38,368 nt of DNA from a virus. The notes under the pieces were generated by a model. The model searched no databases. It saw only the letters and a program-made list of their open reading frames with translations, and was not told where the DNA came from. Made by a program: the position numbers and the translations under genes. Shown in pieces: positions 1 through 38,368 of this stretch. The stretch's first letter is position 1. Every line of letters starts with the position of its first letter. Where the stretch lies: the IMG/VR virus record IMGVR_UViG_3300032220_000825, positions 1 to 38,368 of that record; one strand, given 5' to 3'.

Positions 1-128
1 ATCCTGGAAGGATTGAGGATCTCGATTAGTTCCTTTGAAAACTCTCCGTTGAGGACTCCGACCTCCGCGATCACTCCACCCGATCTAACCAGGTTCCTAA
101 CCAAGTCTGTGCGGGTATCAAAGGTCAT
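1..128 (-). CDS. Class I SAM-dependent methyltransferase, N-terminal fragment (runs off window)
   Basis: Only the first 42 codons are inside the window; the gene continues beyond base 1. The visible segment contains IAEVGVLNGEFSKEL, which resembles motif I (the SAM-binding E-x-G-x-x-x-G loop) of class I methyltransferases, especially small phage and sugar O-methyltransferases of the Methyltransf_24 type. The ATG at 128 overlaps the end of the upstream protease gene by 11 bases, so translation is probably coupled. Substrate and full length cannot be seen. The motif is a direct reading; the family assignment is inference from a short piece. Confidence 0.6.
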   Translation of the reverse strand, partial: MTFDTRTDLVRNLVRSGGVIAEVGVLNGEFSKELIEILNPSR

Positions 129-1074
129 TGTTCTTTACAATCGATACTTCCACCGTTTTGAATTGCCCGTTCCTTATAATATCGGCCTTGGCAAACGTGC
201 CTGGTGGCAACGAGCGGATAACCCTGATCATATCACGCTGGGATGTGATAGGTGTGTCTGCCAGCATGAATACGATATCACCCTGCTCTAGGCCACAAGG
301 ACGCACTGTGCGGGTGATCTGTAGCCCTTGATCACAACCCGGCTGGTTATACCCCGTCGTTACTGGCTTTCCAATTACGCCCAAGAATCCGTCATACTTC
401 TGGTTGGTTTTATCCGCCTCAAGAAACTCCACTATGTCTGCCGCCGAGATGCAGTACGCAAACTCTGGCGCCGTGTCCTTTGTCCTAGACTCGCCCGCCA
501 GCGAAGTGTCGATCGTTCCCAACGTCATGCCAATAACCTCTCCATTAAAATTGATTAGCGGTCCTCCAGAATTACCCTTACGTACCAGAACGTCGGAATA
601 TAGGAAACGCTCACCCGACTTCTTGCCCGAGGCCGACACAATCCCCGCGGAGATTGTACGGGTAAATCCCAAAGAGTTGCCGATGGCGTAAACAGGCATT
701 CCCGGTTTTACAGGAAAAGCTGTGGCAAACTTTACTGCTGGTAGATTGATTGTCTTTTCAAAATCATTCTTAACCCGGATGAACGCCAAATCCAAAAGCG
801 TATCTTTACGAATTACGTCCCCGTCAAATACAACTGTATCGTCTCCATCGTCACACAAGACGCTCACCTGGTTTGATTTATCGACTACGTGGGCTGCCGT
901 CACAACACCACCTTCTACGGCAAACCCTGTCCCGCGGATTGTTCCGCTTGTCGTTACTACCTGAATCCGGACTACCGACGGTAGGATTTGTTTCTCTTGG
1001 GCTTCCGCAACCGACAAAAGAACGAACGAGAATATTCCCAACACCGAAACCAAACTACGGCTATAAATATACAT
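118..1074 (-). CDS. Secreted trypsin-like (HtrA/Deg-type) serine protease with PDZ-like C-terminus
   Basis: A 318-residue protein. A hydrophobic signal peptide (about residues 5-25, cleavage near AEA-Q) should send it to the periplasm or outside. The chymotrypsin-fold triad is complete: His62 in VTAAHVV, Asp95 in LLDLAFIRV and Ser169 in KGNSGGP. Residues from about 225 to 310 look like a PDZ domain (GFLGVIG near its start, then GLEQGDIVFMLADTPI and a DMIRVIRSLPPG segment). This is the HtrA/Deg order of signal, protease, PDZ, with one PDZ. The start has a strong GGAGGT site five bases upstream. Such enzymes usually degrade misfolded envelope proteins; the role in this phage is not known. It is not a typical prohead protease, because it is exported and far from the capsid genes. 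Confidence 0.88.
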   Translation of the reverse strand: MYIYSRSLVSVLGIFSFVLLSVAEAQEKQILPSVVRIQVVTTSGTIRGTGFAVEGGVVTAAHVVDKSNQVSVLCDDGDDTVVFDGDVIRKDTLLDLAFIRVKNDFEKTINLPAVKFATAFPVKPGMPVYAIGNSLGFTRTISAGIVSASGKKSGERFLYSDVLVRKGNSGGPLINFNGEVIGMTLGTIDTSLAGESRTKDTAPEFAYCISAADIVEFLEADKTNQKYDGFLGVIGKPVTTGYNQPGCDQGLQITRTVRPCGLEQGDIVFMLADTPITSQRDMIRVIRSLPPGTFAKADIIRNGQFKTVEVSIVKNNDL

Positions 1075-1136
1075 ATGGCACCTCCGAGCAACGCGGCTAC
1101 TGCTCCGAGAAACGTCTTAAGCAATGTGTCTTGCAT
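972..1136 (-). CDS. Small single-span membrane protein, overlaps the protease gene
   Basis: A 54-residue ORF from an ATG at 1136; an in-frame TTG at 1160 would add eight basic residues. Residues from about 7 to 27 form one hydrophobic span (TFLGAVAALLGGAICIFIAVV), followed by an Arg/Lys-rich tail ending RKPKRNKSYRR. It overlaps the upstream gene by 20 bases and the protease by 103 bases in another frame. It is supported by the clear membrane segment and by filling the 42-base gap between its neighbours. It is weakened by the long overlap and a poor ribosome site. Function unknown; a small accessory envelope or lysis protein is possible. Confidence 0.45.
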   Translation of the reverse strand: MQDTLLKTFLGAVAALLGGAICIFIAVVWFRCWEYSRSFFCRLRKPKRNKSYRR

Positions 1137-1389
1137 TTTTTTCTTTCTCGTTTTTGACAAGGTCCATTAAGGCTTTTGTGATCGCGTAATTCACTAGAGC
1201 TTCCTTGTCTTTCTGAATGGCTTCCCATCCAGCTTCCGCCAATACTGCCATCGCTTTATCCTCCACGTCAAGGTCTAATTCTACATAGTCAACCTTGCGT
1301 TCCGCCACAATCTTAATAGCGGGGAGTTTCCCAATCTCTGGGGACAATGGAACCCGCTTTGCCGATAAAATGCTTTTTTGTTTTTTCAT
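1117..1389 (-). CDS. Hypothetical protein, 90 aa
   Basis: Not recognised. The ATG at 1389 forms an ATGA overlap with the stop of the Zn-ribbon gene and has an AAGGAG site seven bases upstream. This is why it is preferred over an in-frame start 51 bases further up. The N-terminus is basic (MKKQKSILSAKR); the rest is charged and mostly helical (VEDKAMAVLAEAGWEAIQKDKEALVNYAITKALMDLV is read as two helices). No signal peptide, membrane span or catalytic motif is seen. It belongs to the leftward early operon between the Zn-ribbon and membrane genes. Confidence 0.75.
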   Translation of the reverse strand: MKKQKSILSAKRVPLSPEIGKLPAIKIVAERKVDYVELDLDVEDKAMAVLAEAGWEAIQKDKEALVNYAITKALMDLVKNEKEKNARHIA

Positions 1390-1790
1390 GTATTCTCCTT
1401 GCCCCACAGACCAATTGGACATTGCTCGTGCGGCAACCAATGTTTACCCTTTCCGCATCCGCATTTCAAGCACTTTCCCATACCCATATTTCCGTTCTCC
1501 TGCCAGAACTGACACTTACGGCAGATGGCAAGACGCTTCTCATAGACATGTTGCTGGACTTTTTTGAACCCAGACCCAGCCCATGTAACCATTGATCTGG
1601 CAAATTTATTCACAGGGTTTTCATTCTGTGTTTTACCTTGTGCTTTATTTTGTATAGCTTTTTGGATATTTTCATTTTTTATTATAACAAATCCCCTCCT
1701 ATCAATAAAAGAATCTTGCGTTAACACAGCAAGCGCTTCTATACCGTGCTCTTGTCCAAACTTATTTAACCACTCCTGAGTAACATTCAT
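1386..1790 (-). CDS. Phage protein with C-terminal Zn-ribbon-like Cys cluster
   Basis: A 134-residue protein. The C-terminal 45 residues hold Cys pairs in the pattern CRKC, CLKCGC and a final EQCPIGLW, with a RLAIC lead-in. This pattern is common in small phage proteins annotated as Zn-ribbon or DUF6171-like and suggests one metal site. The N-terminal 85 residues are polar and unassigned. It lies 7 bases after the upstream gene and overlaps the next gene by ATGA. The ribosome site is weak (AT-rich leader). Metal binding is inferred from the Cys spacing; the role is unknown. Confidence 0.75.
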   Translation of the reverse strand: MNVTQEWLNKFGQEHGIEALAVLTQDSFIDRRGFVIIKNENIQKAIQNKAQGKTQNENPVNKFARSMVTWAGSGFKKVQQHVYEKRLAICRKCQFWQENGNMGMGKCLKCGCGKGKHWLPHEQCPIGLWGKENT

Positions 1791-1797
1791 AATAATT

Positions 1798-2229
1798 TTA
1801 TTTGACCGCAGTTATATTAACAGTCCATTCAACTCCATCGTTACAAATATTATCTCCCGGCGCGGCTTCAATGAGTATTTTAATGGGGCATGGCTTGCAT
1901 TTATTTCCTTTATCCCATGATCCAGTTCCAGATTTACTCTCATATGAACAATCCCCATCTTTTGTTGATTGCAAGTAAAGAATCTGCTCATCGTCCACAG
2001 TAACTCTTATCCAATCAAACCCCGGATCCAATGTTTCCACTGTTCCAAAAGCATACGCGGTTACTCCGTTATACTCTGGATCTAGATCATATGTGGCCGT
2101 CCCACTGCCATTTTGAATAGAAATAAATACTGTCCCAGGCGCCTTCTCTACCGCTACACCCGTAAGTATTGGTTTTGTTAATCCGTTCTCTCGATATTCG
2201 CCACATGGCCCTAATCTTAATTTCGCCAC
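1798..2229 (-). CDS. Hypothetical protein with Cys-rich C-terminal half, GTG start
   Basis: A 143-residue protein of unknown function. The GTG at 2229 is chosen because it overlaps the upstream stop by one base (TAGTG) and has GGTGGAG eight bases upstream. The in-frame ATG 18 bases earlier has no ribosome site. The sequence is beta-rich (repeated short strands such as TVFISIQNGSGTATYDL) and the C-terminal half has a CKPCPIK pair plus two further Cys residues. The absence of a signal peptide argues against export. It lies between the secreted 3D-domain protein and the Zn-ribbon gene. Confidence 0.7.
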   Translation of the reverse strand: MAKLRLGPCGEYRENGLTKPILTGVAVEKAPGTVFISIQNGSGTATYDLDPEYNGVTAYAFGTVETLDPGFDWIRVTVDDEQILYLQSTKDGDCSYESKSGTGSWDKGNKCKPCPIKILIEAAPGDNICNDGVEWTVNITAVK

Positions 2230-2633
2230 TATCGAATCTCCACCCATGGATGCATTGGCATATTGCCTAGCGCAACCATAGCCTGACGTTCTGTTTTATA
2301 GAAAAGATCCACAACTGGGAGTTTACCGTGCGACGCCTTCTTGGCAACAACTGCCGTACCAGTATCGATTGCCTTAAACTCCTTCCCATCGATGATCACG
2401 GTACTGCCATACGGTATGATCCTTGGGTCAACCGCACATGTCCTGCCAGACTTTAGGGTATACCCAGTCGAGGATTTGAACCTTGAGGTATCCGGGTCTT
2501 GACCACACCAATAGGCTGTGAGCCTTACCTTGATTTTCTTGGCAGGCTTTTTAGGCTGCGTTTCAATTAATACATTGGAGGCCAACGTAGGTATTGAAAA
2601 CAGCATAGCTAGGGCTATGGCTATATTTCTCAT
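2229..2633 (-). CDS. Secreted 3D-domain protein (peptidoglycan-active candidate)
   Basis: A 134-residue protein with a signal peptide (MRNIAIALAMLFSIPTLASN). The mature part matches the 3D domain, named for three conserved Asp residues and related to the MltA lytic transglycosylase core: VDPRIIPYG, then KAIDTGTAV, then VVDLFY. Proteins with this domain bind or cut glycan strands in the cell wall. Being exported, it could help cell-wall lysis or remodelling, as a second muralytic activity beside the CHAP-like endolysin of the late cluster. The ribosome site is weak. Domain identity is fairly sure; catalytic activity is inference. Confidence 0.8.
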   Translation of the reverse strand: MRNIAIALAMLFSIPTLASNVLIETQPKKPAKKIKVRLTAYWCGQDPDTSRFKSSTGYTLKSGRTCAVDPRIIPYGSTVIIDGKEFKAIDTGTAVVAKKASHGKLPVVDLFYKTERQAMVALGNMPMHPWVEIR

Positions 2634-2660
2634 AAGCAGTGTTTCGAGCGTGGAACCAGC

Positions 2661-4790
2661 TTAAACAGCCGGAGCCGCCTCGTCAACCGGGATCTTCCAG
2701 AGTACCTTGCCCTGGATCGTCACACGCTCAATGCCCTTTGTCGTCATCAATTTGGCTAATCTCTGCCCCATTTTCTCCGGTGTGGAGGCATAATGGCGAG
2801 TAAGATTGGTAAGACTCTGGTCATTTAGCATCTGATTAAGTAGCTGGGTAGCTGAACCTTTCCATGTCCTTTCCTTTGGATTAGCTTGGTTGAATCCGAT
2901 GAGAAATTCATCCAGCAACTCCGAGAAGGCATGGTTAGGATGGGTAGTCCTGGTATCCTCAAGGATATCGGCGTGGTGATAGCACTTAACCTGAAACCGA
3001 TTTGAGCACTTAAGCTCCTCCGGGATCTCAAAGTCAGTCAACCATCTTGCAAACGCTGGAAGCTCCCCGTCTAGGATACGCTGTAGTTCCTGAGAATGAG
3101 GGAAGTCCATCCCCTTAGACGATGCCTTAAACAACATAAGCTTGTCCAAGATACTCGCGTCTGTGTATGGAACCGCCCGCATAGAGTCGGGATCGTCATT
3201 CAAAGTGACGAATACTCTGCCCGACCACTCAATAGTGGCTGGATTCTTCCACATGGCTCGGTACCGGTGGCGACGATTAGCAACAAACTTCTTCACCGTA
3301 TTGGAGAAGAGCAAGTGCTTCTCGTGGCTAGTGGAGGCGATAGTATCATCGACGTTAAGCACGCCCACCTCGAACATCTCCGAGTTGAACTCACTCTCCC
3401 CGGAGATATGCCCCGAGGCGTCGCAACCACCACCCATGAGTCTAGATACAATCTGAGTTCCCATGAGCGTCTTACCGACACCTACCGGACCGGCAATAAA
3501 GATCGCCTGACCCTGCGACTGCTTGCCAGACTTAGCCGACACGTAGAAGTGGTGAAGCCACGCTAAGAAGTATTGGAGGGAATCGTGCGGATTAAAGAAC
3601 CCATCGAGGAACTTGGCGATCCAAGGGAATCCATCGCCCCACTTCTCACAGACTTCAGTCCTGGGTTCCAGAACCTTGACCCGCGAGATATTGAGAACGG
3701 TACGTCCGCCCATGTAAACGACTTCCTCTTTGCTGAATAGGATTGGACCGGCATCGTCAACCCGCCGTGTTTCGCGCACACGCAAAACCGTCTGATCGAC
3801 TTCACACATTCCACCTCGTTGCATTGGAGCAAGAGACAGTCCGTAGATACCAGCAATATCCTTGCGGGTAGTCTCGGAGTCTGTATCGCGCCAGATGCCA
3901 CGACCGTCCTGCCTCCAGTACCGCTTGCCGTCGAAGTAATAATTTGCCAGAGGTGCGCCTAGACGATCCTCCTCAAACTCTTTGACCCAGCCAGCACCGA
4001 GGATTTCTGCCCAGCTATAGAAGCTCTTGTCCTGAGAGAAGCTAACGATACCAGTAGGAGTAACCACGCAAGCAGTAGGATTGTCTGAAGTCGCAGTCCA
4101 GAATGCATTGGTTCTGCCGTTGACCTCCAGATTACCCAGCAACTTGTCGGGGTACATTTCCTGTACGCGATTGCGTACACGATCCATCGGGATCTCAACG
4201 GGGCCCTCCCCGCGGTACTTATGGTCGGCGTCAATCGTCGAAGCAAACCAGCTATACAAAGTCTCTGTCCTTAAAGGGACATCTCCTACTTTGGTCATTG
4301 GCAAGTACCAAGCGTAGTACTGTTCGGGCTTAACATGATTGTCATCAAGCCCAGCAAACAAACGCTTTGCTCCTAGCTCTTTAGCAACTCGCTTTAAAAA
4401 CGCTGGAAGCAAACCTACCGGAATCTGCATTGGAGTCTCAAACATCCAGATGACCCGCGCACCTCCGCTCGGAGTGCGGTGAGCGTACATAGGTTTTAAC
4501 CCAGCTTTGGCCTTGGCTCCAACCCCAGATATAAACTCTTCGGACGTAAGCTCGCAGTCATAGTCGGCAATGAACGCATGCATCTTAGCCGGGGGATTAT
4601 CCCTCGTAACACGCATGGCCGCGGCACGACCTTCGAATCCGCTGACGAACATTCCGTCAGTTGAATTCTGAACAGCCCAACGCTTTGCAACTTCTGGCTC
4701 AAGACTCGGTGGCTGGTTTACATTACCATCCCAAGGTGTACATGGACTGGCAATCGACGACGATAAATTAGGTATACGAAAGAGGTTCAT
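2661..4790 (-). CDS. Primase-helicase (AEP-like N-terminus, SF3-like helicase C-terminus)
   Basis: A 709-residue replication protein. The ATG at 4790 overlaps the polymerase stop (ATGA) and has GAGG eight bases upstream, so the longer reading from 4847 is rejected. The N-terminal part has an AEP-like metal site (AFIADYD, Asp76 and Asp78) and a TPSGGARVIW strand, as in archaeo-eukaryotic primases of phage type. The C-terminal part has a Walker A (GPVGVGKT, Lys near 440), a Walker B (VGVLNVDD) and an SF3 motif C-like strand (VFVTLNDD), as in D5/DUF5906 helicases. It would prime and unwind the phage fork together with the adjacent polymerase. Confidence 0.88.
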   Translation of the reverse strand: MNLFRIPNLSSSIASPCTPWDGNVNQPPSLEPEVAKRWAVQNSTDGMFVSGFEGRAAAMRVTRDNPPAKMHAFIADYDCELTSEEFISGVGAKAKAGLKPMYAHRTPSGGARVIWMFETPMQIPVGLLPAFLKRVAKELGAKRLFAGLDDNHVKPEQYYAWYLPMTKVGDVPLRTETLYSWFASTIDADHKYRGEGPVEIPMDRVRNRVQEMYPDKLLGNLEVNGRTNAFWTATSDNPTACVVTPTGIVSFSQDKSFYSWAEILGAGWVKEFEEDRLGAPLANYYFDGKRYWRQDGRGIWRDTDSETTRKDIAGIYGLSLAPMQRGGMCEVDQTVLRVRETRRVDDAGPILFSKEEVVYMGGRTVLNISRVKVLEPRTEVCEKWGDGFPWIAKFLDGFFNPHDSLQYFLAWLHHFYVSAKSGKQSQGQAIFIAGPVGVGKTLMGTQIVSRLMGGGCDASGHISGESEFNSEMFEVGVLNVDDTIASTSHEKHLLFSNTVKKFVANRRHRYRAMWKNPATIEWSGRVFVTLNDDPDSMRAVPYTDASILDKLMLFKASSKGMDFPHSQELQRILDGELPAFARWLTDFEIPEELKCSNRFQVKCYHHADILEDTRTTHPNHAFSELLDEFLIGFNQANPKERTWKGSATQLLNQMLNDQSLTNLTRHYASTPEKMGQRLAKLMTTKGIERVTIQGKVLWKIPVDEAAPAV

Positions 4791-6577
4791 TTTTTGTACC
4801 TCACTGCATCGGTCGCTTCCGCACCTATTGGACACCCATCCAACCATTCAGGACAGACGCTCATGAGACGTTCAATCTCACCAGCCGGAACTGAATTGTC
4901 AACTTCGCAAACGGCCTCGTCGTGAATGTGCATTACAACAGGGCAACCGGCTTTTTCCAAACGCAATACCGCCGCGCCCATTACATCACGAGCTACAGCC
5001 TGGACAAGGTTCTCGCACAGCTTCCCTCCGTAGAATGGGATTTGTGGCCCGCCTCTTTCTACGCTAGCCGTCCATGCCGCTTTCCTAGCTTTACCACTTT
5101 TGTCATACTTCTGCTTGTCCGGCCATTGAGACATAATATTCCGGTAGGTAAGAACTCGACCGCTAGGCAAGCCCACCTCGAATTGCTTATCTGCCTTTGC
5201 CCGTTGAAAGTCCCCCTCTAGCTTTCGCCATAAATCCAAGATCGGTTGATTCCTAGTCCGGAAATCATTGACAATCATATTCGACTTGGTTTCTGTCATG
5301 TCGATCCCGTATTGCATCTTGGCAATAAGAGCGAACTTCTTTGCCCCGGCACCATAGCCAAGGCCAAGCACCATCGCCTTTACCAACTGATACAATGGGG
5401 CATCAGTCTTTTTCAATGTCCCTTTCGGGCCATCCCATAAACTCATGTTCTTAGCCGCCGCCTCATAGATGCCATAACCGTTCCTGATCGCGTCCAAAAG
5501 TCCTTCGTTGCCAGACAGCCAAGCAAGTACCCGTGGCTCAATCTGAGCCAAGTCACAGATAACAAACTTCTTTCCTGGCCGCGGGACAATACAACCTCTC
5601 AAGTCCACTCCGAACATTTCATTTCGAGGAAGATTCTGAACGTTGAACTTGGAATCACCAGACCAACGGCCAGTGTGAGCGCCCATGTATTTCAATCCGT
5701 AACCCATCGTACCGTCCGGCCTAATGCGTGCCTGCATTACTTTTAGCTTCGCAAGCAAAGAGTTTGCTTTCCGCCAGTCCCGCATAATCCCGACGAAAGG
5801 AACTTGCTCACCGTACTGGGACTCCCACAATGCACACTCTTCAGAGTTCTCGGCCAACGAAGTAGGCCATGGAATGCCAGCCTTCGCACATTCCCTGCGG
5901 AATGCTTTCGTTGAAAGAACCACTCCATCCGTCTCATCGATCCATGGTAAGGCGTTCTCACTCTCCCAAGTAACCTTTTGAAGAGCCTTAATACCCGCGG
6001 AAACAGCATCCTGGTCGACCTGAATCCCGCGCCATCCCATCTCGATTGTATGCCTAGATAGCTCGGACTCTGTTGGAAGCATATCACCTGAAAACTTCTC
6101 ATAGATACCAAGACATGCCTTGGCATCTTGGCGAGCATACTCTAATACTTCTTTTCCAAACTCAGTTCCTTCTACATCGCCCCACTTCTTAGAATGCATT
6201 TTGTCGCGCGGATCTTTGTCGATATGACGATCGAGCAGTTCCCTAGAGGCACCCAAAAGATTACGTGGAGCACCCACGGCTACCGAGAGGTTTGCAGTAC
6301 AGTCCCAAGCTACAGGCTTGGATTGAACACATCCCTGTTCCCGCAACCTCTCGATCACCGCGCCGTCGAAGCTGTAGTTATGAGCCACCCACTTGTGGCC
6401 ATCAATCTTTGCCCACGGGGCTTTTTTAGGACAGCCTACATAGTCAACATCCGGCCCCTGAATGGCAACCATGTAGATATCTGAAGCTGGGCTTCGCAAG
6501 TAATGCCACTGCCCAAGTGTTGTGATTGATGTCTCCTTGTCGTAATATGTTTCAAAGTCAATTGCATATGTATTCAT
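4787..6577 (-). CDS. Family A DNA polymerase with 3'-5' exonuclease
   Basis: A 596-residue replicative polymerase. The N-terminal DEDD exonuclease has AIDFET (Asp7, Glu9), a HNYSFD segment and YARQDAKA. The polymerase domain has GRWSG, motif A VICDLAQIEPR (Asp near 341), motif B around KAMVLGLGYGAG and motif C HIHDEAV (near 551). All catalytic acidic residues are present. There is no 5'-3' exonuclease domain, as usual in phage versions. Motif A reads DLAQIEPR instead of the textbook DYSQIELR, a variant of divergent phage polymerases. Its stop overlaps the primase-helicase start by four bases, giving a coupled replisome pair. The leader is A-rich without a clear ribosome site. Confidence 0.95.
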   Translation of the reverse strand: MNTYAIDFETYYDKETSITTLGQWHYLRSPASDIYMVAIQGPDVDYVGCPKKAPWAKIDGHKWVAHNYSFDGAVIERLREQGCVQSKPVAWDCTANLSVAVGAPRNLLGASRELLDRHIDKDPRDKMHSKKWGDVEGTEFGKEVLEYARQDAKACLGIYEKFSGDMLPTESELSRHTIEMGWRGIQVDQDAVSAGIKALQKVTWESENALPWIDETDGVVLSTKAFRRECAKAGIPWPTSLAENSEECALWESQYGEQVPFVGIMRDWRKANSLLAKLKVMQARIRPDGTMGYGLKYMGAHTGRWSGDSKFNVQNLPRNEMFGVDLRGCIVPRPGKKFVICDLAQIEPRVLAWLSGNEGLLDAIRNGYGIYEAAAKNMSLWDGPKGTLKKTDAPLYQLVKAMVLGLGYGAGAKKFALIAKMQYGIDMTETKSNMIVNDFRTRNQPILDLWRKLEGDFQRAKADKQFEVGLPSGRVLTYRNIMSQWPDKQKYDKSGKARKAAWTASVERGGPQIPFYGGKLCENLVQAVARDVMGAAVLRLEKAGCPVVMHIHDEAVCEVDNSVPAGEIERLMSVCPEWLDGCPIGAEATDAVRYKK

Positions 6578-6579
6578 TT

Positions 6580-6870
6580 TTATTTTTTTTGTTTTTTATT
6601 TGAGAACATTTCTTCAAAAACCACAAGGCGCCCAAGCATATCAGACACCTGAGTTGTGACTTCATCATAAGTGTTCGTTCCTTCTGCTTTTTTTCTTTTG
6701 TTTAATAATATCTCCAAGGCATGAAGAATGAGATCAACTACTTCAGTTGGTCTTATCCCACCATTAAGCAGCATCGCATATTCAGCCTCGATTGCATCGC
6801 GATGCTCACCCACAAATGGGTAAGGTATCACGGTGAATTGATCGGCCAGTTTTTCACTGGCAGGAGACAT
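6580..6870 (-). CDS. Hypothetical protein, 96 aa, upstream of polymerase
   Basis: Not recognised. It is predicted helical, with a central leucine-rich stretch (VVDLILHALEILLNKRKKAEG) and a very A-rich 3' end encoding SNKKQKK. Its ATG overlaps the upstream stop by one base (TAATG) and it ends two bases before the polymerase start, so it belongs to the replication operon. No ribosome site is seen, so translation is probably coupled. No export or membrane signal. Confidence 0.75.
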   Translation of the reverse strand: MSPASEKLADQFTVIPYPFVGEHRDAIEAEYAMLLNGGIRPTEVVDLILHALEILLNKRKKAEGTNTYDEVTTQVSDMLGRLVVFEEMFSNKKQKK

Positions 6871-7214
6871 TAGCTTATGATAGTTACTGAACTCTTGTCG
6901 ATAGGTTGAACGCCACCTTCGGGCTCAATCAAACCTTTCTTTAAGAGATATTCCTCATCCATCGGAATAGATGTAGGAGCTCCATTTTTATCGACAATAC
7001 GAGATTCCTGAGGAGGAACTTCCTGAGCCATTCTCTCCATTTTGCGGAATCCTTCACCACCGAGAAGTCCATTTAAAAGCTCGACAAGATGTGGAAAAAG
7101 ACCATTAAGCACGTCCTTTTCTATGATATTCGCCTCGCCATCACGGGGAAGCATTTCCACGCTAATCTTATCCGTACCAATTTCGTTTTTAATTTGTATA
7201 GCTAATTCAATCAT
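6870..7214 (-). CDS. Hypothetical protein, 114 aa
   Basis: Not recognised. The ATG at 7214 is preferred because it has an AAGAAG site and begins a well-formed N-terminus (MIELAIQIKNEIG). An upstream start at 7352 would lie deep inside the neighbouring gene. It overlaps that neighbour by 8 bases and the next gene by one. The sequence is acidic-helical in the middle (LFPHLVELLNGLLGG) with a polar, Pro-containing tail ending DKSSVTIIS. No known domain can be named. Confidence 0.75.
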   Translation of the reverse strand: MIELAIQIKNEIGTDKISVEMLPRDGEANIIEKDVLNGLFPHLVELLNGLLGGEGFRKMERMAQEVPPQESRIVDKNGAPTSIPMDEEYLLKKGLIEPEGGVQPIDKSSVTIIS

Positions 7215-7518
7215 TTTTTTCTTCTTTCTGATGTGGTAGTAATTCGAGCACGGCTGACCTAACCTTGTGTCTGAACCCCGAGCATTCATCTTCAAGGTCT
7301 GCCATAGAGCCAAGGAGTTCCTGGCAGAACTCTCTAAGCCCCTCGTTCTCATTTTCTAACCGCCCATTCTCCTCCACAAGAGTAGAGGCGGTTTTGTGGT
7401 TTGTTTCTGCCAGATCTGTTACACGTTTGTAAAACTGATGCACCCTATGAAGCTCTCTTTGCATGTATTCCGGTTGTTTACTCATTGTGTCTGTATCAAT
7501 GATTGCATCTAGGCTCAT
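7207..7518 (-). CDS. Small coiled-coil protein, 103 aa
   Basis: Not recognised. Heptad-like segments (KTASTLVEENGRLENENEGLREF and on) predict a coiled coil over about residues 45-80, with a charged tail. Two starts are possible. The ATG at 7518 has GGGAGG eight bases upstream and makes an ATGA overlap with the small gene before it. An in-frame ATG at 7572 also has a good site (GGAAGGA) and would add 18 residues. I prefer 7518 because of the overlap pattern used throughout this operon. Both may be used. Confidence 0.75.
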   Translation of the reverse strand: MSLDAIIDTDTMSKQPEYMQRELHRVHQFYKRVTDLAETNHKTASTLVEENGRLENENEGLREFCQELLGSMADLEDECSGFRHKVRSAVLELLPHQKEEKND

Positions 7519-7658
7519 ATGTTCGCCTCCCGGCTTAAAACAATGCGAGGTTCCTTCGTGTTCTTTAGACATAAAAATCCTTCCTTTAAAAGGTAATCCA
7601 ATTCTGCAACAACTTTTTGAGCAAGTCTATCTTTTTCTAGGTCGCTTTGATTTTCCAC
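7515..7658 (-). CDS. Small protein of 47 aa, GTG start
   Basis: A short gene with no ATG. The GTG at 7658 has AAGG six bases upstream and the reading frame ends in an ATGA overlap with the coiled-coil gene start. The peptide looks like a genuine soluble helical protein: DRLAQKVVAELDYLLKEGF, then a short PRIVLSREANI tail. No domain recognised; a small regulator or inhibitor is conceivable. It overlaps the preceding small gene by 32 bases in a different frame. Confidence 0.6.
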   Translation of the reverse strand: MENQSDLEKDRLAQKVVAELDYLLKEGFLCLKNTKEPRIVLSREANI

Positions 7659-7764
7659 TTGACACCTTACCTTTCTTTTTTGGCATGGTTGTACTTTTTG
7701 TTTCTGTTTCAGGGGATTCCAAATAAGGAAACCCAGTTTTCTTCCAAACCCAATGAAATATCAC
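7627..7764 (-). CDS. Small protein of 45 aa with strongly basic tail, GTG start
   Basis: A short gene whose GTG at 7764 forms a GTGA overlap with the stop of the upstream gene and has AAGGA about nine bases upstream. The N-terminal half is aromatic (VIFHWVWKKTGFPYLE). The last 19 residues are nearly all Lys, Arg, Ser and Gly (PKKKGKVSSGKSKRPRKR), a likely nucleic-acid-binding tail. No homologue recognised. The four-base overlap and the even spacing between neighbours are the main support. Confidence 0.55.
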   Translation of the reverse strand: MIFHWVWKKTGFPYLESPETETKSTTMPKKKGKVSSGKSKRPRKR

Positions 7765-7943
7765 TTCTTTACTTCCTTTCTTCCTTTTTCTAGTAGCTCC
7801 ATGTATTGATCGGCATGTTCATTATCCACAAAAAATGAAATAGAACTTGTCCGATCAGTTCCCGGTTCTGTCCCAAAAACAACGGAGTTAAACCAACGCT
7901 TACTGATCCAAACAAATACCCATAACAAAAATGAATCGATCAT
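7761..7943 (-). CDS. Small membrane-anchored protein, 60 aa
   Basis: The ATG at 7943 forms an ATGA overlap with the upstream stop and has a GGGGGA site about six bases upstream; an earlier in-frame ATG at 7964 would lie inside the upstream gene. Residues 2-14 are hydrophobic (IDSFLLWVFVWIS) and could be a short membrane anchor. The remainder is polar and ends in a basic helix (LLEKGRKEVKK). Function unknown. Confidence 0.65.
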   Translation of the reverse strand: MIDSFLLWVFVWISKRWFNSVVFGTEPGTDRTSSISFFVDNEHADQYMELLEKGRKEVKK

Positions 7944-8242
7944 TCTAGTTTCCCCCTTTTGCATTTAAACAATAGAAAGGCTGTCCTTACTAAAGCTCGT
8001 TCCAGGTGGTCGATAGATGTTTCACCTCCCAAATCCGGATCTTGTCTATTACCATCGATTTGCATCATAGCTCTACAAATGTGGCTAATTGCTCTATCGG
8101 AGTTATACCGACGAGAATCTTTATAGAACCATTCACCAAATGAACTCTTGTCAGAACCTTTCTCCATAATCTTAGTGACCGTAGTAAAAGCTTCTGAAGC
8201 CACCTCATGAATTGAAGGCGGAACTATTTCGTTTTGATCCAT
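7940..8242 (-). CDS. Hypothetical protein, possibly dATP/dGTP pyrophosphohydrolase-like (DUF5664-type)
   Basis: A 100-residue protein. The centre has AISHICRAMMQIDG and, later, SIDHLERALVRTAFLL. The pair of His-containing helices resembles the R-H-x-x-x-Y...HL-x-H/R-A pattern of small phage proteins annotated as dATP/dGTP diphosphohydrolase N-terminal domain (DUF5664). The match is partial, so the function is only a suggestion. It has AAAGGG just before the ATG, overlaps the 59-residue gene before it by 19 bases, and overlaps the next gene by ATGA. Confidence 0.6.
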   Translation of the reverse strand: MDQNEIVPPSIHEVASEAFTTVTKIMEKGSDKSSFGEWFYKDSRRYNSDRAISHICRAMMQIDGNRQDPDLGGETSIDHLERALVRTAFLLFKCKRGKLE

Positions 8243-8403
8243 ATACCCTTTACTTGCGTTACATTTTGAAATTTTGATTCCAGTAGTTCAGAGAAGAACT
8301 TAACCACTTGGCGGAGGACGTCCGGTGTTTCACGCGGCAGGACACACCTAACCTGTCGACGCTTCTCGCGTCGCACCATGCCGGAACGTCTCCCCTTTTT
8401 CAT
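8224..8403 (-). CDS. Small basic protein, 59 aa
   Basis: This ORF fills an otherwise empty stretch of the operon. It starts four bases after the upstream stop and runs 19 bases into the next gene. The N-terminus is highly basic (MKKGRRSGMVRREKRRQVR). The rest reads like a compact domain with a helix DVLRQVVKFFSELLES and a closing strand (VTQVKGIWIKTK). An internal ATG at 8379 has GGGGAG about ten bases upstream and is an alternative start. A nucleic-acid-binding role is possible from charge alone; no family recognised. Confidence 0.65.
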   Translation of the reverse strand: MKKGRRSGMVRREKRRQVRCVLPRETPDVLRQVVKFFSELLESKFQNVTQVKGIWIKTK

Positions 8404-8407
8404 CTAC

Positions 8408-9124
8408 TTAGATCAAGCTGGAAGCCCAAGCCTGGAACTCGTCATTGTTTGTCCCAGCCAACTTGAACGTGGGTGTAAACCAGCTACCCATCGTGTTGGT
8501 GTTTAGCTTGCTGCTGACTTGATACCGACCTTTGGTCAACCCGCCACGCAGGACGGTTTGACTGTCGGTTAGCAACTGACGACCCGCTCCGCGGTACGCA
8601 CTCTTGGTGAGATTGTACTGCGCCAGCGCGTAGTTCTTTTTATCCGGTCCCTCAAGAGAGAAGATCGGATTCTTATCTTTCGGCTCTGCAACCAAAAGGG
8701 TCAAGACAAGGAACGGAATATACCGATCCACATCGTCCGACTCAGAGATATCCAAAGTTCCACCCGCAGCCTCTACCTCGGCTTGCGAGGCAAAAATCTT
8801 CGGGATTACATCCGTCCCATAAGGGATTTCCTGGATGTACTTCTTTTGGATGTGAGTGATAATGGCTTCCATTGAGGAGTCCTTACTGCCAACTACCATC
8901 TCTTTGTTGAATACAAAGGAGCCCGGTTGGAAGTTATTGCTAAGGTTGCCAGTCTTACCCACAAGGTTAATCCTAGGAATAAGGAAGTCGGAAGCTTTGA
9001 ACTCTCCGTCTACCCCAGCGTTACGGTTGGTGATGGTAGGAGACTTGCTCTCCGCCACAGCCAACGCTTTATCTTCGGTTGCCTCTACGGCTTCTTTATC
9101 TTTCTTACTGAATGATGTTTTCAT
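8408..9124 (-). CDS. Conserved phage protein of replication/recombination module, possibly ssDNA-binding
   Basis: A 238-residue soluble protein. It begins with a charged linker (KKDKEAVEATEDKALAVAESK), then a beta-rich core with the phrase SDFLIPRINLVGKTGNLSNNF. That kind of opening is found in phage proteins that sit beside Cas4-like nucleases and helicases. Its position between a Cas4-like nuclease and the small-gene block suggests ssDNA binding or recombination support, but no residue-level signature proves it. The ATG overlaps the nuclease stop by four bases (ATGA). Confidence 0.6.
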   Translation of the reverse strand: MKTSFSKKDKEAVEATEDKALAVAESKSPTITNRNAGVDGEFKASDFLIPRINLVGKTGNLSNNFQPGSFVFNKEMVVGSKDSSMEAIITHIQKKYIQEIPYGTDVIPKIFASQAEVEAAGGTLDISESDDVDRYIPFLVLTLLVAEPKDKNPIFSLEGPDKKNYALAQYNLTKSAYRGAGRQLLTDSQTVLRGGLTKGRYQVSSKLNTNTMGSWFTPTFKLAGTNNDEFQAWASSLI

Positions 9125-9993
9125 TTTATTTGTTTTATCTCTTTTATCTCTTTATTTTTTCTTAGTTGATAAGATGGCTCACCACGCGTCATTGCTTCGG
9201 CAGCGATGAGGTCATCTTCCAGTTGTTCTTTCGCCACGGTCTTCTGACCGCGAGGCGCCTTGGCCGCAACTAGATCGGCCAAATCTGTGAACTTAATCTC
9301 GCAGGCGGAGCTGAACTCCTCTGGAGTAAGTTTACCTTTCACCAAATCCCAAGCTTTCTGAGAGTCTTTAATTTCCCTGCGGCCCTGGATTTCCTTTAAT
9401 CCATATCCTGGGATTTCACCACCCTCTTTAGCAAATTCTAAATTGTGTTTACGAACGCTTGAACACCAAGCCTCCATGACCATTGCAATGCGCTGGGCTT
9501 GAGCCCTACGCTCTGGAGTGGATAGCTGGCTTGGTTGAAATAGTTCCGGCAACTGAGCGTCATGTGCCATGTCATAAGCTTTAACAATCTGCATTGTGGC
9601 TCCGTGGACTGCTGGGCAGTCTGCTAGCTTGTGGCAATAAACGCATTGATCCCCAGGGGTATAGTCGGCTTCTGTATGATTTTTGCATTTGTCGATGATT
9701 CCTTTTATTCGTTTGTGTATTCTTTCGTAGTCTCCTTCACGGGTAAATGTGTGAGTGAAGATAAGGTCTAGACGAGGTTGTAAAATGTGTACAGTAACTT
9801 CTTTGATGTAGTCGTGTTTATCAAAAACACCTAGAGTGTATGCCCACATTTGAGCGTTATGTTCCGCATCGTCAACTGGGTTAAATCCAAATTTGTAATC
9901 AATAAGATGAGCCTTATCCCCACGAATCATCAATCGGTCTACAAAACCCCATTGATCAAAAACCTCTAGTTTAATTTCTTTTAGATCAAGCAT
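9121..9993 (-). CDS. Cas4-like PD-(D/E)XK nuclease, catalytic and C-terminal part (second frame)
   Basis: The part shown (290 residues from the ATG at 9993; a TTG at 10023 is an alternative) has the nuclease core GFVDRLMI and HLIDYKFG, i.e. the Asp and D-x-K of the PD-(D/E)XK fold. A Cys cluster CVYCHKLADC follows, as in Fe-S nucleases of Cas4/DUF2800 type. The first Cys and the RGTAMH His motif expected for this family are absent here. They are encoded just upstream in another frame (9986-10222). The two pieces therefore probably make one enzyme, through a +1 shift at the stop or as two subunits. The role would be recombination or DNA-end processing. Confidence 0.75.
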   Translation of the reverse strand: MLDLKEIKLEVFDQWGFVDRLMIRGDKAHLIDYKFGFNPVDDAEHNAQMWAYTLGVFDKHDYIKEVTVHILQPRLDLIFTHTFTREGDYERIHKRIKGIIDKCKNHTEADYTPGDQCVYCHKLADCPAVHGATMQIVKAYDMAHDAQLPELFQPSQLSTPERRAQAQRIAMVMEAWCSSVRKHNLEFAKEGGEIPGYGLKEIQGRREIKDSQKAWDLVKGKLTPEEFSSACEIKFTDLADLVAAKAPRGQKTVAKEQLEDDLIAAEAMTRGEPSYQLRKNKEIKEIKQIK

Positions 9994-10222
9994 CGGTAGA
10001 TAACTCCGCTCGCAAACGCTCAATGTAATCCAAGCATTTCATAACCAGCTTAGTTTCATCAGCGTTTAATTTTGAAAAGTCAGACACTTCGCATGCATAA
10101 TGCATAGCGGTACCACGTTGGGTGACTATATGAACTTCCCCATCCCGTTTAGGTTCGTAGCCTGGGCACAGTTCCCGGCTTTTAAGAGTACTAGGACTAT
10201 ATCTTGCGTGTTGTGTATCCAT
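9986..10222 (-). CDS. Cas4-like nuclease, N-terminal part (first frame)
   Basis: A 78-residue ORF with the typical start of DUF2800/Cas4-like nucleases: HARYSPSTLKSRELCPG (the lone N-terminal Cys of the Fe-S cluster) and TQRGTAMHYACE (the His motif). Its helix CLDYIERLRAELSTDA then meets a TGA. Skipping one base at GCT-TGA-T would continue as ADLKEIKLEVF, exactly what follows in the family. This piece has no nuclease metal site of its own. The ribosome site before the ATG at 10222 is weak. It could be a recoded gene, a recent frameshift, a sequencing error or a true two-subunit enzyme. Confidence 0.7.
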   Translation of the reverse strand: MDTQHARYSPSTLKSRELCPGYEPKRDGEVHIVTQRGTAMHYACEVSDFSKLNADETKLVMKCLDYIERLRAELSTDA

Positions 10223-10266
10223 CAGCGTGCCGTGGATTGTGACCCCAAAAACGTAATCGTCAAGTG

Positions 10267-11571
10267 CTAATTGTGAGTGAGTAAATCGCCGTCGTTCAGC
10301 AAATCAATATTCCGAAGTTTTGCTTTTACTGATTTACTAACCTCTTCCTCAACCGAGTTAGCGGCGAACAGGATGTATTGTAGCGCGGGAGTTTTAGCTC
10401 CCGTGCGGTGAATACGACCGAGAGCCTGTTTAAGATCAACAGCAGAGTACGTTGGGCTAATCAGAGAAACTCTTGGCCTTCCGTGTAGATCATGGAGACT
10501 AACCCCCACACCGCCAGCCGCAATTTGGCAGATGATTAAGTGCGACTTGTTTGCTTGGAAAGAAGCAATTGCCGATTCTCTTTGGTCGGTTGTCTGGTCG
10601 CCAAGAATATAAACCGGTTTGTGTTTTTTCATTCTTTCCCCAATGGCGTCGAGTGTTTGCCTAAAGTTTACAAAGCACACAACGCTTTTGCCTTCCTCGA
10701 TAAACTCCTCTGCCATTTCCGTAATTACAGGAACTCGAAGCAATTCAATTTCCTGCCTCATGCGCAAACGTTTGGTGAGAGGATTCTCTGGATCTGCGTC
10801 AGCACGAGACCGGTCTTTTAATTCCAAAATTTCCTCTTCAACTTTCTGGTATAACTCACCAATCTTTGGAGAGATGTCCAGCACCTCGGCGTTTACCTGG
10901 TTACTCGGAAACGCATCCCCAAGTTCACTGATCCGAATACGAACGCCTTTAGCTGGAAATATCTTAGAGTGGATATCGGTTAGCACACGCTTCCCGCCAC
11001 GAAATATCATGCCACCCCACGGAGCCTTGACCACACCGTTTTTGTGGAGCCATCTAAAGTAATCCACTCCGTTGTGAAGCCCAAGAAGTCGCCCAGTAAA
11101 GCGCATATCCATAGGACTTCCCGCGGCGGTAGCAGACAGCATGAGAACGTTCGATCCAGCCGCGGCCTCGAGCATTGCTCCGTTTTGAGATTTGTAACTC
11201 TTGCAACGATGGACCTCGTCAAATATATAAAGGAAATCTTTTCCCTTATGTTTCCAATTCCACTGCTTGCTCGCCAGTTTAGTTATGAATTCTGTATTAC
11301 CCGTCCGTAGCTTTTCATAGTTAAGCACAAATTTTGGCTGTAGCCCGAAAGTGCTACACCAACTTTTCCAAGCTGGAAGTACAATCTTGGGGGCTATTAC
11401 GGCAAATTCAAAGCCAAGTTCTTTTGCTACAGCACAAGCCGTAACAGTTTTTCCCGTTCCAGTATCAGAGCAATCCAGCGCGATCGAGTGGTTCTGAATT
11501 GCCTGAAGTATAATACTTTTTGATTTCTCCTGCCACGGGCGGAGTTGAACAAGCGTCTGAATGCTTTTCAC
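10267..11571 (-). CDS. SF2 helicase, SNF2-like
   Basis: A 434-residue DNA-dependent ATPase. The order of motifs is complete: LRPWQ near residue 10 (Q-like motif), DTGTGKT (36-42), IFDEVH (DEVH, 118-121), LSAT (146-148), then AAGGVGVSLHDL and QALGRIHRTGA of motifs V and VI. Phage members of this group act in replication restart, recombination or branch migration. The start is a GTG at 11571 without a clear ribosome site. It overlaps the nuclease gene before it by 107 bases. That start is needed to include the LRPWQ motif, so the overlap seems real. Confidence 0.9.
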   Translation of the reverse strand: MKSIQTLVQLRPWQEKSKSIILQAIQNHSIALDCSDTGTGKTVTACAVAKELGFEFAVIAPKIVLPAWKSWCSTFGLQPKFVLNYEKLRTGNTEFITKLASKQWNWKHKGKDFLYIFDEVHRCKSYKSQNGAMLEAAAGSNVLMLSATAAGSPMDMRFTGRLLGLHNGVDYFRWLHKNGVVKAPWGGMIFRGGKRVLTDIHSKIFPAKGVRIRISELGDAFPSNQVNAEVLDISPKIGELYQKVEEEILELKDRSRADADPENPLTKRLRMRQEIELLRVPVITEMAEEFIEEGKSVVCFVNFRQTLDAIGERMKKHKPVYILGDQTTDQRESAIASFQANKSHLIICQIAAGGVGVSLHDLHGRPRVSLISPTYSAVDLKQALGRIHRTGAKTPALQYILFAANSVEEEVSKSVKAKLRNIDLLNDGDLLTHN

Positions 11572-11866
11572 GAACTAGTTCAAGCCAATCTTCCGCAGCC
11601 ATCGTAACAAGCCACGCGCACTTGTTTTTTCTATGGGCCACCACTGGCACACTCTTGCCACTGTCTCGTTTGGCCTGTTCCATAGCTTTGTTAATGTTGA
11701 GGGCCTCAACCCGCTTGACTTCAAAGTGAAATGGGAGGTTGCTGACAACGTCGGGCGATTCCGGACTGCCGGAAAACTGCCGACCACGGCGCGCTTCGAA
11801 GCCCTTCGCCTTGAGGACGTCGCGCCACTCACGCTCTCCGACTTTGCCTTTTGTACAACTGTTCAT
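11465..11866 (-). CDS. PD-(D/E)XK endonuclease, Holliday-resolvase-like
   Basis: A 133-residue protein, first gene of the leftward operon. The nuclease signature is complete: an early Glu in KGKVGEREW, then SPDVV and FEVKRVE (the PD...E-x-K triad), followed by AMEQAKRD and a final strand CAWLVTMAAEDWLEL. This matches small phage endonucleases that act on branched DNA. The domain ends near residue 100. The remaining 33 residues are encoded in the region that overlaps the helicase gene out of frame, and may be a non-conserved tail. No clear Shine-Dalgarno precedes the ATG. Confidence 0.82.
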   Translation of the reverse strand: MNSCTKGKVGEREWRDVLKAKGFEARRGRQFSGSPESPDVVSNLPFHFEVKRVEALNINKAMEQAKRDSGKSVPVVAHRKNKCAWLVTMAAEDWLELVREKHSDACSTPPVAGEIKKYYTSGNSEPLDRAGLL

Positions 11867-11909
11867 TTTTTAGGGGTATGTTCATCGTGCTGGGTAGAGT
11901 GAACTCAAA

Positions 11910-11923
11910 TTGACAACTGTCAA
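11910..11923. promoter_or_regulatory. Perfect palindrome in the divergent control gap
   Basis: The 57-base gap between the leftward nuclease gene and the rightward terminase contains TTGACAACTGTCAA, a perfect 6+2+6 palindrome. It ends directly at the terminase GTG. Each arm reads TTGACA on its own strand, the consensus -35 hexamer, but no good -10 box lies at the usual distance on either strand. An operator for a dimeric repressor that governs the two divergent transcripts is the simplest reading; a shared promoter core is the alternative. Confidence 0.4.
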
Positions 11924-13663
11924 GTGATTATGCAGAGTAGTCCCTTGCCTATAGAAAAATATGGAAAGTCCTGGCCAGATGGAGCCGGAGACCTCGACAT
12001 CGAATTGTTGGCTTTCAAAATGGGATTGAAGCCTGAGGATGGAGGTTTGGGCAAAGCCCAGCACTTTAAGAATGTAGTGAATCTTCTTTGGCCTTATCAC
12101 AAGACAAAAAACAAGAATGGTTTTCATTGGCATCCTTGGGCCGATTGGATGATTGAGCGAGCTTGCGAAGAAAACTATTTAGCTATTTCCGGCCCGAAGT
12201 CCTCGGCCAAGACTTCTACTATGGCAATGTGGGGTCTTGTAAATTGGCTATGTGCTCCACACGAAACCCTTGTTCTTGTGACCACGACCAGCGTTCGAGA
12301 AGCCCGTAAACGTTTGTGGGGATCAATTCGTGAACGGTATATGCAAGTTCCAGGATTGCCGGGCAAGTTAGTTGACTCGATGGGAAAGATTGTTCTGGAC
12401 GCGTCCGAATCGGGCGAAGCATCAGATCGTTCCTCCATCACCCTAGTTCCTTCGAGCCCAGACAAAGAAAAGGAAGCCACGGCAAAACTAATTGGGTTGA
12501 AAAACAAAAGAGTATTTCTAATTATCGACGAAGCGACGGACGTAACTAATTCCGTGTTTGAAGCCATTTCCAATCTTAATGCAAATCCCCAGTTCCAATG
12601 CGTTGCCTTAGGGAACTTCAACTCCCAATACGATCCGTTTGGAGTATTCTCCACGCCGAAAGACGGGTGGAATTCAATTACAGTCGACGCAGAAGAATGG
12701 GAAACAAAGACGGGAAAGTGTATTCACCTTGACGGATTAAAGACGCCGAATATTGAGCACGACGACAAATGGCCTTTTTTGTTGACCTCCAAGCAAGTTA
12801 AGTACGCAATCGATAACGAAGGCGAGAACTCTCTTTCTTTCTGGAGGTTCATACGTAGCTTCCCAGCCCCCGTTGGAGCAGAGGAAGGTATATATTCAGA
12901 AGCAGACTTTAGGAAATATGATGTAACTAAAGAGCCAAGATGGTCTCAGCCCCCTCTTTACCTGGCCGGATTTGATCCTGCGTTTACAAATGGAGGAGAC
13001 AGATCCGTATTGGCTATTCTTAAGTACGGTCAAACCGAAGAGTCTGGGCCGGCGGTTGCACTACACAAATTCCACAATCTTCGTGAAGACGTAACTAAAG
13101 CAGAGCCTCGTAACTTCCAGATTGCTAAAGAAGTTATGCGAGTCTGCCAAGAGTCCGGCGTGCCCCCCGAAAGATTGGCCATCGACGCCACCGGGGCAGG
13201 AGATCCCTTCTGTGACATTTTATCTGAGATATGGTCGAATCGAATCTTGCGAATCAAATTTGGTGAGAAAGCCTCGATACTTCCCGTAAGCGTAACCAAC
13301 CCTATTCGCGGTTTAGATAAGTATACCAATCGAGTTACGGAACTATGGTTTTCTGGCGTAGAGTATATGAGATCGGGGCAGTTGAGGGGGATTGTGCCAG
13401 ATCTTGCAAAAGAAATGACGGGCAGGAAATACAATACTACCGCGGGGGGCAAAGTAACAGTTGAACCCAAAAGAGACTACAAATTGCGTTTAGGTAAGTC
13501 ACCCGATTTAGCAGATGCGTTTTTCCTTGGCCTAGACCTAGCCAGACAAAAGCTTGGTATCTCAGCTGGCTCTCTAGTTGGGGGTAAACTTAGGTCTTCA
13601 TGGCAGACGCAAGCTAAGAAACTAGACTCGGTTGTATCTGAATCCTCCTTCCTGAATTCCTAA
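11924..13663 (+). CDS. terL: Terminase large subunit
   Basis: A 579-residue packaging motor. The ATPase half has a deviant Walker A (GPKSSAKT, residues 90-97), a Walker B VFLIIDEAT near 200 and a coupling-type segment (VALGNFNSQ). The nuclease half has GFDPAFTNGGD, then AIDATGAGDPFCD and a late PDLADAFFLG, the three acidic clusters of the RNase H-like fold. Translation may begin at the GTG at 11924 or the ATG at 11930; neither has a ribosome site. No small terminase subunit is recognised in the window. Confidence 0.93.
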   Translation: MIMQSSPLPIEKYGKSWPDGAGDLDIELLAFKMGLKPEDGGLGKAQHFKNVVNLLWPYHKTKNKNGFHWHPWADWMIERACEENYLAISGPKSSAKTSTMAMWGLVNWLCAPHETLVLVTTTSVREARKRLWGSIRERYMQVPGLPGKLVDSMGKIVLDASESGEASDRSSITLVPSSPDKEKEATAKLIGLKNKRVFLIIDEATDVTNSVFEAISNLNANPQFQCVALGNFNSQYDPFGVFSTPKDGWNSITVDAEEWETKTGKCIHLDGLKTPNIEHDDKWPFLLTSKQVKYAIDNEGENSLSFWRFIRSFPAPVGAEEGIYSEADFRKYDVTKEPRWSQPPLYLAGFDPAFTNGGDRSVLAILKYGQTEESGPAVALHKFHNLREDVTKAEPRNFQIAKEVMRVCQESGVPPERLAIDATGAGDPFCDILSEIWSNRILRIKFGEKASILPVSVTNPIRGLDKYTNRVTELWFSGVEYMRSGQLRGIVPDLAKEMTGRKYNTTAGGKVTVEPKRDYKLRLGKSPDLADAFFLGLDLARQKLGISAGSLVGGKLRSSWQTQAKKLDSVVSESSFLNS

Positions 13664-13672
13664 AAAGGATGA

Positions 13673-15982
13673 TTGACAGGAATATTGGCTTCCCCCATAC
13701 TAGTTGGACTTGTGGAACCTCAATACAATACAAATTCCGTTCCTGATGATTATCTAAAAACGCTATCACCAACCGGAAAAGCACCAAAAACTAGGATCAC
13801 CGACCAGAACGGGCTTTTTTCAATCTATCAATCCCTATACATGGCAGACGAGCAGGGAGCTCGCGACCGTGCCCGTATTATGGACATGTTTGACGGAGCC
13901 GCCCCTTACGATCCCGTTGCCTTGCGTAGACTCGGTCAAAGCTATAGAGCTAATTTAAACTTCGGTGAAGCCGGGGCAGATTTGGAAAAAGCCCTTACGT
14001 CCTACAATGATTTGATTACTTCTGTTGATCGGTTGATTAATGTTAAAACGAGATTTGGCGATGAAAGCCAGCGTGAAGAATACGCGTCTATAATTGCAGA
14101 AGAGTTCACACGTCTCCTCACAAAAGATTGGTCCAGCTTTTATTTTAAACAACAGTTACTTTCCTATTACTTTGTATCTCAAGGTCTTGGTGTTGCTTAT
14201 TTTGAAGACGAACGAAATTGGCAGTGGACTGTATGCCCAATTGGAGATTTCTTCATGCCCCGCGGAACTCCCGCCACAGAAGATAAAGTGGAGTTTGCTG
14301 CTGTTCGAAGAATTTTCTTGGTCCACGAACTTTATCAATATATTGAGAATCCAAAGGTTGCAGAAGAAGCAGGTTGGAATGTAGACGCAGTAAGAGAGGC
14401 GATCCGCAATGCCACTTCAACTTATCCTAGCGACGGTCTTAACTGGGAAGAATTGCAAAGACAGTTAAAGTCGAATGATCTTTATTTTTCTTACGTTCGA
14501 GCAAAAGAAATTCACGTCATTCACTATTACGTAAGAGAATTTGATGGAACTTATTCTCACGCCATTGGACTTCGTGACGGCTCTGGCGATTTCTTGTTTA
14601 AAAAACTCCATAGATTTAAGACTGCTTCAGAGGCTTTCCATATCTTTACTTATGGCATTGGTAATGGTCTTTATTATTCGATTCGTGGTTTAGGGTATAA
14701 GATTTTCCCGCATATTCAGATGACTAATCGTTTGCGTTGCGCCATGGCGGATGGAGCCATGTTGCAGACCTCAGTCCTCTTGCAACCGCAGAGCGCAGAA
14801 GATGTGTCCAAGATGACGATGGCTTATTCTGGACCATTATCCTTTCTACCTCCAGGATTGAATGTTGTTCAAACTCAGTATCCAAATTTGGCCGCGAATG
14901 TGCAGCCGATTGTAAACGAGATGGCGATGGTTCGTCAGAGCAATACTGGCTCTTACCGAACCCAAATGAATGCGCCTACCGGCAATCCACGCACGGCTAC
15001 GGAAGTAGAAGCACAAGTTGCGAACGAGGCGATACTAACCACCAACTCCATGAATTTGTTCTACGTTCCTTGGGGACGTTTGCTACGCGAACAATTCAGA
15101 AGGCTACAACGCGATACATGGGTTCCTGGAGAAGAGGGATCTGAGGGAGCTATAAAATTCCGCACCAGACTGGAAGAGCGTGGCGTTCCGTGGGAGGCAG
15201 TTAAAGCTGTTTATGATGTTGACGCCGTAAGGGCAGTTGGACTTGGATCTCCAGCAGCTCGCTTGTCGGCCTTCAACGAGTTCATGCAGATGCTACCTAG
15301 ATTTGACGAACTCGGTCAGGTCAATGCAATTCGCGATCGAGTAGCCGCTCGTGTTGGTTATGATCAGGTCGATCGATATTTACCAAATCCTAATGTCAAG
15401 AATCGCATCCCGGCTGACGCCAAGATTGCAGAACTTGAAAATGGTTCGATGCAAGCCGGCAGACAAGTGACGGTAATGCCTAACGAAAATCATGCGATCC
15501 ATTTGGCTGTCCATTTAAAAGAAACTCAGCCAATTGTTCAGGCTGTTCAAAACAACCAGATTCAAGATAAGCAAGCGACCATGATGTTTCTCACTATGGT
15601 ATACGAGCACTCGAACGAACACCTTCTTAGGATTGTTGACGACAAGACAAAGCAACAGGAAATCGGCCAAGCTAAACTTGCTATGAATCTTTTACGCGAA
15701 GCCGTTGTGAATTTACAAAGGGATGTCGAGCAGGATATCCGAGCGGCCAACGAACAACAACAGCAAGCCGCTTTAGAACAAGGTCAAGTGCAGGGCATCT
15801 CGCCTCAAATGCAGATGAAAATGCAAGAGCATCAACTCGACATGCAACTTAAGCAGGAGAGAGCACAGCTTGATGCGCGCTTTAAAGAAGCGGAATTAAA
15901 ACAAAAATTAGCTTTACAAGACGCACAAGCCGCAGCTAACCTTCGTGCTGCGATGAGTACACCCAACGCACAAAAAGCATGA
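13673..15982 (+). CDS. Portal protein, long podovirus-type
   Basis: A 769-residue protein directly after terminase, the standard place for the portal. The N-terminal third has the portal-type opening (DEQGARDRARIMDMFDGAAP, then SYRANLNFGEAG and a long stem helix). The C-terminal 100 residues are a Gln-rich helical barrel-like tail (QEHQLDMQLKQERAQLDARF). The length fits P22-like rather than T7-like portals. The start appears to be the TTG at 13673 after AAGGA with short spacing; there is no in-frame ATG nearby. Forms the dodecameric vertex ring through which DNA is packaged. Confidence 0.85.
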   Translation: MTGILASPILVGLVEPQYNTNSVPDDYLKTLSPTGKAPKTRITDQNGLFSIYQSLYMADEQGARDRARIMDMFDGAAPYDPVALRRLGQSYRANLNFGEAGADLEKALTSYNDLITSVDRLINVKTRFGDESQREEYASIIAEEFTRLLTKDWSSFYFKQQLLSYYFVSQGLGVAYFEDERNWQWTVCPIGDFFMPRGTPATEDKVEFAAVRRIFLVHELYQYIENPKVAEEAGWNVDAVREAIRNATSTYPSDGLNWEELQRQLKSNDLYFSYVRAKEIHVIHYYVREFDGTYSHAIGLRDGSGDFLFKKLHRFKTASEAFHIFTYGIGNGLYYSIRGLGYKIFPHIQMTNRLRCAMADGAMLQTSVLLQPQSAEDVSKMTMAYSGPLSFLPPGLNVVQTQYPNLAANVQPIVNEMAMVRQSNTGSYRTQMNAPTGNPRTATEVEAQVANEAILTTNSMNLFYVPWGRLLREQFRRLQRDTWVPGEEGSEGAIKFRTRLEERGVPWEAVKAVYDVDAVRAVGLGSPAARLSAFNEFMQMLPRFDELGQVNAIRDRVAARVGYDQVDRYLPNPNVKNRIPADAKIAELENGSMQAGRQVTVMPNENHAIHLAVHLKETQPIVQAVQNNQIQDKQATMMFLTMVYEHSNEHLLRIVDDKTKQQEIGQAKLAMNLLREAVVNLQRDVEQDIRAANEQQQQAALEQGQVQGISPQMQMKMQEHQLDMQLKQERAQLDARFKEAELKQKLALQDAQAAANLRAAMSTPNAQKA

Positions 15983-16269
15983 CGTTAAACGATTGGAATA
16001 AACGAACCGATCTTAAGAACGCTTGGAGAGCTTTCCGCAAATCAGAAGCCGGTGAATCTCTGGTACGAGTTTTATTGAACCTTGGTGCCCCATCAGCAAC
16101 TCTTCCTCCACCGAATGTTGATTTCATTGATTGGAATGCAACTTTAAACGCACGAAGAGAAGGTTACTTCGAGGCAATTCGCGTACTTTCAACCTTGTCA
16201 GAAGAAGCCGGAGAACCAACTAATCTTCCGGAACCTTGGGAAACCAAAATAGACACAACAAACCAATAA
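15979..16269 (+). CDS. Hypothetical protein, 96 aa, between portal and scaffold
   Basis: Not recognised. The ATG overlaps the portal stop by four bases (ATGA), so it is probably coupled to portal translation. The N-terminal half is basic and helical (DWNKRTDLKNAWRAFRKSEAGESL), the middle has APSATLPPPNVDFIDW, and the rest is a polar helix. Small proteins at this position in related gene orders are often head-assembly accessories, but nothing specific can be seen. Confidence 0.72.
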   Translation: MTLNDWNKRTDLKNAWRAFRKSEAGESLVRVLLNLGAPSATLPPPNVDFIDWNATLNARREGYFEAIRVLSTLSEEAGEPTNLPEPWETKIDTTNQ

Positions 16270-16284
16270 TAAGGAAAATAAACT

Positions 16285-17490
16285 ATGAGTGAAACAGCAA
16301 CCGCAGAACCCACATCTACAGCAACAGGATCGGAAAATCTTAGTTTTGCCGACGCATTTGATGCTGGATTTGAAGCCCTAAATAAAGCTCCCTCGGCTGA
16401 AGCCCCTGTCGCAACGGCTGTGACGGCCCCAGCCGAAACCACAAAACCCGTTGAAGTGGCTAAGACTGATGCGTCTACTTCCACCAATCCCCTCGATATT
16501 CTGACTAAGCGGATGACTGGACAAGAAGAAATCACGAAGACAGAAGCTGTTTCCGATGACTTGGATGTTAAAGCACCCGAGAATCTTAAGCCCGAAGCTC
16601 AAACTGCTTGGGCCCGTTTGACCAAAGATTTGCGCGAAGCCCGTACAAAGCTGAAAGAGCTTGAAGGCAAAGTATCCGAAGCCCCAACTAATTCTGTTGA
16701 GCAGATTGATTTGCAGAATCAGTTGAATACGCTCAAGCAGGAGCGCGATGAGTATGAGAATGAATTGAAGTTCTCCCGATTGGAGTCCACTAGGGAATAT
16801 AAACAAGCCGTTACTGAACCTTTAAACAGCATTCAGCAAGAAGTTTCCGATATCAGCAAGCTTTATGAGGGAGTTGATCCCCGGAATATCTATGCCGCAA
16901 TGGTTGAGCCAGACCCAGCAAAACGTCGCGCCTTATTAAAAGAAGCTACGAGTGCATTTGACCCAGTAGATTCTTTGGCCATTCGAAGCAAAGCAGAAGA
17001 ACTTCAAAGGGTCTTTGAGAGACGAGAAATTCTAACTAAAGATGTTAATACTGTGTTGCAGATGATTCAAGCCGAAGAGCAGAAGGAAGCAACTGCTTTC
17101 CAGCAAAGAATGGAGTCAGAGGTTAAAACTGCTTATGAGTCTGAATGGCAAAATCTACAAAAGGAAAATGCTCTATTACGCCCTATTGAGGGGAATGAAG
17201 CTTGGAATAGCACCTTAAACAACATCCAACAGCAGGCCATGCAGATTGAGAATACTGAGCTTGACCCTAGGGCTAAAGCTAAGTTGACCTTTAATGCTGC
17301 GGCTATGCCCGTGGTTATGAATGTATTTCAGGATTACGTGGCCAAGACTCAGACCCGTATTTCTGAACTTGAGAAACTGACTAAAGAACTTCGATCCACC
17401 ATGCCTTCTTCCGGTGGAGCGAAGGGTGGCGGGGTTGAACTCCCAGCTAATATCAGCTTTGTCGAAGCCCTCGAACGAGGGATGAAATAA
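16285..17490 (+). CDS. Scaffold-like capsid assembly protein
   Basis: A 401-residue, strongly charged, largely coiled-coil protein immediately before the major capsid gene, the usual scaffold position. The N-terminus is Ala/Thr/Pro-rich and disordered-looking (residues 30-85); long helices with many Glu/Lys/Gln residues follow (about 100-190 and 230-370). The C-terminus has SSGGAKGGGVELPANIS before a final short helix (FVEALERGMK), possibly the capsid-contact element. A good AAGGAAAA site precedes the ATG. The assignment rests on position and composition, not on a motif. Confidence 0.72.
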   Translation: MSETATAEPTSTATGSENLSFADAFDAGFEALNKAPSAEAPVATAVTAPAETTKPVEVAKTDASTSTNPLDILTKRMTGQEEITKTEAVSDDLDVKAPENLKPEAQTAWARLTKDLREARTKLKELEGKVSEAPTNSVEQIDLQNQLNTLKQERDEYENELKFSRLESTREYKQAVTEPLNSIQQEVSDISKLYEGVDPRNIYAAMVEPDPAKRRALLKEATSAFDPVDSLAIRSKAEELQRVFERREILTKDVNTVLQMIQAEEQKEATAFQQRMESEVKTAYESEWQNLQKENALLRPIEGNEAWNSTLNNIQQQAMQIENTELDPRAKAKLTFNAAAMPVVMNVFQDYVAKTQTRISELEKLTKELRSTMPSSGGAKGGGVELPANISFVEALERGMK

Positions 17491-17494
17491 ATTT

Positions 17495-17741
17495 GTTAAA
17501 AGCTATTGACACGTTCCATCCGGTTGATACTTTTAACTAGTTCAGTGCAGGTATAAAGATTGAGACCCTTACTGAACAAGACCTATAAAGATTGAGACGG
17601 TCTAGCAGAATTCGGGCATTAAAAGCTCTGGGATGCCGCCAGGGAAAAGTTTTGAGTCGTAGTGAGGACGGATAGCCTCGATAGGGGCTGGCGTACTTAC
17701 TATAAATCATAACCTACCCTTTGCGCGAGCAGGGGAAGGTT
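17495..17741 (+). ncRNA. Structured RNA leader of the major capsid gene, with twin identical-loop hairpins
   Basis: This 271-base gap has no ORF and is dense in inverted repeats. In order: GTTAAAAG/CTTTTAAC (17495-17502/17530-17537); GTTCAGT/ACTGAAC (17540-17546/17571-17577) with AGG/CCT inside; AGACC/GGTCT (17579-17583/17599-17603); GGCAT/ATGCC (17615-17619/17633-17637); AGCCTC-GATA-GGGGCT (17674-17689); and AACCT..AGGTT (17711-17741) capped by a GC-GCGA-GC GNRA tetraloop. The second and third hairpins expose the same 15-base loop on unrelated stems. The last hairpin ends just before the AAGGAAA ribosome site of the capsid gene. A regulatory or stabilising leader, or a processed RNA, is inferred. 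Confidence 0.6.
17552..17598 (+). repeat. Two exact 15-bp direct repeats
   Basis: TATAAAGATTGAGAC occurs at 17552-17566 and 17584-17598, 32 bases apart start to start. Each copy is flanked by arms that pair with each other but differ between copies (AGG/CCT and AGACC/GGTCT). The repeat is therefore the loop of two separate hairpins. As DNA it could also be a pair of protein-binding sites or phage promoters. Confidence 0.85.
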
Positions 17742-17761
17742 GAAAGGAAAATACTACTACT

Positions 17762-19177
17762 ATGGCTACTACTTACTCTATCGAGCAGTTGCTCGTTAAA
17801 GAAGCTGGGCGTATCGGACCGGAGATTTATCGCCGGACCGTTGATACTTCCGCCTGGCTCAAACTAACTAAACAGGAACAATTCCCCGAGGAGATGGGCG
17901 ATGTGATCAGTTCGGTCACGTTCGAACGTTTCTACCCCTCCAGCAGCATTGCTGCCGCTACCGCCAACGGTTATACCGCTGGTGATATCACCGGAGACGC
18001 GGGATTCGGATGGCGTAACCTCGGATCGAATCCGATTGATCAGACCTACACCGGGTTCAATCCTTACACCCAGACCATCTCGGGCGGAACTACTCCTCCC
18101 GTGTCCTCGAGCTCACCCTCGTCGACGGCTGGAAACGCACTCCCCATCCCCCTCACTGGCGTTACTTTCGGACAAAAGCTCCGTCAGTACAGCTTGAAGT
18201 GGGCCTCGGTTGATTCCCCCGATATCGCCTTGGAAGATTTGCGCTTTGCCGTTAAACGCAAAGAACAGCTCTCCAACATCATGGATGTCCTCTCTGAGTC
18301 GACCTCCTTGGTTTGGCAGGACCGCTATCGGCAGTTGTACACTGAGCAGGTCGCAGCTGAAGGTAACCTCGTTATCCCCAGCGCTTCCACGATTGGTATT
18401 CTTCCCGTCAACTCGACTGGGTCGAATGCTTTCAGCATCAGCGTGACTGACTTGGTTGGTGTTTACAGTGCGGTTACGGCCGGAACTGGAACCGCCGCCT
18501 CCGGCGCGTTTGCCGCTAATGCTCTGCCTCAGAGCCAGCTGACACAAGGTATCCTGAAACGGTTGTACATGAAGCTGATCCGCGACGGCGCGGGTACGCA
18601 AGCCATGGGCCGTGAAAACGGAGCCCCTGTGTTCATGCTCATCTGCGGTGCCGAAACCAGCGAAAACCTGATCCGGTTGAATGCCGACATTCGCCAGGAT
18701 TACCGGTATGCCAAACCGAATGAATTGCTCACGCCTCTCGGCATCGAGCGTTCTTACGGTGGTTTCTACCACTCCATCGACCCGTATCCTCCCCGCTTCA
18801 GCGTGTATGATACGACTAACGATAAGCTCATCCGCGTGTTCCCCTTCCGCAGGGAGACCACGACCAAGGGTACGGCTTACAACATTAACCCAGCATACGA
18901 GACGGCTAGCTACGAAATCAGCTACATCTTCCACCAAGATGTTATGCGTTCCGTGGTTCCCAGCCCGATCGCCGTTGGTAACAAGATGGGCTTCAACGCT
19001 CAGAATTACCGCGGTGAGTTCAAGTGGGTCAACATCCTTGATCGGGCGTTCAACCCGGACGGAAATGTCGGATATTTCCGCGGGGTGATGGCCAGCGGTG
19101 CTCGGCCCGTGTTCCCGCAGTATGGCTATGTCATCCTGCACACACGGCCTGCTATCAGCCTTGACTACGTTAGCTAA
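17762..19177 (+). CDS. Major capsid protein
   Basis: A 471-residue protein after the scaffold-like gene, expected to form the capsid lattice. It starts with MATTYSIEQLLVKEAGRIGPEIY and has a Gly/Ser/Thr/Pro-rich loop near residues 95-125 (possibly an extended or inserted loop). The second half is a mixed alpha/beta body ending AISLDYVS. Codon choice is strikingly richer in C-ending triplets than that of neighbouring genes, as expected for the most abundant protein. An AAGGAAA site stands about 11 bases before the ATG. Identification is from position, length, composition and codon use; no short motif is diagnostic. Confidence 0.82.
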   Translation: MATTYSIEQLLVKEAGRIGPEIYRRTVDTSAWLKLTKQEQFPEEMGDVISSVTFERFYPSSSIAAATANGYTAGDITGDAGFGWRNLGSNPIDQTYTGFNPYTQTISGGTTPPVSSSSPSSTAGNALPIPLTGVTFGQKLRQYSLKWASVDSPDIALEDLRFAVKRKEQLSNIMDVLSESTSLVWQDRYRQLYTEQVAAEGNLVIPSASTIGILPVNSTGSNAFSISVTDLVGVYSAVTAGTGTAASGAFAANALPQSQLTQGILKRLYMKLIRDGAGTQAMGRENGAPVFMLICGAETSENLIRLNADIRQDYRYAKPNELLTPLGIERSYGGFYHSIDPYPPRFSVYDTTNDKLIRVFPFRRETTTKGTAYNINPAYETASYEISYIFHQDVMRSVVPSPIAVGNKMGFNAQNYRGEFKWVNILDRAFNPDGNVGYFRGVMASGARPVFPQYGYVILHTRPAISLDYVS

Positions 19178-19201
19178 TTGAAGAAAGGAGAACTCTAAAA
19201 A

Positions 19202-19510
19202 ATGAGCTCCCCTCTTCAAACGCGCACTCAGGATAACGTCCTGGCGGCCCAAGTTCGTGGTGTGTTGAATAACGGACCCGAATGGGGCACTTCAGGAAGT
19301 ACCGTAGCAACCGTTGTAACTGGTTCGGGTGGAGCTGCCTCCACTCTCAGCACACTGACGGCTGCTTCAGGAACGGCTAGCGCAACATCGACGCTTGTTG
19401 ATGTTACCGCTACCCCAACGCAGACAACAATCAATAATAATTTTCAGACTTTGGCAACAAAGCTGAACACTATTTTGAGCTTGCTGCAAAATCTGAACGC
19501 GACTAACTAA
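19202..19510 (+). CDS. Small capsid-associated protein, possible decoration protein
   Basis: A 102-residue Ser/Thr/Ala/Gly-rich protein right after the capsid gene, with a strong AAAGGAG site. The N-terminus has TQDNVLAAQVRGVLNN, and a similar phrase opens the product of 20297-20860, so the two may be related. The middle is low-complexity (GSGGAASTLSTLTAASGTASATS) and the end is a helix (FQTLATKLNTILSLLQNLN). Decoration or head-completion is inferred from position only. Confidence 0.65.
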   Translation: MSSPLQTRTQDNVLAAQVRGVLNNGPEWGTSGSTVATVVTGSGGAASTLSTLTAASGTASATSTLVDVTATPTQTTINNNFQTLATKLNTILSLLQNLNATN

Positions 19511-19519
19511 ATAATCAAT

Positions 19520-19553
19520 TGGTCCACCGGGGTTTTTATCCCCCGGTGGACCA
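19520..19553 (+). terminator. Strong 13-bp hairpin after the capsid/decoration genes
   Basis: T-GGTCCACCGGGG (19520-19532) pairs perfectly with CCCCGGTGGACC-A (19541-19553) around an eight-base T-rich loop. It lies nine bases after the stop of the preceding gene. The 3' side lacks the U run of a classical Rho-independent terminator, so partial termination, RNA processing or 3'-end protection of the capsid mRNA is as likely. Confidence 0.6.
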
Positions 19554-19578
19554 TACCCTTTCAAGAAAGACAACTCTT

Positions 19579-19827
19579 ATGGATAATATCGATTTCCCCA
19601 TACCCAAAGGCTTTACACCTCCGGAAGGTGTTGCTGAAGGCGATGCATTCGACTTCATGGCCAGCGGTTATTTTAAAGGACCCACCATGTATCTCACAGC
19701 AGTTGAAGGCGCAGCAGTTGCTCCCGGCGAAAAAGCTGAGGACGAAGCTGAAGCCGAAACGGCAGAAGAAGACATGAGCATGGTTCAAGCCGTTGAAAAA
19801 GGAATGTCGTCGAACGAAATGGCGTAA
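19579..19827 (+). CDS. Small acidic protein, 82 aa
   Basis: Not recognised. The ATG at 19579 is chosen because the longer in-frame reading would extend through the 13-bp hairpin. The product is very acidic in its second half (KAEDEAEAETAEEDMSM). Its N-terminus IDFPIPKGFTPPEGVAEGDAF is typical of small phage head proteins of unknown role. The ribosome site is weak. It lies between the hairpin and a helical protein. Confidence 0.7.
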   Translation: MDNIDFPIPKGFTPPEGVAEGDAFDFMASGYFKGPTMYLTAVEGAAVAPGEKAEDEAEAETAEEDMSMVQAVEKGMSSNEMA

Positions 19828-19831
19828 AGCC

Positions 19832-20056
19832 GTGGACAAGCTCATCTTGGCGGTTGTCAAACAAGCCTGGAATGATCTCCAGGATCTTGACGCCGGCAAG
19901 AAACCAGCCAGGCCGAAAGCCTGTTATGAGCGGGAATCGTTCGAAATGTGTTTCGAGTTATTCTTGCCCTTGCTGGGTGTTGAGAGCTATACTGCCAATA
20001 AGATGAAATCACGGCTATACCCAACCCTAGATAGGATTTTTAGTCATGGAAAATGA
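19832..20056 (+). CDS. Hypothetical helical protein, 74 aa
   Basis: Not recognised. The GTG at 19832 lies four bases after the previous stop. A TTG at 19793 in the same frame is an alternative that overlaps the previous gene by 35 bases; neither has a good ribosome site. The peptide is basic-helical (VDKLILAVVKQAWNDLQDL, then AGKKPARPKACYE) with a leucine-rich end (FELFLPLLGVES). Position within the head-gene cluster is the only clue to function. Confidence 0.6.
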   Translation: MDKLILAVVKQAWNDLQDLDAGKKPARPKACYERESFEMCFELFLPLLGVESYTANKMKSRLYPTLDRIFSHGK

Positions 20057-20261
20057 CCATCTAGTTACCCTCCTTGAGCGTACCGCCCGCATGGACGAAA
20101 AGCTCGATTCCTTGCTTGAAGACCGAGATAAACACGACCAGCGGATCGGTAAAGTTGAGAAGCATATCCACATGGGTTATGGAGTCGTGGCAGTAATGAC
20201 ATTTATGATTTCCACGTTTGCCGAATTCTTTTGGTCAAAGATTTTTGGCAAGCATAGTTGA
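20046..20261 (+). CDS. Coiled-coil protein with C-terminal membrane span (XhlA/holin-accessory-like)
   Basis: A 71-residue protein with a heptad helix (LLERTARMDEKLDSLLEDRDK) followed by one transmembrane segment (GYGVVAVMTFMISTFAEFFW). This order is like XhlA-type hemolysin/holin accessory proteins and many small phage membrane proteins of lysis regions. An AGGA site lies about ten bases upstream; it overlaps the previous gene by 11 bases. It lies some 900 bases before the main lysis cassette, so a lysis role is possible, not proven. Confidence 0.6.
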   Translation: MENDHLVTLLERTARMDEKLDSLLEDRDKHDQRIGKVEKHIHMGYGVVAVMTFMISTFAEFFWSKIFGKHS

Positions 20262-20285
20262 CAAATAAAAATAAGACCACACAAT
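20258..20285 (+). promoter_or_regulatory. Possible sigma70-type promoter
   Basis: TTGACA (20258-20263) is followed after 16 bases by CACAAT (20280-20285; 4 of 6 to the -10 consensus). The -35 box overlaps the TGA stop of the gene before. It stands just before the AGGAG ribosome site of the next gene. Plausible but unproven. Confidence 0.35.
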
Positions 20286-20296
20286 AGGAGTACTTT

Positions 20297-20860
20297 ATGG
20301 ATTCAATTCGCAACCCTTTCTTTGCCTCTGCTGTAGCAACCGTTGACCGCGTTTTGGCCGCTCAAGTCAATTCTATTTTTAGCACTCAGATTCTAAGCAA
20401 TTTAAAGCCATCAGACATTGGCGCGGTTGCCGGCGTCACAAATAATATTTTGACCACTCCCTCAAAAGTAATGATTAGAGTTGACGGGGTAAACCTTTTA
20501 GCTGCGGTTGGCGCAAACACTCTTCTGTACACTATTCCGTCTGGATTTTCTTTCACAGCAACTTCCACGAAGCTAATCATTACAAGCACCGACCAGAGTG
20601 TAGCATTTACTACGGCCCCAGAATTTGAAATTCAAAACGGGTCGGGCATCAAGACATGTAACGTTTTGGCGTTGTCCGCTACTCGAGCTCATGCGGTTGG
20701 TGACGTAATTATGGCTGGCGGTAGTTTTGGTGGTGGGAATACCGCCAGAAAAATATCAACCGACACAGTTAACTTCACAGTAGTCAACCCAGCTAGGGTT
20801 GGCGGAACCCAAACCGTTATGCTAGCAACACTTATTGTAGAGGGCGAATTGTACAGCTAA
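20297..20860 (+). CDS. Structural protein candidate, 187 aa
   Basis: A beta-rich, soluble protein of unknown function with a good AGGAG site. The N-terminus contains TVDRVLAAQVNSIFST, similar to TQDNVLAAQVRGVLNN in the small protein after the capsid gene. This hints at a shared binding element, for example to the capsid. The body reads as alternating strands (VMIRVDGVNLLAAVG, LLYTIPSGFSFTATSTKLII). A head-decoration or head-fibre protein is the best guess from context. Confidence 0.65.
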   Translation: MDSIRNPFFASAVATVDRVLAAQVNSIFSTQILSNLKPSDIGAVAGVTNNILTTPSKVMIRVDGVNLLAAVGANTLLYTIPSGFSFTATSTKLIITSTDQSVAFTTAPEFEIQNGSGIKTCNVLALSATRAHAVGDVIMAGGSFGGGNTARKISTDTVNFTVVNPARVGGTQTVMLATLIVEGELYS

Positions 20861-20871
20861 AGGATAACTTT

Positions 20872-21174
20872 ATGCCAACTTTTTTTGACGAAAATCTAAC
20901 GACAAGCGTAACTCCAACAGATTTTGGTCTTGTATCCCTCGGACAACGAGGATTTGTTTATGCAGATTCCACCGCCGCAGTTTCTGGAAATTTCGCATGG
21001 ATTCAAGTTATTGCTTCCGGCACTAGCACATTTACTGATTTATCTGCTTTAAATTCTACAGTAGGAGCTCTTGGTACAACTGTAGCTTTAACGGCAGGTA
21101 CAATTATTTATGGTCCTTTTACGGGATTTACTTTAGCTACAAATAGTAAAGTGATCGCTTATAAAGCTGGATAA
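20872..21174 (+). CDS. Hypothetical beta-rich protein, 100 aa
   Basis: Not recognised. It has an AAGGA site, is rich in Thr, Ser, Ala and Gly, and reads as a string of strands (FAWIQVIASGTSTFTDL, GTIIYGPFTGFTLATNSKVIAYKAG). Its stop overlaps the next gene's ATG (TAATG). A small head or fibre accessory is likely from context. The last gene before the lysis cassette. Confidence 0.65.
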   Translation: MPTFFDENLTTSVTPTDFGLVSLGQRGFVYADSTAAVSGNFAWIQVIASGTSTFTDLSALNSTVGALGTTVALTAGTIIYGPFTGFTLATNSKVIAYKAG

Positions 21175-21563
21175 TGATTCGTAGCATTGTAATTTGTTTG
21201 TTTAGTGTTTTTTTATTCGGTTGCGCTTCTACTAAATATTCTTCTTCAGGTTCACTCACCCTTCAGGCCACGACCGATTCAGTTTTAAAGGCTCAAGCCA
21301 TAGCTCGTTCTATCCCTGCCTGTAAACCCGTGGCTGATGAGCTGGACAATACCAAAGACCAAATCCTAAAGCTTCAGTCTCAGGTCGATAAGAACTTTAA
21401 AGAACGTTCGGAGATGGCTGAGAGACTTGAATATCTTGAGGCCAAGTACAGCAAAGCGGTTGGCATGCTGTGGAAGTGGCGCTTGATTGGTATCGGCGGT
21501 ATGCTTCTTTTACCCGCATTTTTGGCCTTGCGTAATCTGTTTCCTATTCTTAAACTCTTTTAA
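21174..21563 (+). CDS. Unimolecular spanin candidate (lipoprotein with C-terminal membrane span)
   Basis: A 129-residue protein with exactly the u-spanin layout known from phage T1 gp11. A lipoprotein signal ends in FLFGC (Cys17 as lipidation site). A periplasmic helical/coiled-coil region follows (LDNTKDQILKLQSQVDK and on). A C-terminal transmembrane segment (LIGIGGMLLLPAFLALRNLF) closes it. Such a protein links outer and inner membranes and fuses them at the last lysis step, which implies a Gram-negative host. The holin and endolysin candidates follow directly. Assignment is from topology and context. Confidence 0.72.
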   Translation: MIRSIVICLFSVFLFGCASTKYSSSGSLTLQATTDSVLKAQAIARSIPACKPVADELDNTKDQILKLQSQVDKNFKERSEMAERLEYLEAKYSKAVGMLWKWRLIGIGGMLLLPAFLALRNLFPILKLF

Positions 21564-21905
21564 GTGAAAAAGTGGCTAAAGGATAACGTCCAGGGATTGG
21601 GCGCCCTATCGTGCGCCCTGGCCTTGTTCTTGGGTCTAGGGCCTATCCTGCGGGCCGTTGACCCCGGAGCGGGTGTGGTAGACCTTGGCGCCCTTCATGT
21701 CGTGCTCTTTTCGGCAGTTAAGCTTTTCTTTGCGGTGTCATTAGCTTGGCTAATAATCAATTTAGAGTTTAAATTTCTTGATGACTACATAGATAACAAT
21801 ACCTTGGGAGACGATTGGCGGGAGTTAGGCGGGCAGACTCGGGCGACCCTTTTGATTGCCGTGTTCCTCGGGCTCGTCCTGGCTTTTGCCTTGTTATGCG
21901 GATAA
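21564..21905 (+). CDS. Three-TM holin candidate
   Basis: A 113-residue protein starting at a GTG immediately after the spanin stop. Three hydrophobic spans are visible: around LGALSCALALFLGLGPIL, LHVVLFSAVKLFFAVSLAWLII and TLLIAVFLGLVLAFALLCG. A short acidic loop (LDDYIDNNTLGDDW) lies between spans two and three. Its size and place between spanin and endolysin fit a class I-like holin. It overlaps the endolysin start by ten bases. No sequence family recognised. Confidence 0.68.
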   Translation: MKKWLKDNVQGLGALSCALALFLGLGPILRAVDPGAGVVDLGALHVVLFSAVKLFFAVSLAWLIINLEFKFLDDYIDNNTLGDDWRELGGQTRATLLIAVFLGLVLAFALLCG

Positions 21906-22438
21906 TTTATGCGTTGGCTTTGGCATCTTTATCTTTGCTGGGTTCCGGAGAGGGAACTGCTCAGGGAAACTCAGAGGAGAGAGACAGACGATCTAATGAA
22001 GTTATTCAGGTGGCTCGAGGAACCATTGGATGGCGAGAGGTCGGTCGAAACTCCGGGCCCTTGGTGGACAAAATCCTAGCCTCGGTAGGGCTAGAAGGAT
22101 CAAGGGCTCCCTGGTGCGCGGCTTGGGTGGTATACATAGGCGATGAAGCGTTCGGCAAGAAAGAGAACCCGTACCCGAGATCTGCTTGGAGCCCAGATTT
22201 CGTTAAAAGTCCTACATGGGACAGAGGTCGCGGAAAGAAGCCAGATCGAGCCGATGCCTTTGGGATTTATTTTCAAAGTCTTAAACGCGTGGCTCATACG
22301 GGTATCATCGAAAAAGTCGAAGGGAAGTGGGCTGTAACGATAGAGGGCAATACGAACGACGATGGCAGTAGAGATGGGGATGGGGTCTATCGCAAGCGTC
22401 GACCCCTTGGTACAATACTCGCAAGGAGCTGGTTATGA
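21896..22438 (+). CDS. Secreted CHAP-like endolysin
   Basis: A 180-residue protein. The ATG at 21896 is preferred over longer readings because a signal peptide follows at once (MRIIYALALASLSLLG, processing near TAQ). The mature part has the catalytic Cys74 in APWCAAWVVYIG, His134 in RVAHTGIIEKV and an acidic/amide residue in IEGNTND (150-152), the C-H-E/N order of CHAP/NlpC-type peptidases and amidases. Export by signal peptide means the holin need not make a large hole. It overlaps the holin by ten bases and the next gene by ATGA. Confidence 0.75.
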   Translation: MRIIYALALASLSLLGSGEGTAQGNSEERDRRSNEVIQVARGTIGWREVGRNSGPLVDKILASVGLEGSRAPWCAAWVVYIGDEAFGKKENPYPRSAWSPDFVKSPTWDRGRGKKPDRADAFGIYFQSLKRVAHTGIIEKVEGKWAVTIEGNTNDDGSRDGDGVYRKRRPLGTILARSWL

Positions 22439-22827
22439 GTAACAACATTAGATTAGGAGCAATAGGTGTACAGAAAGTTTCCACCAAATTGATGGAACAA
22501 GGCTTTCTTGTAAGCCTACCCATTTACGACGATGGATACGACTTGGTTACCGACTGGAGGGGGAAGATGGTACGCGTCCAAGTTAAAACCACAGGTGGAA
22601 GTGAAGACTGTCGCAGGAGAAAGTTAAAGTTTTTTGCTATCCGCGGCCCAGGATTTGGGCATATGGAGAAGAGGCTATATACCAAAGGAGATTGCGACGT
22701 GTTCATATTTCTGCATACAACTTTGGACGCTATGTTTATCATCCCAAGGGAGAAACTCCCCCGCACCAAGTCCATCTATATGGAACCCAATTGCAAATGG
22801 CGGGACAACTGGAAAGTTCTTAAGTAG
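22435..22827 (+). CDS. PD-(D/E)XK endonuclease, free-standing (homing or resolvase type)
   Basis: A 130-residue protein. The motif is visible: GYDLVTD (Asp36) and VRVQVKTTG (Gln49-x-Lys51), after an N-terminal helix of the type seen in PF11645-like and Hjc-like nucleases. A basic patch (CRRRKLKFFAIRG) follows. The E-x-K of the fold is Q-x-K here, as in some homing endonucleases and restriction enzymes. The ATG is coupled to the endolysin stop (ATGA). No intron or intein is apparent in the neighbouring genes, so it would be free-standing. Confidence 0.65.
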   Translation: MSNNIRLGAIGVQKVSTKLMEQGFLVSLPIYDDGYDLVTDWRGKMVRVQVKTTGGSEDCRRRKLKFFAIRGPGFGHMEKRLYTKGDCDVFIFLHTTLDAMFIIPREKLPRTKSIYMEPNCKWRDNWKVLK

Positions 22828-22834
22828 GGATTGC

Positions 22835-22862
22835 TTGACTCATAATTATAGACAGGCATAAT
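22835..22862 (+). promoter_or_regulatory. Sigma70-type promoter before the repeat fibre
   Basis: TTGACT (22835-22840), 16-base spacer, CATAAT (22857-22862): 5 of 6 matches at each box. The expected start of transcription falls at or next to the ATG at 22870, and the gene has no ribosome site. Leaderless translation of the fibre is therefore possible. Confidence 0.5.
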
Positions 22863-22869
22863 CACTGCG

Positions 22870-24570
22870 ATGAGTTTTCCTAATCCCGACAACTACGCCC
22901 GAGATTGCGATTGCGGAACAGCCGGGGCTAATACCACTCCTCCGCCGGCAACAATTCAAGCTGAAATTGATTCTCTCGACACTCGTGTAACAACGCTTGA
23001 GAATACCAATGATGTTATTGTAAGCGCTGGCGGTATCGCTGATTTGACTACGGAGCAACAAGCGTTAATCAACGAAGGTAGTTGGGTTGTGACTTCTGAT
23101 GGTCGTGAATGGGTTTATTCAGGCGCCGGGTCAAAATTACTGGAAGCTTCATACTTTGAAGTTGGAGCTGCCGATTATCGGTTATTGAGACCAAATCCAG
23201 CTACAAGCACTCTTAATTTAGCCGCCGGAATTTCCGCTCTTGCGGTAGTTTCTAGCGGCGTAGGTAATACTGCTTTTGGAAATAACGCATTAGATGTTAA
23301 CACCGTGGGTTCGTACAATACAGCAGTTGGCTCACAGTCTTTGGGCTCAAACACAACCGGGCAAGCAAATACCGCGGTTGGCCATAGCGCTCTAGTCGGC
23401 AATACAACTGGAGTAAGCAACACAGCCGTTGGTAGGAGTGCAATGGTAAACAATACAACTGGAGGCCAAAACACAGCCACCGGATTAAACGCCCTCCTAT
23501 CAAACACTACGGGGAGCTTCAACACAGCCACCGGAGTAAGCGCCCTCCAAGCAAACACAACCGCAAATAACAACACGGCTACTGGTTACCAAACTCTCAC
23601 AGCAAATACAACCGGGACCCAGAATACTGCTATTGGTGGGTCCGCTCTTAGCTCCAATACAATCGGGGTAAACAATACCGCTTCTGGTTACCAAGCCCTC
23701 GCTCTTAATACTACGGGAAACAACAATATTGCCGTTGGGTATTGCGCCCTTTACAATAATACAACTGGAGCAAACAACACGGCTTCTGGAGTGTCCGCTC
23801 TTGGAGCTAACACAACTGGAACCCAAAATACAGCTAGTGGGTATCAAGCCCTCCAAGCAAACACAACTGCCAGCAACAACACGGCTACTGGTTACCAAGC
23901 CCTCACCTCAAACACAACTGGGACCAGCAACACAGCCTCCGGAGTAAGCGCACTCCAAACAAACACAACTGGAAATAACAATACCGCTTCTGGATTTGAA
24001 GCCCTCTATTCAAATACTGCAAGTAGCAACACAGCTATTGGCTATAGAGCCCTTAAAACAAACACAACTGGAACCGGCAACACAGCCTCCGGATTTAACG
24101 CCCTCTATGCAAACACAACTGGAGGAAGCAACACAGCCACCGGAATAAACGCCCTCTATGCAAACACAACTGCGTTTTACAACACAGCTATTGGAGCAAG
24201 CGCCCTCGCCGCAAACACAACTGGGGCTAGCAACACAGCTACTGGTACAAGCGCCCTTTCCGCAAACACAACTGGGGCTAGCAATGTTGCTTTAGGATTT
24301 CAAGCTGGGGACGCTATAACCACTGGGTCAAATAACATTTGCATCGGTGCTAGCTCGGATGTTGACGCAGGAACGAGGGCTAATTCTATTGCGATTGGAT
24401 CTGGAGCTATCGCAACAGTCGATGGGCAAATTGCCTTTGCCTCTACCCTCGCAACCAAAACAACCATTGGGGCAAACGGAGGAGCAACTGCCCTTACAGC
24501 GCTTCCAGTTGGATATATTCGAATTCGTATTGGCACGACCAACTATCAAATTCCGTACTACAACGAATAA
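22870..24570 (+). CDS. Tail-fibre or adhesin-like protein with 17-residue repeats
   Basis: A 566-residue protein. Residues 1-130 are a non-repeated head with a CDC motif near the start and a coiled-coil-like DSLDTRVTTLENTND. From about 133 to 488 it is a run of some 21 units of about 17 residues with consensus NTAxGxxALxxNTTGxx, a pattern of beta-roll/solenoid stalks as in YadA-like adhesins and many phage fibres. One unit is one residue short. The C-terminus (LPVGYIRIRIGTTNYQIPYY) closes the rod. The fibre would reach the host surface. No Shine-Dalgarno; a promoter lies just upstream. Confidence 0.8.
   Translation: MSFPNPDNYARDCDCGTAGANTTPPPATIQAEIDSLDTRVTTLENTNDVIVSAGGIADLTTEQQALINEGSWVVTSDGREWVYSGAGSKLLEASYFEVGAADYRLLRPNPATSTLNLAAGISALAVVSSGVGNTAFGNNALDVNTVGSYNTAVGSQSLGSNTTGQANTAVGHSALVGNTTGVSNTAVGRSAMVNNTTGGQNTATGLNALLSNTTGSFNTATGVSALQANTTANNNTATGYQTLTANTTGTQNTAIGGSALSSNTIGVNNTASGYQALALNTTGNNNIAVGYCALYNNTTGANNTASGVSALGANTTGTQNTASGYQALQANTTASNNTATGYQALTSNTTGTSNTASGVSALQTNTTGNNNTASGFEALYSNTASSNTAIGYRALKTNTTGTGNTASGFNALYANTTGGSNTATGINALYANTTAFYNTAIGASALAANTTGASNTATGTSALSANTTGASNVALGFQAGDAITTGSNNICIGASSDVDAGTRANSIAIGSGAIATVDGQIAFASTLATKTTIGANGGATALTALPVGYIRIRIGTTNYQIPYYNE
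23266..24333 (+). repeat. Coding tandem repeat, about 21 units of 51 bp
   Basis: The 51-bp period encodes the 17-residue fibre repeat. Blocks such as AACACAACTGGA and AACACAGC recur many times with few changes, so unit gain and loss by recombination is likely. One unit (about 23980-24030) is 48 bp. Confidence 0.85.
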
Positions 24571-24581
24571 AGGAGAACTAA

Positions 24582-26279
24582 ATGAGCTGCGATTGTAATA
24601 CACTTGTTGTTGGAGAAGCCGGAGTCCAGGGGCCTCAGGGTCTTGCTGGTATTAACGGAACGAACGGTACCAATGGAATCAATGCTTTTACCACGACAAG
24701 CGAGGATTTTCAGCAACCATCCGTTGGGTCTCCCGTCACTTTTTCGGTTGCGGACAACCGATGGATTTCCGTTGGGCAAACTGTCTATATTTCTGAAGCT
24801 GGATTCTATACAGTAGCGTCATTAGGTGGAGATCCATTTTCTTCAGTAACAGCTAACCTGATTAGCACAGATGGAATTTCAGTCGGAGACACAGTTACTG
24901 GCGGCCGGCAGGTATCTCCATCTGCTTCTGCTGTTTACTCAGCTCCTTTGGCTTCTTTAACCGTAACTACTGGTGGTGTTTCTAGCTTAGACGGTCCAGT
25001 AACCATTAACGAAAGTGGAAACAATTCTGATTTTAGAGTTGAGGGTGACGGGGACACACATTTGTTATTTTGCGATGCGAATGGCGGAACAAATGGAAGA
25101 GTTGGGGTATCGATTAACGCACCAGAAACTACTCTGCATGTAGATGGATCATTTAAAGTAGGATCCGTTGCAACTCCATCTGATGCTGAATTTACCAGAG
25201 GAGCTACATTTAATTCTGAACAATCTGGAACTGGAACAGCAGGAGATTTTTTGATTAAAACTAAAAATGTTTCCGATACTTTCTTTGTAGACGCCAGCGC
25301 AGATTTTGTCGGTATAGGTACAAATACCCCATCTAAACTATTAGACGTAGATGGCGCCGCCGAAATGAATACTCTTTTGGTTAACCCGGGAGGGGTTGCG
25401 GCTAACCCATCTTTCCAGGTTTACGGTACAAATAGCACCAGACCTATTACAGTTTTAAGTACTAATGCCCCATTCAACGGAGTCGGTATTTTTAAAACGA
25501 CTCCAACAGTTGCGCTTGATGTAGTCGGGGCTACAGCGATTAGCCAAACTTTAGCTGTTACTGGAGATGTTACTGTTGGATCGAATGTTTTAAAAGTTAA
25601 TTCAACTGGAACTTTTGTTGGGATCAATAAATCAACCCCAACTACTGCTTTAGATGTTGTTGGGGATTCAGCGATAAGTGGAATTTTAACTGTCACGGGA
25701 GTAACTAATTGTTCATCTATTGCGGCAGCATCCCTCAATCTAAGTGGAGCTGCTTCTATAGGCACAACTCTTGGCGTTATTGGAAATTCTACGCTCGCAT
25801 CTTTGGATGTTACTGGAAATCTTTCGGTTGGTGGGGCAGTACTTAAAGTAGATACAGCGAGTGATTTTGTTGGTATTAACACATCTAGCCCAACCACAGA
25901 ATTGCAAGTAGTCGGATCTGTTAGAGCTTCAGATTATAGAGTATCAACCGGTTCTGGAGCTGCAAAACTAAACGGTTTTTATTTTGCAAACGGTTCCGCC
26001 CATACTCTTACTGGTCCAGTAAGCGGGTTGACAGCTAACTTATCAAATACGTTTACCGATACGGTTACAGGTTGTTTAGTTGGAGATTTTGTTATTGGGT
26101 CTTATACTACTATTCCGGGAACTACCAATTTTACAACGGATATTGTTTTTGTTTGCAAGGTTACAGCAGTTGATACAGTAACAGTTACTTATACAAATAC
26201 GGATGCTTCTGGAACTAATACCGGGTTTACTAATTCAGTTACTCTTAACTATCTTGTCATACGCGCTGTAGCGTCATGA
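24582..26279 (+). CDS. Tail-fibre protein with collagen-like start and VGI-TP-LDVVG repeats
   Basis: A 565-residue protein with an AAAGGAG site. It opens with CDC, like the repeat fibre, then a short collagen-like Gly-X-Y run (GEAGVQGPQGLAGINGTNGTNG). The middle has four copies of a phrase like FVGIN-x-x-TP-x-x-LDVVG, typical of phage fibre shafts. Long Ser/Thr/Val-rich beta regions follow to the C-terminus. It probably assembles with, or alternates with, the preceding fibre. The stop overlaps the next gene by ATGA. Confidence 0.75.
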   Translation: MSCDCNTLVVGEAGVQGPQGLAGINGTNGTNGINAFTTTSEDFQQPSVGSPVTFSVADNRWISVGQTVYISEAGFYTVASLGGDPFSSVTANLISTDGISVGDTVTGGRQVSPSASAVYSAPLASLTVTTGGVSSLDGPVTINESGNNSDFRVEGDGDTHLLFCDANGGTNGRVGVSINAPETTLHVDGSFKVGSVATPSDAEFTRGATFNSEQSGTGTAGDFLIKTKNVSDTFFVDASADFVGIGTNTPSKLLDVDGAAEMNTLLVNPGGVAANPSFQVYGTNSTRPITVLSTNAPFNGVGIFKTTPTVALDVVGATAISQTLAVTGDVTVGSNVLKVNSTGTFVGINKSTPTTALDVVGDSAISGILTVTGVTNCSSIAAASLNLSGAASIGTTLGVIGNSTLASLDVTGNLSVGGAVLKVDTASDFVGINTSSPTTELQVVGSVRASDYRVSTGSGAAKLNGFYFANGSAHTLTGPVSGLTANLSNTFTDTVTGCLVGDFVIGSYTTIPGTTNFTTDIVFVCKVTAVDTVTVTYTNTDASGTNTGFTNSVTLNYLVIRAVAS

Positions 26280-28216
26280 TCAAAGATCCAAATCGGCTAG
26301 TTGAAGGAATTGAATCCTTCATTGGCGGAGCTAATTCTAGCGTTGATCCAGCGCTGTTACCCCCGAATCAATTCTCTTGGGGAGAAAATGTAAGTATACG
26401 GGGTGGTTACCCACGGTCTCGACCCGGTTTTAAGTTTGTAAAGGCTCTACCTAACGGGGTAATTCAAGGGGCTTCTTATTTTAAGAACCCGTCCGTGGAT
26501 GAGTTGGTCACATTAATTAATGGAAGACTGTATAGCGTTCAACCAGTTGACGCGTCAGCTCCAGTTCTTGATGTCACTCCCGCAGCTCCCGTGGGGGAAA
26601 CGAATAATTATATTTCTCGACAAGCTTCCTTCGCAGCCGCAAATAATTTTTTAGTGGTGCAAGATGGGGTTAGTTCTCCGATTGTTTATACTGGATCAAC
26701 CTCTTATCGCTCGGAAAGAATATTAGAAGAAATAAGTTCCTACGTAGAATTACAAGTAACTATGGGGGCTAATAACCCAAGGGTTAACGTCTCTTCAACT
26801 GCCGGATTGTTTCCGGGGATGTTAATGCAGGCCGCAAGGGGAGTTCCTCCGAATACTGTAATAGTATCTGTCGACACCTCTACAGAAATTACTCTGAGCA
26901 AGAATTGTACTCTTACGGCTTTGGCCACCGTAAAGTTTTTCCCCCCTGGACCGTTGCAAGCAAATGTATCCATCCCAGTTGGAACAGTCATGGCTTTTGG
27001 AAACGGACGGTTGTGGGTGGCAAGAGGCAATCAATTATTTGCTGGCGATTTGGCCGGAAGTTACGCTGGAGCCGAAGTTCGATTCTCCGAAATTCAATAT
27101 ATATCTGGTGGGGGGAGTTTTGCCTTCGATTCCGATATTACCGGATTAGCATTCCTGCCGGGATCTGATACTTCCACCGGTCAAGGAGATTTAATCGTTT
27201 TCACAAGAGAGCAAGTAGGTGCGATTCGGTCAAATGTTTTTGATCGAACTCTTTGGCAACAAACTCAAGGAATGCAAAGAAAAATTTTTATTGGTGGTGG
27301 GGCAGAGTCCCCGGACTCAATGGTCATCACAAATAATGACGTTTATTTTAGATCCTTAGACGGAGTCAGATCTTTCGTTCAAACTGTTCAGTTCACAAAA
27401 AGTGCAAACGTTACATTAGTGGATAGCGTTGAGGCCGATCGAGTTGTTAACTACGATACTGCACGTTGGATTCGTTTTGCCCCGGCTGTATATTTTGATT
27501 ACCGAGCACTTTATGGTTGTGCTCCAAAAATTCAAAAAGTTTTTGGGGACCCAACCGCTTTTAACGTTGTCTTTACAAAATTGGTAAGCCAGGATTTTAA
27601 CCCCGGAGTATACCAAGGAAATTTCCCGCCTGTGTACGACGGAGAGTGGACTGGGTTACAAGTATCTAAATTAGTTCAGGGAGTTTTTGACGGCGACAAA
27701 AGATGCTTTGCTATTGTTTGCGGATCTGACGGCAATAACGCTTTGTATGAGATCACCACAGATGATTATTTTGATACTGTACCAGACGGCGAAGGGACTT
27801 TAAATCTCCCCATATCTTCTTATGTAGAGTTTCGCAGAATGTCCTTTGAATCACCGTTCGAAATTAAAGAACTCGTCCGAGCTGATTTAAGTTTTTCAGA
27901 GATTTACGGAGATGTGTCATGGAATTTTGAATTTGCCCCAGATTATTACCCAACATTCCTTCCCGTTCAAACTGGCACGATTAGCTATGAAACAGAAACA
28001 GATTCCTTCACCGGCTGCGCCCCGCTGGAATTAGCTCTTGGATATTACAACGTGCGAACCGTCAAGCCTTCAGACTCCTGCGTAACGGGTGTTGGAAGAA
28101 AGGCCCGTTTCGGTTATTTGTTTCAACCAAAAATGTCTTGGGTTGGTCATGCAAAGCTAGCTTTGTTCAGACTCCATGCCTCCAGAAAAGATATCAGCGA
28201 TCTTGGGGAGTGTTAA
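26276..28216 (+). CDS. Nozzle/stabilisation-like tail protein (beta-propeller type)
   Basis: A 646-residue beta-rich protein. The start resembles T7 gp12-like nozzle and P22 gp10-like proteins: a short ligand segment, then PNQFSWGENVSIRGGYPRSRPG, followed by repeated blade-like strands (LVTLINGRLYSVQ, LWVARGNQLFAGDL, GDLIVFTREQVGAIRS and on). The resemblance is by pattern, so the exact part (nozzle versus head-stabilisation) is uncertain. It is coupled to the fibre gene upstream. Likely forms the short tail through which DNA leaves. Confidence 0.65.
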   Translation: MIKDPNRLVEGIESFIGGANSSVDPALLPPNQFSWGENVSIRGGYPRSRPGFKFVKALPNGVIQGASYFKNPSVDELVTLINGRLYSVQPVDASAPVLDVTPAAPVGETNNYISRQASFAAANNFLVVQDGVSSPIVYTGSTSYRSERILEEISSYVELQVTMGANNPRVNVSSTAGLFPGMLMQAARGVPPNTVIVSVDTSTEITLSKNCTLTALATVKFFPPGPLQANVSIPVGTVMAFGNGRLWVARGNQLFAGDLAGSYAGAEVRFSEIQYISGGGSFAFDSDITGLAFLPGSDTSTGQGDLIVFTREQVGAIRSNVFDRTLWQQTQGMQRKIFIGGGAESPDSMVITNNDVYFRSLDGVRSFVQTVQFTKSANVTLVDSVEADRVVNYDTARWIRFAPAVYFDYRALYGCAPKIQKVFGDPTAFNVVFTKLVSQDFNPGVYQGNFPPVYDGEWTGLQVSKLVQGVFDGDKRCFAIVCGSDGNNALYEITTDDYFDTVPDGEGTLNLPISSYVEFRRMSFESPFEIKELVRADLSFSEIYGDVSWNFEFAPDYYPTFLPVQTGTISYETETDSFTGCAPLELALGYYNVRTVKPSDSCVTGVGRKARFGYLFQPKMSWVGHAKLALFRLHASRKDISDLGEC

Positions 28217-28219
28217 TCT

Positions 28220-28906
28220 ATGGCGGAGAGAATTGAGTTTGTAGGTAATCCTCTACCGACCGGACTCCCCGGCTTTGGCGGGGGAACAGTTTCTGTTTTG
28301 ATACTTCCTGGATTTAATACTGTGGTAGCAGTTCAACAGTTTGGCCCGGTTTTAGATGCCCCGACAGTTACACCCCCCGACCCAGAACCCCCTCCCGGGA
28401 GTAACCCCGAAAACCCAACTCCGAACCCCGTGCCCCCAGCTCCAGCTCCATCCCCACCTGGAGCGAGCAGTAATTTTTGTGATAAATGCGTACCGCCGAC
28501 CGCCAGTAGTCCAGAAAATGCACTTCTTAAAACATATGCGGCTCCCTCCTCTTGTAGAGATTGTAGGGGAGGTCAGCCTGGGACAATTGATTGGTTTGAT
28601 AGTGCAGCTACCAGCTCAAATTCTGGTTTATTCCACGGCGGTGGCGCAACACTTCGCGGGAAAGATCTTGGCGGAAAACAATGGGAAATAAATGCCAATC
28701 CTTCCGTGGGATTAGAAATTGGCAATGCTGGAAGCGCAGATGGCTGTGCTTTACGAAAAGATAAAGCATATGTAGGTACAACAGAATATAGAAAGGGGGC
28801 TAAGATTTTTAATGGGGATGATTCTAAATTATACGAACCGCAAGATCTAGAAGTATGCGAAGGAGGAGAAACTAAAACGTGGAAAGTTCTTGCTTGGAAA
28901 CCATAA
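28220..28906 (+). CDS. Structural protein with proline-rich linker and Cys pairs
   Basis: A 228-residue protein with a GGGGAG site. The N-terminal 50 residues are hydrophobic-beta. Residues from about 50 to 85 are a proline-rich linker (TPPDPEPPPGSNPENPTPNP and on). The C-terminal 140 residues hold two Cys pairs (FCDKC, CRDCRGG) plus two more Cys, suggesting a metal or disulphide-stabilised domain. Possibly a tail tip or fibre-attachment protein from its position. The leader carries the TTAATCTA motif shared with the two following genes. Confidence 0.65.
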   Translation: MAERIEFVGNPLPTGLPGFGGGTVSVLILPGFNTVVAVQQFGPVLDAPTVTPPDPEPPPGSNPENPTPNPVPPAPAPSPPGASSNFCDKCVPPTASSPENALLKTYAAPSSCRDCRGGQPGTIDWFDSAATSSNSGLFHGGGATLRGKDLGGKQWEINANPSVGLEIGNAGSADGCALRKDKAYVGTTEYRKGAKIFNGDDSKLYEPQDLEVCEGGETKTWKVLAWKP

Positions 28907-28922
28907 TACTTTAATCTAAATT

Positions 28923-29360
28923 ATGAACGAAAATCCAATTACCGTAACCACATTACCAGACAATACTTGTTACCCACCGACGGTACAGGAGTTAATAAAT
29001 CTGGTTGCTTCGTATTCTAGAGTTGAGATAGATGGGAACCCCGCAGAATATGCTATTTCAGACGAAGCCTTGCCCGCTGATGCATCGAGTCAATTGTGGT
29101 TTCAGACTACATCACAAGGACTTCCAAAAGTAGCTAGACTATACGTTAATGGTCAATGGAAAGAGTTTGCCCAATTGAGTCAGGGGGATATGGTTCTTGT
29201 AGCCTCTACCTCTACTATTGTATCTCCATGGGGCGAGGCCGGTTTTACCTATGCGTTTGGGGATACTGGTCTACCTACTTATGCGCCCCCCTTCTCCCCA
29301 ACCCCCCCAGAAGGTTTAAAGTATAAGAGGTATGTGGGGTATTGGTCTTCTAAGAGTTGA
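28923..29360 (+). CDS. Tail-associated protein, tandem paralogue A
   Basis: A 145-residue protein that is a clear paralogue of the next product: both have a TLP-x-NT-x-YP-x-x-VQ-x-L opening, WFQT, then a W-K/E-EF phrase, SPWG and a YK-x-YVGYW/Y end. Cys18 follows the opening. Function unknown; a small surface or tail-accessory protein is likely. No Shine-Dalgarno; the AT-rich leader contains TTAATCTAAAT. Confidence 0.7.
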   Translation: MNENPITVTTLPDNTCYPPTVQELINLVASYSRVEIDGNPAEYAISDEALPADASSQLWFQTTSQGLPKVARLYVNGQWKEFAQLSQGDMVLVASTSTIVSPWGEAGFTYAFGDTGLPTYAPPFSPTPPEGLKYKRYVGYWSSKS

Positions 29361-29393
29361 CACAAAAGTATAAGTCGTTAATCTAAATAAGCT

Positions 29394-29819
29394 ATGGCTG
29401 TATATTCGATAACCGCGGCGACCCTACCAGCCAATACAGGATACCCCGCCAATGTGCAAGGTTTATTGCAATTGTTGCAGTCTTATTTGTCGGTTTCTTC
29501 AAACTCAACACTAACCTCTGTTGTTGTATCAGCGGCTACTCCACAGTCAGAGGACAACGATAAGGTTTGGTTTCAGACTCAGGCTGGGATTTCGGGAGCA
29601 CCTCAGTCGATCAAACTCTACAACGCCGGGTCTTGGGAAGAGTTTACCCCCTTTGCTTTTGGAGATCTTATTCTAACAGATGCGAACGCCGTTATTGCAT
29701 CCCCGTGGGGAGTGGGCAACACCGCCTACGTGGTTAATGGGATTACTAAATTAACCCCTTCAACTCCAGTACCCCCAGCAAACGCGCAGTATAAAGTTTA
29801 CGTGGGGTACTACGAATGA
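29394..29819 (+). CDS. Tail-associated protein, tandem paralogue B
   Basis: A 141-residue paralogue of the preceding product (see shared WFQT, SPWG and YVGY phrases). It differs most in the middle (residues 35-60) and in the segment before the SPWG, as if under diversifying selection. The leader again has TTAATCTAAAT and no ribosome site. The stop overlaps the next gene by ATGA. Confidence 0.7.
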   Translation: MAVYSITAATLPANTGYPANVQGLLQLLQSYLSVSSNSTLTSVVVSAATPQSEDNDKVWFQTQAGISGAPQSIKLYNAGSWEEFTPFAFGDLILTDANAVIASPWGVGNTAYVVNGITKLTPSTPVPPANAQYKVYVGYYE

Positions 29820-31039
29820 TCCGTCGTACCTACGGATCGGTTAAAGAACAACTGGCTCGCGTTACCCAGAATGGGATGTGCGCGGATAATCCCCAGCTGC
29901 TTGCCCGCACCAATGAAGCACAGGAACGTTTGCTCAATAAAGGATTGTACGCAGGAACTTACGGACGATATTCCGTTTGCGTTTATGGTGGTTGCATCAC
30001 ATTACCCCGCGAATTTGAATCTATTCTCGGGTACAACTACGATGGCGCACCCGCTCAAGTTTATAACCAGTGGTATGAGTTCATGGCCAACGGCCCCGGA
30101 ACTTCTCCTGCCGGGGCTTGGAGACAATTACAAGACCGCGGTTTCGTTCCGTCTTTCCGTCCGTTAGATTCGCAGAAGTACATTCGCGTTTATACCGACT
30201 TAATCGAAGACGCCACCTCTACTATTTTGTTTCGCGGATCTGATTCCTACAACAACCGAGTCCAGACTCAGGAAAACGGAGTCTACATCGACGGCGAGCG
30301 TTTGAACCTGAGCGCTGGGTCGGGGAATTCCAGCGTGTTAGTTTCTGGTATTCCCGGAACCACACTAGAGACAGATGCGAACGGAGTTTACGGCTGGTAC
30401 ACAACCACCAATTCTAAACCGGCGTATAAAAGTTATCTGGGTTATATCCTTAACAGCAACGGAAATGAGTGGCAAATATTGTCCCCAGACCAAAGTTTCC
30501 AAGTGGTGATAAGCGCATCCGCGAGCCAAGCGTATCCTTGGCTAGAGGAATGGCCTAATCCCGTCGTTTTGACAGAACTCCCGCGCACCACAGTCAATGC
30601 TTTCCGATCCATCGATGCCATAAACAAAACTGCAACGAAAGGTTGGGTCCGCGTCTATGCAGTCGATCCTACTACGGGTGCTGAATACTGCATCGCCATA
30701 CTTGCGCCCGACGAGACGTTGCCCCAGTATAGACGGTATGCAATTCCTGGTCATGAAAGAGAAGATGGTGCTAACGTGACCGTACTTGCAAAGCGTAAGT
30801 TTATTCCCGTAGTTACCGATGATGACGATTTGATCGTGACCAACCTTGGAGCTTTAAAGATGATGGCGATTGCCATTGAAAAAGAAGAAAACAATAACCT
30901 GGATGAAGCCATGAAGTATGAGGAGAAGGCTGTCGAACTCTTGCGTGAAGAACTCAAAGAGGTCGAGGGAGCTAACATTGGCAGACCCCAGATTCAAATG
31001 GAGGCATTTGCGATGGGTGAAGTCCCCGCAATGGCATAA
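29816..31039 (+). CDS. Head-tail adaptor-like structural protein
   Basis: A 407-residue protein. The N-terminal 75 residues are typical of a conserved phage structural protein: a helix with NPQLLARTNEAQERLLNKG, a YAGTYGRYSVCVYGGCITLPREFE strand set, then ESILGY. A helical C-terminal third carries a charged Glu/Lys helix (MAIAIEKEENNNLDEAMKYEEK). Such proteins sit at the head-tail or tail-core junction. The position before the two internal virion proteins agrees. Coupled to the gene before by ATGA. Confidence 0.65.
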   Translation: MIRRTYGSVKEQLARVTQNGMCADNPQLLARTNEAQERLLNKGLYAGTYGRYSVCVYGGCITLPREFESILGYNYDGAPAQVYNQWYEFMANGPGTSPAGAWRQLQDRGFVPSFRPLDSQKYIRVYTDLIEDATSTILFRGSDSYNNRVQTQENGVYIDGERLNLSAGSGNSSVLVSGIPGTTLETDANGVYGWYTTTNSKPAYKSYLGYILNSNGNEWQILSPDQSFQVVISASASQAYPWLEEWPNPVVLTELPRTTVNAFRSIDAINKTATKGWVRVYAVDPTTGAEYCIAILAPDETLPQYRRYAIPGHEREDGANVTVLAKRKFIPVVTDDDDLIVTNLGALKMMAIAIEKEENNNLDEAMKYEEKAVELLREELKEVEGANIGRPQIQMEAFAMGEVPAMA

Positions 31040-31041
31040 TT

Positions 31042-32130
31042 ATGGCGACCGATTATAGTTCAATTTTTGCGAATGCTGCTCAAGGGTTTTCCGGGGGATC
31101 TTCTGGGGGATCTGTTACAACCAGACCAATGGGTTCAGGCAGTGTCTCCAATTATTTTACAGGCGGAATGGATCTTAGCCAATTTGGGAGACCTTCTACA
31201 AATGCAAGCAATTATAACACCCCAGAAGGCAAAGCCGCTTGGAATAACTATATGGCCGCCCAAAGTGTGAGAGAATCGCTTACTCCTGGGTCCATGAGTT
31301 ACGGTCAAATTCAACGTCTTCCAAATGAATCATGGAACGATTGGCAATCGCGGGCCAGTGCGGCCAGCGATGCATTTGGAGGAGGCTTAAGCGGTTCATA
31401 TGGTTTATCAAACGCCTTAAGGCGGGAACAAGGACTTTCAAACGGGGGAAGCGTACCGAGAAGTGGGGGTGGCGGATTTAGTGGCGGTGGCGGAGGAGCA
31501 ATTTCTATGGGACAACCCGCACCTTTAGAGTTTTATTTGGGACCAGCTCCAACGTTAACAGAATTAAATCTGAATTATGAAGAGATGGGTAAAAGAGCCA
31601 TGGAGGCTAACAAACCCTTTGCCGAACAGTACAGGCAATTTGCCCCTCAAACTGAAGCTGGAGCCAGAGCTTTATCGCAGGCCGGAGCTACGATGGCTAC
31701 TGGACAACTTTCCCGTGATATGGCCAGTCAAATTGGACGTGGAGCTGCGGCTCTTGGTTTCAGCTCTGGTCTTGGCGGTAGGTCTGGAATTGGGCGCAAT
31801 ATCTTGGCTCGTGATTTAGGATTGGGATCATTGCAAGTTCAACAGCAGGGAGCAGATCTATTGAGCAAGTCCTCCATGTTGGCACAGCAAGCAATGCAGG
31901 CTATGGCTCCGATTGCGGTCGGCAGTGTATTCGATACGGCAGCCAACCAAGCTTCCGTCAACCAGCAGATTGCCAATCAGAACTTGCTCAATGCATATCA
32001 GACTCAAGCGCTGCCCGGTCAGTTTGATATTAAGACTGGTTCTTATGTTGGTTATCAACCGGGTTCAAGAGTCACAACTAGACCTCTTGCCCCCGGCCAA
32101 AAACAAACACCTTTTGGAATAGTAGGATAA
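31042..32130 (+). CDS. Gly/Ser/Ala-rich internal virion protein candidate
   Basis: A 362-residue protein with a disordered Gly/Ser N-terminus, including a GGGGFSGGGGGA stretch near residue 150. The C-terminal half is Ala/Gln-rich and helical (MATGQLSRDMASQIGRGAAA, MLAQQAMQAMAPIAVGSVF). Amphipathic Ala/Gly/Met helices are typical of ejection (pilot) proteins that cross the envelope with DNA. It starts two bases after the preceding stop, with no good ribosome site. Confidence 0.62.
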   Translation: MATDYSSIFANAAQGFSGGSSGGSVTTRPMGSGSVSNYFTGGMDLSQFGRPSTNASNYNTPEGKAAWNNYMAAQSVRESLTPGSMSYGQIQRLPNESWNDWQSRASAASDAFGGGLSGSYGLSNALRREQGLSNGGSVPRSGGGGFSGGGGGAISMGQPAPLEFYLGPAPTLTELNLNYEEMGKRAMEANKPFAEQYRQFAPQTEAGARALSQAGATMATGQLSRDMASQIGRGAAALGFSSGLGGRSGIGRNILARDLGLGSLQVQQQGADLLSKSSMLAQQAMQAMAPIAVGSVFDTAANQASVNQQIANQNLLNAYQTQALPGQFDIKTGSYVGYQPGSRVTTRPLAPGQKQTPFGIVG

Positions 32131-32133
32131 GCA

Positions 32134-33669
32134 ATGGCCCTCTCACCTAACGCTCCCGATTACGTAAGCCAGGTCCGTGGCATCATTGGTGATGTCCGCG
32201 AAGACTATCTTAAAAAACAGCAGTTGTTCCAACAAGAACAACAAGCCGCAGCTCAAATTGGATTAGGATACGCACAGCTTGCAGCTCAAAGGGATAATCA
32301 AGCAAGACAAGCCAATCTCGATGCTCAAAGAATTGAGGCGGCTAACATTGACAATATGCGACAAGCGGCTCAACTTAACTCCCAGCTTTCGCAGAGACAG
32401 ATCGAGAATGATCTGGCCTACGGAAAATTTGATCTTGACCGACAAAAAGAAGAGCGCCGTTTGCAAGTTGAAAGAGACGCCGAGGCCCGAGATAAAACTG
32501 CTGCCGCTTTAGAACAGAAGTACCGGATAGCTGCTTTAAAAGGAGATCCTATCGAAGTAAACAGAGTACTGGACGAGATTGGCCAATCCAACCTCGATCG
32601 TATGCAACGTGTTTCAATTACGCAGAATGTTCATGCTGGATTGGAAGCCAACAGAAAGCTAGAGGAAGCGGATCGTAATTTAAAAACGGCAACTCCGGCA
32701 CGAGGATTTATCGGTCAATTTGCTTCTCTCGATCCAGCAAAACTTAATCCAGAACAATACTTAGCGCAGGCCGATGCCCTGCGGGAACAGTTTTTAGATC
32801 TGAATAACACAGACCCACGAGTCAACGATGCTTTTTCAAAAAGCTACGCCGGAGCAGTGGATAAATTAAATAAGTACAAACAGTCTGAAATTGGTTCTCT
32901 TAAAGAATCTTTTCGTTCAATGGCAGCCCAAAAAACACGGCTAGAACCAGAGTGGCAAAAGAAGTATGACGACCTGGTCAAAAGTCCCGATTACTCCGAA
33001 GACGCTCTTCAGGGTTTGATGTTTGCCTACAATAAAGCCAAGTCTATTGATGAACTTAGAAGTTTCGATAATAGATTTTCCACTATATCTCAAAATCTTA
33101 TTAACCAAAATCCTGGATTGGCTGTCACCAGAACTGATCCAGTAACCGGAGAAGTTTACAGAACATTCACTTATCCAATCCCCGATCTAACTCCGGTGGA
33201 GGGATATAACGCAACAATCGATCCAGAGACTGGGTTGATTACAAAATCAGCCAGAGACAGGATGAAGAAGTGGGAAGATGAAGTTACGTCGCCTAACTTC
33301 CTATTGGGGCAGGTTCCAATGATCCGTCAGTTCCAGACTCAGCAGGCAAATGTTCCGCCCATGCCACCAACTAAACCGGACGAAAAAGGTAAGTCGACGG
33401 CTCAGACGGCCCCGCTTCCTTTCCGTTCGGGTAGCACGTTTGACGTCGGCCAGCCCGGCACAGTTACAATCCCAACGGCCCCAAAGCAACAGGCTCAGAT
33501 CTCGCCAGCAACCATCGCTATAATCGTTGAAGCCTACCGCAAAGATCCCAATGCGGTATTTAACGGGAGGAAAGCCGTCGATATTTTATCTACCTTAAAG
33601 AGCAGGGGATATGAAATACCCGGAATGATCGCAACACCCGGAGCTCAAGATACTGGACAAATTCGTTGA
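32134..33669 (+). CDS. Internal virion protein candidate, coiled-coil rich
   Basis: A 511-residue protein. Residues from about 20 to 180 form long, Gln/Ala/Glu-rich coiled coils (QQLFQQEQQAAAQ, QLSQRQIENDLAYGKF). The middle (190-340) is helical and the last 110 residues are a Pro/Thr-rich linker plus a small C-terminal helix domain (ATIAIIVEAYRKDPNAVF). Place and composition match a T7 gp15/16-type core component. It starts four bases after the previous gene. Confidence 0.65.
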   Translation: MALSPNAPDYVSQVRGIIGDVREDYLKKQQLFQQEQQAAAQIGLGYAQLAAQRDNQARQANLDAQRIEAANIDNMRQAAQLNSQLSQRQIENDLAYGKFDLDRQKEERRLQVERDAEARDKTAAALEQKYRIAALKGDPIEVNRVLDEIGQSNLDRMQRVSITQNVHAGLEANRKLEEADRNLKTATPARGFIGQFASLDPAKLNPEQYLAQADALREQFLDLNNTDPRVNDAFSKSYAGAVDKLNKYKQSEIGSLKESFRSMAAQKTRLEPEWQKKYDDLVKSPDYSEDALQGLMFAYNKAKSIDELRSFDNRFSTISQNLINQNPGLAVTRTDPVTGEVYRTFTYPIPDLTPVEGYNATIDPETGLITKSARDRMKKWEDEVTSPNFLLGQVPMIRQFQTQQANVPPMPPTKPDEKGKSTAQTAPLPFRSGSTFDVGQPGTVTIPTAPKQQAQISPATIAIIVEAYRKDPNAVFNGRKAVDILSTLKSRGYEIPGMIATPGAQDTGQIR

Positions 33670-33694
33670 CGAACGGCTGAATAATCCCTTGAAT
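33666..33694 (+). promoter_or_regulatory. Possible weak promoter before the giant gene
   Basis: TTGACG (33666-33671), 17-base spacer, TTGAAT (33689-33694; 4 of 6). The -35 box overlaps the stop codon of the preceding gene. Speculative. Confidence 0.3.
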
Positions 33695-33704
33695 TATACC
33701 AGCC

Positions 33705-36700
33705 ATGGCGGATCCACTTAACCCTGAGACAGAGCTTGATATAGCGAGTCTCCCCGAGGGTGAGCAACAAGCTATTGACTCCTTGTTCGCTCCTTCTGGA
33801 GTTACCCCTGAACAGGAGATTAACTCCCTATTTTCAGCCCCATCTCCAAATCTTGCTCAAGCTCAAAATCTTATTTCTTTGCGCGATGACCCGCAGTCAA
33901 CCGATCTTATCGGTGGTCTGGCTACTCGACTCAAAGAAAAGAAACTTCCATTCAACACCCAAGCGTGGCAAGACGTACAAGATAACGTCCGTAAATATTC
34001 GCTTGAGTCTAGCCAAAAGATTTTAGATGCAGAGAAAAAAGGTGACTGGGGAGAACTGACCAAGCTCGCACTCCTAGGAGTTGGTAAGACCATGGGGGCT
34101 TACTTACAGGGTGGTCTTGGAATTACAAATGAGGAAGCCGAAGCAACGCAGAAAAGTTTTGCCGCCCGAAACTATGTGGGAACAATCAACGACCCAGCGC
34201 AGGCAGCCAAAGCTCTGGAGCTTGGGAATTTTTATGAGGACGAACTAACCAGCGGGAAATCAATCGTTCCAAAAGACGAAAAGCCAGCGATGGCTTTTGG
34301 CAAAGGACCTCTAACAGCCAAGGTTGGAATGAATTTGGCGATGGCCGAGAACTATCTTCGGGATCTCGAGAGCGATCGCTCTAAAAAATTGGGTACGGCC
34401 AGCTTGCGGAACTTTGCAATTCAATCTGGTGATGCCTTCCTACCTTTCGTTTCTCTCGGTGACATTATAGTTGACGAGAACGATCCCGATCAGGTTGCGC
34501 GTCGAGCCGCCCTTTCCAACGCGATCAACAATACAATTCAAAAAGATTACATGACCGGAACTTTGGCCGGAGCGGCGATTGGATCGGTTGGGTCGTTTAT
34601 TGGAGTTGGTGCTGGAGCTACTAAACTTTTGGGCAAAGCCAGTAAAATTGCCGACCAATCAATTAAAGTTCCAAATGTTCTTTCTAGGGGAGCAACTTAT
34701 GCCACTATCGGATCTTCTCAATCCTTTGAGGGAGATCCTAGGAATCTATCTATCCCCCAGCGTTTATCTTCTATATTTAGCGAGAGTGCTGTTTTGGGTT
34801 TGGCCGAAGGGGCTGGAAACAAATTAGAAAACTCGATCGATAATGCCATAGCTAATCATGCAGCTGCAAAAGCCTTGGCTACAAAAATCCCAGCCCTCGC
34901 GCCTTTAGTTGGTAGCACGGGGAAGGTAGTTGGAACTACCCTTGGGGAAACGGCATCAGAAGAAATTGAAGCCATTCTTCGTGGGCAAGATCCCGTTGAG
35001 CCTTTGCTCCAGAACTTGGCCGTATCGGGAGGTATTGGACTTGGAATGGCAATCCCTGGAGTTGTAGGGGCAGCGTCTATCGCAAATCGTCGAGCCAAGA
35101 TATATAAATTAGCGGACGATCGATTTGCAAAATCTTTAGAGCAAACAGTATCAAGCATTAAAGTTGATCCAAATCTTAATGACCAACAGAAGGCGGAACA
35201 ACTAGCCCAACTTCGTCAATCCTTAACCTCACCAAAGGCTCAATCTCTTTTTGATGCTGTCAATGTTCGTTCCTCCCTTGATACGGTAACCACCCCCGAA
35301 ACAAAAAAGGTAGCAGACGAAGCGGTAGAATCTGCGAAGCAAGGAGCCGTTGAATCCATGCTGACACAGGAGATTTCAAAAGCAGAGGGGCAGATCGGTA
35401 CGCCAGCGACGATTGAAACCAGAGCCCCCGAAACTGAAGAAGAAAAGCTTTCTGCACTCAATGAGTTGATTGGTGTTTTTGAGAAAGGTGCTACGACCAT
35501 TAACCTTTCTAATACACCAGAGAATGCTTCGAAGATTCAATGGCTTGAGAGTCAGGGTCGCGTAATTGGTGAATTGTCCGAAGACGGAAAAACCTATTCT
35601 GTAACGAATGTAAAAACTGACGCTGGCAATTGGATGAACGGGATTCCTGCGATTGAATTTAAGCAAGAGTTAAAAGATCAGTTCATTCTGCGTGCGGAAG
35701 AGATTGGTCTTGAGACTGACGAGATTGACCAAATGAATTCCGAGCTGGAGAAAGCTGGAACAGATGATGCTATCGAAGAAGTTGCCAGAAAATATCTTGG
35801 CCCAACCGATTATGAAGTCGCCTTGGAAAGCCAACTGGCTAAAAGCCAAGAGCTGATTGATCAGGAGAAACCAGCAGAGATCAATGCGAAAAGACTTCAA
35901 GATCAAATCAATGTTCTCGAAAATAAAATAAAGGAAGCTCCAGCTGATGAAGCCGTTGCCATGCAGGAACAGCTTGCAAGGCTTCAGGCAATGCAGGTTG
36001 AGGGACAGGCTGCTCGTTTAGTGCGTGGCGAAGAATCGGTATCTAAACTAGTTCAGCAATTTGAGAACGAAGCTACGAAAGAAGCCAGAACCGGAAAGCT
36101 GGCCCCCGAATTGGAAGCCCGTCCCGATATCGTTCTTCCGATCAACAACCCCGAAAGCGAGTCTTTCCAAAAGTATCAAAAGCTAGAGCCAGATCCTAGA
36201 GAGAATTCAAAGGAAGCACTTGGAGCAGTATTTAATTTAAAGAATCCTGCCACAATCGAGTTGCTCCAAAGTCTTGGCGCGATCGACGAGAACGGTCGCA
36301 ACATAATGACTCCAGCAGAAACCGTTATGGCTTACGTTAACCGTAAGAGATCTTATTTGCAGAGCAAGTCGCTAGGTGGATATCAAAAATATAATATTGC
36401 AGATGAAGTATCTGCCGCGACCATCAACAGCTTTTTATATGAACTCAGACAAGGCAAGAATAATCTTTCCTTAAGCACAATTTTTAATAGCCGACTTCGG
36501 GACTTTATCCGTAGGGCTGTTCCTCGGATGCGTGCTGGAGTTGGTCTTGGTGCGGCCGTTAGCCTTGAGACTCCCGGTCTTCGTGTTAATGCAGTCGATG
36601 CTGACACGCTGGCCGAGGAACAAGGAATCAACCCCGCCGTCGCCGGAGCGATCAATGAAGCCCTCGACCAGATCGATGCAACAGAAGTGGATAACCAAGT

Positions 36701-38368
36701 TGCCAATCCTTCTGACGTTCCTTCGCCAGCCCAGAGGCAGGAAGCTCTTTCCATTCTTGCCCAGAATCTTCAAGCACCTTTTAGGCAATCGCTAGGAACT
36801 GAAGCCGAGAGACTTGCGTTTGACTCCGTGACTTCCGGTAAAGGAGCTACAGCTCAAGATGCCGCGAAGATTGGAACTACCGTCGAAAACATCAATGCAT
36901 TGAAGCCAGCGGTTCAGCAGAAGTTTGTTTCCGCGTTACAGGCTGAATACCGCAAGAACCAGGAAGCTGGAACTCTTCCGGTTCGAGAGGTCGTGGAACC
37001 AGAAGGAATCGTCCGAGAGGGAAGTCTAACTGCCAAACAAATCCAGCCAGCAATTGAACGCTTCCGAAAACTACAGGCCGATGATTTCTTTGACGACGTA
37101 GAGCTTGCCTCCGCCAAAGCATTGCTCGAACAAACCCAAAGCACCCGCTCCGTTAATATTCTTCGGGCTTTTGAAGGATATATGGATTCCGTAGTTGAGT
37201 CTAAACTTTCTCCTGAAGGCATCACTGAACTAGCTGAAGCGGTCGATAGCAATCTTAAGACTGCCCTCGATGACGGAAACATTTCCAAAGCTCAGTCCGA
37301 TGACTATGTCGACAAATTAAACAAACTTGCGGAGCCTTATTTGGCTTCTCAAACAATGGAAGAAGGACCGGCAAAGAATAATATTGCCGCCACCTTCAGA
37401 TCAAATCTGCTAAAGGTCAACGACCAGATTCTGGCCGATAGCGGAATTACCACCAACGAGGAAGGAACATATGAAGAACCAACAACTAAACCAACCCCCA
37501 AGCCAAAAGCCAAAACAGCCGATGATCGACGTGAGGAAGCTCGCCAGAAGCTCGCGGAAATCGAAGCCAAACGTGCTGCCACCACAAAGCGAGTTTCTCA
37601 AGAAACCGTTCCCGTTAAGCGGGAAGAAGTGGGACGAGCTGTTGCAGGTGGGGCAACCGGAGTCGGGAGACCTGGAGCTGAACGCGCTCGTGGCGTCCCC
37701 CTCCCCAAGTCCTTCGTCGAATCCCGCAACCAGCTAGGCAAACCTTACAGCGAGAAAGTTCTAGATCCGATCGGATCGGAAACTACTAGCCTCTTATCTC
37801 CAGAGCAAAAGCAAGATGCGGCGGCGGCCATCACCACGATGGAAAGCTCCAAGCATAAGGCTTTTTACTTGGCTAATGGTCCCGGAACTGGCAAGACCCG
37901 AGTATTGTTGGCGGCGGCCAAATACTATCTCAACAAAGGATTTAATGTATTTTATTTGACGGCTCCCGATGCCGTTACTCCGAACTGGGATCTCAACACA
38001 ATCGGCGGTTCGATTGAGAAGGATGCCGGATTGATGGGCGTTCCGATTGCGGCTCGTGGAGGTAAGGGTGAGAGTGGTCGCGGTCTTCCGATTGAGAATG
38101 TGCCAGGAAAAGTTGTTGTCTCCACTTACACTTCGCAGTACTTGGAAAAGATTCTTCCGTTAGTGGATGCAAAGACAGTTGTTATTTTTGACGAACAGCA
38201 TTCCGGACGAAACCTGCATAAAGCAATTCAAGAAGGTAAGAGCCGTGCCTGGTCGATCCTAATGAATGAGATTTCACAGAAAGCCGGTCGAGTACTGATG
38301 GCTTCTGGAACTCCGTTTGAGACACCCGATCAGCTTCTCTCGCTTGGCCGACTTGGTATTTTTGACAC
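33705..38368 (+). CDS. Giant ejection/polyvalent-type protein with C-terminal SF2 helicase (partial)
   Basis: An uninterrupted frame of at least 1554 residues from the ATG at 33705; it runs off the window. Two Gly/Ala-rich hydrophobic segments, near residues 285-312 and 436-460, could cross a membrane. Long charged helical and disordered regions follow (700-1380). From about 1385 an SF2/SNF2-like (strawberry-notch-related) helicase starts: Walker A NGPGTGKTR (1391-1399), VVIFDEQH (DEQH, 1496-1499) and ASGTPFE (motif III-like, 1533-1539). The C-terminal helicase half is missing. Layout and position match polyvalent proteins that phages inject with DNA. Confidence 0.8.
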   Translation, partial: MADPLNPETELDIASLPEGEQQAIDSLFAPSGVTPEQEINSLFSAPSPNLAQAQNLISLRDDPQSTDLIGGLATRLKEKKLPFNTQAWQDVQDNVRKYSLESSQKILDAEKKGDWGELTKLALLGVGKTMGAYLQGGLGITNEEAEATQKSFAARNYVGTINDPAQAAKALELGNFYEDELTSGKSIVPKDEKPAMAFGKGPLTAKVGMNLAMAENYLRDLESDRSKKLGTASLRNFAIQSGDAFLPFVSLGDIIVDENDPDQVARRAALSNAINNTIQKDYMTGTLAGAAIGSVGSFIGVGAGATKLLGKASKIADQSIKVPNVLSRGATYATIGSSQSFEGDPRNLSIPQRLSSIFSESAVLGLAEGAGNKLENSIDNAIANHAAAKALATKIPALAPLVGSTGKVVGTTLGETASEEIEAILRGQDPVEPLLQNLAVSGGIGLGMAIPGVVGAASIANRRAKIYKLADDRFAKSLEQTVSSIKVDPNLNDQQKAEQLAQLRQSLTSPKAQSLFDAVNVRSSLDTVTTPETKKVADEAVESAKQGAVESMLTQEISKAEGQIGTPATIETRAPETEEEKLSALNELIGVFEKGATTINLSNTPENASKIQWLESQGRVIGELSEDGKTYSVTNVKTDAGNWMNGIPAIEFKQELKDQFILRAEEIGLETDEIDQMNSELEKAGTDDAIEEVARKYLGPTDYEVALESQLAKSQELIDQEKPAEINAKRLQDQINVLENKIKEAPADEAVAMQEQLARLQAMQVEGQAARLVRGEESVSKLVQQFENEATKEARTGKLAPELEARPDIVLPINNPESESFQKYQKLEPDPRENSKEALGAVFNLKNPATIELLQSLGAIDENGRNIMTPAETVMAYVNRKRSYLQSKSLGGYQKYNIADEVSAATINSFLYELRQGKNNLSLSTIFNSRLRDFIRRAVPRMRAGVGLGAAVSLETPGLRVNAVDADTLAEEQGINPAVAGAINEALDQIDATEVDNQVANPSDVPSPAQRQEALSILAQNLQAPFRQSLGTEAERLAFDSVTSGKGATAQDAAKIGTTVENINALKPAVQQKFVSALQAEYRKNQEAGTLPVREVVEPEGIVREGSLTAKQIQPAIERFRKLQADDFFDDVELASAKALLEQTQSTRSVNILRAFEGYMDSVVESKLSPEGITELAEAVDSNLKTALDDGNISKAQSDDYVDKLNKLAEPYLASQTMEEGPAKNNIAATFRSNLLKVNDQILADSGITTNEEGTYEEPTTKPTPKPKAKTADDRREEARQKLAEIEAKRAATTKRVSQETVPVKREEVGRAVAGGATGVGRPGAERARGVPLPKSFVESRNQLGKPYSEKVLDPIGSETTSLLSPEQKQDAAAAITTMESSKHKAFYLANGPGTGKTRVLLAAAKYYLNKGFNVFYLTAPDAVTPNWDLNTIGGSIEKDAGLMGVPIAARGGKGESGRGLPIENVPGKVVVSTYTSQYLEKILPLVDAKTVVIFDEQHSGRNLHKAIQEGKSRAWSILMNEISQKAGRVLMASGTPFETPDQLLSLGRLGIFD

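Follow-up and report, generated by a model that had tools for sequence, protein, structure and literature searches.

Comparison of related phages indicates that the leader of the major capsid protein gene in an uncultured virus is a sense-strand RNA structure under selection, tied only to the capsid gene. The source is the IMG/VR virus record IMGVR_UViG_3300032220_000825, analyzed here over its full 38,368 bases, which we call the window. Within the leader, the 15-nt sequence TATAAAGATTGAGAC is the exact loop of two neighboring hairpins, with copies at 17552 to 17566 and 17584 to 17598, about 160 to 210 nt upstream of the capsid start codon.

Twin-loop hairpins upstream of the capsid gene

17540 to 17577, + strand: hairpin P1, the first twin-loop hairpin, beginning at the predicted +1; loop at 17552 to 17566; compensatory changes on 4 pairs; found in clade G3 by a covariance model of clade G1
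17579 to 17603, + strand: hairpin P2, the second twin-loop hairpin; its loop, 17584 to 17598, equals the first; compensatory changes at 3 of 5 pairs, 100% of cells paired
17762 to 19177, + strand: major capsid protein gene, 471 aa, HK97 fold, N4-like, as judged by Foldseek on a low-confidence model and by N4-like synteny

P1 is closed by GTTCAGT (17540 to 17546) with ACTGAAC (17571 to 17577) together with AGG (17549 to 17551) and CCT (17567 to 17569), and P2 by AGACC (17579 to 17583) with GGTCT (17599 to 17603). An initial annotation of this DNA, made from its letters alone, had described twin hairpins showing one 15-base loop on differing stems. We confirm that layout, with the arms as they were given. 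A 15-nt direct repeat within 60 nt never arose in dinucleotide shuffles of the window (0/200), nor did a repeat of at least 10 nt with arms of at least 3 bp at both copies (0/200). The folding z score is -2.43.

The annotation had also considered that the 15-mer might be a phage promoter found at many other genes. Searching the whole 38,368-base record with up to two mismatches, we found no further copies of TATAAAGATTGAGAC. The two copies ahead of the capsid gene are the only ones, so the loop does not recur elsewhere as a promoter motif would, and we rejected it as a promoter or repeated operator. The loop has no antisense partner within the window, and antisense action in trans on the loop was rejected on that ground.

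Conservation of the leader across clades

The capsid search of IMG/VR gave 34 loci. Nearly all have leaders of about 220 to 300 nt; two have longer gaps because no long upstream ORF ends nearer. For the clade of the window, G1, we aligned 20 distinct leaders (alignment A6) on a structure of 50 pairs that runs P1-P2-PK1-P4-P5, the last three being described below. In this alignment, 98.5% of cells are paired, as against 93.5% when shuffled and at most 46% when slid. In 17 of the 50 pairs, both bases differ among leaders while pairing is retained (9.1 on average in shuffles, 0/500), and 70 cells are changed on both sides (22 when shuffled, 0/500); these shuffle statistics ignore the relatedness of the leaders, a concern addressed by the slide control and by the fact that another clade has these helices too. 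Compensatory changes occur in P1 as well as in P2, for example from AGACC/GGTCT to AAACC/GGTTT or TGACC/GGTCA. The earlier impression that pairing is kept is thus borne out, and covariation is also seen in G3 and in G2.

G-U cells outnumber A-C cells in the helices by 144 to 9, which argues for sense-strand RNA and not a DNA cruciform. On the strength of this excess, we rejected a DNA-level element, whether a cruciform or a recombination or packaging site.

Further loci were found with the pattern of the most conserved stretch, GGCANNNAAAGNNNNGNGATGCCNNC. All genuine matches with enough downstream sequence lie about 109 to 151 nt upstream of the same capsid family. Clade G3, with capsids about 500 aa long and about 45 to 52% identical to that of the window, carries a pair of 15-nt loops, TATAAAAAYGGAAGY and TAYAAAAATGGAAGN, each on a different stem. 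Exactly two 15-nt loops, 32 to 36 nt apart, were present in 37/37 leaders (20 from G1 and 17 from G3), on stems that are altered and still paired. Loops of the same genome differ by 1.6 bases on average, compared with 4.9 between clades. The initial annotation allowed that homologous leaders might lack covariation or lose the twin loops; instead, the homologues covary, and the twin loops occur in two clades. The aligned sequences indicate that the twin loops are not general to this leader type, as clade G2, with a capsid about 43 to 48% identical to that of the window, is without them and keeps PK1.

A covariance model built from G1 alone found the G3 leaders in place, mostly with E values near 1e-4 and at most 0.07 for the most divergent. 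Against loci of the other clades, the model gave no matches. In the records of 16 relatives, strong matches fell at the capsid leader only. The two best secondary matches, in two relatives, were dismissed as chance because they lie inside coding frames, and the model found no second non-coding copy of the twin-loop leader. The capsid tree places G1 and G3 as sisters (100/99) and accounts for the leader types with seven changes, which is the minimum.

Interleaved helices and probable pseudoknots

17615 to 17644, + strand: interleaved helices PK1, a probable H-type pseudoknot, kept in G1, G2, and G3
17615 to 17619 with 17633 to 17637, + strand: helix S1 of PK1, GGCAT with ATGCC
17620 to 17625, + strand: loop of PK1, TAAAAG
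17626 to 17631 with 17639 to 17644, + strand: helix S2 of PK1, CTCTGG with CCAGGG

PK1 is the most conserved part of the leader and was missed by the initial annotation. S2 has compensatory changes at four of its six pairs and is paired in every cell (22 distinct sequences from three clades). S1 is invariant throughout G1 to G3, and together with the adjoining AAAAG it forms a nearly invariant block; because S1 never varies, its pairing gains no support from covariation. Of the two interleaved helices that would both be expected to covary in an H-type pseudoknot, S2 is therefore informative and the invariant S1 is not, and the third loop, at 1 nt, is short for the standard form. From its sequence, we regard PK1 as a probable pseudoknot. 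Pseudoknot geometry by itself is not rare, with several chance knots in coding regions of the window, so the weight of PK1 rests on its conservation.

Clade G2 keeps CGGGCA..AAAAG..GATGCCG.C, with GGCA/UGCC as S1 and CUCUGG/CCAGGG as S2. It also has a second knot, GUCG/CGAC with CGCGG/CCGCG, in which the helices covary (GGCG/CGCC, UCCGG/CCGGA). Leaders of more distant clades are unalignable by eye and hold analogous knots with a different S1. When 19 distant representatives were scanned for S1-(N)UAA-S2-S1'-S2', 16 of them contained a knot, whereas shuffles predict 0.14 and 1 of 76 coding controls had one; this count is suggestive and not a clean test because the UAA criterion was picked after inspecting the sequences. 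In the distant capsid relatives of clades G4 (L165 to L185) and G5 (L187 to L195) and at loci L186, L192, and L203, the leaders differ in sequence yet are structured and conserved as well, with pseudoknots of their own and GCUAA motifs in repeated copies.

Predicted promoter, remaining hairpins, and ribosome site

17506 to 17533, + strand: predicted sigma70-type promoter, with TTGACA at 17506 to 17511, a 16-nt spacer, and TACTTT at 17528 to 17533; predicted +1 at about 17540
17659 to 17703, + strand: long hairpin P4 with a GATA cap; inner hairpin at 17673 to 17690; 10 pairs change on both sides (helices 5 and 6)
17717 to 17735, + strand: hairpin P5 with a GNRA cap (GCGA), helix 7; 100% of cells paired, changes one-sided only; present in G1 only
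17742 to 17748, + strand: GAAAGGA, the Shine-Dalgarno sequence for the capsid gene, mostly open (probability of being unpaired in the window, 0.79)

TTGACA at the leader start is kept in all aligned G1 to G3 leaders, and the -10 elements vary. That of the window, TACTTT, is a poor match to the consensus, and the promoter and its +1 are predictions. The first helix lies at or near the predicted +1 in both G1 and G3. The initial annotation had taken the whole span from 17495 to 17741 as leader; judging by TTGACA and TACTTT, its first part, 17495 to 17539, is probably promoter instead. It had also listed four further inverted repeats. The GATA-capped and GNRA-capped hairpins are present and conserved, and one of the repeats proved to be two interleaved helices.

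Across leaders, the unpaired probability of the Shine-Dalgarno sequence is 0.36 to 0.83, making it partly to mostly accessible. We rejected an upstream ORF from the ATG within PK1, as its frame and length vary among leaders (by eye). CsrA sites, which place GGA in a hairpin loop as for RsmA, were rejected as the function of the leader; ANGGA occurs in G3 loops only, with none in G1, the window included.

Hairpin behind the capsid unit

19520 to 19553, + strand: 13-bp GC-rich hairpin closing the capsid unit, which consists of the capsid gene and an ORF at 19202 to 19510

No other long hairpin in the record is as rich in GC. Counting only hairpins of at least 9 bp with the conserved loop, 53 of 66 distinct relatives have a GC-rich hairpin of 10 to 15 bp after the capsid gene or after the capsid gene and one small ORF. 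Several relatives outside these 53 have another strong inverted repeat there. The stem sequence varies widely, and the loop stays near GG(UUCUAUC)CC. In G4, the hairpin is followed by TTTTT, with weaker T runs elsewhere; for this reason, it may be a terminator, a stabilizer, or both. The loop, GG(UUCUAUC/UUCAAUC)CC, resembles a tRNA T-loop (for example, L001:6751-6783, L065:7320-7354, and L168:4241-4277). Kissing of the GATA cap with this loop (GAUAG/CUAUC) is unsupported because L015 alters the cap and leaves the 3' loop unaltered.

The capsid gene and its phage

We modeled the capsid protein with AlphaFold2, using 30 relatives as input, and obtained a model of low confidence (pLDDT 56, pTM 0.51). 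Its best Foldseek matches are HK97-fold major capsid proteins: the N4 coat protein (9e99, E 1.4e-7), then those of Moo19, B2, and DEV. Its match in the viral library is a Vibrio phage major capsid protein. According to this model, the gene at 17762 to 19177 encodes an HK97-fold major capsid protein with N4 nearest. No PHROGs family was matched by the gene or its relatives, and the window capsid protein had no match in Pfam or phage isolates; the same isolates gave no match to the terminase either. Among the genome contigs searched for a host, both the PK1 pattern and the capsid family were absent.

The head module of the window has a 769-aa portal-like ORF, a small ORF, a 401-aa ORF, and the capsid gene. 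Escherichia phage N4, which has the nearest capsid fold, shares this order: the 94-kDa protein/portal, gp58 (a small ORF), gp57 (a scaffold-size ORF), and the coat protein. However, the gp57-coat gap of N4 is 11 nt and has no such leader, whereas the gap in the window is 271 nt. The N4 gene order of the head module makes it probable that these uncultured phages are distantly related to the Schitoviridae. This module spans 13673 to 19177, and the longest records of relatives reach about 67 to 82 kb. Elsewhere in the window, an ORF longer than 1,554 aa runs off the end (33705 to 38368), has the helicase-like motifs GPGTGKT and DEQH at its end, and is perhaps a giant ejected virion protein. A 566-aa ORF (22870 to 24570) has many 17-residue repeats of the NTA.G..AL..NTTG type, in 51-nt direct repeats, like YadA-type head repeats, and is probably a tail fiber. 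On the minus strand, an ORF at 118 to 1074 has the trypsin-like serine protease motif GNSGGPL and resembles an HtrA-type protease.

Possible functions of the leader

The best explanation, which we put forward tentatively, is that the capsid leader acts in cis to protect or boost the capsid mRNA, with the twin loops binding a shared partner. Transcription would start at the base of P1 and so leave RppH/RNase E or RNase J without an unpaired 5' end to act on. It is established that 5'-terminal pairing stabilizes mRNA and slows its decay, because a single-stranded 5' end is what RppH and RNase E require (PMC3997798). The capsid mRNA would run from P1 to near the 3' hairpin, with both ends sealed, and the compact leader and 3' hairpin together would make the message long-lived and highly translated. 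We counted for protection the covariation, the G-U excess, the helix near the predicted +1, the accessible Shine-Dalgarno sequence, the 3' hairpin, and the capsid-only location. From clade to clade, the two loops of a genome change as a pair, which makes it probable that they dock a common partner, either a phage or a host protein. Plain stability needs neither invariant loops nor an invariant S1; specific recognition is therefore likely, and protection may be a by-product. Nothing in this analysis supports a role in packaging.

A partner at the loops could also make them an autoregulatory operator, where a phage protein (capsid, scaffold, or other), possibly dimeric, would bind the twin loops and match capsid synthesis to assembly. 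We consider this rather unlikely, though several features suit it: two identical loops stand at an even spacing on stems that are unrelated, their joint change from clade to clade is what a co-evolving partner would produce, they are located at the capsid gene only, and the leader type follows the capsid tree exactly (seven changes, the minimum). Clade G2, however, does without the loops. Operators of MS2-type repressors overlap or sequester the Shine-Dalgarno sequence or start codon; here, the former is mostly unpaired and the loops are about 160 to 210 nt from the latter, so simple ribosome-site occlusion does not work.

The put element of phage HK022 promotes read-through of terminators by way of the beta' zinc-binding domain of RNA polymerase. 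It is about 70 nt long, with two stem-loops, and acts in early operons (PMC9378689). The leader likewise belongs to a phage, would act in cis, and has two adjacent stem-loops, P1 and P2, just past a promoter, albeit a predicted one. Given this likeness, the leader might be an antiterminator in the nascent RNA, of put or EAR type, that alters RNA polymerase so that transcription continues past the post-capsid hairpin into the following genes, and the strong terminator-like hairpin after the capsid unit would give it a target. Overall we judge it improbable: the conserved element does not end at 70 nt but reaches about 200 nt, taking in the pseudoknot and P4, in a leader of about 210 nt, and its extra conserved structures are not described for put. 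Moreover, it is always at the capsid gene and not at the head of the structural operon, and the hairpin tails are T-poor in G1 and most of G3, making the need for antitermination unclear.

S1 and S2 might instead be alternatives, chosen by a ligand, a protein, or cotranscriptional folding. The two helices interleave with a 3'-side link of one nucleotide, tight for coexistence, and S1 with AAAAG is nearly invariant, as in ligand pockets. Such a conformational switch is nonetheless quite improbable, as neither state sequesters the Shine-Dalgarno sequence, most clades are without a clear terminator-like partner, and no known riboswitch matches. A separate small RNA that acts in trans, either cut out of the capsid message or made upstream of it as its own transcript, has its own predicted promoter and a compact fold in its favor but is very improbable, given that no terminator-like site was scored on the + strand between the leader and the gene in the window, the loop is without an antisense partner there, and the element is always beside the capsid gene at a conserved spacing.

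Relation to known leaders and significance

Rfam 15 gave no match for the window at the gathering threshold, and one G1 and one G2 locus had chance-level matches only (E up to 10); a known riboswitch, ribozyme, or RNA family was rejected accordingly. The open-access papers searched, those on N4-like leaders included, describe no capsid-gene leader of this kind. The earlier remark that no RNA with this layout has been described holds for both sources.

Several known leaders share single features with this one. The ompA and papA leaders of E. coli belong to messages for abundant structural proteins and likewise have a stem-loop at or near the 5' end with a free ribosome site. Pairing alone suffices in them, whereas this leader also conserves its spacing and the sequences of its loops and S1, and carries a pseudoknot-like element further downstream. 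Stabilizers of that type have a helix within a few nucleotides of the 5' end, and P1 would have that position if the promoter prediction is correct. Phage T4 gene 32, for an ssDNA-binding protein, has an autoregulatory mRNA leader that also contains a pseudoknot upstream of a gene whose product is abundant. That pseudoknot has a short first loop and a long third loop, the reverse of PK1, and the leader is without twin loops. Exoribonuclease-resistant RNAs (xrRNAs) are described in RNA viruses of eukaryotes. By analogy, the capsid leader, as a compact and probably pseudoknotted RNA, could block 5' to 3' decay, but it matches xrRNAs neither in sequence nor in Rfam.

The kind of element, a cis-acting structured leader, is already known, while the family, its layout, and its tie to a tailed-phage capsid gene appear new. 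It is possible, and we propose with some reserve, that this is a previously undescribed capsid-leader RNA family of uncultured N4-like phages. The UAA-marked pseudoknot would be its ancestral core, to which clade-specific modules (twin loops, second pseudoknot) were added, and a phage or host protein would read the twin loops, tying capsid output to assembly or shielding the message.

The capsid leader could serve as a natural message-stabilizing or expression-tuning part. Tailed phages need hundreds of copies of the capsid protein, and the setting of that amount at the RNA level is hardly known. With a leader of 200 nt that has covarying helices, one loop in duplicate, and what may be a pseudoknot, RNA control of capsid levels becomes directly testable with reporters.
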